Source: Candidatus Hydrogenedentota bacterium (GTDB lineage Bacteria; Hydrogenedentota; Hydrogenedentia; Hydrogenedentales; JAEUWI01). From it: a DNA stretch of 64,000 bases. Positions 1 through 64,000 of the stretch are shown here, in pieces. Position 1 is the stretch's first letter, and each line of letters begins with the position of its first letter. The notes beneath the pieces are model-generated. The model did not search any database, was not told the DNA's origin, and saw only the letters and a list, made by a program, of their open reading frames with translations. Made by a program: the position numbers and the translations under genes. The DNA is taken from NCBI GenBank assembly GCA_019637335.1, contig JAHBVV010000017.1:62001-126000 (forward strand). Direction: 5' to 3'.

Positions 1-1665
1 CCTCCCGAAGTGGCGTGGGTAACGGGCAACGGCATCGTGTACGCCGGCCTGGACGCGGAAGGCCGCATGGCCCAGTTGAACTGGCCGGGTCCGGGCGCGC
101 CCAATCATTGGGGCGGTGGCGGCTGGCTGATGCGGGAAGGGAAATCGTGGCGGGCGCTCGGCTCGTCTGCCCGGACGGGTTACGAGGCGCCGGACTCCGT
201 CGTACTGGAAGCACGGTTTGAAACGAACGATCCGGGCCGGTACGCCGTGCAAAGGGTCTTTGCCCTGCCGGACGTCGCGGTGGTGGCGGTGGCCCTGTCG
301 CTTCAGGGGTATCCGCGCGATATGCGGGTCGCGTGGCGCCAGCAGATTGAGCCGGTCACGTCCAGGACGCCGGGTGGCGAATCGCTGGGCGCTCAGCCCG
401 CCGGGCGGCGAGGCTTTGCTACGTACTATGACCCCGAGCGGCAGTCGGCGACCGACTTTCGGCCCCGCGCGCCGGGCCGAGACACTTGGGCGCGCGCGCA
501 TTCCCTTGCCGCGGCGGAAGCGCCGGCTTCGTCCTGGCGGGCGTTTGACGACGGCGTCTACTGGGAGGCGATGCCGCTCAATCCCGTGGCGTGCGCCAGC
601 GTGGCGCCCGCCGGCGAATTCGAGTCCCAGCCGGCAGCCGGCGAAGACACGCGCACGGCGGTGGTTGGCCCGGCGTACGCAGAATGGGTATTGGAGCCGG
701 TGTACGAGGGGGACCGCGCGGTGTATACGATGTTACTGGGCGCGGGCGAAGATGCGCGGGCGGCGGCGGCCGCGATTGACGGGGTACAGGCCGCCAGGCC
801 GTTAACGGAGGACGCGGGCGCCGCGTGGCTTTCGATGGCGCCGGCGTCGCTGAGCGCGGGCGCGCGGCGCGATCTCCTCGATCTCCTGATCTGTGTTGAT
901 CGGGCGAGCGGCGCCCTGGTTTCCAGCCCGGTCTCCATTCCTTCGGGGGATACGGTGTCCGTCTTCGACACGGCCTGGGCGGTGGCCGCGCTGGATGGGG
1001 CCGGGTATACGGACCTGGCCGGTGGGGCGCTCGATTTCCTGATTGATCGGGTGCGATTGGACAGCCGGAGCGGCTATCCGGCGGGGTCCCTCCCGGCGGA
1101 ATTCTACACGGCGGGAATGCGCGCGCGGCTGGACCGTCCCGCGGCCCCCGAGTCCGCCGCGTGGTTGCTTGCGGCGGCCTGGCGGCATTGCGCGCATCTG
1201 GGCCCGGAAGCCGGAGCGGCGTGGGCGGCCCGCGCGGATGCCGCGCTCGCGGCGTGCGCCGGATTCCTGGCGCGGGACCCGGGCGCGGGCCGGGTTCTTC
1301 GCGGCGGGGCGGCCTCCGAGACGGTGTCCATGGCCTTGCTCAAGACGCAGTACCTCGGGCTTGAGAGCGCGCGATTGCTGGGGGAACTCCGCGGAAAGCC
1401 GGAGCCCGGAGTTTGTGCGGATCGCCGCGAGGAGCTGTACTCCCGCATCCGCTTCCGGCAGCTTAACCGCGATGAGGAACAGGCCGGCGAAGCGCCGTGG
1501 GCCGCCCTGTGGGTGCGTACGATGGATTCCGGGAGCGGGTTGTCGCGGTGGGATGTGCTGCTTGAAGGGTGGGAGGGGGGCAACATGCCCGCCGCCGAGG
1601 GGCCTTGGCCCGAGAGCGCTCCCTCGGCCTTACGCGCGGCGCTTCGCCTGCTTGCAGCGCCCTGA
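1..1665 (+). CDS. GH15-like (glucoamylase-type) protein, 5' end cut by window
   Basis: The reading frame is open to the first base of the window, so the true start may lie outside; an in-frame GTG at position 10 is the first visible candidate. The first visible residues (GNGIVYAGLDAEGR, then PNHW) resemble the N-terminal beta-sandwich of GH15 glucoamylase and glucodextranase proteins, which usually reads GNG..LvglD..G.irdlyfP...eNH. Residues 270-540 are rich in Ala and Trp helices (FDTAWAVAAL, AAWLLAAAWRHC), as expected of an (alpha/alpha)6 toroid. I cannot place the two catalytic glutamates with confidence, so hydrolase activity is inferred only from fold resemblance. No signal peptide is visible, but the N-terminus may be missing. 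The gene ends 6 bp before the stop codon of the convergent HD-GYP gene. Confidence 0.6.
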   Translation, partial: PPEVAWVTGNGIVYAGLDAEGRMAQLNWPGPGAPNHWGGGGWLMREGKSWRALGSSARTGYEAPDSVVLEARFETNDPGRYAVQRVFALPDVAVVAVALSLQGYPRDMRVAWRQQIEPVTSRTPGGESLGAQPAGRRGFATYYDPERQSATDFRPRAPGRDTWARAHSLAAAEAPASSWRAFDDGVYWEAMPLNPVACASVAPAGEFESQPAAGEDTRTAVVGPAYAEWVLEPVYEGDRAVYTMLLGAGEDARAAAAAIDGVQAARPLTEDAGAAWLSMAPASLSAGARRDLLDLLICVDRASGALVSSPVSIPSGDTVSVFDTAWAVAALDGAGYTDLAGGALDFLIDRVRLDSRSGYPAGSLPAEFYTAGMRARLDRPAAPESAAWLLAAAWRHCAHLGPEAGAAWAARADAALAACAGFLARDPGAGRVLRGGAASETVSMALLKTQYLGLESARLLGELRGKPEPGVCADRREELYSRIRFRQLNRDEEQAGEAPWAALWVRTMDSGSGLSRWDVLLEGWEGGNMPAAEGPWPESAPSALRAALRLLAAP

Positions 1666-1671
1666 TCGCGC

Positions 1672-2808
1672 CTACTGGTATTGCTTGAGCAGGGGTTGCA
1701 GCGCTTCCAGGCGGCCTTCGCCGTCGAACTTTGCGCGAATCGCCAGAAATTGCTCTTCCCGACCGAGGAAGGCGTTTACAATGTCCGGGTCGAAGTGCGT
1801 GCCGCTGCCTTCGAGGATGATCGCGCGCGATTTTTCGTGATCGAAGGGCTCCTTGTAGGGGCGGCGCGACGAAAGCGCGTCATAGACATCCGCCAGGGCG
1901 GCGATACGGGCGCAAAGCGGGATGGCCTCGCCCGCCAGACCGAAGGGGTAGCCGGATCCATTCCATTTTTCGTGGTGATAGTACGCGATATCGCGCCCCA
2001 TGGCGAGAAAGGAGTCGCGGCCGGCCTCGATATCCGCCGCGCGCAGGGTATCCCCGCCGATGCGGCAGTGGTGCTTCATGATCTCGAACTCTTCCTCGGT
2101 CAGCTTGCCCGGCTTGAGCAGGATGCTGTCCGGAATACCAACCTTTCCGATGTCGTGAAGCGGCGTCGACTGGTAAATCGCCTGCGCGTAGCTCTCGTCG
2201 CAGGTGTCCCGGTACTTGTCGAGCGTGATGATTTCGGCGGCGAGTTCCCGCGCGTAGGATCGCATCCGCTCCAGGTGATCGCCGGTCTCGTTGTCGCGCG
2301 ATTCCGCAAGCTTGGCGAGAGCGAACACCGTCACCTGCTGGGTTTGAACCACCTGCTGCGTGCGGGCTTTCACCTTCCGTTCCAGCTCATTCTTGTACTC
2401 GACGAGCCGATCATGGAGCAGCTTGGTGGTGGAGGAGTTCTTAATCCGCGCTTCCAGCAGGATGCGATCGAAGGGCTTTATGAGGAAATCGTCCGCACCG
2501 CACTTCACGGCCTCAACGTTGGTCTCTTTGTCCGCCATGCCGGTGATGATTACCACGGGGATGTGAACCGTGTCCGGATTCTGCTTAAGCCGCCGGCATA
2601 CTTCGAAGCCGTTCATCCCGGGCATGGCGATATCGAGGAGGATGACGTCCGGCGGGTCCGAGTCGACGCGATCCAGCGCCTCTTCGCCATGCGCGGCGTA
2701 TTCGACCCGGTACCCCAATGGCTCCAGGAAGCTGCGCAGCACCATGGCGTTTTCGGGCATGTCATCCACAACCAGAATGCGCGTCGTTCGGTTTCTGTCT
2801 TTGAGCAA
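1672..2808 (-). CDS. Response regulator with HD-GYP c-di-GMP phosphodiesterase domain
   Basis: 378 residues. Receiver domain at residues 10-125 with acidic pair D15/D16, phospho-acceptor D59 (LLDIAMPG) and K111. A charged helical linker (130-160) leads to an HD-GYP domain at 160-360 with HDIGKVGIPD (H218, D219, K222) and HHEKWNGSGYP (278-288). All the signature metal-binding residues I can check are intact, so it should hydrolyse c-di-GMP through pGpG to GMP in the cytoplasm under control of a histidine kinase that is not in this window. The start codon is TTG, with GAGG nine bases upstream; no ATG lies nearby in frame. The gene stands alone on its strand, and a GGDEF protein of opposite activity is encoded 13 kb away. 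Confidence 0.93.
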   Translation of the reverse strand: MLKDRNRTTRILVVDDMPENAMVLRSFLEPLGYRVEYAAHGEEALDRVDSDPPDVILLDIAMPGMNGFEVCRRLKQNPDTVHIPVVIITGMADKETNVEAVKCGADDFLIKPFDRILLEARIKNSSTTKLLHDRLVEYKNELERKVKARTQQVVQTQQVTVFALAKLAESRDNETGDHLERMRSYARELAAEIITLDKYRDTCDESYAQAIYQSTPLHDIGKVGIPDSILLKPGKLTEEEFEIMKHHCRIGGDTLRAADIEAGRDSFLAMGRDIAYYHHEKWNGSGYPFGLAGEAIPLCARIAALADVYDALSSRRPYKEPFDHEKSRAIILEGSGTHFDPDIVNAFLGREEQFLAIRAKFDGEGRLEALQPLLKQYQ

Positions 2809-3000
2809 GACGTTCTACCTCGTGATAACTGCTTGATGCGCAAGAGGCTGGCATGATCTGCCGCCAACCGGCGCCCCTTATACCCGGTAATCCGAGAAAT
2901 CATGGTATCACGTTTTCACAGTTCGCGCAATTGCGCATTCAGTCCGGGGTTGGGCGTTCAGGTAGTGCGGGTAACGCGCTTGGCGCACGGCGGGCATTGA

Positions 3001-3050
3001 CCGCAACCGAATGAACTTGAACCGCGAATGCACACGAATGTACGCGAATT
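3001..3050. repeat. Dispersed intergenic repeat block, copy 1
   Basis: This 50-bp block starts CCGCAACC, continues with TTGAACCGCGAATG and ends ACGCGAAT. The same block, inverted, is at 47092-47141, with the first, middle and last parts matching and two short stretches diverged. Inside it are 8-9 bp units of the type CGAATGNA. Both copies lie outside genes. Confidence 0.6.
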
Positions 3051-3116
3051 GTATGGCGCTTCGAGGGGGCGGGGCGGGTGATGTGGGATTGGGCCTGAGT
3101 ATTCTCGGGGCTGGCG

Positions 3117-3146
3117 TTGGGAAAGCGCGGCGCGAACTGGTACAGT
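3117..3146 (+). promoter_or_regulatory. Possible sigma-70-type promoter of the moxR-bat operon
   Basis: TTGGGA (3117-3122), 18-bp spacer, TACAGT (3141-3146), about 70 bp before the moxR ATG. Both boxes are imperfect, and the call rests on spacing and position only. Confidence 0.3.
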
Positions 3147-3217
3147 TAGTCGGGCGGGCGGCAGGAGACGGCCGGCGGCCCGGAGCACGTCTGGCGTCGG
3201 AATATGGAGCAGTGCGC

Positions 3218-4204
3218 ATGACATCCCCGGTAGATGAAATTCGCGAGCGCGTGGCGCGGCAGGCGCCCCTGGTGGCCCGGCTCCGGCAGGCCATGGGCGA
3301 AGTTTTGGTGGGCCAGCGCTACATGGTGGATCGGCTCCTGGTGGGCCTGCTGGCCAATGGCCACATCCTGCTGGAGGGCGTGCCCGGTCTGGCGAAGACG
3401 ACGGCGGTGACCACGCTGGCGCAGGCCCTGGCGTGCAGCTTCAAGCGCATCCAGTTCACGCCCGATCTCCTGCCGGCGGACCTGGTGGGCACGGAGGTGT
3501 ACAACCCGAAGACGGGCGATTTCAGCGTGAAGAAGGGGCCGGTCTTCGCGCATATCCTGCTGGCGGACGAGATCAATCGCGCGCCGGCGAAGGTGCAGAG
3601 CGCGCTGCTCGAAGTGATGCAGGAGCGGCAGGTGACGATCGGCGATACTACATTCCCGATGCAGGAGCCGTTCATGGTGCTGGCGACGCAGAATCCCCTG
3701 GAGCACGAGGGCACCTACCCGCTGCCCGAGGCCCAGATCGACCGGTTCATGCTCAAGGTGAAGATCACGTATCCGACCCGGGAGGAGGAACGCGCGATCA
3801 TGGACCGGGTGGACCTGCTCCGGCGGCAGAAGGTGGACCCGGTGGTGACGCGCCATGAGTTGCTGGAGGCGCGGACGCTGCTGAACGAGATTTATGTCGA
3901 CCCGAAGGCCAAGGATTACATCGTCGATATCGTCCACGCGACCCGGCGCCCGGAATCCGTTGGGCTGAAGATCGGCCATCTTATCGAGTACGGGGCTTCG
4001 CCGCGCGCGACGCTCTACCTCCAGCAGGGCGCGCGGGCCATGGCGTTCCTGCAGGGCCAGGGCAATGTGTACCCGCACGACGTGAAGCAGATTGCGATGG
4101 ACGTGCTGCGGCACCGGGTAAAAGAGAGTTACGAGGCGGAGGCGGAGAACATCTCGGCCGAGCACCTGATCAAGAAGATTCTCGAAACCGTGCCGGTCCC
4201 CTGA
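3218..4204 (+). CDS. MoxR family AAA+ ATPase
   Basis: 328 residues. The ATG at 3218 follows GGAG at 3206-3209 and begins just before the family's conserved region; upstream in-frame codons are not used. Walker A is GVPGLAKT (residues 54-61), Walker B is ILLADEIN (113-120), and the MoxR pre-sensor block EHEGTYPLPEAQIDRF is intact. MoxR ATPases act as cytoplasmic chaperone-like motors for von Willebrand factor A (VWA) proteins encoded beside them. That setting holds here, since DUF58, BatA and BatB homologues follow directly. It is the first gene of the plus-strand Bat cluster, and DUF58 starts 17 bp downstream. Confidence 0.95.
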   Translation: MTSPVDEIRERVARQAPLVARLRQAMGEVLVGQRYMVDRLLVGLLANGHILLEGVPGLAKTTAVTTLAQALACSFKRIQFTPDLLPADLVGTEVYNPKTGDFSVKKGPVFAHILLADEINRAPAKVQSALLEVMQERQVTIGDTTFPMQEPFMVLATQNPLEHEGTYPLPEAQIDRFMLKVKITYPTREEERAIMDRVDLLRRQKVDPVVTRHELLEARTLLNEIYVDPKAKDYIVDIVHATRRPESVGLKIGHLIEYGASPRATLYLQQGARAMAFLQGQGNVYPHDVKQIAMDVLRHRVKESYEAEAENISAEHLIKKILETVPVP

Positions 4205-4221
4205 GCCGGAGGGCGATTGCC

Positions 4222-5103
4222 GTGATCCCAGCCGATGTGATGCAGCAGATCCAGCGGATACACATCCGCAGCCGCCGCGTGGTCAATGATTTGCTTGCGG
4301 GGCAATACGAGAGCGTGTTCAAGGGGCAGGGCATGGTGTTCAAGGAAGTCCGCGAATACGTGCCGGGGGACGATGTCCGCGCTATTGACTGGAACGTCAC
4401 CGCGCGCACGGGGCAGCCGCACGTGAAGGTGATGGCGGAGGAGCGCGAGCAGACCGTGATGCTGGCCGTGGACGCGAGCGGATCGAAACGATTCGGGAGC
4501 CGGGCCCGCCTGAAGAGTGAACTGGCGGCGGAGCTGTGCGCGGTGCTGGCCTATTCGGCCATCAAGAACAACGACAAGGTGGGGCTTTTGATCTTCACCG
4601 ATCGCGCCGAGCATTTCGTGCCGCCGCGCAAGGGCCGAAAGCATATCCTCCGGCTGATACGTGAAATCCTTTTTTTTGAGCCGGATGGCGTCGGCACGGA
4701 CGTGGCCGCGGCCCTGCACTACCTCAACCAGGTGGCGCCCCGGCACGCCATCGTCTTTCTGGTCTCGGATTTCATGTCGGGCGACTTCGAGGGGCCGCTG
4801 CGGATTACGAGCCGAAAGTTCGACACGATTGCGGTTGCGATCGACGATCCCCGGGAGTTCAGCCTGCCGGACGCCGGCCTGATCGCGCTGGAAGACAGCG
4901 AAACGGGGCAGGTGTATCTTGCGGACACAGGGCGCCGACGATTGCGGGAGATTTACGAAGACGATGGCGCTTTCCGGCGATCGCGCCGGAGCGATTGTTT
5001 CAAGCGGCTGCGGGTTGACCTGATTGAACTGCAAACCGATACGCCCTATATCGGCGCGCTTCACCGTTTTTTTCGCATGCGTGAGCGGCGCATGCTCGCA
5101 TAG
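4222..5103 (+). CDS. DUF58 domain protein (VWA-like partner of MoxR)
   Basis: 293 residues from a GTG start with GGAGGG at 4207-4212. The DUF58 signature is clear: YVPGDDVRAIDWNVTAR at residues 48-64, then MLAVDASGSKRFG as the VWA-like strand and metal-site region near residue 90, and VFLVSDFMSG near 180. There is no signal peptide or membrane segment, so it should be cytoplasmic. DUF58 proteins are regularly encoded directly after moxR and are thought to be substrates or adaptors of the ATPase. The biochemical role is not established. Confidence 0.93.
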   Translation: MIPADVMQQIQRIHIRSRRVVNDLLAGQYESVFKGQGMVFKEVREYVPGDDVRAIDWNVTARTGQPHVKVMAEEREQTVMLAVDASGSKRFGSRARLKSELAAELCAVLAYSAIKNNDKVGLLIFTDRAEHFVPPRKGRKHILRLIREILFFEPDGVGTDVAAALHYLNQVAPRHAIVFLVSDFMSGDFEGPLRITSRKFDTIAVAIDDPREFSLPDAGLIALEDSETGQVYLADTGRRRLREIYEDDGAFRRSRRSDCFKRLRVDLIELQTDTPYIGALHRFFRMRERRMLA

Positions 5104-5133
5104 GCCGGCGGGCGGGATGGTACAGTTGGTGCA

Positions 5134-6054
5134 ATGATGTTTTCCGCCCTGTTCATAGCGTTACTCCAGGTCGCGGCCGCGGAGACGCCGGCGCTTTCCG
5201 CGCGTGGCGCGCTCGGCGCCGCGGAGATTCCCTTTCACCGGACCACGGACTACCGCGTGGTGGTGGAGGCGCCCGCGGAAGCCGCGATAGACGTGGAACC
5301 CGCCGCGCTGGAGGCCCCCGGGCTTGAACTGGTCGCCCGGGAGCCCGCCGAACGCGCGCTGGAAGGGGGCCGGAAATCCATCGAATTCGTGTGGGATATC
5401 GCGCCCATCGGGCCGGGGACGTTTCTCTTGCCGCCGGTATCGGTCCGGGCGGATGGCGCGCCCGCCGCGACCGTAGAACCCGCCGCGTTGTCGGTACGCG
5501 CCCTGACGCCCGAGGAAGAATCGGAGGTCCGGGTGGCGCAGGGGCTTCTGTTTCCGGCGGACCTCGCGGCGCCCGCGGCGGATCGGGGCTGGCCCGTCGC
5601 GCTGATACTGATGGCGGTGCTTGTCCTGGGCGCGGCGGCGTGGCGATTCCGGTCGGCGTTGCGCTGGCCCGCGCGAACCCGGTCGCTGGACCCGCTGGCC
5701 GAAGCACGCATGCGGCTGGACGAACTGGAGGCCGCGCTGCATGCGGACGGCGTTGAGATCGAGGCGATCTATGTTGCGTTGTCGCTGATTCTGCGCACGT
5801 ACCTCGGACGTCGCTTCGGGGTTCCCGCCCTGGAGCAATCCACCCCGGAATTCACCGAGGGCCCGCTGGCCGAATTGCCGCTTGCCCCCGAGACCAGGCG
5901 GCGCATTCGCCGGCAGCTTCGCGACGCCGACCGGGTGAAGTTTGCGGGTGTCCGCCCGCCCTGGGAACAGTGCGGCGCGGCCATCGCGGAAGTGCGCGCG
6001 CTGGTGGCGCTGCTGGAAGAATCCGGCGGCGACGGCATGCGGGGGGCCGCCTGA
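5134..6054 (+). CDS. Membrane protein with BatD/DUF4381-like C-terminal module
   Basis: 306 residues. It has an N-terminal signal peptide (to about residue 16), an extracytoplasmic domain of about 130 residues, one membrane helix at 152-170 (GWPVALILMAVLVLGAAAW), and a cytoplasmic tail. The tail reads IYVALSLILRTYLGRRFG, then LRDADRVKFAG. That is the pattern I associate with DUF4381 proteins and the cytoplasmic end of BatD. No Shine-Dalgarno stands out before the double ATG at 5134/5137. The stop overlaps the next ATG by one base (TGATG). Its place between DUF58 and BatA suggests it presents or regulates the VWA pair. It is short for a full BatD, and a longer BatD follows at 9718. Confidence 0.75.
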   Translation: MMFSALFIALLQVAAAETPALSARGALGAAEIPFHRTTDYRVVVEAPAEAAIDVEPAALEAPGLELVAREPAERALEGGRKSIEFVWDIAPIGPGTFLLPPVSVRADGAPAATVEPAALSVRALTPEEESEVRVAQGLLFPADLAAPAADRGWPVALILMAVLVLGAAAWRFRSALRWPARTRSLDPLAEARMRLDELEAALHADGVEIEAIYVALSLILRTYLGRRFGVPALEQSTPEFTEGPLAELPLAPETRRRIRRQLRDADRVKFAGVRPPWEQCGAAIAEVRALVALLEESGGDGMRGAA

Positions 6055-7103
6055 TGACGCCTTCGGCCTGGTTTACATTCACGGCGCTCTCGCAGCCCGG
6101 CTGGCTCTGGCTTGCGCCATTGCCGCTGGTGCTGCTGGCGCTGGAACTGGGAACCCGCGCCCCGGCTACCATCCGTATTTCCACGGCGGACCGCCTGGCC
6201 CGTCAGGCGGGCGATCGCCCGTCCGCGGCGCGGCTCATCCCCCCCGTATTGCGCTGCGCGGGGCTGCTGCTCCTCATTGTGGCGCTGGCCGGCCCCCTGA
6301 ACGGATTTCGCGCGCGCGGCGAACGCGCGGGCGTGGTGGATATCATGCTGTGCGTCGATGTGTCGAGCAGTATGGCCGAACAGGATTTCTACATTGGAGC
6401 GCAACCCGCGAACCGGCTCGATGTGACGAAGATCGCGGTGGCCAATTTCATCCAGAACCGCCGGATTGTACCCGAGGAGCGCTACGGGGCCGATCGGCTC
6501 GGCCTGATCCTGTATGCGGGCATTGCGTGGACCGCGTGCCCGTTGACGCTGGACTACGCCATCCTCGAACATGCGATAGAACGGGCGGAGCCCGTCTCCC
6601 AGCAGGATCGGGGCAAGAACGGCACGGCCATTGGATCCGCAATTGGCCTGGCGGCGCGGCGCCTGAGCCAGAGCGAGGCGAAATCGAAGGTGATGGTGCT
6701 GCTGACGGACGGGGTGAACAACCGCTTCGAGCTGGATCCCATGACGGCGGCGCAGATCGCGGCCGATTTCGGGATCCGGATCTACACCCTGGGGGTGGGC
6801 CCCGTGAAGGACGCCCAGCAGATGGGTTCGGTCACCGCGCGCGCGCGGACACGCGGCCAGCTTGTGGACGAGGCCGCGTTACAGCGCATCGCCAGTCTCA
6901 CGGGCGGCGCCTACTTCCGGGCCACGGACGTGGCGTCGCTCCAGCAGGCCTACCAGGAAATTGACCGGCTGGAAGCTACGGAAATCGACGCGGGGTCGCT
7001 CTACGATTACCAGGAGGCCCACGCGCCCTGGATAGTACTCGGGGGCCTGGTCATCGGCGCGTCGGCGCTTTCGCGCCGCGCCTGGTTCGAGGTGCTGCCA
7101 TGA
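6054..7103 (+). CDS. batA: BatA-like VWA domain membrane protein
   Basis: 349 residues. Membrane helices at about 15-31 and 66-82 come before a VWA domain (95-310), and a C-terminal helix lies near 325-340. The metal-ion-dependent adhesion site is complete: D102, S104 and S106 in CVDVSSSM, with LLTDG later. This layout is typical of BatA in Bacteroides-type aerotolerance operons. The ATG at 6054 overlaps the previous stop, and the gene ends in a 4-base ATGA overlap with batB, so the three are probably translationally coupled. The exact physiological role is unsettled in the family (oxygen tolerance, envelope stress). Confidence 0.88.
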   Translation: MTPSAWFTFTALSQPGWLWLAPLPLVLLALELGTRAPATIRISTADRLARQAGDRPSAARLIPPVLRCAGLLLLIVALAGPLNGFRARGERAGVVDIMLCVDVSSSMAEQDFYIGAQPANRLDVTKIAVANFIQNRRIVPEERYGADRLGLILYAGIAWTACPLTLDYAILEHAIERAEPVSQQDRGKNGTAIGSAIGLAARRLSQSEAKSKVMVLLTDGVNNRFELDPMTAAQIAADFGIRIYTLGVGPVKDAQQMGSVTARARTRGQLVDEAALQRIASLTGGAYFRATDVASLQQAYQEIDRLEATEIDAGSLYDYQEAHAPWIVLGGLVIGASALSRRAWFEVLP

Positions 7104-8191
7104 TCGCGTTCACCCACGACACGCAGACGCTTGTTTTGTTCGCCGCCTACAGCGCGATCGTGCTGGCGTGTCTGGCGTGGATCCTCGCGCGCCTGGAAAG
7201 CCGCCGCGCGCGACGCCTCCACGCCTTCGCCGAGGCGCCGCTGCTGTCCCGCCTCGTCCGCGGATACCACCCCGCGCTGCGGCTTCCGCTGAACGCGCTG
7301 ATCCTCGCGGGCGCCGCCCTGCTGCTCGCCGCACTTGCCGGTCCGCGCTGGGGCGCGCCCGCCGCCGGCCCCTCCGCCGCGAGCCGGGAAATCCTTGTGT
7401 TGCTGGACACCTCCGAGAGCATGAATGCGGCGGATATCGCGCCGAGCCGCCTGGCCCGCGCGCGCGACAAAATCCAGATGTTGCTGGAGCGCTACCCGGC
7501 GGATCGCTTTGGCCTGATTGCGTTTTCCGGCGCGGCGGCGCTGGAATGCCCGCTGACGCGCGATCACGCCTACTTCCGCGCCGTGCTGGAATCGGTGGGG
7601 ACCGACACGCTGACGGTGGAAGGCACGGATATTGAATCGGCGCTGGCCGAGGCGGAAAAAGTGTTTGAGGATGGCCTGGGCCGTGGCTACGGAACCGTTC
7701 CCGGCGACCGGATCGTCCTGCTGATCAGCGACGGCGAGGCCGTGAGCGGCGATGCGGTTCCGGCGGCGGAACGCCTCGCGGACTATGCCCGCGTGGCCGT
7801 GCTGGGGGTCGGGGATCCGGCGGGCGCCGAAGTGAGCCTGCCCCAGTGGATGCAGCGGACCCAGCCGGCGCACCGGCATGGAAGCACGCACTGGTCGGTG
7901 CTCGACGAAGAGGGACTTTCCCGGATTGCGATCGCGGGCCAGGGCGTGTATGTGCGCAGCACCCTGGGCAACGACGATATCAACGCGATCGGGCGGGAGC
8001 TTGCCCGGCTGGGCGGCCCGGGCGGTCCAGATAGCGCCCCGCACCGGCAGCCCAACCAGTACCGCTGGCCGCTGGCCGCGGCCCTGATTTGTTTTGCCGG
8101 TGAGGGCGGCTGGCTGGTGCTGATGCCGCGTCTGGCGCATCGTGTTTCGGCGCGCCGCACGCGCGAGGAGGCCGACCATGCGCTGGCCTAG
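7100..8191 (+). CDS. batB: BatB-like VWA domain membrane protein
   Basis: 363 residues with helices at 10-30 and 62-80, a VWA domain from about 97 with D103, S105 and S107 (LLDTSESM), then LLISDGE near 210, and a C-terminal helix near 325-345 (YRWPLAAALICFAGEGGWLVLM). It is the second VWA protein of the cluster and is usually predicted to pair with BatA in the membrane. It begins in a 4-base ATGA overlap with batA, and its last 14 bases overlap the next gene. Confidence 0.88.
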   Translation: MIAFTHDTQTLVLFAAYSAIVLACLAWILARLESRRARRLHAFAEAPLLSRLVRGYHPALRLPLNALILAGAALLLAALAGPRWGAPAAGPSAASREILVLLDTSESMNAADIAPSRLARARDKIQMLLERYPADRFGLIAFSGAAALECPLTRDHAYFRAVLESVGTDTLTVEGTDIESALAEAEKVFEDGLGRGYGTVPGDRIVLLISDGEAVSGDAVPAAERLADYARVAVLGVGDPAGAEVSLPQWMQRTQPAHRHGSTHWSVLDEEGLSRIAIAGQGVYVRSTLGNDDINAIGRELARLGGPGGPDSAPHRQPNQYRWPLAAALICFAGEGGWLVLMPRLAHRVSARRTREEADHALA

Positions 8192-8861
8192 CCGTTTTTT
8201 CATAACGTTTGTCCTGGCCGCCGCCCCGGCTGGCGCGGGGCCGGTGGATGACGCCATCGCGCGCGCCACGCGGCTGGTCGCCGCGGGACAGCCCGCCGAT
8301 GCCCTGCGGGTGTGCCGCGAAGCCCGCGTCGAGCATCCGGATGCGCCCGAGCTGCTGTTCGCCATTGGGTGCATGGCCGCCGCGGCGGGGGAGCAAATGG
8401 CGTCCGGCGATCCGGCGGTGGCCGCGGATCACCTGCGCGCGGCCCGCGAAATGTTCGCCTGGGCCGCGTCCGCCGCTCCCGAGGCCTTCGCCGCCGCGTC
8501 CGCGTACAATGCGGCGACATGTCTGCTCATGATGGACGCGACGATTGACCCCCGGACGGGCTATGACGAGCGCGTGGCGAACCTGCGCGCGGCGGTTGCG
8601 GAGCTGGAGGCTTGCGCGGCGCGGTCTCCCGAGTTGGAGCGGGCGCGGCGGAACCTCGATCATGCGCGCTACCGCCTCAATACGCTCCTGCAGAACCCGC
8701 CGCGCGATCCCGAGGAGGATGAGGAGCGATCCGAAGACAAGTTGCCGGGCGAGATCGTCGCCGTGGAGAGCGTCACCACCGCGATTCCCGGGGCCACCGC
8801 CGAAGTGGTGGACGGGAGCACGGTGGTATTGCGCCCGGGCGGCGCGGAGGCGGACGAATGA
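8178..8861 (+). CDS. Exported TPR-like protein in BatC position
   Basis: 227 residues. The start is ATG 8178, chosen because GAGGAGG lies at 8165-8171, six bases upstream, and a signal peptide (MRWPSRFFITFVLAAAPAGA) follows. Residues 25-180 form alanine-rich helical pairs like degenerate TPR repeats (AIARATRLVAAGQPADALRVC, then ARRNLDHARYRLN). Gene order (batA, batB, this, then batD, batE) and the TPR content match BatC, but the charged BatC-type tail is missing here and seems to be carried by the next gene. It overlaps batB by 14 bp and the next gene by 4 bp. Confidence 0.7.
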   Translation: MRWPSRFFITFVLAAAPAGAGPVDDAIARATRLVAAGQPADALRVCREARVEHPDAPELLFAIGCMAAAAGEQMASGDPAVAADHLRAAREMFAWAASAAPEAFAAASAYNAATCLLMMDATIDPRTGYDERVANLRAAVAELEACAARSPELERARRNLDHARYRLNTLLQNPPRDPEEDEERSEDKLPGEIVAVESVTTAIPGATAEVVDGSTVVLRPGGAEADE

Positions 8862-9718
8862 ACGCGCTTTACGCCGCCACGCTGCTATTGCTTGGCCTGA
8901 TCGGCCAGGAGGCGCCCGAGGGGGCCGCGCCCGATGCGCCTGCCGCGCCGGAGACGCTGGCCGCCCCGGAGCTGGTCCGGATCCTGGCGATCCGCGCGAC
9001 GCGTGAAGAGCGGGCCACACCCCACTTCGATCCATCGCTTGAACCGCTGGAGGAGTACCTGAGCGCCCTGCCGTGGAATACGTTTCGCGAGTACCGCTTC
9101 GAGGAAGTGGAGGCCCCGTATGGCGTCGAGACGGCCGCGCCCATCGATGATCGGTACCAGGTGACGTTCACGCCATCCAGTATTAACGAGGAAGACGAGG
9201 TGCTATTTGTCGCGTCGGTCGATCTGACGGACGCTGGTGAGACGGTGGAGGCGCTGGCGGTTTCGGGGCGGGCCGCGCGCGGCCACGGCATCGTATTTCG
9301 CGGGCTTGGCATGCCGGACGGCGAATTGATCGTCGTCGTCAGTGTCGCGCAGGCGCCCGAGCCCCCGCAACGGGGTTCGGGCCGCGACGGCGGGGAGCAG
9401 CCCTCGGGCGATCCGGCGCCCGGCAGCGCTTCGGCGGGCAGCGACTCGGGCGGCGGATCGGGCCAGGGCGGCCCCGGCGAGGAAGCGGACGAGGAACCGG
9501 ATTGGACGCTGGAGGCGGCGCCGCCGGAGGATGAAAAAGCGGAGGAGCCGAACGCGCCCGAGGCAGCGGAAGGCTACGCGGACGGGGCCGCCCCGGAAAC
9601 GCCGGATACCGCGGCGCTGGAGGCGATACTTCGGGCGCTCGAAGAGGAGGACATGCGCGAGCAGAAGAACGCGCGAAACCGGCGCTATGACGTGGTCATC
9701 CAGGGGGCCTGGTGGTGA
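8858..9718 (+). CDS. Exported acidic low-complexity protein with BatC-type tail
   Basis: 286 residues of unknown function. A short signal peptide or anchor (MNALYAATLLLLGLIGQ) comes before a domain of about 130 residues with no family I recognise. Then comes a Gly/Ser/Pro-rich and Glu/Asp-rich linker (160-245), and the C-terminus has LEAILRALEEEDMREQKN, ending GAWW. The heptad-like tail resembles the charged C-terminal segment of BatC proteins. Together with the preceding TPR gene it may be a BatC split into two subunits. It starts in an ATGA overlap and ends in a TGATG overlap with batD, so it is embedded in the operon. Confidence 0.6.
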   Translation: MNALYAATLLLLGLIGQEAPEGAAPDAPAAPETLAAPELVRILAIRATREERATPHFDPSLEPLEEYLSALPWNTFREYRFEEVEAPYGVETAAPIDDRYQVTFTPSSINEEDEVLFVASVDLTDAGETVEALAVSGRAARGHGIVFRGLGMPDGELIVVVSVAQAPEPPQRGSGRDGGEQPSGDPAPGSASAGSDSGGGSGQGGPGEEADEEPDWTLEAAPPEDEKAEEPNAPEAAEGYADGAAPETPDTAALEAILRALEEEDMREQKNARNRRYDVVIQGAWW

Positions 9719-11172
9719 TGCCATTGCGTTCGACAGCCGCCGCGTGTTCTCGGAGATCGGCCTGGGGCCTGATTTTCGTGGTGCTGGCTCATTATCAGTG
9801 CGCGACAGCGCAAGTGGCGGAGCCGGCATCCGAAGACGCCGCCGATCCGGGCCCGATGATCGAAGACGCGGTCTACATCGACGCGCGCGTGGACCGCGAC
9901 AGCGTTTATCTGGGCGAAGCGATTACCTTGACGCTGGAATACGGGGAACTGGAGCTGCGGGGCGTGCGCGTGCAGCCCCGGGAGCGGATCGCCGGGTTGC
10001 GCCTGCCGTCCGCCGAGGGTTTCTACACGGGCGGGCTGACCGTGGAACACACCACCACCGCCCGCGATGGCGCGCTGTACTCCGTGACCCTGCATCACCA
10101 GCGCCTCTATCCCGCGCGCGCCGGCGAACTGACCATCGGGGCGTGGGCCTGGACGGGGTCGGCCCGCGGCTATACCTCAACGGGCGTCAGCGCGGCGGAC
10201 CTGGATCTGGCCACGGCGCCTATCCGCGTGCGGGTTCGTCCGCTCCCGCCGCCGCCAGACGGCTTCCAGGGGGCTGTGGGCGAGCTGGAATTGGAGATGG
10301 CGTTCGAGTCCCACGAAATGCGGCAGGGCGTGCCCGTAACGGTCTCGGTGATCCTTTCGGGGACCGGGAATCCGGAGAGCGCGCTGCCGCCCGAGATGCC
10401 GGCGGCATCGTGGTATCGGATAGGCAATCCCGTCGAAGAGCCCGCACCCGGCGGTGGCGACGACGGGGTCTTTTCGCGCCGTTTTCGCTATGAGTTCATG
10501 CCGGTGGGGGCCGGTTCGCGGCAGTTCCCACCGGTCGTATACCCGTACTTCTCGCCCGCTGAAGGGCGGTATCGGATCGCCCGCACCCCTCCACTATCAA
10601 TCGAGATCGCCCCTTCGGGCGAGGCCGACGCGCTGGTGGTCATCGGCGGGTCGGGGGACGGCGCGACGAGCGCCCTGGAAGTGGTCCGCGAGGGCCGGAT
10701 GCCGATTGTGACGCACCTGGAGCGCGTGCGCGTCCGGCGCGATCGCATCCGGATCTGGCCATTGGCGATCACGTTTCCGCCGGTGGGCTTCGCGCTCTGG
10801 ATCCTTTGGGCCTGGCGCGGGGGGCTGACCACGCGATCGTGGCGGGGGCGGCGGCGCACGCCGGGCGAAGGCGTTCGTATTGCGGCCGCGCTGGCCGACC
10901 CGCATCCGGCCGACGCGCTCCGTGCCGCGCTTCGGGACATCCTGTCGGAACGGACCGGCGTGGCGTTGGCCGGCATGACGGTGACGGAGATGCGATCCGC
11001 GCTGGCGGGCGGCGATGGGGAGGATGCCGCGGGGGAACTTATGTCGCTGCTGGAGGCTTGCGACCGGGCGCGCTATGCGGGGGACAACGCCACCCTCGAA
11101 GGGCTTGGGGATCGCGCTCGAGCCGCGTTGGGTTCCGAAGCGCGTTCCGGGTGGTGGAGGTGCGCCCGATGA
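9718..11172 (+). CDS. batD: BatD-like membrane protein
   Basis: 484 residues from ATG 9718, which overlaps the previous stop; GTG codons at 9712 and 9715 are alternatives. After a signal peptide (about 30 residues) there is a BatD ectodomain: IDARVDRDSVYLGEAITLTL near 40, GFYTGGLT, and the beta-rich repeats typical of this family. A membrane helix lies near residues 343-362 (IWPLAITFPPVGFALWILWA), and a cytoplasmic tail with helices follows (LMSLLEACDRARYAG). BatD is thought to help assemble the BatA/BatB VWA complex at the membrane. The gene ends in an ATGA overlap with batE. Confidence 0.82.
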   Translation: MPLRSTAAACSRRSAWGLIFVVLAHYQCATAQVAEPASEDAADPGPMIEDAVYIDARVDRDSVYLGEAITLTLEYGELELRGVRVQPRERIAGLRLPSAEGFYTGGLTVEHTTTARDGALYSVTLHHQRLYPARAGELTIGAWAWTGSARGYTSTGVSAADLDLATAPIRVRVRPLPPPPDGFQGAVGELELEMAFESHEMRQGVPVTVSVILSGTGNPESALPPEMPAASWYRIGNPVEEPAPGGGDDGVFSRRFRYEFMPVGAGSRQFPPVVYPYFSPAEGRYRIARTPPLSIEIAPSGEADALVVIGGSGDGATSALEVVREGRMPIVTHLERVRVRRDRIRIWPLAITFPPVGFALWILWAWRGGLTTRSWRGRRRTPGEGVRIAAALADPHPADALRAALRDILSERTGVALAGMTVTEMRSALAGGDGEDAAGELMSLLEACDRARYAGDNATLEGLGDRARAALGSEARSGWWRCAR

Positions 11173-11939
11173 GCAGCGCGCTTGTGCTTTTACTGTGCCT
11201 CGGCAGCGACGTGTACACGACATTTTTCGAGCGGGGAAACGCGGCCTATGCGGCGGGCGACCTGCCCGCGGCGATTCAGGCCTGGGAGCAGCTCGCGATA
11301 TCCGGCGTCGCCAACGCCGACGTGTATTACAACCTGGGTTGCGCCTGGCATCACCAGGGAGAGCCCGGCTGGGCGGTACTCAACTACGAGCGCGCCCTCG
11401 CGCTGGACGCCCGCTTCGAACCCGCGGCCCGATCGCTGGATGCCGTGCTGGACGGCATGCCGGAGCGGCGCGATAGGCCGGAGGGATTCGCGCTGAACGG
11501 CTGGAGCCCCTCCCCGGTTCCGGGGCTCTCCCGGCCGGTGTATCGGTGGGGCCTGGCGGGACTCTGGATCCTGCTTTGGGGTATACTGGCGATGGCGCTC
11601 CGGGGGGGCATTCACCGCCCCGGAACGCGCTGGAAGACCGCGTCCCTGGCGGCGTTGTTGCTCCTGTGCGCGGGCGCGCTGCTGGCGCCCGAGCCAATGC
11701 GGACGGCGGCGGTCGTCGTCGCGCCGGAATCCGAGGCGCGGTATGGCCCCGACGCGCGCGACGCGGTTCGGACCGTGCTCCGAGCCGGCGATCGCGTGAT
11801 CGTGGACGCCCGCGAGCCGGGCTGGGCCCGCGTAGAGACGGCGGACGGCCTCCGTGGCTGGATTCCGCGATCCGATCTGGCCAGCCTGGGCCCCCCGTTT
11901 GACGTATATGCAACCCGGAAAGATCCCGAAGTCCCGTGA
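11169..11939 (+). CDS. batE: BatE-like protein: TPR, two membrane helices, SH3 domain
   Basis: 256 residues. A signal-like N-terminus is followed by TPR repeats (FFERGNAAYAAGDLPAAIQAW, then YYNLGCAWHHQGEPGWAVLNY) over residues 18-95. Membrane helices lie near 125-145 and 155-172. The end is a bacterial SH3 domain (190-245) with AGDRVIVDAREPGWARVE and LRGWIPRSDL. This is the standard domain order of BatE. The start is ATG 11169, in a 4-base overlap with batD, and the stop overlaps the glnD GTG start (GTGA), which ties the Bat cluster to nitrogen control. Confidence 0.85.
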   Translation: MSSALVLLLCLGSDVYTTFFERGNAAYAAGDLPAAIQAWEQLAISGVANADVYYNLGCAWHHQGEPGWAVLNYERALALDARFEPAARSLDAVLDGMPERRDRPEGFALNGWSPSPVPGLSRPVYRWGLAGLWILLWGILAMALRGGIHRPGTRWKTASLAALLLLCAGALLAPEPMRTAAVVVAPESEARYGPDARDAVRTVLRAGDRVIVDAREPGWARVETADGLRGWIPRSDLASLGPPFDVYATRKDPEVP

Positions 11940-14629
11940 GCACCGATGCGCCTGTCTCCTTTCGCGACCTCGTCCAGGCCGCGGAGCACGATCCCGACAC
12001 GTTCCGCGCCGCCGCGCCGAAAGTGCGCCTGGCGGCAATCCGGAACCACTACCGTTCCGAATGGAAGCGCATCGAGGCGGCCCACCTCGCGCGCGGGTCG
12101 GGACGCGGCATCGTGGCGCAACTGACCGCGCTGGCGGACGACCTGGTGCGGGGTGTTCTTCGGCTTGCGCTGGCGGAAGTGGGGGCGAGCGCGCGGCTCC
12201 GCAAACGGATTGCTGCGTGCGCGCTCGGGGGCTATGGCCGGGGGGAGCTGAACCCGCATTCCGATCTGGACGTGTGCCTGCTGTATACGGGACGGCTTGA
12301 TTCCGAGTTGAAGGCGCTGAACACCTACCTCGTGCCACTGTTCTGGGACGTGGGCTTCAAGTCGGGGTATGTGCTTCAGGAAGTGAAGGAGGCGGCCCGG
12401 CTTGCGGCGACCGAGCAGACCGCGCTCACGAGTTACCTGCACGCGCGTTTTCTGGCCGGGGATCCGGCGGTCTTCGCGCGTTTCGAACGGGCCTTGGAAC
12501 CCGTGGTTTCGAAGCAGCGCGCGGCCCTGCTCGCGTTTCTTCGGGAACGGGCGGATACCGGGCCGGGCGCGGGCGTCGGGCGCGACCTTTATGAACCGGA
12601 GCCCGATCTGAAGGAGGGGGTGGGCGGCTTGCGCGACTATCACACCGCACTTTGGATCCTGCATCTCACGCGCGGCGGCTTGTCGCTGGACGATCTGGAG
12701 CATCTCGGCGAACTGGCGCCCGAGGACAACCTGCTTTTTCAGGAAAGCCTGGATTTTATCTGGCGCATTCGCAATGAACTGCACTTTCACACGGGCAAGG
12801 GCGAGAACCAACTGACCTTCGTCCTCCAGAAGCATGTCGCGCTGGCCCTGGGGTACGGCGAGGACGCGCGGCAGGCGATCGATCGCCTGATGCAGGATTA
12901 CTACACCGCGGCCCGGGCGATCCGGCGCTTGCTGCGGATGGTTGTCGGCATTACGAATCCGATGCCTTCCGGCTCGGCGGCCCGCGAAACTACGCCGCGG
13001 GGACGGATAGACGTGGTGCGGGGCGAGCTGTGGATCGGAAATCACGATCCGCAGTGGTTTGCGGAGAACCCGCCGCGCCTGATGGAAGTGATCTGGGAGA
13101 GCGGTCGGCGCAACGCCCCACTTTCCCACAAGAGCCAGGTGGCGGTGACCCGAAACCTGGGGCTGGTCGACGCGGCGTTTCGCGGAAACGATCTGGTGCG
13201 CCGATTTTTTACGGCCATCTGCGGCCGCCCGTTGCAGGCCGGCCTCGCGTTGCGCCAGGCGGCGGAAACGGGGCTGCTCGGGGCCTACATTCCCGAGTTT
13301 GCGGAGGTTGACGGGGTCGTTCGCTACGAAGACTTTCACAGCTATCCGGTGCATGAGCACACGCTCCGGGCGATTGAGGCGGTGGGCGCGATACCCGGCC
13401 TCGAAGGCGCCACCGGACGGCTGCTCCAGACGGCGCTCGAACACCTGCGGGATCCGCACGTGCTGATTCTCGCGATCCTGATGCACGATCTGGGCAAGGC
13501 CGGCGGCGAGGAACATGTCGAGGAGGGCGTTCGGCTGGCGCGCGGGATCTGCGGGCGCATGGGGCTACCCGAGGAGGACACGGACCGTATCGTGTTTCTG
13601 GTCGAGCACCATATGCTGATGAACCATATCGCCATGTACCGGGACACCGACGATCTCGACATTGTGAGTAACTTCGCGGCGACGGTCCGGACCGCCGACC
13701 GATTGCGGGCGCTCCTGCTGCTCTCGTATGCGGATCTTTCCGCCGTCGGGCCGGATGTCTGGACGGAGTGGAAAGGGGCCCTGCTCGGGAAGTTGTATCT
13801 CAAAACGGAGCGCATCCTGCTCGGGCGCCCGGTGGCCGCGGAGGCCTACTGGACACTGCCCAAGGCGCGCGCGGTCGCCGAAGCGACGCCCGCGCCGCTC
13901 CGGAGCGAGGTCGTTCCGCACCTGGTGCAGATGGGCGAGCGCTACTTTGTCGCCTTCAGCCCGGAGCAAATTGCGGATCACCTCCGGTGTATCGCGGAGG
14001 CCCGGATCCACGGGCTTGCGGTGTTGGGCGTCGAAAACGAAGGCACCCGGACGACCGACATTGTGGTTTGCACGCAGAACAGCCACGGGCTCTTCTCGCG
14101 CATTGCGGGCAGTTTTGCGTCGCAATTGCTGGATGTGCAGCGCGCGCTGGTGTTTACGGCCCCGGATGGTTACATTGTGGACCGTTTTACCGTGACGGAC
14201 GCGGTGAACCGCCGCCCATTGACGGAACGGCAGTTCGAGGCGCTCAAACAGGTGCTGTTTCACGTGCTGCTCGAACGCGGCAGCGTGCAGGAATACGTCA
14301 ACAAATCGAGGACGCGGCTCTTCGCCCTGCACCAGCCCCGGGTCCCGGTGGCGACACGGATCAGCTTCGACAACGAATGTTCAAAGACAGACACCGTGGT
14401 CGAGATTGAAACCGGGGACCGAACCGGCTTACTCTACGATATCGCCTGCGTCTTCGCGGGTCACGGCATCGACTTCTTCTCCTCGCATGTGGTGACCGAT
14501 GCGCGGCAGGTGCGAGACTCGTTCTATGTGCGGCTGGACGGCTCCAAAATCACCGATCCCGCGGTTCAGGCGGCGGTACGCGCCGGTCTGGAAACCGCGA
14601 TCCGCCCGCTGGCTGTGGCGGGCGGCTAA
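11936..14629 (+). CDS. glnD: [Protein-PII] uridylyltransferase/uridylyl-removing enzyme GlnD
   Basis: 897 residues, normal length for GlnD. Domains in order: nucleotidyltransferase with GGYGRGELNPHSDLDV (residues 98-113); GlnD PII-uridylyltransferase region (200-340); HD domain with VHEHTLRAIE near 472 and HDLGKAGGEEH near 517; ACT domain 1 near 707-780; ACT domain 2 near 819-890 (VVEIETGDRTGLLYDIACVF). It adds UMP to PII under low glutamine and removes it under high glutamine, so it senses nitrogen status in the cytoplasm. Neither PII nor glutamine synthetase is in the window. The GTG start overlaps the batE stop, which is unusual company for glnD. Confidence 0.96.
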   Translation: MSTDAPVSFRDLVQAAEHDPDTFRAAAPKVRLAAIRNHYRSEWKRIEAAHLARGSGRGIVAQLTALADDLVRGVLRLALAEVGASARLRKRIAACALGGYGRGELNPHSDLDVCLLYTGRLDSELKALNTYLVPLFWDVGFKSGYVLQEVKEAARLAATEQTALTSYLHARFLAGDPAVFARFERALEPVVSKQRAALLAFLRERADTGPGAGVGRDLYEPEPDLKEGVGGLRDYHTALWILHLTRGGLSLDDLEHLGELAPEDNLLFQESLDFIWRIRNELHFHTGKGENQLTFVLQKHVALALGYGEDARQAIDRLMQDYYTAARAIRRLLRMVVGITNPMPSGSAARETTPRGRIDVVRGELWIGNHDPQWFAENPPRLMEVIWESGRRNAPLSHKSQVAVTRNLGLVDAAFRGNDLVRRFFTAICGRPLQAGLALRQAAETGLLGAYIPEFAEVDGVVRYEDFHSYPVHEHTLRAIEAVGAIPGLEGATGRLLQTALEHLRDPHVLILAILMHDLGKAGGEEHVEEGVRLARGICGRMGLPEEDTDRIVFLVEHHMLMNHIAMYRDTDDLDIVSNFAATVRTADRLRALLLLSYADLSAVGPDVWTEWKGALLGKLYLKTERILLGRPVAAEAYWTLPKARAVAEATPAPLRSEVVPHLVQMGERYFVAFSPEQIADHLRCIAEARIHGLAVLGVENEGTRTTDIVVCTQNSHGLFSRIAGSFASQLLDVQRALVFTAPDGYIVDRFTVTDAVNRRPLTERQFEALKQVLFHVLLERGSVQEYVNKSRTRLFALHQPRVPVATRISFDNECSKTDTVVEIETGDRTGLLYDIACVFAGHGIDFFSSHVVTDARQVRDSFYVRLDGSKITDPAVQAAVRAGLETAIRPLAVAGG

Positions 14630-14642
14630 GGAGAGTATGGCA

Positions 14643-16040
14643 ATGAAGTTTGCGCAACGATGGCTGGCTTGCGCGCTGGCCGCCGGGGCCCTGCTGGTTC
14701 CGGCCGGCGCGCGAAGCCCCATCCTTCGCGAGATAGAAGACAGCTTTGTTCGCCTCCACGAGGAAGTGCGGCCTTCGGTGGTGTCTATCGAAACGGAGGG
14801 CAGCCTCAGCAGCGAGGCGCGGGAAAGCCTGCGCGAACTGCACCACTTTTTCGGCGTCCCGCTTCCCGAGGGCGGGCTGCCGCGTGAGAATCCGCGCTCC
14901 ACGGGCAGCGGGCTCATTTACGACACGGAGGGGCACATTGTCACGAATAACCACGTAATCGCCGACGCGCAGCGCATCGAAGTGCTCTTGTGGACGGGGC
15001 GCCGGTACGACGCCACCGTGGTGGGCGCGGATCCGGACACGGATCTGGCGGTGATCCGCATTGAAACCTCCGAAACGCTGACGCCCGCGCGGCTTGGGGA
15101 TTCAAGCACATTGAAAGTCGGCCAGTTCGCCATCGCGCTGGGGAGCCCGCGCGGCTTCGATGGGTCGCTGTCGTTCGGGCACATCAGCGCGCTCGGCCGA
15201 AACAACCTCTGGGGCTTGCAGGAACAGGGCATCCGCTTCCAGAACCTGATCCAGACCGACGCCGCGATCAATCTGGGCAACAGCGGCGGGCCGCTCTGCA
15301 ACATCGACGGCGATGTCATCGGCATCAACATTGCAATCATCTGGGGCGCGAACTCCATCGGGTTTGCGATTCCGGTCAATGAAGTAAAGAACATTGTTCC
15401 CGATCTGATTTCGGACGGCAAGGTCCGGCGCGGTTTTCTGGGCGTGCGCATCGACGATGTCGGGAGCGATATCGCGCCCGTGTTGGGCCTGCCCGACGAA
15501 CAGGGCGCGGTGGTGGAGGAAGTGCAGCCGGACACGCCCGCCGCGCGTGACGGCATCCGGGTTTACGATGTGATCCGTAAGGTCAACGGCGAAATCGTGC
15601 AGGATACGAGCAGCCTGATCCGGAAGATTTCGTCCATGACCCCCGGGGACACCGTCATGATCGAGGTTTGGCGGGACGACGAGACGGTGGAGATTCAGAC
15701 GACCCTCGATGAGTGGCGCAACGCGGCCGAGACCCCGATGCGCGAGGCGCCGGTGCTCGGGATGCGTCTTCAGGCCGTCGATCCGGAACTCCGCGCGAAG
15801 CTCGGATTGGCGGAGTCCGACGGCGGCTTATTCGTGAGCGAAGTGATGCCCGGCAGCCCCGCCGACAATGCCGGAATCAGCGCGGGGGACCGTATAACCG
15901 AATTGGATCGGGAGCCGGTTACGAGTGTTGAGGCATTCCGGAAGCTGGTGAAGGAACGCACTGGAACGAACAGTTCGCTGCTGGTTCGATTTGCACGGGG
16001 AAGCGCGAGCCAGGACATCACCGTTATCCGGGTTCCGTGA
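14643..16040 (+). CDS. HtrA/DegP-type periplasmic serine protease with two PDZ domains
   Basis: 465 residues. ATG 14643 is preferred over ATG 14637 because AGGAG at 14629-14633 then has a 9-base spacer. A signal peptide (to about residue 22) is followed by a trypsin-like domain with the full triad H104 (TNNHVI), D134 (PDTDLA) and S214 (GNSGGP), then PDZ domains at about 265-345 and 375-460. It should degrade or hold misfolded envelope proteins. The gene lies 13 bp after glnD and is probably the last gene of the Bat-glnD transcript. A second HtrA-type gene at 53260 differs in the triad. Confidence 0.93.
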   Translation: MKFAQRWLACALAAGALLVPAGARSPILREIEDSFVRLHEEVRPSVVSIETEGSLSSEARESLRELHHFFGVPLPEGGLPRENPRSTGSGLIYDTEGHIVTNNHVIADAQRIEVLLWTGRRYDATVVGADPDTDLAVIRIETSETLTPARLGDSSTLKVGQFAIALGSPRGFDGSLSFGHISALGRNNLWGLQEQGIRFQNLIQTDAAINLGNSGGPLCNIDGDVIGINIAIIWGANSIGFAIPVNEVKNIVPDLISDGKVRRGFLGVRIDDVGSDIAPVLGLPDEQGAVVEEVQPDTPAARDGIRVYDVIRKVNGEIVQDTSSLIRKISSMTPGDTVMIEVWRDDETVEIQTTLDEWRNAAETPMREAPVLGMRLQAVDPELRAKLGLAESDGGLFVSEVMPGSPADNAGISAGDRITELDREPVTSVEAFRKLVKERTGTNSSLLVRFARGSASQDITVIRVP

Positions 16041-16173
16041 CCGGAAGCAGGTTTGGGCGGTTCAGGAAGGATTGGGAGAATTGGGATTGAACAACGAGGG
16101 GTTGAGCCTGGAGCGCGCGTGGGGCGATCGGCGCGCGAAGTCTGGAGATCCGCGCCGGAGCGACACCGAGCGG

Positions 16174-17421
16174 ATGCGGGAGGCGCGGATCCTGGTTGCC
16201 GACGACCAGGAAGGCGTGGTCACGCTTATCGAGCGGGTGATTGCCAACGCATTCCAGTGCCGGGTCCGCACGGCGAGCTCGGGGACGGAGGCCCTGGCGC
16301 TGCTGGCGCGGGAGCGATACGACGTGTTTCTTACCGACATGAAGATGCCGGGGGTGCACGGATTCGAACTCATCGAGAAGGCGCTGGAAAGCGATCCGGA
16401 TCTGAATGTGCTCGTGATGACGGGCTACGCCGATGACTTTCCCTATGTGGAGGTCATTCACAAGGGCGCGCGCGATTTCCTGAACAAGCCGTTTCTTCCG
16501 GCGGAGCTCGAGGCGAAGCTGATCCGCGTGTTGCGAGAGATGTACCTGCGGCACGACCTGCTGGTGGCGCACCGAAAGTACCGGAGCCTCTTTGACCTGA
16601 GTATGGACGGGACGCTGCTCATCCGGATGGAGGGCGGGCGGATCGAGGATGCAAACGACGCCATTTGCTCGGTGCTCAGCCTGAGCGCGGAGGATCTTCT
16701 GGGCGGCAATTTCGGCGAACTTGTCGCCGGCCACGATCGCGAGCGCTTTGAACAGTGGATGTTGCTCTGCGCGCGGTCGGGCAAGGGGACCATCGGGGAT
16801 CTTCAAGTCCAGCATCCCTCCGGTAAGAAACTCCACTTTGATGTGACGGTGACGATGGTCACCGCGGACAGCGAGCAGTTCGCGTTCCTGGCGTTTCGAG
16901 ACATTACCGAAAAGCGCGAGACGGATCGTGAACTTGAGGAGGCCGCGCAAAAAGACGCGCTCACGGGCCTCTACAACAAGAGAACGTTCACCAACCGGCT
17001 TGAGTGGGCGGTGACGAGCGCAACCGAGAAAAACTCGCCGCTGGCGCTGCTCACGATTGATCTGGACAATTTCAAGCGATGCAACGATACCCACGGGCAC
17101 CAGGCCGGGGATATGCTCCTGAAGAACGTGGGTGAAGTCATTAAGCGGAGCATACGGATCAAGGCGTATGATGAAGGTTTTCGCTGCGGCGGGGACGAGT
17201 TCTCGGTGCTGCTGCACAACTTCTCGCCGGGCGGGCCGGCCGCCGTCGCGGCGCGCATGCACCTGGCCTTCTCGGAGCTGGAATGCTACGGCACGACCAT
17301 GAGTATTGGCATAGCCGAGTTCAGGCCGGGGATGGCCGCCAGCGATTTCGTGGAAGCCGCGGACAAGGCCCTGTACAGCGCGAAGGCCCAGGGCAAGAAC
17401 GCCACTTGCCACGCGCCCTGA
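16174..17421 (+). CDS. Response regulator with PAS and GGDEF (diguanylate cyclase) domains
   Basis: 415 residues. Receiver (1-120) with D10/D11, phospho-acceptor D55 (FLTDMKMPG) and K103; PAS domain (about 135-250) with LFDLSMDGTLL; GGDEF domain (262-413) with DALTGLYNKRTF and an exact GGDEF signature near residue 340, so c-di-GMP synthesis is expected. The usual RxxD inhibitory site five residues before GGDEF reads KAYD, so product inhibition may be weak or absent. ATG 16174 sits at the receiver edge without a strong Shine-Dalgarno. An in-frame TTG at 16081 would add 31 residues and has AGGAAGG upstream. The gene is 133 bp after htrA and converges on the hydrolase pair. Confidence 0.9.
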   Translation: MREARILVADDQEGVVTLIERVIANAFQCRVRTASSGTEALALLARERYDVFLTDMKMPGVHGFELIEKALESDPDLNVLVMTGYADDFPYVEVIHKGARDFLNKPFLPAELEAKLIRVLREMYLRHDLLVAHRKYRSLFDLSMDGTLLIRMEGGRIEDANDAICSVLSLSAEDLLGGNFGELVAGHDRERFEQWMLLCARSGKGTIGDLQVQHPSGKKLHFDVTVTMVTADSEQFAFLAFRDITEKRETDRELEEAAQKDALTGLYNKRTFTNRLEWAVTSATEKNSPLALLTIDLDNFKRCNDTHGHQAGDMLLKNVGEVIKRSIRIKAYDEGFRCGGDEFSVLLHNFSPGGPAAVAARMHLAFSELECYGTTMSIGIAEFRPGMAASDFVEAADKALYSAKAQGKNATCHAP

Positions 17422-17436
17422 TCGCGCGGAGCGAAC

Positions 17437-18495
17437 TCACCGCTCCGGCGCCGCGGTCTCGAAAACTTCCCGGAGAAACGCCACGGCCACCTGTTCCACG
17501 CGCGCGTTGACGGGGTTGGCGACGTCCATCGCGTGCGGCCAGCCGTCGATACGGTCGTACCAGTACGCCATGCCCAGTTCCTGGAACTTCTCCGCGAGCA
17601 GATCCGATTGCGTCACAGGCACCAGGGTGTCCAGCGTGCCATGAATAATCAGCGTCGGCGGATCCGAGGGGTCCACGTGCAAGATCGGAGACGCGAGCTC
17701 GTAGATTTCCGTGCGTTCCTCGTAGCGGCCCTGGAGATAGGTGGTAACCAGCCGGTGATCGCGCTCGGGGTAGACCGAGAAGTCCACGGGCCCGTAGATG
17801 TTCACCACCGCCTGCACGGCGCTGCTCACGCCCGGATTTCCGCCGCTTCCTTCCAGCTCGGGGACGTCGCTCGTGTAGCCGAGCATCATCGCCAGGTGCC
17901 CGCCCGCGGAACCGCCGATGGCCGCAATGCGATCGGGATCGACGTTAATCTCGGCCGCATTCGCGCGCATCCAGCGCACCGCGGCCTTGACGTCTTCGAC
18001 GCTATTCGGGAAGTAGCCCGCTTCGCGAAGGCGATAGGAGACCGTGGCCACCACGTAGCCGTGCCGCGCGAAGCGGCTGGTGTACAGGGCGTAGTCCTGC
18101 CGTTTTCCGCTGCGCCAGCCGCCGCCGTGGATGAAAATGAGGCCGGGCGCTGGCTCAATGAGGCCTTCCGGCGTGTATAGATCCAGCTGTAATTCGGTAT
18201 CTCCACCCATGCCGTAGACGATGTCTTTCCGTACGGCGATGCCCTCTACCTCAGGTGCGGACGCGTCCATATCCACCAGATCGAGATCCATCAGGCCGAT
18301 CGAACTCAGGCCGAAGGCCGCCAGGAGCGCATTTTCCGTGGGGAAGCCCTTCGGCGGCGGGCCCAACTCGGCGGGAACCCGGACGAGGTCCGGGCGTCGG
18401 GGGGGCGGGGCCGAGTCGATGAAGAGCCACCAGAGTGCGCCCAGCAGCGCCAGGATGAGCATCGCGCCGCAGATTTTTCCTATCGTTCGCATCAT
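17437..18495 (-). CDS. Membrane-anchored alpha/beta hydrolase (BD-FAE/HSL-like), second of tandem pair
   Basis: 352 residues. The N-terminal helix (8-26) is a signal anchor. A short conserved stretch RVPAELGPPPKGFPTENALL (39-58) comes before the hydrolase domain. The domain has oxyanion HGGGW (123-127), nucleophile S196 in GGSAGG, D289 (HGTLDT) and H321 (WPHAMD). Such enzymes are esterases for acetylated or feruloylated sugars or small esters; the substrate is unknown. The gene overlaps the upstream paralogue by 4 bp (ATGA), and a second ATG three bases on is equally usable. It is probably extracytoplasmic, tethered to the inner membrane. Confidence 0.9.
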   Translation of the reverse strand: MMRTIGKICGAMLILALLGALWWLFIDSAPPPRRPDLVRVPAELGPPPKGFPTENALLAAFGLSSIGLMDLDLVDMDASAPEVEGIAVRKDIVYGMGGDTELQLDLYTPEGLIEPAPGLIFIHGGGWRSGKRQDYALYTSRFARHGYVVATVSYRLREAGYFPNSVEDVKAAVRWMRANAAEINVDPDRIAAIGGSAGGHLAMMLGYTSDVPELEGSGGNPGVSSAVQAVVNIYGPVDFSVYPERDHRLVTTYLQGRYEERTEIYELASPILHVDPSDPPTLIIHGTLDTLVPVTQSDLLAEKFQELGMAYWYDRIDGWPHAMDVANPVNARVEQVAVAFLREVFETAAPER

Positions 18496-19541
18496 GACGG
18501 GATTTCCCTTGTCTCCGCCCCGAAGACGTGTCGCAGGAACGCGTCAATCGTCTCCAGAACCCGATCATTCACCGGGCGCGCCACATCCATGGTGTGCGGC
18601 CATCCGGGATAGCAGTCGTACCAGTATTCGACCCCGGAATCCTTCAGTTTTTCGGCGAGCGCGTCGGCCTGATCCGGGGTCACCAGCGAGTCCAGCGCGC
18701 CCTGGATGATAAAGGTCGGCGGATCCCCCGAATCCACGTGAAACAGGGGCGAAGCGCGTTGGTACAGGTCCGGATCGGCGTCATACGGCGTTTTCAGGAA
18801 GTTCGTGACTGTCCGATGGGTTCGCGCGTATGGCGTGGTCAGGTCCGTGGGGCCGTACAGGTTGACCACGGCGTCCGGGCGGCTGCTTACGTCCGGATTG
18901 CCGCCGGATCCCTCGAGGTCCTCCACGCCGCTGCTGTAGCCCGCCATCATGGACAGGTAGCCGCCCGCCGATCCGCCCGCCACGGCGATCTTGTTCGGGT
19001 CGATGTTCAGGCGCGCGACATTCGCCCGGAGCCAGCGCACGGCGCACTTGGTGTCGGACACGCACGCCGGGAATGCGTGCTTGTCCGCGAGGCGGTAGCT
19101 CATCGTGGCCGCGACGTAGCCCCGAAGCGGCAGGCGCGCGGTGTAGATCTTGTAGTCCGAGCGCCGCCCGCCCGTCCAGCCGCCGCCGTGAATAAAGAGG
19201 ACTGCCGGGAGCGGAGCGTCGCTGGCCGCGGGGCGGTAGAGGTCCAGCTTCAGCGATATGTCGCCCTCGCGACCGTACTCGATGTCGAGTTCCTCAATCA
19301 CGCCTTCCGGGACCGGCACGGGCGCCTCGCGATCGAGCAGGTCCAGGGTGCCTGTTACGTACGCCAGCATCAGCGCGTTCTCGGTGGGGTAGCCCGGCGG
19401 CGGCGGACCGAATTCCGCGGGCATTCGCACCAGATCGGTGCGTATTGCCGGGCCGCGCCCGTCGAGAAAATACCACCAGCCGCCCGCGGCGGCGAGCAGC
19501 GCAATGGCGGCGGCGGCAATGCGGAAAAACACTCTTTTCAT
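18492..19541 (-). CDS. Membrane-anchored alpha/beta hydrolase (BD-FAE/HSL-like), first of tandem pair
   Basis: 349 residues from ATG 19541. A longer upstream frame exists, but the signal anchor MKRVFFRIAAAAIALLAAAG starts exactly here. It has the same layout as its neighbour: pre-domain RMPAEFGPPPPGYPTENALM (39-58), HGGGW (118-122), nucleophile S191 in GGSAGG, D284 and H316. The pair is clearly a tandem duplication, with the same length and conserved segments such as LEGSGGNP and DGWPHAMD/PGWPHTMD-type ends. The two are co-transcribed, with a 4-base overlap. The polysaccharide-related neighbours suggest carbohydrate ester hydrolysis, but the sequence does not show the substrate. Confidence 0.9.
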   Translation of the reverse strand: MKRVFFRIAAAAIALLAAAGGWWYFLDGRGPAIRTDLVRMPAEFGPPPPGYPTENALMLAYVTGTLDLLDREAPVPVPEGVIEELDIEYGREGDISLKLDLYRPAASDAPLPAVLFIHGGGWTGGRRSDYKIYTARLPLRGYVAATMSYRLADKHAFPACVSDTKCAVRWLRANVARLNIDPNKIAVAGGSAGGYLSMMAGYSSGVEDLEGSGGNPDVSSRPDAVVNLYGPTDLTTPYARTHRTVTNFLKTPYDADPDLYQRASPLFHVDSGDPPTFIIQGALDSLVTPDQADALAEKLKDSGVEYWYDCYPGWPHTMDVARPVNDRVLETIDAFLRHVFGAETREIPS

Positions 19542-19780
19542 CGGACGAGGGTCCCCGGTGCGTGGAAAGGATAAGCGCGCGTTATTCTGGCACGCGCGCC
19601 GGGGAGCGAACAAGCGGGATGGGGGGGCGCAGTGGCGCGCACGCGCGGCCCGGATGGATCCGGCGACTTTGAAGTCCTCGGAACTCGGGGGCGCGAAAGA
19701 CCCCGCCGGGCCATTCAATCGCTTGGGCTCACCCCGCCGCGGAATGTCCACGATCCTGCAAAGCGCCCGAATTGTTGCCG
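19542..19780. other. Intergenic region upstream of the hydrolase pair
   Basis: About 240 bp between the hydrolase start and the terminator of the MFS gene. It must hold the promoter of the hydrolase pair on the minus strand. I see no convincing -35/-10 pair and no conserved reading frame. Confidence 0.4.
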
Positions 19781-19820
19781 AAAAAAAAGAAAACCCCGCG
19801 CGCCGGGCGGTCGCGCGGGG
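19781..19820 (-). terminator. Rho-independent terminator of the MFS permease gene
   Basis: Read on the minus strand, a 9-bp perfect GC stem (19812-19820 with 19794-19802), 9-base loop, is followed by a T-rich run (TTTTCTTTTTTTT at 19793-19781). It lies about 24 bp after the MFS stop codon. Confidence 0.9.
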
Positions 19821-19843
19821 TGAACTGTGTGGTTGGCGAGGCG

Positions 19844-21379
19844 CTAACTCTCGTACACGGCCTCGTCGGGCTCGTCGATGTGGACCACCTTATAGCCGCC
19901 TTTCGCCTTGAAGTAGAAGAAGAGGATGATGTAGCAGACCAGCATGATGCACGGGAAGATGGCCACGGTCATCAGCGCGCTCTTGCGGGCGGTCTCGGCG
20001 AGGCCCATCACCAGCTCCCGGTCTTCCTCGGAAGCCGCCTTCAGCTTCTCCTGGTCCAGAGCGTTGACATGGCCCAGCGCCCACGTCTTTTCGGTGGTGT
20101 ACTCTTCATAGAGCTCGGGACGCTGCTGTTGCAGGTGCGTCGAAATCGAGTTGTCCTGGAAGTAGCCGAGGAAGGGCGCGCCCACAATACCGACGGCCAG
20201 CATGCCGACGCCGGCAATGGTGTTCAGGGTCATCGCGCCGCCCTTGGGGAACTGCTCGGCGACCACGCCCAGCATGGTGGGCCAGAAGAAGGTCTTGCCG
20301 AAGGCGTAGAGCGTGGCGGCCAGCAGGATGCCGATGCCCGCCGCTTTCGACAGGAAGACGAGGCCCAGGATGGCGACGACCGCGCTGCCCATGAGCAGGC
20401 CGATCGGCGAGAAGCGGTGGACGATCGGTCCGGCGAAGAAGCGCAGGGTCATCATGATCACGGAGGTGTACAGCAGCACGGTCACCGGCGGCAGGCCGTA
20501 GACGCCCATGGCGTTCTCCATGAGGGAGGTGATCCAGCCGTCCGTACCGAGTTCGGTGGTGGCCAAGGGCATCATGATGAAGAGGAGGAAGATAAAGAGC
20601 GGCTGGCCCAGGGACTTGACGTAGAAGCCGTAGGCGCCGGTAAGGGCCAGGGCGATCGCGCCGCGGACGTAGTAGTTCTCGATGCCGAAGAAGCGGCAGA
20701 CTTCGATCGTCATCAGGCTGGAGACGATCAGGGCGCCGATGATGCCGACTTCCTTGAGCATGGCCTGGTAGGACACGCCAGAGGCCACGCGTTCGTGCAC
20801 CGGGAATTCCTGGTTGATCAGCATGACGCCGTAGATGATCGTCGGGATGAGGATCAGGCCCACCTTGACCTGCCAGGAGTCGATGCCGACGACCCCGAGC
20901 AACACCGCGATGATGCCGCCGAGCACCATGCCGCCCGGCCAGCCCGCGTGGAGGATATTCAGCCACTTGGTCTTTTCGCGGTGGAATATGGTTGCGACCA
21001 CGGGATTAATGAAGGCTTCCACGGTGCCGTTGCCCAGGGCGGCGATGAAGGTGCCGATCCAGAGCATTTCGTAGCCCGTGGCGAATATGGTCACGACGGC
21101 GGATAACGCGTGACAGACAAAGGCGAATATCATCGCCGCCTTATAGCCTATCTTGTCGATGACCAGGCTGAACAGCACGATGCTCACCGCGAACGGCCAG
21201 AAGCCGACGCCGATGATCTGCCCTTTCTCGGATTCGCTCAGGTTGAACTCAACGCCCCACTCGTTAAGAATCATTACGCGGACAATGAAGCCGCATGCCG
21301 TGGCAATCAGTGCAATGAAGCAGCCCCAGAACAAACGTTGCTGGTGCGCTTCGATGCGTGCGGGTTGCTGTGCACTCAT
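19844..21379 (-). CDS. MFS transporter, 511 residues
   Basis: About 12 membrane helices in two halves. The ATG at 21379 follows GAAAGG eight bases upstream; a longer frame above it has no ribosome site. Features: VRVMILNEWG after helix 1, DKIGYKAAM in the 2-3 loop (an MFS motif-A position), PTMLGVVAEQFPKGGAMTLN in the second half, and a long soluble insertion (about 425-470, YEEYTTEKTWALGHVNALDQ) before the last helix. This form of MFS protein is common beside glycan and sulfatase genes in Planctomycetota-like genomes, so a sugar or sugar-acid substrate is likely but unproven. It has its own terminator and diverges from the PQQ-propeller genes. Confidence 0.88.
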   Translation of the reverse strand: MSAQQPARIEAHQQRLFWGCFIALIATACGFIVRVMILNEWGVEFNLSESEKGQIIGVGFWPFAVSIVLFSLVIDKIGYKAAMIFAFVCHALSAVVTIFATGYEMLWIGTFIAALGNGTVEAFINPVVATIFHREKTKWLNILHAGWPGGMVLGGIIAVLLGVVGIDSWQVKVGLILIPTIIYGVMLINQEFPVHERVASGVSYQAMLKEVGIIGALIVSSLMTIEVCRFFGIENYYVRGAIALALTGAYGFYVKSLGQPLFIFLLFIMMPLATTELGTDGWITSLMENAMGVYGLPPVTVLLYTSVIMMTLRFFAGPIVHRFSPIGLLMGSAVVAILGLVFLSKAAGIGILLAATLYAFGKTFFWPTMLGVVAEQFPKGGAMTLNTIAGVGMLAVGIVGAPFLGYFQDNSISTHLQQQRPELYEEYTTEKTWALGHVNALDQEKLKAASEEDRELVMGLAETARKSALMTVAIFPCIMLVCYIILFFYFKAKGGYKVVHIDEPDEAVYES

Positions 21380-21699
21380 GGATGGTACCTTTCGCTGCTG
21401 GTTGAAACCGTGAAAATGAAAACCGGGGGCGAGAAGGGCCCGCATGCACACGGCAGCCGTCGGGCTTGCGGTTCTCCCCAATACACGCTGAAATACTACC
21501 CATTGCCGCGGCGGGGTTCAAGTCGGGTTAGCGGGAGATTTGGAGCCGGGGACTGGCCCCCGTTTCAGGAGCGAGACTTGTCGCGTACGCGCTGGCATTT
21601 GCGTGGATTCGCGGGCGCCGGTATTGAACCTTTTCGGCCGGCGCGGCGTATAGTGATTCAGGCCTGTTTTATCCGGCCCCTTCGATGCGAGGAAATACG
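21380..21699. other. Divergent promoter region, MFS permease / PQQ-propeller
   Basis: 320 bp between divergent starts. On the plus strand TTGAAC (21624-21629) and TATAGT (21649-21654) are spaced by 19 bp, and transcription would begin about 40 bp before the propeller ATG. No reading frame with family resemblance is present. Confidence 0.4.
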
Positions 21700-23340
21700 A
21701 TGGCGAAACGATTCGCGCCGCTGGTGATACGGATTGGTTTGGGAGCGAATGCCGCCCTGGCGCTTGCCGCGGCCACGGCCGATTGGCCCAATTGGACCGG
21801 GCCGCTCGGGCGCAATGCGGCCGATACGGGCGCTCTGCCGGGGGAATTTGACCGGAGTTCCCGGCAGAATATCCGCTGGTCGGTTCGCCTGGGCGAGGTG
21901 GCCTTCGGCAGCCCCGCGGTGTCGCAGGGCAAAATCTTCATCGGCACGAACATGGCCGCGTTGCGCGACGACCCCCGCTTCGAAGGCCTGGACGGGGGCG
22001 TGCTGGTCTGTCTGGATGAGGTCACGGGGTCGCGGCTTTGGTCCCTGGCGACCCCGGTGCGCACGGAGGGCTACCCGGAGCGCACCCATATGATCCACCA
22101 GCGCTGGGGGCTCTGCTCGTCGCCCACCGTGGACGGGGAGCGGGTGTATGTTGTCACCAATGGCAACGACTTGCTGTGTCTCGATGTGGAGGGGCTACGG
22201 AATGGGAACGATGGCCCCTTTCAGGACGAGGCCGCCTTCATGGCGGGGGAGGGGCGGGAACCGGTCACGCTGAACCCGGAGATGGACGGGGACATCCTCT
22301 GGCGCTACGACATCCCCCGGGAATTGGAGGTGGCGCCCCACGATGTGGCGAGCAGCTCTGTGCTGGTCCATGGCAACGTACTGTATGCCGCGACCTCCAA
22401 TGGGATCGGGGAGGGCAGTCCCGTCTACGCGCTGAATCGTGAGGCCCCGGCGTTTGTTGCGATCGACAAGGGCAGCGGGACCTATCTGGCGCGGGAGGGT
22501 GTGTCCCTCAGCGAAAACCTGTTCCACGCCCAATGGGGCTCCGCCACCAAGGCCGAGGTGGGCGGGGAGACCCTCATCTTCCTCGGCGGCAACGACGGCG
22601 TCTGCTACGCCTTCGAAGCGCTATCCGGCTCGGGCGGCGATGGGCCGGCGCCTCGACAGCTGGTGAATCGATGGCGATTCGACTGCAATCCGCCCCACTA
22701 CCAGCGCTATCCCAACGGCAAGCCTATCTACTACTATCAAGGGGATCTCCGGGTCTACCGGAACAAGGTGCGCGCGGGCGAACCCGTGGAGGCCTTCAAC
22801 TCTGGCGACGGGAATTTCGTTGGGCCGAGTGAGATTCTGGCGAGCCCCGTTTTCCACGAGGGCCGCGTCTATGTCGCCACCGGCCGGGATCCCTTGCACG
22901 GGCTCGGGCGGGGCGCCTTGAGCTGTATCGATGCCACCGGGTCGGGCGACATCAGCGAGAGCGGCCTGGTCTGGCGCTATGAAAACATTGGGCGGAGCAT
23001 GAGCACGGTGGCCATCGCCGATGGCCTGGTCTACGCGGCCGATCTGGCCGGGCGCGTGTACTGCCTGGACGCGAAGACCGGGGCGCTCCACTGGGATCAC
23101 GATACGGGCCACGAGATCTGGGGCAACCCGCTGGTGGCCGATGGGAAGGTCTACGTGAACACCAGGCACTCCTTCTGGGTCTTCGCGGCGGGCCGTAAGA
23201 AGGAGGTCCTGTTCAGCAGCCGGGGTGGCAGCGAGACCGGGCCCATCGCCGCCAACGGCGCGGTGTACGCCTTTATCCGTGGCCAGCTTTGGGCGATAGT
23301 GAAAAAGGACGTAGAGGACATCAACGACGAGGACCGGTAA
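21700..23340 (+). CDS. Exported PQQ-type beta-propeller protein, copy 1
   Basis: 546 residues. ATG 21700 is chosen for GAGGAAA at 21689-21695; ATG 21685 is in frame but lacks a site. A signal peptide (about 30 residues) leads to WPNWTGPLGRNA, the usual start of exported PQQ-like (WD40/YVTN-type) propellers in planctomycete-like genomes. Blades repeat the pattern GxVYxxDAxTGxxxW (for example LVYAADLAGRVYCLDAKTGALHW near 450). No catalytic quinoprotein residues can be assigned, so it may be a binding or structural propeller. Residues 414-529 are encoded by a DNA block nearly identical to the next gene, while the rest is only moderately similar. Confidence 0.88.
   Translation: MAKRFAPLVIRIGLGANAALALAAATADWPNWTGPLGRNAADTGALPGEFDRSSRQNIRWSVRLGEVAFGSPAVSQGKIFIGTNMAALRDDPRFEGLDGGVLVCLDEVTGSRLWSLATPVRTEGYPERTHMIHQRWGLCSSPTVDGERVYVVTNGNDLLCLDVEGLRNGNDGPFQDEAAFMAGEGREPVTLNPEMDGDILWRYDIPRELEVAPHDVASSSVLVHGNVLYAATSNGIGEGSPVYALNREAPAFVAIDKGSGTYLAREGVSLSENLFHAQWGSATKAEVGGETLIFLGGNDGVCYAFEALSGSGGDGPAPRQLVNRWRFDCNPPHYQRYPNGKPIYYYQGDLRVYRNKVRAGEPVEAFNSGDGNFVGPSEILASPVFHEGRVYVATGRDPLHGLGRGALSCIDATGSGDISESGLVWRYENIGRSMSTVAIADGLVYAADLAGRVYCLDAKTGALHWDHDTGHEIWGNPLVADGKVYVNTRHSFWVFAAGRKKEVLFSSRGGSETGPIAANGAVYAFIRGQLWAIVKKDVEDINDEDR
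22939..23288 (+). repeat. Near-identical 350-bp block A, copy 1
   Basis: This block within PQQ-propeller copy 1 matches 24930-25279 with only 3 differences in 350 positions that I can find. Outside the block the two genes diverge at once. The block encodes the last complete blades of the propeller. Confidence 0.95.
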
Positions 23341-23478
23341 GGCTGCCATATCGCGGCGCTTTTCGTAGCCCGGTGCGCATCAGGCCCCCGGTTACCAGAA
23401 GCGCGGCCCTTCGCCGTCGGGGCCCGAGCGACATCCGTCCCACAGGCCGTTTTCGCCCCTATATGTCCTTGGTGGCCC
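23334..23478 (+). repeat. Near-identical 145-bp 3' flank block B, copy 1
   Basis: The block starts at the last codons of copy 1 (CCGGTAA) and runs through the 3' flank to TTGGTGGCCC. It matches 25319-25463 with about 7 differences. It is separated from block A by 45 diverged bases. It shows no coding pattern and no clear terminator. Confidence 0.9.
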
Positions 23479-23618
23479 CCTGGCAAGAATCTCAAGTGCC
23501 ATGGTGAGGCTATGGCCAACGTGGCGGAATACGAGGGCAATTCACAATGGATGAAAGTTTTCGGGAAAATGAACCTCGGGTCAGCCCGGGCGTACTGGGG
23601 ACTATGAGGATTTCTCCT

Positions 23619-25325
23619 GTGAATAGTCGTTTCACTTTGCGCAAAACGCGACACCGCTGTTTCTGTGGCTTCCTGACGGTGTTCCTGTCCCTATCGGTCG
23701 CCGTTGCCGAAGACTGGCCCCGTTGGACGGGTCCATTGGGGCGAAACGTCTCGGAGACAAAAGAACTACCCATCTCCTTCGACCGAAAGACGGGGGAAAA
23801 CATCCGGTGGGTCGCGCCCTTGGGTGAAGTGGCTTTCGGGTGCCCCACCGTGGCGGCGGGCCGAATCTACGTGGGGACCAACGCGGCGGCCCTGCGTGAC
23901 GATGACCGCTTTGATGGCGTGAAGGGGGGCGTGCTCGTATGTCTGGATGAAGCGACCGGGGCGCGGCTTTGGACTCTGCTCAGCCCGGAGCGCACCCAGG
24001 GATACCCCGAGCTCGCGTTCGTCGAGGAACAGCGGTGGGGGATTTGCTCCTCACCCACGGTGGACGGAGACCGGGTCTATGTGATAACGAACGGTAATGA
24101 CCTCCTGTGCCTGGATGTGAAAGGGCAGGCCGATGGCAATGATGGCCCCTTTCTGGAGGAGGCGACCTACATGGCGGGGGAAGGAAAAGCTCCTGTCGCG
24201 CTGCTGCCCGGAGACGGAGACATCCTCTGGCGATATGACATATCTCGGGAACTGGATGTGGCGCCCCATGACGTGGGCAGCTGCTCGGCCCTGATCGTGG
24301 GGGACGTGGTTTACACGAGTACCTCCAATGGGATCGGCCGTTACCGCGGGGAGGGGCCATCGGACGCGGTGAACCCCGATGCGCCCGCTTTCATCGCGCT
24401 GAACAAGTATACGGGGGAGCTATTGGCAGTCGATGATACCGCCATCAGCCGGAATCTCTTCCACGCTCAATGGGCGCCGCCTTCCTTCGGCTCCGTGGCC
24501 AACCGCGACCTTGTTTTCCTGGGTGGGAGCGACGGCTATTGCTATGCGTTTGAAGCCTTGGGGCCGGCGAGAGGAGATTCCGGCCGCCTGAAGACCGTCT
24601 GGAGTTTCGATGCCAATCCGCCCCACTACCGTTTCGACCCCGCAGGCAACGCTATCGAGTATGGACGGGGCGACCACAGGGCCTACGCCCGGAGAGTGAG
24701 GCTGAAGCAGGATGTGGCAGCCATGAGGGCGCAGACCCGCGGCGGGAATTCAGCCTTGAAGGATTACGTCGCCAACCTGGAGGGTTTCAACGCCAGTGAC
24801 GGCACGTACGTTGGCCCGAGCGAAATTCTGGGGAGCCCGGTGTTTTACGACAACAAGGTCTACACGCTCACGGGCCGCGATCCCCTCCACGGCCTCGGCA
24901 AAGGCGCCCTGAGCTGTATTGACGCACGGGGGTCGGGCGACATCAGCGAGAGCGGCCTGGTCTGGCGCTATGAAAACATTGGGCGGAGCATGAGCACGGT
25001 GGCCATCGCCGATGGCCTGGTCTACGCGGCCGATCTGGCCGGGCGCGTGTACTGCCTGGACGCGAAGACCGGGGCGCTCCACTGGGATCACGATACGGGC
25101 CACGAGATCTGGGGCAATCCGCTGGTGGCCGATGGGAAGGTCTACGTGAACACCAGGCACTCCTTCTGGGTCTTCGCGGCGGGCCGGAAGAAGGAGGTCC
25201 TGTTCAGCAGCCGGGGTGGCAGCGAGACCGGGCCCATCGCCGCCAACGGCGTGGTGTACGCCTTTATCCGTGGCCAGCTCCATGCGATTGCGAACAAGGG
25301 CCTCAACGGCGAAAAGGGCCGGTAA
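23619..25325 (+). CDS. Exported PQQ-type beta-propeller protein, copy 2
   Basis: 568 residues from GTG 23619, chosen because GAGGA at 23606-23610 is eight bases upstream; ATGs at 23547 and 23604 are in frame without sites. A signal peptide ends near AVA-EDW, then WPRWTGPLGRNV parallels copy 1. Blades such as YVGTNAAALRDD and WRYDISRELDVAPHDV match copy 1 position by position. A segment of about 25 extra residues (YARRVRLKQDVAAMRAQTRG) is inserted in the middle blades. The C-terminal 117 residues are nearly identical to copy 1 through the shared DNA block. It probably has the same cellular place (periplasm or cell surface); ligand unknown. Confidence 0.87.
   Translation: MNSRFTLRKTRHRCFCGFLTVFLSLSVAVAEDWPRWTGPLGRNVSETKELPISFDRKTGENIRWVAPLGEVAFGCPTVAAGRIYVGTNAAALRDDDRFDGVKGGVLVCLDEATGARLWTLLSPERTQGYPELAFVEEQRWGICSSPTVDGDRVYVITNGNDLLCLDVKGQADGNDGPFLEEATYMAGEGKAPVALLPGDGDILWRYDISRELDVAPHDVGSCSALIVGDVVYTSTSNGIGRYRGEGPSDAVNPDAPAFIALNKYTGELLAVDDTAISRNLFHAQWAPPSFGSVANRDLVFLGGSDGYCYAFEALGPARGDSGRLKTVWSFDANPPHYRFDPAGNAIEYGRGDHRAYARRVRLKQDVAAMRAQTRGGNSALKDYVANLEGFNASDGTYVGPSEILGSPVFYDNKVYTLTGRDPLHGLGKGALSCIDARGSGDISESGLVWRYENIGRSMSTVAIADGLVYAADLAGRVYCLDAKTGALHWDHDTGHEIWGNPLVADGKVYVNTRHSFWVFAAGRKKEVLFSSRGGSETGPIAANGVVYAFIRGQLHAIANKGLNGEKGR
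24930..25279 (+). repeat. Near-identical 350-bp block A, copy 2
   Basis: Partner of 22939-23288, direct orientation, offset 1991 bp. The differences are single substitutions (for example AACCCG/AATCCG and GGCCGT/GGCCGG), two of them synonymous and one Ala to Val. Confidence 0.95.
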
Positions 25326-25463
25326 GGCTGCCATCTCGCGGCGCTTTTCGTAGCCCGGTGCGCATCAGACCCCCGGTTACCAGAAGCGCGGCCCTTCTCC
25401 GTCGGGGCCCGTGCGGCATCCGTCCCGCATGCCGTTTTCGCCCCTATATGTCCTTGGTGGCCC
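25319..25463 (+). repeat. Near-identical 145-bp 3' flank block B, copy 2
   Basis: Partner of 23334-23478. It ends exactly at the base before the stop codon of the convergent aminotransferase gene (25464), which suggests the duplicated unit ended at, or was cut by, that gene. Confidence 0.9.
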
Positions 25464-26645
25464 TCAGCGATAGACCGCCAGGGCCGCCCGGGCGCCGGCG
25501 CCCTGGTGAATGGGCGCGCCGAGGCGGCCCAGGACGCTGTCGAGCGCGGTCAGGCAGAGAATTACATTCTTTTTCGAGCTGGCGTGTCCCATGAGGCCGA
25601 TGCGCCAGACCTTGCCGGCGCCCGCGCCGAGGCCCGCGCCGATTTCGAGGCTGTATTCGGTGAGCAGGGCGGTGCGGACGGCGCCGTCGTCGATGCCGTC
25701 GGGGATTTTCACGACATTCAACTGCGGGAGGCGGCAGGAGGGGTCGACGGGCAGTTCCAGGCCCATGGCCTCCAGGCCGGCCTTGAGGGCGTTGTGGTTG
25801 AAAAGATGGCGCTCCCAGGACTGCTCCAAGCCTTCTTCCTGAAGCAGCACGAGGGCTTCGTGCAGGGCGTAGAGCGCGTTGATCGGGGCGGTGTGGTGGT
25901 AGGCGCGCTTGCCCCCGCCGTTGCCCCAGTAGCCCATCACCAGCGTCTGGTCGAGGAACCAGCTCTGGATCTTGCTCTGGCGCGCCTGGATCCGCTCCTG
26001 CGCGCGCGGGCCGAAGCTTACCGGGGACAGCCCCGGCGTGCACGAGAGGCACTTCTGGCTGCCCGAATAGATGGCGTCAATGCCCCAGTCGTCCACGCGC
26101 AGCTCGATGCCGGCGAGGGAGGTCACCGCGTCCACGATGATCAGCGCGCCATGCCGGTGCGCGATTTCCGCGAGCGTCTTCACGTCCGAGCGCGCGCCGG
26201 TCGCGGTTTCCGCGTGCACCGCGCCCACGATCTTGACACCCGGATTCGCCTTCAGCGCGTCTTCGAGCTTGTTCGGGTCGGCGGGCTGGCCCCATTCGTC
26301 CTCAATGACAATCGCCTCGCCGCCGCAGCGCTCCACGTTTTCGAGCATGCGCGTGCTGAAGACGCCGTTCTTGCAGATGACGGCCTTGTCGCCCCGCTCC
26401 ACGAGGTTGGCGAAGCAGCACTCCATGCCCGCGGAGCCCGGCGCGGAGATCGGCAGGGTCATTTCGTTCTTCGTCTGGAAGGCGTACTGCAGGAGCTGTT
26501 TCATCTGGTCCATCATCTCGATGAAAGCGGGATCGAGATGGCCCAGGGTCGGCTTCGACATCGCCGCCAGCACGCGCGGGTGGATATCGGAGGGGCCGGG
26601 GCCCATCAGGGTGCGCTGCGGCGGCGTGAACGACGTGATGCTCAT
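25464..26645 (-). CDS. Class V pyridoxal-phosphate aminotransferase (alanine/serine-glyoxylate type)
   Basis: 393 residues, family length. The start has GGAGG seven bases upstream. It begins with LMGPGPSDIHPRVL, typical of alanine-glyoxylate and serine-glyoxylate aminotransferases; cofactor-binding SAPGSAGME (67-75), HAETATG (144-150) and Schiff-base lysine K198 in SGSQKCL are intact, and GVPHVR-type tails are replaced by WRIGLMGH near 365. It should transfer an amino group to glyoxylate in the cytosol, as part of photorespiratory-like, serine-cycle or glycine metabolism. No partner genes of that pathway are adjacent. Confidence 0.93.
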   Translation of the reverse strand: MSITSFTPPQRTLMGPGPSDIHPRVLAAMSKPTLGHLDPAFIEMMDQMKQLLQYAFQTKNEMTLPISAPGSAGMECCFANLVERGDKAVICKNGVFSTRMLENVERCGGEAIVIEDEWGQPADPNKLEDALKANPGVKIVGAVHAETATGARSDVKTLAEIAHRHGALIIVDAVTSLAGIELRVDDWGIDAIYSGSQKCLSCTPGLSPVSFGPRAQERIQARQSKIQSWFLDQTLVMGYWGNGGGKRAYHHTAPINALYALHEALVLLQEEGLEQSWERHLFNHNALKAGLEAMGLELPVDPSCRLPQLNVVKIPDGIDDGAVRTALLTEYSLEIGAGLGAGAGKVWRIGLMGHASSKKNVILCLTALDSVLGRLGAPIHQGAGARAALAVYR

Positions 26646-26761
26646 GGGGAAGCCTCCAGAGAGAAACCGGCCGGGCCGGATGGGTTCAGGGGTTCAGAAA
26701 CGCCGTAGTATAAGGGCGCGCAGGACGGGGAATCCAACCGATTCGGGCCGGGAGCGCGTCG

Positions 26762-28234
26762 CTATTCGGCGTCCCCGCCCTGGCAGGCGGCCAGCAGCGC
26801 ACGCAGCTCGGCCAGCTTTTCCGGCTCCGCTTCCCACAGGTTGCGCTGTTCGCCGATATCCTGTCCGAGGTTATAGAGCTGCACCGGCGGGGCGTCGGGC
26901 TCGGGCTTGTTGGGCCCGTTGCTGCTCCAGCCGCCGCTGCCCGGGGCGTCGATGAATTTCCAGGGGCCCCGCCGCAGGGCGAAGGCCCCGTCGATCGAAT
27001 GGTGCACGGTGTATTCGCGAAGCGGCGTGTCGCGCTTCCTGTTCAGCAGGGCGGGCCACATGCTGACGCTGTCCTGGCCCGCGCCGGGCGGCAGGGGCGC
27101 GTCGAGGATATCGGCGACGGTCGCCAGGAGATCGGTGAGGCAGGTGACCTCATCCGTGCGGATACCGGGTTTGATTTTCGCGGGCCAGCGCACGAGGAAG
27201 GGCACGCGGTGGCCGCCTTCCCAGGCGTCGGACTTGCGCCCGCGGAAGTGGTGGTTCGGGCGGTGGCCGAATTCACCGACCATCTTTTCGGTGGGTTCGG
27301 TGGAGCCGTTGTCGCTGGTGACGATTACCAGCGTATTCTCCGCGACGCCCAGGGCGTCGAGGGCCTTCAGCACCTCCCCGACGGTGTGATCGGTTTGTGC
27401 GACAAAATCGCCATACTCCCCGGCGTCGCTCCAGCCCTTCACGAAGGGCGCGGGAACGACCGGGGTATGGGGCGATGTCAGCGGGAGGTAGAGGAAGAAG
27501 GGCTGGTCCGGGGCCGTCGCGCGGCGATCGCGCAGGTAGTGCACTGCCTTGTCGGTCAGGTCCGGCAGCACGTTCACGGTTTCGAAGCCGTCCGCCGTGA
27601 GGCCCTCGCGGAAGGTGGTCGGCTTCATCTCCGAGGGAATGGCGATCGCGCGATCATTCTCCAGATAGACGTACGGCGGCATGTCCAGCGAGGCCGAGAT
27701 GCCGAAAAAGTAGTCAAAGCCCAGGTTCAGCGGACCGTGGGTGAAGGGCAGGGCGAAGTCGATGTTCTCGCCGGTCAGATCGGTGGCGTCTGTGAGCGCG
27801 GAACCGTCCCTGGTCTGCCATCCGAGCCCCAGGTGCCACTTGCCGATGCACGCCGTGTGGTAGCCCTGATCTTTCAGGAATTGCGCGACGGTCAGCTCGC
27901 CCTGATCGATGAGGGGCGGCGAATAGCCGAAGAGCACGTGCTTTTTCAGGCGCGTCCGCCACGCGTAGCGGCCCGTGAGCAGGCCGTAGCGGGTGGGGGT
28001 GCACACGGCGGATCCCGAGTGCGCGTCCGTGAACGCGATGCCCTCCGCCGCGAGCCGGTCCATGTGGGGGGTTGGGATCTTTGACTCCGGATTGAGACAG
28101 CGGACGTCGCCATAGCCGAGATCGTCGGCCAGGATGTAGACGATGTTGGGGCGTTCCGCCGAGACGGGCAGGGCGAGCGCGATCATGAACGTTGCGGCGA
28201 GGGCCGAAAGCACATGAAGCCTTTGAGAATGCAT
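26762..28234 (-). CDS. Exported sulfatase (arylsulfatase A-like)
   Basis: 490 residues. Sec signal peptide (1-26), then RPNIVYILADDLGYGD with the metal-binding aspartates, and C78 in CTPTR as the residue converted to formylglycine. KWHLG (catalytic Lys/His), HTPVVPA and a second metal site TSDNGS are all present. The RBS is GAGGAAG. The activity needs a formylglycine-generating enzyme or anSME, and none is encoded here. A substrate such as a sulfated glycan or an aryl sulfate cannot be told from sequence alone. The gene is followed on the same strand by the aminotransferase and preceded by a second sulfatase, with separate gaps of over 100 bp. Confidence 0.94.
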   Translation of the reverse strand: MHSQRLHVLSALAATFMIALALPVSAERPNIVYILADDLGYGDVRCLNPESKIPTPHMDRLAAEGIAFTDAHSGSAVCTPTRYGLLTGRYAWRTRLKKHVLFGYSPPLIDQGELTVAQFLKDQGYHTACIGKWHLGLGWQTRDGSALTDATDLTGENIDFALPFTHGPLNLGFDYFFGISASLDMPPYVYLENDRAIAIPSEMKPTTFREGLTADGFETVNVLPDLTDKAVHYLRDRRATAPDQPFFLYLPLTSPHTPVVPAPFVKGWSDAGEYGDFVAQTDHTVGEVLKALDALGVAENTLVIVTSDNGSTEPTEKMVGEFGHRPNHHFRGRKSDAWEGGHRVPFLVRWPAKIKPGIRTDEVTCLTDLLATVADILDAPLPPGAGQDSVSMWPALLNRKRDTPLREYTVHHSIDGAFALRRGPWKFIDAPGSGGWSSNGPNKPEPDAPPVQLYNLGQDIGEQRNLWEAEPEKLAELRALLAACQGGDAE

Positions 28235-28405
28235 CTAATCTTCCTCTTTTCGTTGCGGATGCGCGCCACAGAATCGCTGTTCCATGATGGTGTCTCGAAA
28301 TGGGCGCCGGGGATGGAGCCGGTGTATCCGGGAAACGGCGTGCAGGCGCCATGGCGACTTTGTGCTACAACTGCCCGTTCAGCGGTCCCCGCGTACGCTC
28401 AACAC

Positions 28406-29863
28406 CTACCCAAGGAGCTTCTTCTCCCACCACGCCACGTGATCCACTGGCGTTGCGTCCACGGCCAGGCCGCGCTGCTGCATGGTCTTCTCGAAGCGCC
28501 CGCGGGCCTCTTCCAGCCAGTGATTTGTCACGGCGGCGGGCTCGGGGAGGGCGCCCTGATCGTTGGTGTCCGCGATCCACTGGTCGAGCTGGCCGCGCAT
28601 CCGCTCGAGCAATTGCTTGTATTCAATGTTCTTCGCCAGATTCTCCAGCTCGTGCGGGTCGGCCCTCAAGTCGTAGAGTTCCTCCTCGGGGCGCCGCTCC
28701 GCCATGAAGGCCTGCTGCGCCTCGTTGAGTTTTCCTTCGGCTTTCCACTGCTCCAGCACGCCGAGCGCGGGGTATTGCAGTTTCTTGTAGGCGTTGAACT
28801 GCGTGTAGGGGCGGTCCGGGTAGAAATTCCGGATGTATTTGTAGCGCTTCGTGCGGAGGCAGCGGATCCGGTCCACGGTTTCGTCGCAGCGGTCGCGCGC
28901 GGACACGACGAACTCGCGCTGGGCGATGTCTTCGAGGGCCTGCCCCTGCAGGTGCGCGGGCGGCGTGATGCCCGCCCACCGCATCATCGTGGGCGCCAGG
29001 TCGATGAGGGAAACGAGGTCCTTTGAAACCTTGCCCGCGCCCGCGCCGCCGGGCTTTCGCACGATCAGCGGCACGCGGATACCGCCTTCATAGAGCCACT
29101 GTTTGTCGCGCACATGCGGGCGTCCATGATCGCCGTGATAGACGACGATGGTGTTGTCCGCGAGGCCCTCGTCCTCCAGCCGCTTCAGGAGCGCCCCGAT
29201 CTGGCGATCGAGCACCTGGAGGGACTCCAGATAATCCGCCCAGTCCCGCCGGACGAGGGGGGTGTCGGGGTAATAGGGCGGCAGTTCGAGCTGGGCCGGA
29301 TCGATCGGTCGCTCGGGGTCGCGTACGAAATCGCGGTGGGTCAGGGAGAAGTTGTACTGCGCGAAAAAGGGCTGGCCCGGCGCGCGTTGGGCCCAGTCGG
29401 CGCCGTCGAAGGGGCTGTCACTGGGGGTGAAGTTCCAGTCGGTTTTCCCGGGGCGCTCCCAATCCGTTCCGCGCCCGTTGGTGACGAAGTAGCCCGCCTC
29501 GCGGAAGTAGTGTGTGATCACCCGGACCGGTTCCGGCAGCGTGTGGCCGTCTTCCCGGTGGCTGCGGTGGTTGTGCGCGCCGATGCTCGTCTGGTACATG
29601 CCGGTCATCATTGCCGAACGCGCCGGCGAGCACACGGGGCAGGTGGCGAGTGCGGCGTCGTAGCGCGCGCCCTGCTCCGCGAGCCGGTCGAGGTGCGGCG
29701 TGTGGACGAGGGGATTCCCGTAGCAGCCCAGATCGGGGGAGGTATCCTCGGACACGAGCCAGAGAATATTGGGGCGCGGCGGATCGCCGGCCATCGCGCG
29801 CGGGGCGCCCAGGCCGGCGGCCAGACCCGCGCCGAGGGTGGATAGAAAGGTTCGTCGCTTCAT
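28406..29863 (-). CDS. Tat-exported sulfatase (heparan N-sulfatase-like)
   Basis: 485 residues. ATG 29863 follows GGAG six bases upstream; a TTG farther up is not needed. The N-terminus MKRRTFLSTLGAGLAAGLGA is a twin-arginine signal. The sulfatase core has PNILWLVSEDTSPDLGCYGN, C78 in CSPAR for formylglycine, and HGDHGRPHVRDKQW as the second metal site. The layout (EDTSPD, IGAHNHR, a long C-terminal helical end) resembles the sulfamidase branch (S1_8-like) rather than arylsulfatase A. It is probably periplasmic. Its promoter region is shared with the divergent SDR gene. Confidence 0.92.
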   Translation of the reverse strand: MKRRTFLSTLGAGLAAGLGAPRAMAGDPPRPNILWLVSEDTSPDLGCYGNPLVHTPHLDRLAEQGARYDAALATCPVCSPARSAMMTGMYQTSIGAHNHRSHREDGHTLPEPVRVITHYFREAGYFVTNGRGTDWERPGKTDWNFTPSDSPFDGADWAQRAPGQPFFAQYNFSLTHRDFVRDPERPIDPAQLELPPYYPDTPLVRRDWADYLESLQVLDRQIGALLKRLEDEGLADNTIVVYHGDHGRPHVRDKQWLYEGGIRVPLIVRKPGGAGAGKVSKDLVSLIDLAPTMMRWAGITPPAHLQGQALEDIAQREFVVSARDRCDETVDRIRCLRTKRYKYIRNFYPDRPYTQFNAYKKLQYPALGVLEQWKAEGKLNEAQQAFMAERRPEEELYDLRADPHELENLAKNIEYKQLLERMRGQLDQWIADTNDQGALPEPAAVTNHWLEEARGRFEKTMQQRGLAVDATPVDHVAWWEKKLLG

Positions 29864-30087
29864 GTCGTACTCCAATTCGGCAGCCTGCCGGGAATCACTA
29901 TAACGGAGGCCCGCGCGCGGCTCAAGGACTGCATCGCGGGGCGTTGTCGTGCTATACTCCCGACTACAACGCGCCGCATTCGGGGGCCGGCATGCGCATA
30001 GTTCCGCTCTATTTCATTGGGTGTGATCCGTATTTCGCTTTGAACCGCGCCCCGCCCGCACCCGCAAGCCCAGGAGACCTGCCAGCC

Positions 30088-30963
30088 ATGCGTATACTCA
30101 TTGCCGGTTGCGGCTACGTGGGATCCGAGCTCGCGCGGCAGCTTGTCGCGTCGGGCCACACGGTGTATGGCCTGCGCCGAAATACGGCGGCGCTGCCGGA
30201 AGGCGTTGCGCCCGTCGCGGCGGACCTGCTGGATCCGGAAAGCCTCCGCGGCCTGCCGGGCGGGCTTGATGCCGCCGTGTACGCCGCAAGCGCGGATACC
30301 TATGGCGAAGCCGGATACCGAGCGGCCTACTACACCGGCCTCAGGAATGTCGCCGCGGCGCTGGCGGGGCAGACCTCGCTCAATCGCCTGCTTTTCACCT
30401 CCAGCACGGGCGTCTATTCTCAGGATGACGGGTCCTGGCTCGATGAAGACAGCCCTACGCCGGCGGTGCGCCCGACCATTCAGGCGCTGCTCGATGGCGA
30501 ATCCCTGCTCCGGGACCTGCCCTGTTCCGCGGCCGCGGTGCGCTTCAGCGGCATCTACGGCCCGGGCCGCACGCGGCTGATCGACAGCGTGGCGGAGGGT
30601 ACGGCGCGCCTGGACCCCAACGATGATCGTTGCCTCAACCACATCCACAGGGACGACTGCGCCGGCGTCCTGGCGCATCTGATCGGGCTGGATTCTATTG
30701 CGCCGCTGTACCTGGCGACGGACTGCGCGCCCATGCCGAGGAATGATCTGCTGCGCTGGATCGCGGCGGAACTCGGCCTGCCGGAACCGGCGGCGCTGGA
30801 TACCGCGGAGGCGGGCGCCCGCCCATCGGAGCGGGGCGGGAACCGGCGCTACCGCAACCAGCGGCTGCTGGACAGCGGATACCGGTTTCGCTACCCGACC
30901 TGGCGCGAGGGCTATGGCGCGCTGATCGCGCGGCGGAGGCGCGGTGATTCGACCGCTTCCTGA
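30088..30963 (+). CDS. SDR-family NAD(P)-dependent epimerase/dehydratase-like protein (YeeZ type)
   Basis: 291 residues. The ATG at 30088 follows AGGAG and begins directly at the Rossmann fold MRILIAGCGYVGSELARQL. FTSSTGVYSQDDGSW (near 108) and FSGIYGPGR (near 153) match the extended SDR pattern, but the catalytic YxxxK is not evident: the Y of GVYSQ is not followed by a lysine three residues later. This matches the YeeZ/atypical SDR subgroup. The reaction is unknown. The long upstream frame is ignored because it overlaps the sulfatase gene. An MFS gene follows 22 bp downstream. Confidence 0.82.
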   Translation: MRILIAGCGYVGSELARQLVASGHTVYGLRRNTAALPEGVAPVAADLLDPESLRGLPGGLDAAVYAASADTYGEAGYRAAYYTGLRNVAAALAGQTSLNRLLFTSSTGVYSQDDGSWLDEDSPTPAVRPTIQALLDGESLLRDLPCSAAAVRFSGIYGPGRTRLIDSVAEGTARLDPNDDRCLNHIHRDDCAGVLAHLIGLDSIAPLYLATDCAPMPRNDLLRWIAAELGLPEPAALDTAEAGARPSERGGNRRYRNQRLLDSGYRFRYPTWREGYGALIARRRRGDSTAS

Positions 30964-30985
30964 AGTGTCTATCTGAAAGCATGGA

Positions 30986-32311
30986 ATGAAATTGAATTGG
31001 TCCAACATCCCGTTTGCCCCCGCGCGCCTGCCGTTCTTTTATGGCTGGGTGCTCCTCGGCGTCGCGACCATCGGAATCGTGTGCAGCATCCCGGGCCAGA
31101 CGATGGGTGTGGGCATCTTTACCGACGCGCTGATCGATGTGCTCGGATTGACCCGGAGTGAACTCAGCCTCGCCTACGCCCTCGGGACGATTGGCAGCGG
31201 CCTCTTTCTCACCCGGGCCGGTAAGGGGGTGGACCGGTTTGGCATCCGGCCCATGGCGGTGATGTCGTCCGTCGGCCTCGGCTTCAGCCTGATCTTCCTC
31301 GCGAACCTCCCCGCTATCTCCGCGGCGATTCCATTTCGCGGGACCCTGGCGCCGATGCTTGCGGTGTTCTTCTGCTTCCTCTTTCTGCGCTTTTTCGGGC
31401 AGGGGTGCCTGACGATGGTCTCGCGCGTGGCGATTGGTAAGTGGTTCAACCGCTACCGGGGCCGCGCGGTCGCGATTATGGGGGTGTTTACCGCCTTTTC
31501 CTTCAATTCCAGCCCGAGCTTTCTCAACTACCTGCTCAACGCGCATGGGTGGCAGGGCGCCGCCGTCGTGCTCGCCGCGATCACCGGATTGGGGATGACC
31601 GCCGTCGCGCTGTTGTTCTTTCGGGATACCCCGGAGGCCTGCGGGCTACCCATGGACGGAATCAAGCTGCCCGAGAACGGCGATCCCCCGCCGGGTGGGT
31701 TCACGGCCGAGCCGCGCGCGTTTACGCTGGCCGAGGCGCGGCGCACGCTGGCGTTCTGGGCCTATACCGCCGCGCCGGCCGCGCAGGGTCTCGTGATGAC
31801 CGCGATCACGTTCCATATGGCCTCGCTCGGCGCGGAGGCGGGGCTGGATCGGGCGGCCGCCTATGCCGTCTTTGTCCCGATGGCCTTCTTCAGCGTGGGG
31901 GCGAACGTGGTAGGCGGGTGGCTGAGCGATCGTATCCACCTCAAGTGGCTGCTCGGGTTCATGATGGCGATGCAGATGGTCGGAATGGCGGGGCTTGCGG
32001 ATCTGGGCTCCCCGATCGGGCGCTGGGCGTTTATCCTCGGGCACGGCTTCGCCGGGGGGCTGTTCGCCACGATGTCGACGGTTCCTTTTCCACGTTTCTA
32101 CGGACGCCGGCACCTGGGTGCGATCAGCGGGTTGAGTATGTCCGTTATGGTTTATGCGAGCGCGGCGGGTCCGTATCTGTTCAGCAAGGGGCACGACCTG
32201 TTCGGATCGTATCGCGCCGTGACGCTGGGCTGTCTCGTGCTGCCGGCGATCATTGCCCTGCTCGGCTGGATCGCGCGTAATCCGCAGGAGACTTGCCCGG
32301 ATCCGTCGTAG
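30986..32311 (+). CDS. MFS transporter, 441 residues (OFA/MCT-like)
   Basis: Twelve membrane helices are expected. It starts with FFYGWVLLGVATIGIVCSIPGQTMGVGIF, then LGLTRSELSLAYALGTIGSG and DRFGIRPMAV, which resemble the OFA/monocarboxylate branch of MFS (N-terminal YGW..., LGLSR..lS). The cytoplasmic loop (about 210-245) is short and proline-rich, and RIHLKW marks the second motif-A position. A small organic acid is the likely cargo, but this is only inferred. No clear Shine-Dalgarno is visible before the ATG. The gene converges on the DUF2007 gene with a 14-bp gap. Confidence 0.85.
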   Translation: MKLNWSNIPFAPARLPFFYGWVLLGVATIGIVCSIPGQTMGVGIFTDALIDVLGLTRSELSLAYALGTIGSGLFLTRAGKGVDRFGIRPMAVMSSVGLGFSLIFLANLPAISAAIPFRGTLAPMLAVFFCFLFLRFFGQGCLTMVSRVAIGKWFNRYRGRAVAIMGVFTAFSFNSSPSFLNYLLNAHGWQGAAVVLAAITGLGMTAVALLFFRDTPEACGLPMDGIKLPENGDPPPGGFTAEPRAFTLAEARRTLAFWAYTAAPAAQGLVMTAITFHMASLGAEAGLDRAAAYAVFVPMAFFSVGANVVGGWLSDRIHLKWLLGFMMAMQMVGMAGLADLGSPIGRWAFILGHGFAGGLFATMSTVPFPRFYGRRHLGAISGLSMSVMVYASAAGPYLFSKGHDLFGSYRAVTLGCLVLPAIIALLGWIARNPQETCPDPS

Positions 32312-32325
32312 CGCACCGCCATCCG

Positions 32326-32727
32326 TTATCGCGCGCGCCACGCCTGGCCGCATTTCCGGCATTGAAACAGCTTTTCGAGAAAGGGCAGCGCCAGACCGAG
32401 CGTGGCCCAGGCGACGCCGCGCCGCCAGCCCGCGAGCGGCGCGCGGGACAGCATGACCGAACGGCAGGCCGGGCAGCGGCGGCGGCTCTGGTCGCGGGGA
32501 TCGATGTACTCGTCGAGGTCGATTTCGGCGGAGATAGAATCGATGATGGCGCGGGCGCGCGCCAGATCCTCGGTCGGAACGCGCAGGATCCACCCGGAAC
32601 CGCCCATGGCCTGGTAGCGGCTGCCACGGAGCATGCGCGCATCGATGCCGTCCTGCGCAAGGCGTCCGCGCACGAGCGCCGCGTGGGCGCTGTTGGGGTA
32701 TCGCTGGAGTTCCACCATTTCGCTCAT
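32326..32727 (-). CDS. DUF2007-type protein with zinc-ribbon-like C-terminus
   Basis: 133 residues. The N-terminal half (VELQRYPNSAHAALVRGRLAQ, then ILRVPTEDLARARAIID) is the DUF2007 signal-transducing fold, related to PII-like ferredoxin folds. The C-terminal half has CPAC (residues 85-88) and CRKC (124-127), separated by one hydrophobic segment, so it may bind zinc and dip into the membrane. The start at 32727 has no good Shine-Dalgarno; ATG 32718 is an alternative. It lies 28 bp after the HTH-EIIA gene on the same strand, so the two may form an operon. Function unknown. Confidence 0.7.
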   Translation of the reverse strand: MSEMVELQRYPNSAHAALVRGRLAQDGIDARMLRGSRYQAMGGSGWILRVPTEDLARARAIIDSISAEIDLDEYIDPRDQSRRRCPACRSVMLSRAPLAGWRRGVAWATLGLALPFLEKLFQCRKCGQAWRAR

Positions 32728-32755
32728 GGGAGATTCGTTCGGAGTCCGGCCGCCG

Positions 32756-33412
32756 CTACGCCTCACCCTGCGTGAGCAGCGCGTAGATCCGCGCGGGGTC
32801 TTCCGCCGACAACAGGGCGTCGCGGACCTCCGCCTCCTTCATGAGATTGCTGATGGCGGCCAGGGCCTTGAGGTATTGCGCGTGCTGGTTTTCGCGCGCG
32901 GCGACCATGCAGATGATCCGCACCGGGCGCTCGTCCAGGGAGGCGTAATCCTCCAGGTCCCGCTTGTTCACACCCACGGCCAGGACGAGATCTTTGACCG
33001 AGGCAAGCCGGACGTGGGGTACGCCGATCCCGAAGCCGATGCCCGTGCTCATGAGCGTTTCCCGCTCGAACACCTCGCGGCGGAGCTCCTCCGGGTCCTT
33101 CACCTGCGGCGCGCGCCCCAGGGCGTCGACCAGGGCGTTGAGCGCCGCTTCCTTGCTGTCGCAATCGAGCAGTAGCACCCGCTCCGGCGCCAGCAGATCG
33201 CGCAGCGCAATGGATTCCGGGCGCACCGGCTTTTTCGACGCGGTCAGGCGCGCGTCGACCCACTTCTCCAGCTCGCTGCGTTTGAAGCGCCAGGTGGTCC
33301 CGATCTTGCCGCAGGGGATTTCGCCCTTGTTGGCCCAGTCGTAAACCGTGCGCTCGGAGACGCGGAGGTAGGCGGCCACTTCTTCGAGGGTCAGGATTTC
33401 GTGTTCGCTCAT
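32756..33412 (-). CDS. Excisionase-type HTH fused to PTS EIIA (fructose/PtsN type)
   Basis: 218 residues. Residues 5-52 are a MerR/excisionase-like helix-turn-helix (LTLEEVAAYLRVSERTVYDW, then WRFKRSELEKWV). Residues 72-215 are an EIIA-type-2 domain with phospho-acceptor H133 in GIGVPHVR. The start ATG 33412 is preceded by AAGG. No PTS permease, HPr or Enzyme I is encoded in the window. The fusion therefore looks like a DNA-binding regulator whose phosphorylation reports PTS or nitrogen-PTS state, as in PtsN-like proteins of PVC bacteria. An extended -10 box on this strand lies about 68 bp upstream. Confidence 0.88.
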   Translation of the reverse strand: MSEHEILTLEEVAAYLRVSERTVYDWANKGEIPCGKIGTTWRFKRSELEKWVDARLTASKKPVRPESIALRDLLAPERVLLLDCDSKEAALNALVDALGRAPQVKDPEELRREVFERETLMSTGIGFGIGVPHVRLASVKDLVLAVGVNKRDLEDYASLDERPVRIICMVAARENQHAQYLKALAAISNLMKEAEVRDALLSAEDPARIYALLTQGEA

Positions 33413-33479
33413 TTCTATTCGCCTTTGCATAGTTGGCGCGCCGGGGTCGCCGCGTTCAGCGTTGGCCCATCGCCCAGAC

Positions 33480-33488
33480 AGTATACCA
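33480..33488 (-). promoter_or_regulatory. Extended -10 promoter element of the HTH-EIIA gene
   Basis: On the minus strand TGGTATACT (33488-33480) combines the TGN extension with a good -10 hexamer, about 68 bp before the ATG. A matching -35 is weak. The flanking sequence has two TTTGCAA words (33513-33540 region) that might be a regulator site. Confidence 0.45.
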
Positions 33489-33638
33489 CAAGTATTCACA
33501 TCATGCTACACGATTTGCAATCAAATGTGACCGTTTGCAAGAAAATGCATGACTAAGAAGGTGCGTCGCTCCGATCCCCATGCCGATCCACGCCGAGGCC
33601 GGACTTTTCGACGGGCCATACCCATTGCGCGCCGCAAT

Positions 33639-33667
33639 TTGATTCAATCGCGCCGCCGGGGTAGGAT
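33639..33667 (+). promoter_or_regulatory. Possible promoter of the 48-residue protein and comEC
   Basis: TTGATT (33639-33644), 17-bp spacer, TAGGAT (33662-33667). It lies about 50 bp before the small gene. Each box matches 4 of 6 consensus positions. Confidence 0.4.
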
Positions 33668-33718
33668 GACGGCGGTGCTATTACGATTTGAACGTATTTA
33701 CCCGGACGAGGATACTCC

Positions 33719-33865
33719 ATGTTCATCCTGGACGCGCTGGGGCGCTTTTACCAGTTTATTGAGGCCCAGTTGCTGGGCGGCATGTTGTCGCAGGACAACA
33801 CCGAGGCGGCGGTTTACAACTTCTTCCTGGTGTTGCTTCGCATCCTGGGCTTTTTCGGGTTCTAG
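33719..33865 (+). CDS. 48-residue hydrophobic small protein upstream of comEC
   Basis: This short gene is easily missed. ATG 33719 has GAGG at 33708-33711 with a 7-base spacer, and a 48-codon frame follows, ending TAG. The protein starts MFILDALGRFYQFIEAQLL, has an acidic middle (SQDNTEAA) and ends in a hydrophobic helix (YNFFLVLLRILGFFGF). It looks like a membrane-associated amphipathic peptide with one membrane segment. A plausible promoter lies just upstream and comEC begins 50 bp downstream, so it may be the leader gene of a competence operon. I know no family for it. A chance frame with this combination of site, promoter and composition is possible but less likely. Confidence 0.6.
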   Translation: MFILDALGRFYQFIEAQLLGGMLSQDNTEAAVYNFFLVLLRILGFFGF

Positions 33866-33915
33866 GCGGGCACGGTGCGGACGGTAGGGGGGACAGCCGT
33901 GCGGGAAGGGCTCCG

Positions 33916-36285
33916 GTGAACCGGCCTGTCGTCTGGGCCGCCGGGGCGCTGGCGGCGGGCATTCTGGCCGCGGGGCAGCCCGGCTTTTCGCTTGCCTGGG
34001 TTGGGGTTTGCGCTGCGCTGCTGATCGCAATCCACCAATTGGCCCGCGCCCGGCCCTGGCGCGACGGGGTGATGATTGCGGCGGTTTTTTTCGGGCTCGG
34101 CGTTGCGCTTGAAATCGGCCAGCGGCCCGGGCGGCAGGGGGATGCGCTCAGCGCGCACGCGCGCGATCATCCGGGCGCGATTTACCGGATCGAGGGGCGG
34201 GTTACCCAGACGTCCGTCCACACCCCGGACACGACCTACATGGCGGTCCGCCTCGCGGCGGATCGGGTATGGGCGTCGGGCGAGCCCTCGCCGGTGGCCG
34301 GTGGCGTGGTGCTTCGCTGGTCGGATCCCGGCCGCGCGGTGCACCCGGGGGAGCGGATCGCGGTGGAGGGCCGGATCGATCCGCTCCTGGGCGACGTCAA
34401 CCTGGGCACGCGCGGGATCGAGGATTTCTACCGGACCCATGGAGTCCACAGCACGATGCGCGTTCGGGGAGACGCGGTGCGGGTGCTTTCCCGGCCCCGG
34501 GTGGATCCGCGCTACTGGGCCTCCCGCCTGCGGCACTGGGAGGCGAAGGTCTTCGCGCGCGCCGCGCCGCCCGAGGTGGCGCCCTTTTTGCGCGCGGTCT
34601 GGCTTGGCGATCGCGGGGACTACGCCGAAGCGGATTACCAACCATTTCTTGAAACGGGCACCGCGCACATTCTTGCGGTATCCGGGGTTCACGTGGGCAT
34701 TGTCTACCTGGCGCTTCAGTGGGTGCTGGGCGGCGTGATCCGGAGCCGCAAGCGCCTCGCCGCGGTTATCATTCTCGCGGTGTTCCTTTTCGCGCTCGCC
34801 GCCGGGGCGCGGCCGCCCATTTTCCGGGCCGCGCTCATGATCGCGCTGTACCTCGCCGCCGATCTGTTGGATCGCGAGCCGGACGCGCCAACGGCCCTGG
34901 GTATCGCGGCGCTGCTCATGCTCGTTCCCAATCCGGCGCTGCTCGGGGACACCGGATTCCTGCTGTCGTTCAGCAGCCTGGCGTCCATCCTCATCTATTG
35001 CGAACCGATCAATGCGCGCCTGGAGGCGGTTCCCCGGGGCGTGCGCGAAAACCTGGCCGCGGCCCTGGGCGTGTCCGTGCTCCCGCATCCCGTCAGCGCG
35101 CACGCGTTTCACGTCATCCCCCTCGCGGGGCCGGTCGCGAACCTGCTGGTGATCCCCCTGCTGTGCGGCGTGCTCTGGCTCTGCATGCTGACCGTGGCCG
35201 CCGCGCCGTTCTCGCCGGGCGCCGCGAGCCTTTTTGGCCATGCCGCGGCCCCGCTCGTGGCCGCCATCCATTGGAGCGCGCGGAGCGCCGCCGCCCTGCC
35301 GCTTTCGAGCATACAGGTCACCAGCCCCACCTGGATCGCCTGCGCCTTCTTCCTTGCCGGCGCCATCGGGCTTGCCCAGTGGCTCCACGGGGGCGCCCAC
35401 CCGCGGCGCTGGCTCGCCGCCGCCGGCGTGGCGCTGCTGTGCGCGTGGGCCTTCTGGCGTCCGCTCGCGCCGCCCGCCGGGCTCGATTTTCTTGACGTGG
35501 GCCACGGCGACGCAACCTTCATCCGTACGCCGGGCGGGACCACCCTCCTGATCGACGCGGGCAACGAGACCGAGTATATTCGCGCGGGCAGCCGCACCGT
35601 CGTTCCGTGGCTGCTGGGGCAGGGCGTAGACGCGTTGGACTACCTCGTGATAACCCACCCGGATCAGGACCACATTGGCGGCGCCTTTCCGGTGCTCGAC
35701 CGGATCCGGGTCGGGACGGTGGTGTTGTGGCCCGATCGAACCGATGACCCTTCCGAGCAGGCGCTGATTGCGCGTTGCGCCGAGGCCGGCATTCCGCTGC
35801 TGCGCGCGGGCGCCGGGGATTCCCTGCCCGTGGACGGAGCGCGGATCGGCGTGGCGCACCCGCCGCGGGGCGCGACTTATACCGACATCAATAACATCTC
35901 GCTGGTGCTTCATGTGACGTGGCCCGGAATGAACGCCTTGCTCACGGGCGATATTGAACTGGAGGCGGAGCGCGCGCTGCTGCCATCCGCGCCGCGGGTG
36001 GACATTCTCAAGGCGCCGCACCACGGATCGCACACCTCCAGCGGCCCCGCGTTTCTGGACGCCACCGCGCCGCGATTCGCGATCATCTCCACCCGCGGCA
36101 GCGCGGTTCGCGAGCCGGTGGGGCGGGGCGTGCTGCCGCGCTACGATGCGCGCGGTATCCGTGTGCTGCGCACGGACCACGCGGGCGGGATCCGGATCCG
36201 GCAGCGCGGCGAGGAAGTGATCATAACGACAGCGCGCGGACAGCGCGGCTACACGCTTGCGCCGCGCGCGCGGCCGGGGAATTAG
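33916..36285 (+). CDS. comEC: ComEC/Rec2 family DNA-uptake channel
   Basis: 789 residues from GTG 33916, with GGGAAGGG five bases upstream. Domains: N-terminal helices plus DUF4131-type OB-like soluble domain (20-200); Competence domain with several membrane helices (210-500), including FLETGTAHILAVSGVHVGIVY, the conserved ComEC core; and C-terminal metallo-beta-lactamase domain (525-760) with HPDQDH (581-586) and APHHGSH. All three parts are present, so this is a full-length channel and putative nuclease for the entry of single-stranded DNA during transformation. The type IV pilus machinery that usually feeds it is not in the window, although a pseudopilin-like gene is. Confidence 0.93.
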   Translation: MNRPVVWAAGALAAGILAAGQPGFSLAWVGVCAALLIAIHQLARARPWRDGVMIAAVFFGLGVALEIGQRPGRQGDALSAHARDHPGAIYRIEGRVTQTSVHTPDTTYMAVRLAADRVWASGEPSPVAGGVVLRWSDPGRAVHPGERIAVEGRIDPLLGDVNLGTRGIEDFYRTHGVHSTMRVRGDAVRVLSRPRVDPRYWASRLRHWEAKVFARAAPPEVAPFLRAVWLGDRGDYAEADYQPFLETGTAHILAVSGVHVGIVYLALQWVLGGVIRSRKRLAAVIILAVFLFALAAGARPPIFRAALMIALYLAADLLDREPDAPTALGIAALLMLVPNPALLGDTGFLLSFSSLASILIYCEPINARLEAVPRGVRENLAAALGVSVLPHPVSAHAFHVIPLAGPVANLLVIPLLCGVLWLCMLTVAAAPFSPGAASLFGHAAAPLVAAIHWSARSAAALPLSSIQVTSPTWIACAFFLAGAIGLAQWLHGGAHPRRWLAAAGVALLCAWAFWRPLAPPAGLDFLDVGHGDATFIRTPGGTTLLIDAGNETEYIRAGSRTVVPWLLGQGVDALDYLVITHPDQDHIGGAFPVLDRIRVGTVVLWPDRTDDPSEQALIARCAEAGIPLLRAGAGDSLPVDGARIGVAHPPRGATYTDINNISLVLHVTWPGMNALLTGDIELEAERALLPSAPRVDILKAPHHGSHTSSGPAFLDATAPRFAIISTRGSAVREPVGRGVLPRYDARGIRVLRTDHAGGIRIRQRGEEVIITTARGQRGYTLAPRARPGN

Positions 36286-36324
36286 CGGCGCCGGCGCGCG
36301 GCATTCCCGAAGCCGAAAAAGCGT

Positions 36325-36352
36325 TTGCGCGCGGGGCCGCCTGTGTTATGAT
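36325..36352 (+). promoter_or_regulatory. Probable extended -10 promoter
   Basis: TTGCGC (36325-36330), 16-bp spacer, TGTTATGAT (36344-36352) containing TATGAT with a TGN extension. It is about 90 bp before the ATG of the unknown exported protein. Confidence 0.45.
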
Positions 36353-36441
36353 TTGATTGGCCGCCACGCGCCGGCGTCCCAGCCGGCCAGGCGCAACGGC
36401 GGTCTTGCGTGGTTGTTTGAACCGGATGGAGCCCGGGGCGC

Positions 36442-37716
36442 ATGGTGGTAACGGTGGGAACACGGTGGACGGATGCGCGGCATTATGTTCGCGCCGGGAT
36501 GCTCGTTGCGGTGACCGCCGTCTTTGCGGCCCCGGCGTCCGCAGGCCCAACACCCGAATCGCTTCTGGAAACCTTCGCCGCGAGCGCGCCGGCATCGGGG
36601 CCGGTCACGGCGGATATCGAGATCATTCACGGCGGGGCCTGGTATACCCCCTGCCGCCGCCGTTTCAGCGCGCCTTCCGTTCAACGGCGTACCTGGAGCA
36701 CGATCTACATCGACGATTCCCGCATCGTGGCCGATACGCGGAACCATCATTCCGCCCGGTCGACCGCGGCGGACTGGATCCGATCCTGGACGCGCGTGGA
36801 AGGGGATAGCTGGCATCGCTACGCGGAATGGGGGCCCGGCGCGGAACGGGCGGCCGCCGCTCGATACGAGGTGGATGGTTCCCGGATTCCCGCGCACGCG
36901 ATTCACGCGTTCTGGGGGCTCGAGCTTCTGGGCTTCGCGCCCGGAACCCGCACTCCCCTCGCAAGCCATCTGGCCGCTATGCCGCGGCTCGATTTGCGCG
37001 CGCGCGTGGAGGCGGTACAGGGCCACCCGTGCGCCGTGCTGGAGGTCTCGGGCCCGGACGAGACCTGGCGGCTCTGGATCGATCCGGATGCCGGCGGGCT
37101 TCCGCGCAGGATCGAGGCGGCGATTACCTGGCGCGGCGAGTCCGAAGTGCGCGCGCGGCTTGAAGCCGCCGGGGTGACGGTCCCGCCCGAGTTTCAGAAT
37201 CAGATCGCGCGCCCAGTCCGACTGGATTTTGTGATGGAGGATATCCTCATTGCGACGCCGGAGGACAGGCCGGCTATCCAGCGCGCGCGGGTGTGCCGTA
37301 CCGTCCGGCTGGCGAACGGGGCCTTCTACCGTACGCTCGATCAAATGCTCGCAAGCGGCGTGTGGTCCGGCGCACGCGGCCCAACGCCCCTGCCGTCTCC
37401 GGGAATCGCCGCCGCGCTCGACGGGGGGCCAGGGAACGCGGTGGATGCCGGGCTGGCGTCCTTCAGCTTCGATGTGCTGACTATGCCCCGGCCCGCGGCC
37501 AACGCGCACATGGCCGCGCCCGCGCCGCCGCCGACTTTCGTGGAGCGATGCGTACAGGCGGTTCTCGCGTTTCGGATGCGCGACCTCCGGGATCGCGATC
37601 CGCATGTATTGCTTGGTTGGTCGGCCGGGCTGGCGATCGCGGTGAATCTGGGGGTGGCCGTTTACACCGGGTGGCGGCCCGGCGCCCGCGGGGGCGGACC
37701 GCGCAGCCAGTGGTGA
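36442..37716 (+). CDS. Unknown exported protein with C-terminal membrane helix
   Basis: 424 residues that I do not recognise. An N-terminal signal peptide ends near residue 35 (AAPASA-GPTPESLL). A beta-rich region of about 230 residues follows, with GPVTADIEI, WSTIYIDDSRIV and VLEVSGPDETWRLWIDPDAGGLPRRIE. The last of these recalls the LolA/LppX-like fold of outer-membrane lipoprotein carriers (DUF1571-like), where a lipid-holding half-barrel ends in W.D...GLP. After a Pro/Ala-rich stretch comes a membrane helix near 396-414 (WSAGLAIAVNLGVAVYTGW) and a short basic tail. GGAG lies ten bases before the ATG. The role is open; the LolA-like resemblance is weak. Confidence 0.6.
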   Translation: MVVTVGTRWTDARHYVRAGMLVAVTAVFAAPASAGPTPESLLETFAASAPASGPVTADIEIIHGGAWYTPCRRRFSAPSVQRRTWSTIYIDDSRIVADTRNHHSARSTAADWIRSWTRVEGDSWHRYAEWGPGAERAAAARYEVDGSRIPAHAIHAFWGLELLGFAPGTRTPLASHLAAMPRLDLRARVEAVQGHPCAVLEVSGPDETWRLWIDPDAGGLPRRIEAAITWRGESEVRARLEAAGVTVPPEFQNQIARPVRLDFVMEDILIATPEDRPAIQRARVCRTVRLANGAFYRTLDQMLASGVWSGARGPTPLPSPGIAAALDGGPGNAVDAGLASFSFDVLTMPRPAANAHMAAPAPPPTFVERCVQAVLAFRMRDLRDRDPHVLLGWSAGLAIAVNLGVAVYTGWRPGARGGGPRSQW

Positions 37717-37744
37717 CCTTGCGGCGTTCGCGCGGGAGATCGGA

Positions 37745-38548
37745 TCAAACGAGCCCGCGATAGAGTTCCGTGCGGCGGTTGTCGAAGCGGTCGTTGAGGT
37801 CCGCGATGGCTTTGTTGCGCGCGCTGGCGGGATTCAGCGTGGCGAGGCCGAGCGCGGGCGCATCCAGCGGGGCCCTCGCCAGTGTTTCGCCGCGCGGCCC
37901 GAGAATCTGGCTCCCTCCGGTGAATGCGAGGCTGCGGTCCGTCCGCGCCTCGGTCCCGATGCGGTTCGCCGTGATGCTGAAGACGCCGTTCTCAATGCTC
38001 CGTGCGAACATGGCCTGCTGGCACCAGGGAAGCACCAGGTTGCTCGGGTGCGCGATGATGTCCGCGCCGGCGAGGGCCAGGCAGCGCGCGGTTTCCGGAA
38101 AAAACCAGTCGAAGCAGATCATCACGCCGATCCGTCCGGCGGGCGTCTCGAATACGGGCGGCGGCGCGTCGCCCGGCAGGAATACGTGCTGCTCGCGGTT
38201 GAAGAGGTGGATCTTCCGGTAATTCCGCAGTGCGCCATCGGGGGTCACCAGCATCGCCGCGTTGTAGCAGCCTTCCGGCGCATGTTCGGCGTAGCCCGCA
38301 ACGACGGTCATGGAGCGATCGCGGGCCAGATCGCGGAGCAGCGCGGCGGTGGGCCCGTTCTCCCGCGGTTCCGCCAGGGATGCCAGCTCGTCGCGGTCCC
38401 GGAAATCGTAGCCCGAGAAGGCCAGCTCCGGCAGGACCAGCAAGTCCAGGTCCGGCGCGCCGCCAAGGAGACGGCGGACGGATTCGGCATTGTCCTCCCA
38501 ATCGCCGAAAGCGACGTCATACTGCAGGAACCCTGCGTGGATAGACAC
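37745..38548 (-). CDS. Carbon-nitrogen hydrolase (nitrilase superfamily amidase)
   Basis: 267 residues from GTG 38548, with GGGAG eight bases upstream. The catalytic triad E41 (LPELAFSGY), K112 (YRKIHLF) and C145 (MICFDWFFPE) is complete, and the supporting RIGVMICFD context is typical. The nearest subfamilies hydrolyse omega-amides or N-carbamoyl compounds in the cytoplasm; the substrate is not shown. It lies 28 bp from the convergent unknown gene and 68 bp downstream of the lacI-type gene on the same strand, so it could be expressed with that regulator. Confidence 0.92.
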   Translation of the reverse strand: MSIHAGFLQYDVAFGDWEDNAESVRRLLGGAPDLDLLVLPELAFSGYDFRDRDELASLAEPRENGPTAALLRDLARDRSMTVVAGYAEHAPEGCYNAAMLVTPDGALRNYRKIHLFNREQHVFLPGDAPPPVFETPAGRIGVMICFDWFFPETARCLALAGADIIAHPSNLVLPWCQQAMFARSIENGVFSITANRIGTEARTDRSLAFTGGSQILGPRGETLARAPLDAPALGLATLNPASARNKAIADLNDRFDNRRTELYRGLV

Positions 38549-38616
38549 GAGGACAACTCCCAGGTTTGGCTCGGGGCGGCGATGGCGGACTGCCCGCGCG
38601 CGCGCGAGATTTCATG

Positions 38617-39684
38617 TTACAGCTGGCCGAAAAGGCGATTCTGGTGGGTGATTTCCAGGTTCGGCATGGTCTCAAACAGGGCGGGGGCGTATTGGAGGTT
38701 GATCGGCCCTTGGCGCTCGCCGCGGTGCCACGCCGCAAGCAGTTCGAGCCCCTCGGCGGCCGCCTCGCGCACGGGCAGCCAGAGGTGCGCGCACGCCTCC
38801 CGCATGACCGCCGTGTCGTTGGAATACGTCCACACCACGATCTCGAAATCCTTCCCCGGCGTGCGCCCCGCGCGGCGCGCGCCCTCGCGAATGCTCCAGG
38901 AGTCCTCGGTCCCGCTGCAATCCACCAGCGCGGTGACGCGTTCGTCCACCAGCAGGCGATGGACGATATGCGCGTTGTCGGTGCTCCGGAAATTCACGGA
39001 CTGGATCAGGCGCTCGCTGGGCTCCAGGCCGGCCTCGCACAGGGCGCGGAGGTAGCCCCGGCGCCGGTCCACGCCGGGCTGGTAGTTGGGAAAGGCGCGC
39101 AGCATCGCGATGGATTGATGCCCGCGGTCCACCAGGTATTTCGTACAGGTGTATGCGCCGCCCTCGTAATCCGCCGTCGCCGCGCTGCACTCGGGAAAGG
39201 TGTCCAGCCTCCCGAATACGAGGTAGGGTATGCCGGAGGCGTGCAGCCGCTCGATGACGCGATCACCCAGCGGCAACGGGCTGGCGATCACGCAGGCCGA
39301 GAAAAGATTTTCCCAGACACTTCGCGCGTAGTCGACACCCGGCGACCCGGCGAGCGGGTTCATGTCGAAACAGATGCGCTCACCGGCCTCGCCGAAGACC
39401 CGCTGTAATTCGCCCAGGAGCCAGACCATGAAGAAATGGCTCAGGGGCATGTCGTCCGGGCGGGCCGCCTGCACCACCCCGACGCAGCGGCCCTGGTGGC
39501 CCCGCAGCGCGCGCGCGCCCATGTGCGGATGGTATCCCAGCGCGTCGATCACCTGATGAATACGCAGCCGGGTGGCGTCGCCCACGCCGGACTTGCCGTT
39601 GATTACACGGCTTACGGTATTGGCCGAGACGCCCGCTTCGCGGGCGACATCGTAGATCGTGGGCCGTTTACTTGTAGTTCCCAT
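38617..39684 (-). CDS. LacI/GalR family transcriptional regulator
   Basis: 355 residues. The HTH (residues 8-33: TIYDVAREAGVSANTVSRVI) and hinge helix (ALGYHPHMGARALRG) are typical, followed by a periplasmic-binding-protein-like effector domain (65-345). The ATG has GAGGTG upstream on the minus strand. Its own promoter (39735-39763) contains the palindrome TTATCGATAA, and the divergent pseudopilin promoter contains a related site centred on CG at 39944-39945. It probably represses both, and releases on binding a sugar or related ligand. The ligand is unknown. Confidence 0.93.
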   Translation of the reverse strand: MGTTSKRPTIYDVAREAGVSANTVSRVINGKSGVGDATRLRIHQVIDALGYHPHMGARALRGHQGRCVGVVQAARPDDMPLSHFFMVWLLGELQRVFGEAGERICFDMNPLAGSPGVDYARSVWENLFSACVIASPLPLGDRVIERLHASGIPYLVFGRLDTFPECSAATADYEGGAYTCTKYLVDRGHQSIAMLRAFPNYQPGVDRRRGYLRALCEAGLEPSERLIQSVNFRSTDNAHIVHRLLVDERVTALVDCSGTEDSWSIREGARRAGRTPGKDFEIVVWTYSNDTAVMREACAHLWLPVREAAAEGLELLAAWHRGERQGPINLQYAPALFETMPNLEITHQNRLFGQL

Positions 39685-39734
39685 GCACTTTCACCTCTTC
39701 CCAACGTCGCTCGGGTGGCGCGCCTCCCACGGTA

Positions 39735-39763
39735 TAATTATCGATAACCTAGCCAAAAGGCAA
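39735..39763 (-). promoter_or_regulatory. Promoter and operator of the lacI-type gene
   Basis: On the minus strand TTGCCT (39763-39758), 17-bp spacer, TAATTA (39740-39735). The perfect 10-bp palindrome TTATCGATAA (39738-39747) overlaps the -10 box and has the central CG typical of LacI-family operators. This supports autoregulation. Confidence 0.6.
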
Positions 39764-39897
39764 GTCCCCCCTAGCCTTCCCTGACCTTATCATACACGTT
39801 TTTCTGGAATTTTGACGCATTTTTTTCCAAGTAAGTACCCGCTCCCCGCCGGAATTAAGCAGTCTCTTCCCGCGATGATGTGAATCGCGATTCGCTC

Positions 39898-39926
39898 TTG
39901 ACGGGATGTCAGATTTCTGTTACATT
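39898..39926 (+). promoter_or_regulatory. Sigma-70-type promoter of the pseudopilin gene
   Basis: TTGACG (39898-39903), exact 17-bp spacer, TACATT (39921-39926). This is the best promoter match in the window. Transcription would start near 39933 and leave a leader of about 140 bases before the ATG. Confidence 0.7.
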
Positions 39927-39935
39927 GAAGTCAGA

Positions 39936-39953
39936 CACGTTATCGATCACGTG
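39936..39953 (+). promoter_or_regulatory. LacI-type operator at the pseudopilin start site
   Basis: CACGTTATCGATCACGTG is an 18-bp palindrome with a single mismatched pair (16 of 18 positions symmetric), centred on CG. It shares TTATCGAT with the operator in the lacI-type promoter. It covers the predicted transcription start, which suits repression. The two operator centres are 202 bp apart. Confidence 0.6.
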
Positions 39954-40075
39954 TTTGCGCATACCGCATGGGCGCCTGGCGGCGGTTCCGCACGGGCGCG
40001 ACGGGCTGTGTCGGGCCGCTCCGATACGCCGATTGTACGTCCACCAACCGAGGACTTGGAAAGGAAAAAGCCATC

Positions 40076-41092
40076 ATGAACAAGAAAGGTTTTACCCTGA
40101 TCGAGCTGCTGGTGGTTATCGCCATCATCGGCATCCTGGCGGCAATCCTGCTGCCGGCCCTGGCGCGGGCGCGCGAAGCCGCCCGGCGCGCCAGCTGCCA
40201 GAACAACCTCAAGCAGTGGGGGCTCGTGTACAAGATGTACGCAAATGAGAGCAAAGGCGAGACCTGGCCGCCGCAGCAGGCGAAATTGGTCCTGCCGCCC
40301 AATGGCGACACGCCGGCATCGCTGCGTTGGGATATGGGCCCTTACACCATCGCCATCTATCCAGAGTATCTCACCGATCCGTCCATTCTGATGTGCCCGT
40401 CCGATTCGGACAGCAACGTGGGCGATATCTTCGCCGCCGACGGGACCAGCCTGTTGTTGGACGCCCGCCGGCCATCACAGGGCGGCGGCACCACGGCCAA
40501 TGGCAGAGGCTGTAATCACGGCGGGTCTTGCATGGGCGCGGTCGATGTCAGCTACGGCTACTTTGGCTACCTCCTGGACCTCGTCGGGCCCAATGATCCG
40601 ACCAAGACGGCGGAGGATTTGGCGGCGGCGCTGGCTCCCTTTGGCGTGGCGATCGCGAACCCCGCGAATGTGATCGTTAATGGCCAGTGGTCCGAGGCTC
40701 TGGAAGGGCAGTTCACCGCGCTGTATGCCGGTTATGTGGCGTTTCTGGGCAGCGGCGGGACCAATCCCACCCAATTCAACGCGGTTACGGAGAATGACAT
40801 CAACGTGGACGCGTACGGGAACAGCGGCGGCACGAAGGTGCTTCGCCTGCGCGAGGGTATCGAACGCTTTACCATCACGGATATCAACAATCCGGGCGCG
40901 TCGGCCCAGGCCCAGAGCGAAGTGCCGGTCATGTGGGACCGGATGTCCACGGTGCCGTCGCACTACAACCACATTCCGGGTGGATCCAATGTGCTCTGGA
41001 TGGACGGCCACGCGTCGTTCAACAAGTACCCGGAAAGTGTCATGGTGAATCCGCCGGCGGCGTGGATCGATGGTTCGATAGACCCCGGCTGA
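40076..41092 (+). CDS. Type II/IV pseudopilin-like protein (DUF1559-like, H-X9-DG type)
   Basis: 338 residues. ATG 40076 is chosen because the prepilin leader is only five residues (MNKKG), cut before [14 protein letters not shown], and AAGGA is upstream. The methylated Phe and Glu5 are present, then a long hydrophobic helix. [22 protein letters not shown] and a C-terminal [14 protein letters not shown] (one residue longer than H-X9-DG) mark the family common in Planctomycetota-like genomes, where such proteins are thought to act as secretion-type pseudopilins or surface fibres. A prepilin peptidase is not in the window. The gene has its own promoter, operator and terminator, so it is a single-gene unit under LacI-type control. 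Confidence 0.92.
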
Positions 41093-41118
41093 TGATTTCT
41101 CCCATCTCGGGTTGATTG

Positions 41119-41149
41119 CGCTCCCCGGCGTTGACCGCGCCGGGGAGCG
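41119..41149 (+). terminator. Terminator-like hairpin after the pseudopilin gene
   Basis: Perfect 12-bp GC stem (41119-41130 with 41138-41149), 7-base loop, followed by TTCCATTTCC. It is 27 bp after the stop codon. The U-tract is broken, so termination strength is uncertain. Confidence 0.75.
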
Positions 41150-41314
41150 TTCCATTTCCGTTCCGCGATCCCGCCGGCCCGGCATCTCGGCCGTCGCTTC
41201 GGGCTTGGCCGGGGCCCGCACACTGGGGTATGCTAACAGGCGTGAGTTAATCCCGTTCTATTGTTCCGGCGGCGCTGTGGTCCTTGCGCATCTGGAGAGC
41301 ACTGGAGTTCTGTT

Positions 41315-44227
41315 ATGGTCTGGTCGAGGCGGTTGGCGCGCGCGGCGCTTTCTGCGGGAATAGTTGCGGGCGCATCCAGCGCGCACGGCGCGGAGGATGA
41401 GGGCCGCCGTTACTTCACCGAAAAAGTCCGGCCGATTCTCGAAGCGAACTGCTTCCCGTGCCATGGCGGGCGGCCCACGGTGAAGGGGGAATTCCGCCTG
41501 ACGAGCCGGGAAGGGCTGCTTCGCGGCGCGGCGCGGGGCCCGGCGGTCGATCTTCAGAACCCCGATGCCAGTTCGCTGCTCGCAATGATCAGCTACAAGG
41601 ACGAGCACCACCAGATGCCGCCATCGGGGAAGCTGGCGGAGCAGGACATCGAGACACTGGCCGCGTGGGTGCGCCTGGGCGCGCCCTGGGACCCCGAGGG
41701 GGCGGATTTCGGTGTTCCGCCCGCCGAGGAGGAGCACGGGCCGCGCGGCGGCGCCGATCACTGGGCCTACCAGCCGCTGGCGCGCCCGGAACCGCCCGCT
41801 GTGGAGCCGGCCTGGTCCACAAACCCGATCGACGCGTTCATCAAGGCGAAGCTGGACGAAGCCGGACTGGCGCCCGCGCCACCATCACCCCGCGGTGCGC
41901 TGATCCGCCGCGCGTACTACGATCTGACCGGGCTGCCGCCCAGCCCGGAGGCCGTGGAGGCCTTTCAGCGCGACGATTCGCCCGACGCCTACGAGCGGCT
42001 CGTGGAAGAGCTCCTGGCGAGCCCGCACTATGGGGAGCGCTGGGCGCGGCACTGGCTGGATGTGGCCGGGTACGCGGAGACCCACGGCTTCGAGCGGGAT
42101 TTCCAGAAGCCGTTCATGTGGCGCTATCGCGATTACGTGATCCGGGCCCTCAATGAGGATAAGCCCTACGATCAGTTCATCCGCGAGCAAATCGCGGGCG
42201 ACGAGCTTCCCGGCGGGGGGCCCGACGCGCTGATCGCCACCGGCCTCTATCGCCTGGGAATCTGGGACGACGAGCCGGCGGACCCGCTGCTCGGCCGCTA
42301 CGACGAACTGGACGGCATGGTGCAGACCATCAGCGCCGCGTTTCTGGGGAGTACGCTCGGCTGCGCGCGGTGCCACGATCACAAGATCGATCCCTTTCCC
42401 GCCTCCGACTACTACAGCATGATCGCGTTTATTCAGGACGTTAAGTCCTCGCAGCGGCAGTCCGAACTGACCAATGTGATGGATGCGGAGGAGCAGGCGG
42501 CCCACGACGCCGCGGCGCGCCAGAAAGAAGCGGAGATCTCCGCATTGCGGGGCGAAATATACGACTTAGAGCGGGGCTACCTCGCGCGCCTGGCGGAATC
42601 GCGCGGCGGGGACACCGCGGGCATCGTCCGATCGGACCTGACGGACCTTACGTTCCGTTTCTACCGGGACACCTGGGCGTCGCTGCCGGACTTCGACACC
42701 CTGCGCCCGGAGGACGAGGGCAAACTGAAGCACAACTTTGTGACCCTGGCGGCGGCGAGCCGCCAGGACGCGATGGGTCTCGTTTTCGAGGGGAAGCTGC
42801 GCGCGGGCGCCGCGGGCGAGTATGAATTCCACGTGCGCGCGAAGGACGGCCTGCGGCTTACGGTCAACGGACAGCGCATTTACGATCAGGCGGGAACCGG
42901 CGAAACCAGCGGGGAGGCGCGGATAACCCTGGAACCGGGATTCCACACCTTCCGGGTCGATTATTTCCACACCTACGGCGAGCCCGTGCTCGAAATTGCG
43001 TGGTCCGGCCCGGGTATTAAGGCGCAACCGCTGGCGCTGGCGCAGCCCCCCGCCGATGCGTTGAACGTCAACCGCTTGATCAAGGACACGGGCCGCGAAA
43101 TCCTCGCGGAAGCGGAGGTGTCGCGCTATCTTGAACTGGAGAAGACGATCGACGCGGCGAAGAAGCGCGAGATCCCGGGGAAGTACGCCACCACCGTCAC
43201 CTCCACGGGACCGAATGTGCCGCCGACGCACATCCTGCTGCGGGGGAACCCGCATGTGCCCGGGGACGAGGTCGCCCCGCGCTTTCCCATTGTGCTCGCC
43301 GCCGGTGCGCCCGAGTTGCCCAGCCCCGACCCGGACGCGAAGACTCCCGGGCGCCGGCGGGTGCTCGCGGAATGGCTGGCCAGTCCGGAAAACCCGCTGA
43401 CCGCGCGGGTCATGGCGAACCGGATCTGGCAGTACCACTTCGGCCGCGGGATTGTCCGCACCTCAAACGATTTCGGGGCGCTGGGCGCGCCGCCGACCCA
43501 CCCCGAGCTGTTGGACTGGCTCGCGAGCGAGTTTATCGCGCAGGGCTGGTCCATGAAGGCCATGCACCGCCTGATCATGCTGTCGAACACCTACCGCATG
43601 TCGTCGGAGGGAGACGCGAAGGCCCTGGCGGCGGATCCGGACAACAACCTCTTCTGGCGCTTCGACATGCGGCGCCTCGAAGCGGAGGAGATCCGGGACA
43701 GCATGCTCGCGGCGAATCGCACGCTGAACCTCAAGATGGGCGGGCCGCATGTATACCCGCCAATGCCGGCCGCCGTCCTGGCGACCTCCTCCACCCCGGA
43801 CAAGGTTTGGGGAACGTCGCCCCCCGAGGACCACACACGGCGCAGCATCTATACGCACGTGAAGCGGTCGCTGAAGGACCCGCTGCTCTCCGATTTCGAT
43901 ATGGCGGACACGGAGTCGAGTTGTGCGGTGCGTTTCGCCACGACGCAGCCGACGCAAGCGCTGAACCTGCTGAACAGCGAATTCGTGAACGCGCAGGCCG
44001 AGGCGCTGGCGGCGAGCATCGAGGCGGAGGGCGCCGCGAACCTGGAGACAAAAGTCTGGCTCGCGCTGAACCGCGTCACGCAGCGCGCCCCGGCGAACAC
44101 CGAAGTGGACCGGGGCCTCGCGTTTATTGCGGAGATGGTGGAGAAGCACGGGCACGGCGAGCAGGCGGCCTTCGAGCGGTTCTGCCTGCTTGCGATCAAC
44201 CTGAACGAATTCATGTATCTTGATTGA
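41315..44227 (+). CDS. DUF1549/DUF1553 protein with planctomycete-type cytochrome c and PA14 domain
   Basis: 970 residues. ATG 41315 follows GGAG and starts a signal peptide (1-25); the frame open before it is unused. Order: PSCyt1-type cytochrome domain with haem motif CFPCH (C46, C49, H50); DUF1549 with LTGLPPSPEAVEAF and HWLDVAGYAETHGFERDF; a PA14-like sugar-binding insert (about 465-570: GEYEFHVRAKDGLRLTVNG); DUF1553 with MANRIWQYHFGRGIVRTSNDFG and MSNTYRMSSEGD. These proteins are exported and form a pair with the Tat-exported DUF1501 protein. The role is unproven, perhaps a redox or sugar-linked surface activity. The DUF1501 gene follows 85 bp downstream. Confidence 0.94.
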   Translation: MVWSRRLARAALSAGIVAGASSAHGAEDEGRRYFTEKVRPILEANCFPCHGGRPTVKGEFRLTSREGLLRGAARGPAVDLQNPDASSLLAMISYKDEHHQMPPSGKLAEQDIETLAAWVRLGAPWDPEGADFGVPPAEEEHGPRGGADHWAYQPLARPEPPAVEPAWSTNPIDAFIKAKLDEAGLAPAPPSPRGALIRRAYYDLTGLPPSPEAVEAFQRDDSPDAYERLVEELLASPHYGERWARHWLDVAGYAETHGFERDFQKPFMWRYRDYVIRALNEDKPYDQFIREQIAGDELPGGGPDALIATGLYRLGIWDDEPADPLLGRYDELDGMVQTISAAFLGSTLGCARCHDHKIDPFPASDYYSMIAFIQDVKSSQRQSELTNVMDAEEQAAHDAAARQKEAEISALRGEIYDLERGYLARLAESRGGDTAGIVRSDLTDLTFRFYRDTWASLPDFDTLRPEDEGKLKHNFVTLAAASRQDAMGLVFEGKLRAGAAGEYEFHVRAKDGLRLTVNGQRIYDQAGTGETSGEARITLEPGFHTFRVDYFHTYGEPVLEIAWSGPGIKAQPLALAQPPADALNVNRLIKDTGREILAEAEVSRYLELEKTIDAAKKREIPGKYATTVTSTGPNVPPTHILLRGNPHVPGDEVAPRFPIVLAAGAPELPSPDPDAKTPGRRRVLAEWLASPENPLTARVMANRIWQYHFGRGIVRTSNDFGALGAPPTHPELLDWLASEFIAQGWSMKAMHRLIMLSNTYRMSSEGDAKALAADPDNNLFWRFDMRRLEAEEIRDSMLAANRTLNLKMGGPHVYPPMPAAVLATSSTPDKVWGTSPPEDHTRRSIYTHVKRSLKDPLLSDFDMADTESSCAVRFATTQPTQALNLLNSEFVNAQAEALAASIEAEGAANLETKVWLALNRVTQRAPANTEVDRGLAFIAEMVEKHGHGEQAAFERFCLLAINLNEFMYLD

Positions 44228-44312
44228 CCGGAAGGCGGCGCTACCGCAGCCTCCAATCGCCCCGGTGCGCACCGGCCCCGGGATGATGCGACAGGCACAG
44301 GAGTAGAGAACA

Positions 44313-45785
44313 ATGGCCAACGACAAGCCTCGGGGTTCCTTCTGCGGGCGCACACGCCGCGAATTCCTCAGCACCATGGGCGGCGGTTTTACGTCGCTCG
44401 CATTGACCGGCCTGCTCGCGCGGGATGGATTCTTCGGCAGCCAGGCGGTCGCGGCGGACGGCGTGTCCGCGTTTCAGAACCCGCTCGCGCCGAAGCCCGC
44501 GATGGCGATGGCAAAGGCGAAGAGCGTCATCTTTCTGTTCATGTACGGGGGGCCGAGCCACGTCGATACCTTCGACTACAAGCCGGAGCTCTTCAAACTC
44601 GACGGGAAGACGGTGCAGGTGAAGACGGCGGGGCGGGGCGGCCGCAAGAACGAGGGCCGCATTGTGGGCCCGAAATGGCGCTTCAAGCAGTACGGCGAAT
44701 CGGGCGCGTGGGTGTCGGAGCTGTTCCCGCACCTTTCCACCTGCGTGGACGATATCACGTTCCTGAAATCGATGACCGCGGACTCGCCTATCCACGGGTC
44801 GGCCATGCTCATGATGAATTCCGGGCGCATTCTCAGCGGCAATCCGTCACTCGGCTCCTGGGTGAATTACGGCCTAGGTTCGGTGAACGAAAACCTGCCC
44901 GGCTACGTCGTCATGCTGGACAAGACCGGCGGCCCGATCAGCGGCGCGCAGAACTGGACGAGCGGCTACATGCCGGCGAACTACGAGGCGACGGTGTTCC
45001 GCCCCCAGGGCGATCCCATCCTGAACCTTTCCAACGTGCGCGGCATGTCGCGCGATGAACAGCGCACGCTCCTGAAGCACCTGCACCACTTCAATAACCA
45101 GCACCTTTCCGATCGCGTCGACAACACGGATCTCGCGGCGCGCATCGCGAGCTACGAGCTGGCCTACAACATGCAGGTCACCGCGCCGGAAGCGGTGGAA
45201 CTGGACCAGGAACCGGAGCACGTGAAGCGGCTCTACGGCATGGACCACCCGCGCACGGAAGACTTCGGGCGCAAATGCCTGCTGGCCCGGCGGCTCGTCG
45301 AGCGCGGCGTGCGCTTTGTCCAGCTCTACTCCGGCGGCGCGCACAACGACGACAACTGGGACGCCCACGCGGACCTGCAGGACAACCACAATTACCACGC
45401 GGGGAACACGGACAAGCCGATCGCGGGCCTGCTCAAGGACCTGAAGCAGCGGGGCCTGCTCGACGAGACGCTCGTTATCTGGGGCGGGGAGTTCGGGCGC
45501 CAGCCCACGGCGGAATATGAAAAGGGGACCGGCCGCGACCACAATTCGATGGGGTTCACGATGTGGATGGCCGGCGGCGGCATCAAGGGGGGCGTCAGCT
45601 ACGGAGAGACCGACGAACTCGGCAGCGCGGCGGTGAAGGACCGGCTGCACGTCAAGCGCCTGCATGCCACGGTGCTGCACCAGCTGGGGCTGGATCCGAA
45701 CAACCTCAGCTACTTCTACAACGGCCTGGACCAGAAGCTCGTGGGCGTAGAGGGCGCGGACCCCATCCGGGAGATTATCGCGTAG
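44313..45785 (+). CDS. DUF1501 (sulfatase-like fold) Tat-exported protein
   Basis: 490 residues. The Tat signal is CGRTRREFLSTMGGGF (R15, R16). The DUF1501 body has SVIFLFMYGGPSHVDTFDYK, then NSGRILSGNPSLGSW, RRLVERGVRFVQLYSGGAHND and EFGRQPTAE, all expected for the family. DUF1501 shares the alkaline-phosphatase/sulfatase fold but the formylglycine Cys is absent, so metal binding, not sulfatase action, is likely. AGGAG at 44299-44303 gives a 9-base spacer. It is nearly always encoded next to DUF1549/DUF1553 genes, as here. Confidence 0.95.
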   Translation: MANDKPRGSFCGRTRREFLSTMGGGFTSLALTGLLARDGFFGSQAVAADGVSAFQNPLAPKPAMAMAKAKSVIFLFMYGGPSHVDTFDYKPELFKLDGKTVQVKTAGRGGRKNEGRIVGPKWRFKQYGESGAWVSELFPHLSTCVDDITFLKSMTADSPIHGSAMLMMNSGRILSGNPSLGSWVNYGLGSVNENLPGYVVMLDKTGGPISGAQNWTSGYMPANYEATVFRPQGDPILNLSNVRGMSRDEQRTLLKHLHHFNNQHLSDRVDNTDLAARIASYELAYNMQVTAPEAVELDQEPEHVKRLYGMDHPRTEDFGRKCLLARRLVERGVRFVQLYSGGAHNDDNWDAHADLQDNHNYHAGNTDKPIAGLLKDLKQRGLLDETLVIWGGEFGRQPTAEYEKGTGRDHNSMGFTMWMAGGGIKGGVSYGETDELGSAAVKDRLHVKRLHATVLHQLGLDPNNLSYFYNGLDQKLVGVEGADPIREIIA

Positions 45786-45872
45786 GGGGACTGGCTCCCA
45801 AGCCGCAGTGAGTTCGGTCGCGCAAGCGTGAAAAGTGGCCTGCAAGCGAGGGTGCCTGTACCCCCCAGGATG
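45786..45872. other. Convergent gap with repeat-like GC words
   Basis: 87 bp between convergent genes. It has the words GCAAGCGTGAAAAG and GCAAGCGAGGGTGCCTGTACC, which look like decayed intergenic repeat DNA. No hairpin with a T-run is clear. Confidence 0.35.
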
Positions 45873-46691
45873 TTACGGTCGAAGTAGTTCGTTCTGAGTG
45901 CCCGCAATACCGCTCAGCACATCCATCACCTCCGGAACCACGGGAAAGGTCCCCAGTTTGACGAACTCAACGTGGCCGTCCATGTACAGCACGTGCGCGC
46001 CGTTGAACCCCCGGGGAGAACTCTTGTTTTTCCACCCCCACGTTTCGATCAGCACCGGTCGCGCCGACTGCGTTCCCGGCAGTTTGGGGCCGGGGTCTTG
46101 CGGCGCCCTGCCGAGGAAGTCGCACCCGATTTCCTCACGCATGGGGAAGACGGCCTGCGCGCTGTCCGGAATCGTCACGGTCGCTATCGACCCATCGAGC
46201 AATCCCTGCCGCCGCGCGGTGGCCATCGCGCGGAAACCCGGCTCGTCAATGACCGAACAATCCAGGTATGCGAAGCTCATGGCCATCAGGCCGGCGGCGG
46301 TCTCGAAGTCCGGACGCGGCTCCGCAAGAGCGAGATTCAGGCATGAAACAATGGCATCGTACGCCGGATGTTCTCGCGCAACCAGCGTTGTGGGATCCGA
46401 AAGGAACTCCGGGAAAATCTGGGCAATATCCGGCGCCCAGATTTCGGTATTCCGGGCGAGTTGCGGCCAGCGCTCCCCCTCGGACATGCTCGCGTACATT
46501 TTGAACACCAGACCCATCTGCTTCATGCGGTTCGGAGTGGACGGCGTTGGATAAATCCATCTGCCGAAAGTCAGTAGTTGCGCGACCAGAACCAGCAGGC
46601 ACGGGACAATAACTGCGAAAAGCACGGCGAGCCGTCCATACGAGTACTTGCAGCTGGGCATTCGCCGATCCGGCGGTATCGTGGCGGACAT
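45873..46691 (-). CDS. Pilin-like H-X9-DG family protein lacking a prepilin cleavage motif
   Basis: 272 residues. After a charged N-terminus there is one hydrophobic helix (19-45: YGRLAVLFAVIVPCLLVLVA), then NRMKQMGLVFKMYASMSEGERWP, which closely matches [23 protein letters not shown] in the pseudopilin 5 kb away. The end, NGAHVLYMDGHVEFVKLGTFP, is the H-X9-DG-type tail. The GFTLIE leader is replaced by ordinary anchor sequence, so prepilin peptidase should not process it and it would stay as an N-anchored membrane protein. AAAGGA lies seven bases upstream of the ATG, and the frame is intact, so this is not an obvious pseudogene. Confidence 0.82.
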   Translation of the reverse strand: MSATIPPDRRMPSCKYSYGRLAVLFAVIVPCLLVLVAQLLTFGRWIYPTPSTPNRMKQMGLVFKMYASMSEGERWPQLARNTEIWAPDIAQIFPEFLSDPTTLVAREHPAYDAIVSCLNLALAEPRPDFETAAGLMAMSFAYLDCSVIDEPGFRAMATARRQGLLDGSIATVTIPDSAQAVFPMREEIGCDFLGRAPQDPGPKLPGTQSARPVLIETWGWKNKSSPRGFNGAHVLYMDGHVEFVKLGTFPVVPEVMDVLSGIAGTQNELLRP

Positions 46692-47005
46692 TTTGCGGTC
46701 CTTTCGGTTTCGGCATGCTATTTTCCACCTATACGCCCGTCGAGTGCAGAAGGTTCATTTCTTCCTCGCCCGAATTACGCATCCCCGTCCGGCTGTGCTG
46801 CCCGCCTTCGGCGCATCTTCGACCCTTTCAGGCGAATTCAAAGAGCGCCAACGTTCCCGAGGCGACGCCTTGGGTCCCGGAGTCTCCGATTCGATAAGAT
46901 GCTATGCGTATTTACGATGGCGTTGAGAGTGGTCGTTGCGCCAACGGAAATTGCGAGAATCTTTCTATGCCGCCCCTCTGGGGCTTCACTATTGAGAGCG
47001 GCTAA

Positions 47006-47033
47006 CCCAGGGCTCGCTTCGCTCGCGCCTGGG
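47006..47033. repeat. Palindromic REP-like element
   Basis: CCCAGG (47006-47011) and CCTGGG (47028-47033) enclose TCGCTTCGCTCGC, which is itself partly self-complementary. The surroundings (GCCGCCCCTCTGGGGC at 46970-46985) add another short stem. This is typical of REP-like debris and lies just before the alpha-2-macroglobulin stop. Confidence 0.5.
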
Positions 47034-47091
47034 CTATGGTATCCCGCCACTGCGTGGCTATAGAACCGGACGCTTTCCACGGCGCAAGCCC

Positions 47092-47141
47092 TATTCGCGT
47101 TCCTATGCGTTCATTCGCGGTTCAAGACTGTTTGGTTGCGG
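47092..47141. repeat. Dispersed intergenic repeat block, copy 2 (inverted)
   Basis: Reverse orientation of the block at 3001-3050, with GGTTGCGG at 47134-47141 matching its first 8 bases and ATTCGCGT at 47093-47100 matching its end. Confidence 0.6.
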
Positions 47142-47160
47142 CCAAAGGCCGTTCCGTGCA

Positions 47161-50100
47161 TCAATCCGGCGGGGCGATGGTTACCGAGCTCCCCGCCGTG
47201 CGGCCGTTGAACTTCACGTCATACATACACTCCGCGCTTGCGCCGGGATGGTGGAAGGCGCCGGCGGTCACGGCGCGCACCGCGTAGTGGAACCGGTGCG
47301 TTCCGCGGGCGAGCCGGTCGAAGGCGGCGATCAGCCGGTCGTCCCGCATTTCGAGGAAGGACGGGATGACGCCGCCGGACAGCTTCCAGGCCGCCATGGC
47401 GGTCCCGTCCAGCCGCGGATTTTCGATTTCCAGGCCGCCGGGGAGCAGGTCCGCCAGCACGACGTTCTCGAAGTCCTCGTCGCAGGTGATCGTCACGGTC
47501 ACCAGGTAGTTCTCGCCGTGCTTCAGGGCGTCCGGCGCCACGGCGCCCGACTTGCCGGTGAAGCCGCGGGCCAGGGCAATCCCGTTGGAGGCCGCGGGGA
47601 CGTCCGGGTTCCGCAGGATGCCTTCCGTTGCAAAATGAATGTAAATGGGCGCGGGCCCGCTGTTGGTGACGGTATAGGCGCCGCCGGGCCCCGCGTGCTT
47701 GCTGTTGTACTGGAAGTCGCCCGATTGCTCGGTGGTCCCGTCCGGGGCCGCGATGGTCGCGCGCGCCTGGGTCACGTCGCCGGCGTATTTCTTGAGGTAT
47801 TCCGCCAGCGCGGTGATGAGGAAGGACGCTTCCTGGGTGGACCAGGGGCGCTGCTCCAGATAGCGGAGAAGCCTCTCGGCCTGCGGGTGCACCAGCGACT
47901 GATCCAGGTCCAGTGCGATCTGCGTCATCAGGGTGATCGCGTCATTCCGGATCGCCGAGTTCAGCGTGCCGCCCTGTTCGCGGGCGTCGTGCGGTGCGCT
48001 CGGGCATCGCATTAGATACTGCTGCACCTGGTCTTCCGCGCCGCTGATCGAAAGCATGGCCAGGGCAAGCCACTGCCGCGCCGCCGTCGGCGTCGGGATG
48101 GTGTCCAGGCTGCCGATGTCTTCCATCACCGACGTATCTTTTGCCAGCGCGCGCACATAGCACGCGTAGCTGTAGTTGTAGAGGCTGCCGCTGCCCGCCG
48201 CCGGATCCAGCGGGATCCGCTCGCGCAGGAAGCGCATGAGCTTCTCGTAGGCGTCATCCGGCACGGCGAGCGCCGGGTCCTGTTTCGCCAGCGTGAGGAA
48301 ATGCGCGGCGTAGATCGAACCGTAGGTGTACGGTTCCCGCGCGCCCGGCCAGTAGCCGATACCGCCGCTCCCTGCTTGCATCGCCACCAACCGGTCAATA
48401 CCGGCCTGCAAGAATTGCTGGAAGTACGTGGCCTCCCAGCCGTCGCCCGTGCGCGCAGCGGCCTGGCCCAGCAGGAAGAGCGGCATGCAACGGGAGACGG
48501 TCTGTTCCGCGCAGCCGTAGGGGTAGCCCACGACATAGTCGAGCGCCTTCCGTACACGCACGAGGGGGTTGGGCGTCGCCGTGATGCGCGACGTCAGCAG
48601 GGCGTCCTCGCGGAATTCGGTGTTCTGGAAAACCCGCTGCTCGCCCGGCTCCAGAATGACCATCTCGCTCCGGACCTGGTAGATCGTGGGGGCCTGAATC
48701 TTGAGCGGCATGTCTTCCGCGTATTCATCCTGCGTGGCGCCATCGGGGCCGGTCGAGACCATGCGCCAGTGGACCGTGCCGGACCCCGTCATGTCCTCGG
48801 CCCGCATGGGGATGCGCACGAGGGCCTCGCCATTCGCCGGGAGTTCCCAGCGCTGCGAATACGGATCCATCGCCAGCGGCGCGGTGGCCGTCGCTTCCAG
48901 GGCTGCAACCACGGGGAAGTCCCGCTTGTTCTGAACCAGAACGGTCGCTTCGAACGTATCGCCCGGTCCGGCGAAGCGGGGGAGGGTCGCCTGCAGGATG
49001 ACCGGACGCCGAATGGTCACGTTCGCGGCCTGGCTGCCCGCCTTCGTGCCCGTGGTGGCCACCGCGACCAGGCGCACCTTGCCCGCGAACTCGGGAATGT
49101 CCATAGCGATGGTCGCGTTACCCGAGGCGTCCGTCTCCACCGCGCCCGACCAGAGCGCGAGCGGCTTAATCCAGTTGTCGTCCACGGTCGCGTCGTCTTC
49201 GCCGAGCCTTTTCCTGAGGAGTTCGCCGCCGCCGATCTTCGCGCCCGTGAAATCGTAGGCGACCTGATCGTAGTAGTGCGCGCGGCGGTATTCCGGGCGG
49301 CGATCCCGCTGGAACCAGGCCGCCGGATCGGGATTCTGGTATTGCAGAATCTGGTGGATGCCTTCGTCCACGAGCGCGAGCGTGATTTCCGAGGCGAGCG
49401 GCGCCCCGTCCGGTCCCGCCACGTTCACCGCCACGTCGAGTTGCGTCAGCGGGCGAATTTCCTCGGGCAGGCCGGGGAAGGACACCTGAAGCGTTTTCGA
49501 CGGGTCGCGCACGGGGAGGTTCAGCATGGCGAAGCTCGAATAGGGGTGGGTCAGTGGCGCGCCGGGCTCCACGGGGTGGATCACGGTCGTCTCCACCCAT
49601 ACATTGGGGTGGTAACCGGCTTCCAACGGCAACTCGAAGCGGCCCGCGCCGCCGCTGATCGGCACGGTGAAGGCCTTTTCGATGGCCGTGCCCTGCACCA
49701 CCACGATCGCCACGCCATCAAAAGGTGAATCCACGCGCACCGTGGCCGTGTCGCCGATGTTGTAGGCCGTTGCGTCCGCCGTCAGTGTAATCAGCGACGG
49801 GCGGCTCGCGTCCGACAGGTAGGCCTGCCCGCGGTAGGCCCAGAAGCTCTGCGTGGCGTATTGCGAGGATCCTTCGCGCGTCACTTTCACCCGGTACGTG
49901 CCATAGCCATCGGGAATCTTCAGCGTGACCGAGCCCTTGCCGTCACGGAGCGAAACCGTCTCCGTCTGCAGCGCCGCAAAGTTGTCGCTCCAGTTGGGCT
50001 CGTTCCGATCGGCATAGCGGCGGAGGTAATAGCTCCACTGTTTCTTCTCCAGGGTGACGGTGGCCGCCCCCGCGTCCGACGGGGTCCCGTCCGGGCGTAC

Positions 50101-52803
50101 GGCCGCCACCGCGACATCGACGGTGTTCGGGGAGGCGCCGCTGGCCACCGCCAGGCCGAGCGCTTCGGGCGCCGGGAAGACAAAGGCCTTTGTTCGCGAC
50201 GCGACACTGCGCCCGCCCGCCTCAAAGACTTCCCCGCGGAGCGTGGCTTCGACCGGGAAACTCATATCCTTTGCGGGCTGCCAGGTGAAGGAGAAGGTCG
50301 CGTTGCCGAGGCCGTCCGTCTGGGCTTCGCCCAGTTCGCGCACGTCGCCGCTATAGGGCGCGTCGTTCGTGAAGGTGTATTCGGCCCATCCCTCGGGTTT
50401 CCAGGGCGCCTTCGCGAGGATGGCGGCCGCGCTGGCCTTCCGTTCGCGCGCCGGGCCACCCGAAAGCTGCGTCCCCGTCACCGTGACCGCGTGCTGGTCG
50501 CCGGGGAGCCAGAAGGGCGACCCCGGCTGCACCGCCACGCTGATCCGGTTGGGCACGAAGTCCTCCACGTTCACGGTTTGCGTCGCCAGGGCGGTGTCCG
50601 CCCCCGGGACCCACAGCTCCAGGCGGTAGGCGCCCGTGAGCCAGTCGCGCGCGGTTTCCACATCCGCGGTCCCGCTGCCCCAGGCCGAGAGGGTGTGCGT
50701 AAACTCGCGCACCTTGTCCTTCGGATCCACCACGCGGAGCTTCAGCGGCGCCCCCGCCAGCATGGACCCATCCGCCTGCCGCACCAGCCAGCGCACGTGC
50801 ATCGGCTCGCCGGGGCGATAGAGATTGCGATCGGCGTAGAGGAATGCGTCGTAGCCGTCCCCCGTGTATCCCGGCATGGCGTAATCGAAACCCACGGAAT
50901 CCTCGCCGCGCTCATTGAGCGCCAGGAAGGTATAGTCGTCGTCCGTCTCCACGATCACGGCGCGCGGGCGGCCCAGTTCGGGGTCCAGCCCGTCGATGCG
51001 CGCCACGCCGTCCTCGCCGGTTTGCGTTTCGCCGAGGGACTGGTGTTTCGCGGAATACAGCGTCACCTTCGCGCCGGCCAGCGGCGTCAGGTCCCAGAGA
51101 TTGTGCGCGTACACGAGGAATTGGCCGTCCTGCCAGTGCGCCAGCACGCCGATATCCGTCCAGACGACGATCTTCGTGTTGTAGTAGTCGTAGCCCGGCG
51201 AAAGCGACAAGCCGAAGATGCCCTTGAGGCCTTCCGGCATAAAGTCCGCCACCGGCAGGGTCGTGTCGACGGTTGCGCCCGGCGCGTTGGGAAACTGGAC
51301 TTCCCGCTCGTCCACCTTGCGACCGAAGTTGTAGCCGAAGGACCCCGGCGCCTTGCCCTCCTGGAAATCCTCCAGCGCGCGCGGCAGGTTCGAGGGGAAC
51401 AGTTGATACAGCGTCACCTTGGCCTTTTTCACATTGCGCGCCTGAATCGTCAGCGGGCCCGCCTGACGGCGCGGGAAGTAGTAGAAGCCCTCGTGGGTAA
51501 ATCCGATACCGCTGCGTTCCGGGGCCCGGCCCGCATTCCAGTGTATGGGTTGCGCGACGCCCATCCGGTCATCCCGGTCCACGAGGCCGGCGGCGATCGT
51601 AATCCGATAGGCTTGCTTCTCCACCCACTCCGCCACGAGATCCACGCCGCCGTAGGTACCCGGCCGTATTTCCAGGCCGTTCACCGCCGGGGTGACAGTG
51701 ACATGTCCCTTCATGTCTTCCGGGTCAACCTGGGCGTTAAAGTAGAGCGTCAGCCGGGGGGACTCGACGCCGCGCGACTCCCAGTTGTGATAGTCGATAC
51801 GGAGCGCGTCCCGCTTCAATGCGAGCGTGCCCGTAATGGCGGTCTGGGGGTAGAGCGGCGGCGCCAGGGTGAGGCCCGGCGTGTATGTGTAGCGCAGCGC
51901 CTTGTGGGCCGGCGCGGTACGCGGGAAGTGATAGACAAGTACATCCTTTTCGTCCGAGGAGGCCCGGGTCAGCGGCAGGGGATCCGTTTCACCTTCCGGG
52001 ACTACCTTAAAATGGTCGAGAAAGCGCGAGGCGTCGACCGGGTAGGACACCTTAAGCGCGATCCGGTCGGTCTCCTCGTCGACGTGCTCCCAGGTGACAT
52101 TGCTCAGCGCGAAATTACCCAGCGCGGGGAGGGTCGCTTCGAGCGCCGCCCGCGTCTGGAAGCGGCCAGTGTGATCGGTCAGGCCCGGGGACAGCGAGAC
52201 GGTGTAGGGCGCGGTTTCCAGCGCGGGAACGGACACCAGGTGAGCGGACGAGGTTGCGCGTCGCGGGCTCGTGAAGTCCACGTTTGCGCCGTTCACATCC
52301 GTCACCGTCAGGTGGTCCTGGACCTGCTCCCACGCCACGGGCGCGGAAAAGCGCAGTTGAATGGTGGCGGTTTGTGGGGTAATCGGGCCGTATGAGACAT
52401 TGTCCAGGGCGAGCGCGAAGTCCGTGAACTGCACCGGATCGGCGGGCTGTGGCGCGGGCGCGCCGTCCGTCCCCCGGAGCGCCGGCAGGAACACCGCGCG
52501 ATAGCGCCCGGGCTTCCGATTCTGATCCGCCCGCACCGCCAGCGCGACGTGGTGGGTTCCCTGCGACCATTCGCCGGGGAGCGGGGGATCGAGGCCGATC
52601 AGCGTGTCCGCCGCCTCGACGGGCGCCAGGGGCGCGTCGAAATAGAAGACAATCCGGTCCGTGAAGAGTTCGCCGGGGAGGGGATAGGTCCCCACGAGCC
52701 TCGGGCCCGCGGGCGCATCTTGCGCCCCGACCGGCGCAGTGCAGGCCACCGCGATAAGGATTGCGGGAAGCAGCGCGCGGAAAAGAGAGGGATACGGTTT
52801 CAT
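47161..52803 (-). CDS. Bacterial alpha-2-macroglobulin with intact thioester
   Basis: 1880 residues, a usual length for the large bacterial form (YfhM-like). Signal peptide (1-27); the Cys in AVACTAP is a weak lipobox, so lipidation is uncertain. MG-type beta-sandwich domains follow, then MG2/bait-type regions with GYDAFLYADRNLYRPGEPMHVRW-like sequence (near 655). The thioester Cys and Gln are C1431 and Q1434 in GCAEQ, followed by the alpha/alpha toroid. It should trap attacking proteases in the periplasm or at the surface by covalent capture. The usual partner, penicillin-binding protein 1C, is not adjacent. The gene stands alone, with large gaps on both sides. Confidence 0.95.
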   Translation of the reverse strand: MKPYPSLFRALLPAILIAVACTAPVGAQDAPAGPRLVGTYPLPGELFTDRIVFYFDAPLAPVEAADTLIGLDPPLPGEWSQGTHHVALAVRADQNRKPGRYRAVFLPALRGTDGAPAPQPADPVQFTDFALALDNVSYGPITPQTATIQLRFSAPVAWEQVQDHLTVTDVNGANVDFTSPRRATSSAHLVSVPALETAPYTVSLSPGLTDHTGRFQTRAALEATLPALGNFALSNVTWEHVDEETDRIALKVSYPVDASRFLDHFKVVPEGETDPLPLTRASSDEKDVLVYHFPRTAPAHKALRYTYTPGLTLAPPLYPQTAITGTLALKRDALRIDYHNWESRGVESPRLTLYFNAQVDPEDMKGHVTVTPAVNGLEIRPGTYGGVDLVAEWVEKQAYRITIAAGLVDRDDRMGVAQPIHWNAGRAPERSGIGFTHEGFYYFPRRQAGPLTIQARNVKKAKVTLYQLFPSNLPRALEDFQEGKAPGSFGYNFGRKVDEREVQFPNAPGATVDTTLPVADFMPEGLKGIFGLSLSPGYDYYNTKIVVWTDIGVLAHWQDGQFLVYAHNLWDLTPLAGAKVTLYSAKHQSLGETQTGEDGVARIDGLDPELGRPRAVIVETDDDYTFLALNERGEDSVGFDYAMPGYTGDGYDAFLYADRNLYRPGEPMHVRWLVRQADGSMLAGAPLKLRVVDPKDKVREFTHTLSAWGSGTADVETARDWLTGAYRLELWVPGADTALATQTVNVEDFVPNRISVAVQPGSPFWLPGDQHAVTVTGTQLSGGPARERKASAAAILAKAPWKPEGWAEYTFTNDAPYSGDVRELGEAQTDGLGNATFSFTWQPAKDMSFPVEATLRGEVFEAGGRSVASRTKAFVFPAPEALGLAVASGASPNTVDVAVAAVRPDGTPSDAGAATVTLEKKQWSYYLRRYADRNEPNWSDNFAALQTETVSLRDGKGSVTLKIPDGYGTYRVKVTREGSSQYATQSFWAYRGQAYLSDASRPSLITLTADATAYNIGDTATVRVDSPFDGVAIVVVQGTAIEKAFTVPISGGAGRFELPLEAGYHPNVWVETTVIHPVEPGAPLTHPYSSFAMLNLPVRDPSKTLQVSFPGLPEEIRPLTQLDVAVNVAGPDGAPLASEITLALVDEGIHQILQYQNPDPAAWFQRDRRPEYRRAHYYDQVAYDFTGAKIGGGELLRKRLGEDDATVDDNWIKPLALWSGAVETDASGNATIAMDIPEFAGKVRLVAVATTGTKAGSQAANVTIRRPVILQATLPRFAGPGDTFEATVLVQNKRDFPVVAALEATATAPLAMDPYSQRWELPANGEALVRIPMRAEDMTGSGTVHWRMVSTGPDGATQDEYAEDMPLKIQAPTIYQVRSEMVILEPGEQRVFQNTEFREDALLTSRITATPNPLVRVRKALDYVVGYPYGCAEQTVSRCMPLFLLGQAAARTGDGWEATYFQQFLQAGIDRLVAMQAGSGGIGYWPGAREPYTYGSIYAAHFLTLAKQDPALAVPDDAYEKLMRFLRERIPLDPAAGSGSLYNYSYACYVRALAKDTSVMEDIGSLDTIPTPTAARQWLALAMLSISGAEDQVQQYLMRCPSAPHDAREQGGTLNSAIRNDAITLMTQIALDLDQSLVHPQAERLLRYLEQRPWSTQEASFLITALAEYLKKYAGDVTQARATIAAPDGTTEQSGDFQYNSKHAGPGGAYTVTNSGPAPIYIHFATEGILRNPDVPAASNGIALARGFTGKSGAVAPDALKHGENYLVTVTITCDEDFENVVLADLLPGGLEIENPRLDGTAMAAWKLSGGVIPSFLEMRDDRLIAAFDRLARGTHRFHYAVRAVTAGAFHHPGASAECMYDVKFNGRTAGSSVTIAPPD

Positions 52804-53197
52804 GGGTCGGACAGCTCCAGGGGTAAAAGGGTCAGATACGTACCGCGACTACCATTATATGCACATGAAGCCAGCCCCGTCACCGAGAAATTTTCGATCA
52901 TGCGCCCGGCGGCGGCCCACGCTTGGACAAGGCATATAGTGCTCCTATACCGCGGGCGGGACACTCGGTTGCATGGGCGGGCGGGCGTCGAACAGCCTGT
53001 TCCGAAAACTTAAGGTTCAGCGTCACCACAACGGCCTCACACAAACCAGATTACAGCACACCCGAACAAGGAATCGGCAAAGGCTGGGAGCGCAGGCGTC
53101 CCCGCCTGCCAGGCGGCGAAGCCGCCGTCCATTTTCATCCTTAATGGGTAACGCGCCGCCCAATGAGCGGCTGTACCACGCGACCGGGAAGATCTTG
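52804..53197. other. Intergenic region with REP-like stems
   Basis: About 390 bp between the alpha-2-macroglobulin start and the degP terminator. GGGAGCGCAGGCGTCCCCGC forms a stem (GCAGGCG 53092-53098 with CGCCTGC 53103-53109), next to GGCGGC-GAA-GCCGCC (53112-53126). No coding frame is credible. Confidence 0.5.
53092..53126. repeat. Two adjacent GC hairpins (REP-like)
   Basis: Stem 1: 53092-53098 with 53103-53109, 4-base loop. Stem 2: 53112-53117 with 53121-53126, loop GAA. The surrounding wording is of the type often repeated between genes in GC-rich genomes. It is not followed by a T-run, so it is not a terminator. Confidence 0.5.
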
Positions 53198-53233
53198 AAA
53201 AAACGCGCCCCCGGGGGGGATCCCGGGGGCGCG
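53198..53233 (-). terminator. Rho-independent terminator of the DegP-like gene
   Basis: On the minus strand a perfect 12-bp stem (53233-53222 with 53215-53204), 6-base loop, then TTTTTT (53203-53198). It begins about 27 bp after the stop codon. Confidence 0.92.
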
Positions 53234-53259
53234 CAGGCTTGATGGGTATCGGGGGCGGC

Positions 53260-54771
53260 TTAACGGTTGATCTTCACCGCCACGTAGCTCGAAACGCTGT
53301 CGATGCGGACGCGAAGCAATACGCTGCGCTCGGTCTTGGCCTGCTCCAGCGCCGCATTGAATTCGTCCACATTCGCCACGGGCTTGCGGTTGACTTCCTG
53401 GATCAGCGCGCCCTCGCGCAGGTTTGCAAAGGCCGCCGGAGAGTTCGGCTTCACCTCGGTGATGATCACGCCCGCCGCGCCTTCGTACCCGAAGCGCTCC
53501 GCGAGATCCTCGTTGAGATCCTGCACCGATACGCCCAGTTCGTCGCTCTTGCCCACGCCCTTTTCCACGGGGGCGGCGCTGGCCGAGAGATCGTCCGGGA
53601 AGGCCGCCACCGTGACGGTCTTGGTGATCTTCTCGCCGTTGCGCATGATTGTGAGTTCGGCGTTTTCGCCCGGCGCGATGATGGAGACGCGGCTCTTGAA
53701 CGCGCCGGCGTCCGCGACGGGCTGTCCATTCAGCGCGACGATGACGTCGTCCCGTGCGACTCCGGCGGCGGCGGCGGGCGTATCCGGCATCACCTCGGCC
53801 ACGAGCACGCCCTGGTCGACGCCTTCCCAGAACTGGGACATTTCCGGGTCCAGATTCTGTATCCGGATGCCGACGAAGCCGCGAACCACCTTTCCGTTCT
53901 TGATCAGCTGGTCGGTCACGTACTCGACCATGTTGATCGGAATGGCGAAACCGATGCCCATGTAGCCGCCGCTGCGGCTGAGGATGGCCGTATTCAGTCC
54001 GACGACTTCGCCATCGAGGTTCAGCAGGGGGCCGCCGGAGTTACCCGGATTGATGGCCGCGTCCGTCTGGATGAAATCGGCGAGGAAGCCCGCCCGCGGC
54101 AGGTTCACCTGGCTGCGTCCGCGCGCGCTCACGATGCCGGCCGTTACGCTGTGGCTCAGCCCGAAGGGGTTGCCAATGGCGAGCACCCACTCGCCCACGC
54201 GGAGCGTGTCGGAATTCCCGAGCTTCAGCGTCGGCAGGCCCTCGGCCTCGATCTTGACGACCGCGATCTCGGTTTCGGCGTCGCTGCCTACGACCGTCGC
54301 CTCGAACTCGCGCCCATCGCTCAGCGTCACCACGATATTGTCCGCGCCATCCACCACGTGGTGGTTGGTAATGATGTGTCCGTCCGGGCTGAATATGAAG
54401 CCACTGCCCTGGCCCACCGGCACCGGCATTCCCTCGCCCTGGCCCTCGCCGCTATCGGGTGCTTCCGGCATCGGATGGCCGGGAATCCCGAAAAAGCGCT
54501 CGAAGAAATCTTCCGGAAGCCCCCGGCCCGGCGCGCCCAGGGACATTCGGTTGCTCATGCGCTTTTCGATGCGGATAAACACCACCGCCGGGGACGTCTG
54601 CTCCGTGATGTCGGCGAAGGCGTTGCCCAGATTCTTCAGGGCGGTGATGGCGCCCGCTTCATCCTGGGCCGCCGCGTGGGGGGCCATAACGAACGGCGCG
54701 AGCGCGATCGCCAGTATGGCCGCCATGCCGGTGGCGCCGGTCCGTCTCTTCCTGGGGCTGAATATGAACAT
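53260..54771 (-). CDS. DegP/DegQ-type periplasmic serine protease with two PDZ domains
   Basis: 503 residues. Signal peptide to about residue 36 (HAAAQ-DEAG). Protease domain with H138 (TNHHVV) and S244-region GNSGGP intact. The third triad position reads AETEIAVVK, with Glu168 where DegP-type enzymes have Asp (usually .TDIAV.K). PDZ domains at about 290-370 and 410-495. GAGGAGA precedes the ATG. It is typical in length, with a proline- and glycine-rich LA-type loop (95-118). The Glu might lower activity and leave mainly chaperone function, but this needs an assay. A second HtrA at 14643 keeps Asp. Confidence 0.93.
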   Translation of the reverse strand: MFIFSPRKRRTGATGMAAILAIALAPFVMAPHAAAQDEAGAITALKNLGNAFADITEQTSPAVVFIRIEKRMSNRMSLGAPGRGLPEDFFERFFGIPGHPMPEAPDSGEGQGEGMPVPVGQGSGFIFSPDGHIITNHHVVDGADNIVVTLSDGREFEATVVGSDAETEIAVVKIEAEGLPTLKLGNSDTLRVGEWVLAIGNPFGLSHSVTAGIVSARGRSQVNLPRAGFLADFIQTDAAINPGNSGGPLLNLDGEVVGLNTAILSRSGGYMGIGFAIPINMVEYVTDQLIKNGKVVRGFVGIRIQNLDPEMSQFWEGVDQGVLVAEVMPDTPAAAAGVARDDVIVALNGQPVADAGAFKSRVSIIAPGENAELTIMRNGEKITKTVTVAAFPDDLSASAAPVEKGVGKSDELGVSVQDLNEDLAERFGYEGAAGVIITEVKPNSPAAFANLREGALIQEVNRKPVANVDEFNAALEQAKTERSVLLRVRIDSVSSYVAVKINR

Positions 54772-54935
54772 GTACGTCTCCTCTTGGTGTTATGGGAGCC
54801 AGTGTGACTCCACCGGCGCATGTTGTTCGTTATAACACAGACTGCCCGATTATTGATATGCCCTCAGGACCAGCGTTGCGCCGCATGGATTCAAACCGGC
54901 AATCGCAGGCGCCGGAGCCCTCCGAGGAGACACGC

Positions 54936-55034
54936 ATGGAGTGTGCCAACTTTGGCTATGTATGCAAGTTGCTGCAATTAAACGGCTTGGGGGCGGAGTC
55001 GTATTCGCAGAACGTGGCGGGTGGACCGATATAG
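54936..55034 (+). CDS. Possible 32-residue small protein
   Basis: ATG 54936 is preceded by GAGGAG with a 6-base spacer, one of the better Shine-Dalgarno sites here. The frame has 32 codons to TAG and begins MECANFGYVCKLLQLNGLG. Two cysteines (C3 and C10) are six residues apart. No family is known to me, and the frame lies in the 295-bp gap between two minus-strand genes. The evidence is only the ribosome site and the composition, so it could be a chance frame. Confidence 0.3.
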   Translation: MECANFGYVCKLLQLNGLGAESYSQNVAGGPI

Positions 55035-55066
55035 GGTGTTCCGTACCGCAGTCTGGGAATTTCGGA

Positions 55067-56320
55067 TCAGGCGGGCTTGCCCGCCAGGCGGTAGCGGCCG
55101 CGCACCAGGTAGAACTGCACCGCCAGCCCGATCGCTATCAGGACCGGCATATACAGGAGCGGGACTCGCACGCCGTAGGCCTCGGCAATCAGCCCCACGC
55201 CCAGCGGGCCTATAAAGCTGCCCAGCCCCACGAAGAATTCGTTGATCGCGCTACGCTGGCGCCGTAGCGCGTAGCTGGCCATGCTGTAGTAGCTGCTGGA
55301 GAAGAACGCGGCTCCACTGAATGCGCCCACGACCATAAAGGCCAGGCTCATCGCGACGAGGCTCGTCGTGCTGCCGAGGACCCAGAAGGCCGCGGCCGAC
55401 CCCACCTGCAGGCCGGCCAGGTAACGGAACCGATGCTGCCAGTGGCGCGTTTTGCCCATGCAGAAGAACACGGCCGCGCTCGTGGCGGCCAGTAGGAAGG
55501 CGATGGTCGCGTAGATGCTCGCGGGGTTCTGCGTCAAAAACGTGGGGGGCGTCGCTTCCGCAAAGAGCCTAAGCTCGTTGGCCGCCACCAGGTCGTCCAC
55601 GCGCTTGGTGAAGATGAGGCGCGTCACGCCCACCAGCGCCCACGCCAGGCCATTGGCGATCCACGCGCCCATAAGAAATCGTTCACTGCGCTGCGCGTGG
55701 TCGGCCCATTCCGCTTCCGGCTCGTCCGCCAGCGTTGTGTAGTACTCTTCCTCCTGCGGCACGCCCCAGAGCAAGAGGAAACAGGCGAAGCCCATGGCCG
55801 CCAGCGCGATAAACGGCGCGTACGGGTGAAAATCGTACAGAAAGCCGCCCACGAGGGGACCCGCCGCCAGCCCCGAGCTCCAGGAGACATTGAAGCGGCC
55901 CATGAACCGCGCCCGGAGGTGCGGATCCGGGTTCGCGCCCAGCCAGCCGTGCAGGCTCGGCCATACAATCGACATGCCGACAATGGCCAGGACGCTCGCA
56001 ACGCCAAAGCCGGCGACCCCGGGCCAGAGCAGGGCGGACGCGGACGCCGCGCAATAATACAGGGCGCCCCCGGCCGCAATCCGGAGGCTGTGCCGGTTGC
56101 GATTCATCCATCGGCTGATGGTAATGCACACCATGGCGTAGAGAATGGACTGCACCGACCCAATGACGCCCGGCACGGAAACCGACGCGTCCAGGTGGTC
56201 GTACAGATAGAATGGCATGGCGGTCAGCATGACCATGAGGGCGGCGTCCAGAATGAAGGCCGCGGCGCAGATGCGGAGATTGGGCAGGTCCATCGGGCGG
56301 TGCTCGGGTAGGTAAACCAT
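55067..56320 (-). CDS. MFS transporter, 417 residues
   Basis: Twelve helices are expected. It starts MDLPNLRICAAAFILDAALMVMLTAMPFYLY, and ITISRWMNRNRHSLRIAAG is a weakly conserved motif-A loop. YYTTLADEPEAEWADHAQRSERF forms the soluble loop between halves, and FFSSSYYSMASYALRRQRSAINEFFVGLGSFIGPLGVG is in the second half. The cargo is unknown. Start ATG 56320 is used by default; ATG 56293 would trim nine residues, and neither has a strong Shine-Dalgarno. The gene is divergent from the unknown two-helix protein at 56463 and lies 295 bp upstream of the DegP-like gene. Confidence 0.85.
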   Translation of the reverse strand: MVYLPEHRPMDLPNLRICAAAFILDAALMVMLTAMPFYLYDHLDASVSVPGVIGSVQSILYAMVCITISRWMNRNRHSLRIAAGGALYYCAASASALLWPGVAGFGVASVLAIVGMSIVWPSLHGWLGANPDPHLRARFMGRFNVSWSSGLAAGPLVGGFLYDFHPYAPFIALAAMGFACFLLLWGVPQEEEYYTTLADEPEAEWADHAQRSERFLMGAWIANGLAWALVGVTRLIFTKRVDDLVAANELRLFAEATPPTFLTQNPASIYATIAFLLAATSAAVFFCMGKTRHWQHRFRYLAGLQVGSAAAFWVLGSTTSLVAMSLAFMVVGAFSGAAFFSSSYYSMASYALRRQRSAINEFFVGLGSFIGPLGVGLIAEAYGVRVPLLYMPVLIAIGLAVQFYLVRGRYRLAGKPA

Positions 56321-56462
56321 GGGGGAATCGCGGCGGAAGTATACCTGAATAATCCGTGTGAAAGGTATTCACGGGGTTGCCGAATACAATATTGTCCCTT
56401 TATCATACTTCGCGACACGCTCATCGCGCCGCCTCTGATCGGGAAATGCAAAAGGACCGCCC

Positions 56463-57302
56463 GTGAGAATAGACGAAGAACGAATCAAGGCGATTGCCGG
56501 GAATCCGGCCGTCACCGTCCCCGCCGTACTGATTGCGTGCTGGATTACCATTCTCTTCCCGCCCGCGTCGTATCTGTCCATCGTGTTTCTGATGCTGGGC
56601 GCGGTCGCGCTGTCGCAGACCGGGAAGTACGGGTGGATCGTCTTGATCGTGTTGCTGCACCCCGTGCCCGTGTTCTTCGCCACGGGCCTCGCGGCCCACG
56701 CCTCGGGCGCGCCCTATATTCTGGTCAAACGTTCGGCCGACAGTCGCTTGCCACGGCTGGATTACACGACCCGTGGCGAAGTGCTGTCCGTGAAGTCCCG
56801 TTTCCCGTGGGGCGGCTGGATCCGGCTGTACCCCCACAATATCGCCATGCAGCTTTCCACCCGCGTGTTCGGGCTGCCCGAGGGCGCGTACGACGGCCCC
56901 TGCCCCGGACGGCGCCAGATCACCGCGGAACTGGCGAGCTGCAAGGATTTTCCGCTGGAAGAACTTCTCGCGGACCGGGTTATCGCCGGCGAAAAAACGA
57001 TAGAGTTACAGCCCGGCACCGGCCAGCGCCTGATCGCGGGATTCCAGTTTACCGGATTGCCCCGGAAGTCCGACGAGTCGGAAGACAAGACCCTGGAGAC
57101 CCGGTCGGCAGCATACCTGCTCGGCAACAAGTGCCTGATTCTGCTGCTGCGCGATGTCGGCGGGTGGGATCGGCGAGAGGTTGCGGTGCTCATCGACGCG
57201 GAGAAGGGTATGCCCTTCGCGTGCCATGATTTTGGTACACCGGCGCGAAATCCGGGCTTCTCGTACTACAGAGGTTGGCCGGAAGTCACTCCGGCGGGTT
57301 GA
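56463..57302 (+). CDS. Unknown membrane protein with two N-terminal helices
   Basis: 279 residues, not recognised. GTG 56463 has AAAGGA upstream. Two adjacent hydrophobic helices (about 17-33 and 37-76, the second possibly split in two: YLSIVFLMLGAVAL and YGWIVLIVLLHPVPVFFATG) anchor a soluble domain of about 200 residues with no motifs that I can name, apart from a basic/aromatic pattern (RFPWGGWIRLYPHN) and scattered Cys. Its last 17 bases overlap the end of the convergent beta-helix gene. Nearest neighbours do not suggest a role. Confidence 0.6.
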   Translation: MRIDEERIKAIAGNPAVTVPAVLIACWITILFPPASYLSIVFLMLGAVALSQTGKYGWIVLIVLLHPVPVFFATGLAAHASGAPYILVKRSADSRLPRLDYTTRGEVLSVKSRFPWGGWIRLYPHNIAMQLSTRVFGLPEGAYDGPCPGRRQITAELASCKDFPLEELLADRVIAGEKTIELQPGTGQRLIAGFQFTGLPRKSDESEDKTLETRSAAYLLGNKCLILLLRDVGGWDRREVAVLIDAEKGMPFACHDFGTPARNPGFSYYRGWPEVTPAG

Positions 57303-58416
57303 GGTTGCCCCGCTGGTGGTCGATTATGCTGTTTTCCAGGACGTTGCCCGTGATACGAATCGGTTTTTGGGCGTCCGTCTGATCCGCCACCACGATGGTT
57401 ACGTTCTCGAAGACGTTACCGGACACCACCGCGTTGCCCGCGGTGATGTACAGCGGGAGCCGCGCGTTGCCCGCGTGGTTGTGGATGGTGTTCCCCGTGA
57501 TGGCCGTCTCCGTGCCCCGGATATCCATCGCGCGGCCCAGTTTGCCGCCTGAATCCACGCGAACCACGTTGCCGTTGATTGCGTGGTGTTTCGAGTTGGC
57601 CCAGGACCGGAAGCCGATGTCGATATCCCCTTCCGGGGCCACGTGCAGCACGTTGTCCGACATGATGATATGGTTGCCCCGGTCCGATCCGAAGGCCACG
57701 TGGGTGCGTCCCGTGATTTCCGCGTAATTTCCGCGAATGATGCCCGGGCCCGTGAGGATTTCCACAACGTCCGAGTTCGCATTGCTCAGGAAGTTGTCCA
57801 CCACGTGCATGTTGGGGCCTTCCAGCATGATCCCCAATCGCCGCGCGTTGATTACATGGCAGTTTCGGATGGTGATGTCGTGCGTGTCCGCGCCGCCTGG
57901 CCCGCCGGGATAGGTCCGGAAGGCCTTGATCCCGCAGAACTCGAAGCGCCCGTGGGACACGTTCGGGTCGCCCTCCCCCAGCGGGTTTTCATCGCGGTTC
58001 GCGTCGACGAGCAGATCGCGAATCGTGATATGGCCCACGCCGTCGCCGATGATCCGGATGACATTCGTCTCCTGGGCCGGCGCCTGGACCAGCTTCGTCG
58101 CCGCGCCGCGCCCCGCCAGGGTCACGTGGCTCCGCTCGATCAGCACGCCGCCCAGTTTGCCCTCGACGCGGCGGATATCAAACGTGCCCTCGGTCAGCTG
58201 GACGACGCCGCCCGCTTCCGGCAGCGCCGCGATCGCCGCGTTAATCTCCTCCTGGTCGCCCTCGCCATCGCAGACGAAGTCCGCGGCGGCTTTGGAGGAT
58301 TCCGCGGCGTTGTGGGCGGCGACGAGGAACGTGGCGCCGGCGTGGGACTCCGCAAAGCCGGGCAGGGTGGCGAGGCAAGAGATGGACAGGGCGAGAAAAG
58401 CTGTTGTTATCCGCAT
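57286..58416 (-). CDS. Exported right-handed parallel beta-helix protein
   Basis: 376 residues. Signal peptide to about residue 22 (LPGFA-ESHAG). A pectate-lyase-superfamily start (DFVCDGEGDQEEINAAIAALPEAGGVVQL) leads into beta-helix rungs with HITIRDLLVDANRD, ITIRNCHVINARRLGI and ITGNTIHNHAGNARLPLYIT, typical of NosD/PbH1 repeats. Such proteins bind or cleave acidic polysaccharides. No lyase or hydrolase catalytic residues can be assigned. AGGAA precedes the ATG, and the gene is isolated between the unknown membrane gene and the glycosidase pair. Confidence 0.88.
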   Translation of the reverse strand: MRITTAFLALSISCLATLPGFAESHAGATFLVAAHNAAESSKAAADFVCDGEGDQEEINAAIAALPEAGGVVQLTEGTFDIRRVEGKLGGVLIERSHVTLAGRGAATKLVQAPAQETNVIRIIGDGVGHITIRDLLVDANRDENPLGEGDPNVSHGRFEFCGIKAFRTYPGGPGGADTHDITIRNCHVINARRLGIMLEGPNMHVVDNFLSNANSDVVEILTGPGIIRGNYAEITGRTHVAFGSDRGNHIIMSDNVLHVAPEGDIDIGFRSWANSKHHAINGNVVRVDSGGKLGRAMDIRGTETAITGNTIHNHAGNARLPLYITAGNAVVSGNVFENVTIVVADQTDAQKPIRITGNVLENSIIDHQRGNLNPPE

Positions 58417-58536
58417 TTGGCATTTCCTATTTGGGGCTTGGCGGCTTTAAGAAGTAGAACCACTCGACGTGCTTGAAGCGACATCGCTATCGAGCCTCGA
58501 TGAGTTTAGGGCAACCTTTGGTCAAAACACGTTTTT

Positions 58537-58677
58537 TGACCACGGATGACACGGATAACACGGATAATGCGGAACGGAATTACTGCAGGGGACAACGTAC
58601 GAATCCGGCGCATCATGATACTGATTGGTGACTGTTGAGGCATATTCTGGGTCAAACATCCGTGTTATCCGTGGTCA
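58537..58677. repeat. Inverted-repeat element with 20-bp arms
   Basis: TGACCACGGATGACACGGAT (58537-58556) and its reverse complement with one mismatch (58658-58677) flank about 100 bp of AT-richer DNA. The arms consist of CACGGATNA units. No flanking duplication is visible. It sits in the 295-bp gap upstream of the beta-helix gene and just past the 3' end of the GHL10 gene. Confidence 0.65.
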
Positions 58678-58711
58678 GAAATAGAATTGCCTGATTCTCC
58701 ATGGGGATCGC

Positions 58712-61300
58712 TCAAGGCCAATTGATCTCAAACTTCGTGGTTTCACCAGCGTCCGTCGGATTCAGCCTGACTACAATTGCGCCGTCCTCGGTGACGGCGT
58801 CAAGCGGCGCACCCGACGCGATAGCGCGAACATCCGTTCCGGCCCATCGATTCGTCGGCCGCACGCGCAGTTCCAGAGTGTCGTTCCCGGCATACGTACC
58901 CGAGATGCCGCCCTTCCGAAATCGGTACGACAACTCTCGCCCGCGCCAGCGCAGCGTCTGTCCAAAACCCGCGTCCCACCACGAGTCCGGAACGCACGGC
59001 GCCAGCGCGAGAGAGCCATCCAGTCTATAGTCCACGCCCATCACGAAGCGCTGCACGATTCGAATCAAATTCGCCGGATACTCGCAGTATTTCTCGACGC
59101 CGAAGCCGCCTTCCGCATTGTACCGTTCGCGCCAGTAGTAGCCGCTGGCCTTACCGGTTTCGCAGACGGGCAGAATTGCCTCCACCAGCCCCGCGCCATC
59201 GCCCATCCTGGCCCGCGCCCAGCACTCGATATACCACACGCGCCCCATGGCCGCCAGGTCCATGCGATCATCGTGGCTGAACTCCCACGATTCGTACGTT
59301 TCGGGCCGGGTCGCGATACCGGTGGGCATGCCGCTGTACCGAAACTTCATCTCGTGCCGAAGTTGCGGCCAGAGCGTTGCGCGCTGCGCATTCGTTGCTA
59401 CGCCGGTCGCAATCGCGGCCCAATCCGTGTCGGTCAAGCCGTGGCCAACAATCTTGCCGCGCTCCGGGTGGATATACTCGGCGAAGTGGTCGCCCGCCCA
59501 GAATTCCTGTTGGAAATGCGCTTCAATCTTGTCCGCCAGCGCGGCGTAGCGCTGCGCGGCGTCGTCGTTCCCGGCAATCTGGTTCAGGGCCGCGAGGCGG
59601 CGAAAGGCGTCCACCGCGTGGCCCTGGGTGACGCCATCGTACTCCACGCGGGTCGGGCGCTCTACGTAGTAGCCCGCGCCGCCGACCGCCCCCTCTGGCG
59701 TGATCATGGTCGCAAAATAATCCGCCGCGCGGTTTACCGACGGCAGATTCGCCTCCAGCCAGGCCCGGTCACCCGTCATGCGATAGAGGACATCCGCGTT
59801 CTGGATATACGTCGGGTAGCCCAACGCGCGCAACGGGTTATCGGGCACCCAGTGTTCATACAATCCGCCATTCGGGTCCACGACCGCCTGGGCCCCTGGC
59901 GGGCCAATGGCTTTGCCCGCCGACGCGGGAAGTATCGCGAACGGCAACTGCCCATCCACCCGCTGGAAGGACGTGACGTAGTCCCAGTTCAGCCGGACCG
60001 TTTCCACCTGCCCCAGAAACAGCAGCGCATCCGCCATCTGGTGTCCGTCCAGCGCGGGATAGGTATTCCCGAGCCCGTGGCCGATTCCATCCGCGCAGAC
60101 GGACCAGTAGCCGGGGAAGATGTCTGGGTTCACGGCGGCAAGCACATTCTGCGTGGCCGCGGCTTCATACGCGGTCTGAATCTCAGCATCGGGGACGTTC
60201 AGATCTGTGGCTTCCGCGGTCGCATCGAGGAACTTTCCATCCACGACCTCATCCACGTGCTCTTCGAGCGTGTTCAACGTAAAGAAGGCCACACCCTCGA
60301 TGCCTTCCTCGCGGGCAATGGTCAGGTAGTCGTTGATATCCGATGTTTTCTTAATCGCCCCGTGGCTCGTTACGACGCCAAGGGTAAAGGTCAATCGCGC
60401 CGCCTGGACGTCTGGCATGAGCGCCCGCGCGGCTTGCATGCGCCCGCGAAATTCGTCGAGGTAGCGCTCGCCATAATTATCGGTGTAGCAATAGCCCGAA
60501 GCATTCACGACGTCGATGTAGCCCGCTTTTACCCAATCCGCCCAGCGCTGGCCCACGTAATGGCCATCGGACACGTGGGCGCCCCAGGAATAAAGCACTT
60601 TCCGCACGCCCGGCAGGCCGGCGTCGATGGCCTTCGCCAGTTCCGTGAGTTGGGATTCCTTGAATCGTTGCCAGGGCGTGTCGCCCCGGTCGGTAACCGT
60701 ATAGGGCGCGCCACTCGTGGCCTCGTTGTAGGCTGCCATGCCCGCCTCGTCGAGGAGGATGGGCCGATTCGGATAGCGAAGGTAGTCCAGGGTCACCCCA
60801 TCCAGCTGGTAGCGCGTCACCAGTTCCCGCAGCATACCGACGATCCATTCACGCGCGGCAGGATTCGCCGCGGAGATATAGCCATAGGGCCCCCCGTCTT
60901 CGTGGCGAATCGCCCATTCCGGGTGTTGAGCCAGAATGCCCCTGGGCTCGTCGTGGCCCGATACCAGCACCGGAACCGTCGGATAGACCCGTATACCCGC
61001 CTTCCGCGCCTCGGCGATGAAGGCGCCCGCGGCGTCCCACTCGCCATACAGATGCTCTGGGTGGTGGGCGCTCGGATAATAGGCGCGCCCGGCGGAGTCG
61101 TACACATAGGGCATCAGGACCGTGATGCCCGCACGCTTTGCTGTAGCCACACTGTGCCGGATATCCGCTTCGCGCTTCTCCACGGGATCGCCCGGGGCCG
61201 CCACGCGGTGAAGGTGTACGTAGGCGCCGATGAAGGGCTCCGCGACCAACGCCGCCCAGGGCATGAGCAACGCGGCGACAAGCGCGATGGCCCGAATCAT
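58712..61300 (-). CDS. GHL10-type glycosidase-like domain fused to an (alpha/alpha)6 toroid
   Basis: 862 residues from ATG 61300, which overlaps the upstream stop by 4 bp; a longer frame is ignored because the signal peptide MIRAIALVAALLMPWAALVA starts here. Residues 25-330 are a GHL10/YngK-type TIM barrel (DSAGRAYYPSAHHPEHLYGEWD, and QLDGVTLDYLRYPNRPI with D167/D172 as candidate catalytic or binding residues). Residues 400-780 form helix-rich toroid repeats (WDYVTSFQRVDGQLPFA, ADYFATMITPEGAVGGAGYY, VWYIECWARARMGDGAGLVE) like GH65/GH127-type end domains, then a beta-rich C-terminal domain (785-862). The substrate is unknown, perhaps peptidoglycan-derived or glycan chains. It is coupled to the next gene upstream. 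Confidence 0.8.
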   Translation of the reverse strand: MIRAIALVAALLMPWAALVAEPFIGAYVHLHRVAAPGDPVEKREADIRHSVATAKRAGITVLMPYVYDSAGRAYYPSAHHPEHLYGEWDAAGAFIAEARKAGIRVYPTVPVLVSGHDEPRGILAQHPEWAIRHEDGGPYGYISAANPAAREWIVGMLRELVTRYQLDGVTLDYLRYPNRPILLDEAGMAAYNEATSGAPYTVTDRGDTPWQRFKESQLTELAKAIDAGLPGVRKVLYSWGAHVSDGHYVGQRWADWVKAGYIDVVNASGYCYTDNYGERYLDEFRGRMQAARALMPDVQAARLTFTLGVVTSHGAIKKTSDINDYLTIAREEGIEGVAFFTLNTLEEHVDEVVDGKFLDATAEATDLNVPDAEIQTAYEAAATQNVLAAVNPDIFPGYWSVCADGIGHGLGNTYPALDGHQMADALLFLGQVETVRLNWDYVTSFQRVDGQLPFAILPASAGKAIGPPGAQAVVDPNGGLYEHWVPDNPLRALGYPTYIQNADVLYRMTGDRAWLEANLPSVNRAADYFATMITPEGAVGGAGYYVERPTRVEYDGVTQGHAVDAFRRLAALNQIAGNDDAAQRYAALADKIEAHFQQEFWAGDHFAEYIHPERGKIVGHGLTDTDWAAIATGVATNAQRATLWPQLRHEMKFRYSGMPTGIATRPETYESWEFSHDDRMDLAAMGRVWYIECWARARMGDGAGLVEAILPVCETGKASGYYWRERYNAEGGFGVEKYCEYPANLIRIVQRFVMGVDYRLDGSLALAPCVPDSWWDAGFGQTLRWRGRELSYRFRKGGISGTYAGNDTLELRVRPTNRWAGTDVRAIASGAPLDAVTEDGAIVVRLNPTDAGETTKFEINWP

Positions 61301-62868
61301 GGCTCGCCCGCCTCCAGCCCGAGAAGGGATACCTTGCCTCGGCTCGGCCCGTAGATTCCATTCGCGACCGTGAGGCCCGAGGCCGACACAGCGCCCAGTT
61401 TGAGGTCGTGCGGCAATGGACACGACCCGATGTGGACCTCGTCCTGGAAAATGATCAGGTTCGCATTGGCCAGGCGAAACAGAAGCTCGGTGGACTCTTT
61501 CCACGTGAACGGCGCCGCCACTTGGGCCGGCGCGGTGAGCTTGTGCACCACACCGTACTCCGACACAGCGGCCTCGGGCACGATGGCCTGCACCTCGGGA
61601 ATCCACGGCGTCCCGCCCTTGTTCATCGTGGCGATATACAGCGCGTCCCGGTAGTTGGTCAGATTGACAATTCGCTGGCCCCACGCGTTATAGGCCGGGG
61701 GTTTGTCCTTCATGGCGCGCGCGTAGGGCTCCTGGTCCTCGATGCTCAATGCCGGCTGGCTGAACACCCGCGCCACGAAGTCCCAACGATCCGCCAAATG
61801 GTCAAAGCGCCACAACTCGCCCCAGGGCCACACGCCGGCGTAAAGGTAGCCGCCGTAGATCGCCAGGGTCTGCGCCTCCCGCGCATTGCCCGACACACCC
61901 TCGGGCACGGGAATGGGCGGGTCAAAGAGCGCCAGCCCGCTCTTGTCGTACTGATAGAGCGAGCCGGTGGGGTACTGGCCGATGAGCACCTTGTCGTAGT
62001 GGCGCAGCATGCTGTAGCCCTGCCAGCTCTTGCCGTCCGTCACGCGGTGCGTTGTCAATTCGCCGTCGCGGTAGCTGTAGAACTCGCCGACGTTCGTGGT
62101 GATAAGGATTTCGCCGTCGTAGTCCCCCAGTGTGAACACGCTTCCCACGATGGGGAACGACCGGGCCTCCGCGAGGTCGATCGTCTCGCCCGGCTTCCAA
62201 CGCGCGACATGGAGCATGTCCGGCTTTGAGTGGCAGATGACCATCTGGCCGTGGGTGTAGTAGTAGCGCCCCGCGCCCGCGGCGGACGTGTAGATGGCGT
62301 CTCCGTTGTAGGTGATGCGTTCGTTCTCGAAGATCAGTCGCCCGTCGTTCACAAACTGCACGCCGCCGTAGGTGTCCGCGCCCGCCGCCCACGCGGCTTC
62401 GACGGGTTTCCAGCCCCCGCCGCCATCCGGCGTGAGGTAGGGGGCGCGCCGGCCATAGTTCCCCACCGCCACCAGCGTGTCGCCATCCACCTGAAGCCGC
62501 GCGGCGTTGTTGTCCGCGCCGAAGGGCTTGCCCATCGACACAATCGCGGCCTCCGGCGCGGGCGACCGGTAGTAGAAAATGACTTGCCGGTTGTTGTCCC
62601 GCATGTACGTGGAATGCGCGTCGTCGAAGCCCGCGCCCAGCACCACGTCACCGTCGTTGTTTTTCAACTCAAAGAGGCTGCCCAGCCCCTGCCCGCCGTC
62701 GGCGCCGGGATCGAAACGCAGGCGAATATCGACATAAGGGCCGCCGGTATAGAAGAAGTCGGCGCCCGCGGGCGCGTCCTGGGCCGGGACAGCGCTTTGC
62801 GTCAGGAGGCCCGAAAGCGTAAGGGCGCCTAAAACCATCCAACAGGCATAGTGTGATCGTCTATTCAT
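61297..62868 (-). CDS. Exported beta-propeller-like protein of unknown function, partner of GHL10 gene
   Basis: 523 residues. ATG 62868 has GAGG six bases upstream, and a longer frame above it enters the repeat-free leader. Signal peptide near 29 (SAVPAQ-DAPAG). The body has many aromatic beta-strands, such as NNRQVIFYYRSPAPEAAIV, GYSMLRHYDKVLIGQYPTGSLYQYD and YGGYLYAGVWPWGELWRFDH, which recall a propeller or kelch-like lectin fold; no catalytic motif is seen. It overlaps the glycosidase-like gene by 4 bp (ATGA), so the two are produced together and may bind and process the same surface glycan. Confidence 0.7.
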   Translation of the reverse strand: MNRRSHYACWMVLGALTLSGLLTQSAVPAQDAPAGADFFYTGGPYVDIRLRFDPGADGGQGLGSLFELKNNDGDVVLGAGFDDAHSTYMRDNNRQVIFYYRSPAPEAAIVSMGKPFGADNNAARLQVDGDTLVAVGNYGRRAPYLTPDGGGGWKPVEAAWAAGADTYGGVQFVNDGRLIFENERITYNGDAIYTSAAGAGRYYYTHGQMVICHSKPDMLHVARWKPGETIDLAEARSFPIVGSVFTLGDYDGEILITTNVGEFYSYRDGELTTHRVTDGKSWQGYSMLRHYDKVLIGQYPTGSLYQYDKSGLALFDPPIPVPEGVSGNAREAQTLAIYGGYLYAGVWPWGELWRFDHLADRWDFVARVFSQPALSIEDQEPYARAMKDKPPAYNAWGQRIVNLTNYRDALYIATMNKGGTPWIPEVQAIVPEAAVSEYGVVHKLTAPAQVAAPFTWKESTELLFRLANANLIIFQDEVHIGSCPLPHDLKLGAVSASGLTVANGIYGPSRGKVSLLGLEAGEP

Positions 62869-63182
62869 TGTAATCCTCGCAGCGTGTTCTTCGGCGGGAA
62901 GCCAAGTCCTGAAGCGTTGCGCGAGCCGGTCCCCACGGACCCGGGCGCGGGCCGCGGGTTGACGATGGCCCGCACGCCGCATTGTACACCAACGCGCCGC
63001 TGGAACATCCCCGCCGAGAGATCTTTGGAATCAGGTAATACTTTAGCCGTCTGAAGTAAGGCGTTCGCCGATACGAGATGCCTTACTTGCACTGGATGTA
63101 TTCGTCATTCCCGCGAAGGGGGCTGTCGATTCAGCGTGTGCGGTGAGCGAATTTCCTACAGTTTTGTGCTAACGCCCTACAG

Positions 63183-63269
63183 CGTCATTCCCGCGAAGGC
63201 GGGAATCCAGAGAAATTCGGAGGTTTGTGCGTTCGCGTCGCTGGATCCCCGCGTTCGCGAGGATGACGG
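63183..63269. repeat. REPIN-like pair of dRS3-type repeats, copy 1
   Basis: Left: CGTCATTCCCGCGAAGGCGG with ATTCCC-N8-GGGAAT at 63187-63206 (the dRS3 pattern). Right: CTGGATCCCCGCGTTCGCGA, then GGATGACGG (63241-63269), in inverted orientation. The two arms flank about 30 bp. A fragment of the same left arm is at 63106-63120. Confidence 0.75.
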
Positions 63270-63310
63270 ATCTGCTCATTCCTTCTATAGCGTAGGGTGA
63301 GTCAAGTAAA

Positions 63311-63396
63311 CCGACAGCCCCGAAGGCGGGAATCCAGAGGGTTTGCGAGGTTAACGTTGCATGATCTCTGGATCCCCACTTTCGTGGGGATGACGG
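63311..63396. repeat. REPIN-like pair of dRS3-type repeats, copy 2
   Basis: Left: CCGAAGGCGGGAATCCAGAG (damaged first part). Right: CTCTGGATCCCCACTTTCGT, then GGGGATGACGG (63366-63396). Same design and same orientation as copy 1, 120 bp apart. Confidence 0.7.
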
Positions 63397-63568
63397 TTTT
63401 CGATCACCGAAAGCCGCCACGGTTGGGTGCGACGGGGGTGACTACTTCTGACGGCTAAAGAATTGCGGAATCAGAAGATGAGGGTTGTCCTCGGTCGACA
63501 CTCACCGGATTTGTCGAGGGGAGCTGTGATGCACTATAGTCATCTTCCAAAGGGATGGGCCCCTTCTA

Positions 63569-64000
63569 TTGTTCGAGTCACTTTACAATATAGTCCTTCT
63601 GGTGGCGCTTTGCGCGGCCGCGGGTATCGCCCTGCGGCGATGGGAAGGTTCGGGATACGCCGGCGCGCGCGCGGGCGCGATCTTCGGTCTCATCGCCGCC
63701 GCCGCCCTGCTTGCGCCCTATGGTGATCTGGCCGGTTTGGACGGGCGCTCCGTTCCCCTCGCCCTTTGCGCGCTCCACTTCGGTTTTCGTGCGGCGGGGG
63801 TGGCTGTGCTGGTGGCGTGCGCCGCCGCCTGGCTCGATGGGGCTGCCGGCCTGGCGTCGATTTTCCTGCCCGCGGCCATCGGCTTGGCGGGACGCCGCTT
63901 CGGGTGGACGCCGGATGCGGCCCTCGACCCGGCGCACACCGGGGCGATGGGGCTGGCGGCGCACCTGCCGTTGTTTGGCCTGGCCGTGATTACCGGGCAA
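63569..64000 (+). CDS. LytS/YhcK-type five-helix membrane receptor, 3' end cut by window
   Basis: The frame opens after TGA at 63527-63529 and is still open at the last base. No ATG is in frame. TTG 63569 is the best start, because it gives FESLYNIVLLVALCAAAGIA, a typical first helix of the 5TM-5TMR_LYT domain. Helices follow at about 27-45, 58-76 (DGRSVPLALCALHFGFRAAG, the LYT hallmark), 78-94, 96-110 and after 125. These domains usually lead into PAS, histidine kinase or GGDEF output domains that lie beyond the window. The Shine-Dalgarno is weak (AGGGA, spacer 13). Signal: cell-wall or c-di-GMP-linked sensing is likely. Confidence 0.7.
   Translation, partial: MFESLYNIVLLVALCAAAGIALRRWEGSGYAGARAGAIFGLIAAAALLAPYGDLAGLDGRSVPLALCALHFGFRAAGVAVLVACAAAWLDGAAGLASIFLPAAIGLAGRRFGWTPDAALDPAHTGAMGLAAHLPLFGLAVITGQ

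Follow-up and report, generated by a model that had tools for sequence, protein, structure and literature searches.

The 432-bp element at positions 63035-63466 of the window (the whole 64,000-nucleotide stretch of DNA analysed here) very probably consists of two unrelated non-autonomous DDE elements nested in one another, namely, an IS66-type MITE and an IS1182-type MITE that subsequently entered the loop of one of its REPs. We base this reading on the ends and duplications of both elements, their copies elsewhere, the exact loop position of the inner element, its empty paralogous sites, and the autonomous partners present in the same genome (G000), all of which can be read directly from the sequence. 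The features of the locus are as follows, with strand given where one is assigned.

63027..63034, no strand: left target-site duplication of the outer element, 8-bp GGAATCAG, read from the sequence
63035..63466, no strand: outer element, a 432-bp IS66-type MITE made up of 225 bp, a 203-bp insertion and a 4-bp duplication
63035..63058, plus strand: left terminal inverted repeat of the outer element, GTAATACTTTAGCCGTCTGAAGTA; ends shared with the IS66 at C4:200366-201890
63103..63118, plus strand: left part of the first CGTC-type REP of the outer element (CGTCATTCCCGC and loop GAAG), split by the inner element
63115..63118, no strand: left copy of the 4-bp target duplication of the inner element, GAAG, which is the REP tetraloop
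63119..63321, plus strand: inner element, a 203-bp IS1182-type MITE with ends GGGGCTGTCG[A/G]TT; ends shared with the IS1182-family IS at C1:314579-316439
63183..63210, plus strand: intact CGTC-type REP of the inner element (CGTCATTCCCGCGAAGGCGGGAATCCAG)
63241..63268, minus strand: second, inverted REP of the pair in the inner element (CTGGATCCCCGCGTTCGCGAGGATGACG)
63322..63325, no strand: right copy of the 4-bp target duplication of the inner element, GAAG
63322..63337, plus strand: right part of the interrupted REP of the outer element (loop GAAG and GCGGGAATCCAG)
63368..63395, minus strand: second, intact REP of the outer element (CTGGATCCCCACTTTCGTGGGGATGACG), the REP hit by the inner MITE in other copies
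63443..63466, minus strand: right terminal inverted repeat of the outer element, GCAATTCTTTAGCCGTCAGAAGTA
63467..63474, no strand: right target-site duplication of the outer element, 8-bp GGAATCAG, read from the sequence

The outer element is bounded by a perfect (8/8) duplication of GGAATCAG, and its 24-bp ends, GTAATACTTTAGCCGTCTGAAGTA and GCAATTCTTTAGCCGTCAGAAGTA, match each other in inverted orientation at 21 of 24 positions. Both features had been described in the original prediction, as had the absence of a transposase, and all three hold: no transposase ORF was found inside the element (63035-63466). The ends belong to a type also written GTAAYWCTTTAGCCGTCTGAAGTA, and those in the window match GYAAYWCTTTAGCCGTCWGAAG. 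With up to three mismatches allowed, the end motif occurs at just two sites in the window, which are the two ends of the element, against 0.04 expected by chance. An Rfam search of 62400-64000 returned no match, and viral contigs searched with the outer end gave no exact match; among plasmid records, the sole matching part was the REP pair, in Azospirillum. The gene upstream of the outer element has a 75%-identical homologue in the nearest relative (G001), where the neighbouring kinase gene is not adjacent. With the gene order differing in this relative, the outer-element site is not alignable to it, and the search gave no orthologous empty site for the outer element.

The interior of the element differs in part from what had been predicted, which was two REPIN-like pairs of the pattern ATTCCC-N8-GGGAAT and the inverted words GGGGCTGTCG and CGACAGCCCC. 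One such pair is intact (63187-63206), whereas the other is the outer REP split by the 203-bp insertion, and GGGGCTGTCG...CGACAGCCCC are instead the terminal inverted repeats of the inner 203-bp MITE. This MITE is flanked by CGTCATTCCCGC-GAAG on the left and GAAG-GCGGGAATCCAG on the right; when the flanks are joined minus one GAAG, they form a perfect CGTC-type REP, with its tag, 8-bp stem, 4-nt loop and CCA tail. The length sum is exact (225 + 203 + 4 = 432). Moreover, the joined 225 bp can be compared with uninterrupted copies in the same genome, most of which are 91-94% identical to it, mostly in gapless alignments. The best match, at C1:390013, is 98.7% identical, and the outer part of the window copy groups with this uninterrupted copy in a tree (support 100/99). 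The uninterrupted paralogous 225-bp copies represent empty sites for the inner element. The earlier idea that one mobile unit had collected another was correct as regards the nesting, but the collected unit is an IS1182-type MITE, not a REPIN pair.

Among the other 432-bp copies, the inner MITE either lies reversed in the same REP or occupies the second REP of the outer MITE; it is found in both REPs and, within the first, in both orientations. The variation in REP and orientation implies at least three insertion events. The opposite course, in which the 432-bp unit would be ancestral and the 225-bp form a deletion product, for example of recombination between the GAAG copies or REP halves, would accommodate the several 432-bp copies that keep intact outer duplications. 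However, it is extremely unlikely, being at odds with the three insertion configurations, with the exact loop duplications that mark an insertion, with the closeness of the window copy to an uninterrupted one, and with the occurrence of the 203-bp piece alone at many other REPs and in G002, another species of the same genus. Alternatively, the nested 432-bp composite might move as a whole under the IS66 transposase, with an old inner insertion copied along. In line with this, the copies on C17 and at C2:231864 agree in REP, orientation and length, are 91.4% identical over 432 bp, and each have their own 8-bp duplication. In contrast, the outer part of the window copy, so close to an uninterrupted copy (98.7%), is 90.2% identical to the C2 composite, and the interrupted or uninterrupted label needs four changes on the tree, in which few branches are strongly supported. 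We regard movement of the whole composite as improbable.

For an IS66-type MITE that later received an insertion, the family to which it belongs provides the wider context. The original prediction had described the element as MITE-like and considered that copies might exist elsewhere. With up to two mismatches allowed, the outer end motif has 166 sites genome-wide, while the reversed-pattern control gives 0; second copies of the ends are thus abundant. In the genome stretches examined, 31 of the 38 nearest convergent end pairs have 8-bp flanks duplicated at 7-8/8 bases, whereas random re-pairing of the flanks of these 38 pairs yields a baseline of 2.5%. Among convergent pairs, lengths of 225 bp (12 pairs) and 432 bp (7 pairs) are the most frequent, and further subfamilies with outer-type ends measure about 304-331 bp or more.

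An IS with the same ends, which the original prediction had proposed to seek, is present in the same genome as a complete IS66 at C4:200366-201890, with ends GTAACACTTTAGCCGTCTGAAGCA and GTAACACTTTAGCGGACTGAAGTG. Its transposase, flanked by the outer-type ends, is encoded in a single reading frame of 490 aa (C4:200410-201882) and matches the profiles NF033517 (279.7 bits, cut-off 180) and PF03050. The flanks of this copy lack a matching 8-bp duplication; perfect 8-bp duplications are found at two relatives of the transposase (L157 and L164). Related IS66 transposases in Planctomycetota and other phyla are bounded by ends of the form GTAAC..TTTAGCC or GTAACTATTCAGCC. Based on its single reading frame and 1.5-kb length, the complete IS66 fits the ISBst12 group of the IS66 family, whose members have one transposase gene, ends beginning GTAAC or GTGAC followed by ..TCAGC or TTTAGC, and an 8-bp duplication (PMC12898284). 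ISDge4 of this group, with ends GTGACTACTCAGCA and GTAACTGCTCAGCA and an 8-bp duplication, has been observed in live transposition (PMC12898284). In contrast to such elements, the outer element is a 225/432-bp derivative that lacks a transposase and carries a REP dimer; no name for its family was found in the papers searched. The similarity of the outer and inner MITEs to the complete IS66 and IS1182, respectively, is confined to the ends, about 15-24 bp. Because the ends match the complete IS66 of the same genome, we classify the outer element as an IS66-type MITE, which the IS66 transposase would mobilise in trans.

Longer IS66-ended elements of 0.6-1.2 kb with 7-8/8 duplications lie at C1:274914-276020, C1:913519-914733, C18:64952-65726 and C2:400632-401233, and these may be cargo-carrying derivatives. 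The first of these end pairs was considered as an autonomous copy and rejected; it spans 1.1 kb between its terminal repeats and shows a 7/8 duplication, with no recognisable transposase. At another locus (L052 local 15733-16306; C17:137733-138296), a 331-bp and a 225-bp IS66-type MITE adjoin in the order GATTTTTG-331-GATTTTTG-225-GATTTTTG, with the middle 8-mer common to both, and comparable sharing of 8-mers is seen at C1:580692-580947 and C1:426306-427922. The shared 8-mers suggest either insertion into a pre-existing duplication or a product of recombination. In G062, which belongs to another family of the same order, IS66-type left ends GTAACATTTTAGCCGTCTGAAGCA lie near contig ends (L213, L214 and L215), and the seven matches to GTAACATTTTAGCCGTCTGAAGCA genome-wide fit the expectation for a multi-copy IS of this type. 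Contigs of the present genome also break inside outer or inner elements (C8:94 and 213838, C12:175908, C25:104912, C28:96840 and C1:32). Since contigs end in these repeats, the element copy counts are lower bounds.

The inner MITE likewise has a complete partner, an IS1182-family IS of 1861 bp at C1:314579-316439 with ends GGGGCTGTCGATTTA and GGGGCTGTCGGTTTA; the sequence GGGGCTGTCG[A/G]TTTA is common to this IS and the MITE consensus. Its 605-aa transposase (C1:314594-316408) matches NF033551 at 363.8 bits (cut-off 270) and is the sole copy in the genome. The complete IS itself occupies a REP loop, with the duplication GAAA, and the target-site type is equal for the two elements, a CGTC REP loop with a 4-bp duplication. 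Its flanks suggest that the REP in which it lies belongs to an inner MITE. Taken together with the shared ends, the inner MITE was presumably mobilised by this IS1182 transposase.

Across the genome, an identical 4-bp duplication is present at 19 of 33 convergent inner-end pairs, and stem complementarity around it reaches at least 7/8 in 16 of these 19. The remaining 14 pairs have no identical 4-bp duplication; some are ends of different array copies paired with each other, and in some the duplication was probably lost through decay or inversion. The MITE is exactly 203 bp in 29 of its 31 own copies. A related MITE in G002, with ends GGGCCTGTCGATTTA and a consensus 76% identical in an ungapped comparison, is located in REP loops and measures 203 bp in 8/8 copies. 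The length of 203 bp is constant in both genomes despite the 24% consensus difference (ungapped comparison), and the single-stranded DNA fold of the window copy is more stable than that of shuffled sequences (z -4.3). These observations suggest that the length or structure of the inner MITE is under constraint.

Collectively, these data allow a two-step model for the locus. In the first step, the 225-bp MITE with its REP dimer would have been inserted by the IS66-family transposase acting in trans, with duplication of the 8 bp GGAATCAG. In the second step, the loop of the first REP would have received the 203-bp MITE through the action of the IS1182-family transposase, with duplication of GAAG. 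The IS1182 transposase would most likely read the extruded hairpin (cruciform) and join the element ends at both edges of the loop, because the flanking 8-bp stem and the place of the loop stay the same among targets that differ in their loop letters (GAAG, GAAA, GCAG, GTTC, CTTC or GGAA). Almost without exception, the targets are CGTC-type REPs that resemble one another in sequence, and the enzyme could in principle recognise the letters of the REP stem, not its structure. We consider this alternative less likely: the loop letters vary even though the loop is the part that is duplicated, and a distant IS1182-family IS in G035 (L248 local 1304-2897; ends GGGGCTGTTGAAAAAG) sits in the palindrome CATGGGC-GTCTC-GCCCATG, unrelated in sequence to the REP, where the 5-nt loop GTCTC is duplicated. 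Furthermore, the inverted repeats used as targets by IS1272, another member of the family, have no sequence homology (PMC5678879). In two other relatives with similar IS1182 ends, G056 and G053, one end was seen in each, not in a CGTC REP.

Recognition of a hairpin would agree with what has been reported for the IS1182 family. IS1272, whose transposase belongs to the same family as the partner of the inner element, targets inverted repeats or stem-loops irrespective of sequence and replaces them (PMC5678879). In IS1272, the stem-loop is replaced and no duplication arises, whereas the stem halves are kept on both sides of the inner MITE and the loop is duplicated. An attack at the loop edges, which would duplicate the loop, was listed by the IS1272 authors as a theoretical pathway c (PMC5678879), and as far as their sequences can tell, the inner-MITE copies match its prediction, with the stem kept and the loop doubled. 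Several REP-targeting ISs, including IS1397, ISPsy8 and ISRm22, also insert at a fixed point of the REP; for ISPsy8, this point is the axis about which a predicted hairpin is symmetrical, and a short duplication results (PMC1525189). However, these are complete ISs, with ISPsy8 belonging to the IS3 family, whereas the inner element is an IS1182-type MITE that is directed at CGTC-type REPs and itself carries the REPs that it targets.

The REPs of both elements are of a published kind. The REP at 63183-63210 reads CGTC-ATTCCCGC-GAAG-GCGGGAAT-CCAG, the form by which CGTC-1 REPs are defined (PMC3733652), and it shares with these and with dRS3 the CGTC tag, 8-bp stem, 4-nt loop, CCA tail and head-to-head dimers (PMC3733652). 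As published, CGTC REPs apparently have no dedicated transposase and mostly no repeated flanks, and movement by other transposases was left open (PMC3733652). In contrast, almost all of those sampled here are cargo or targets of the two DDE-type MITE families: among the 95 exact REPs, which are all sites on contigs C1-C17 in the genome-wide REP list, an IS66-type or IS1182-type end was found close to 89, which lie inside or next to such ends, and 6 have neither. The units that move could instead be the REP pairs, through a RAYT tyrosine transposase, the MITE terminal repeats being incidental. Sharp-edged REP pairs that stand free occur in related genomes such as G047 and would fit this explanation, as would the 12 Y1-type transposase genes in this genome. 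It is nevertheless very unlikely given the 89/95 association; moreover, no CGTC REP lies within about 1.5 kb of any of the 10 Y1 transposase loci examined, and no RAYT adjoins CGTC REPs in published work (PMC3733652). The simplest reading is that REP pairs here spread mainly as passengers of the two DDE-type MITE families.

The individual parts of this system are of known kinds, and what appears to be new is the target mode and the combination. The loop-duplicating target choice, the assembly and the carriage of REPs (89/95) by DDE-type MITEs appear to be undescribed in the papers searched. The mode of spread of CGTC-type REPs, including dRS3 of Neisseria, is an open question in the paper that defined them (PMC3733652), and in this genome, nearly all sampled CGTC REPs are carried in, or lie next to, two DDE-type mini-transposons. 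The inner-MITE copies also provide natural examples of the loop-duplicating outcome, which had been sketched as a possible course of IS1182-family transposition, in a system where the target is conserved, copies with and without the insertion exist, and one complete transposase is present.

We tentatively propose a broader model, in which the IS1182-type transposase would sense the shape of the hairpin and insert at the loop edges, the MITE would have captured its own target hairpin, and CGTC REP dimers would spread as DDE-MITE cargo. If this is true, the supply of targets would be self-renewing, as every insertion would destroy one landing site and bring two. Either family may still be active at present. 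The two REPs that the inner MITE supplies for each one it uses up also explain copies within copies, such as those at C5:218979 and C11:84043, each of which sits in the second REP of a different copy of the inner MITE.

Head-to-tail arrays of the left 138 bp of the inner MITE, from its end to the loop of the second REP, were also observed, followed by one full copy. They lie at C3:294278-294787, C4:88898-89537, C11:83754-84315 and C35:12493-13062 and often have a single right end. In these arrays with a spacing of 138 bp, tandem duplication probably adds to self-insertion.
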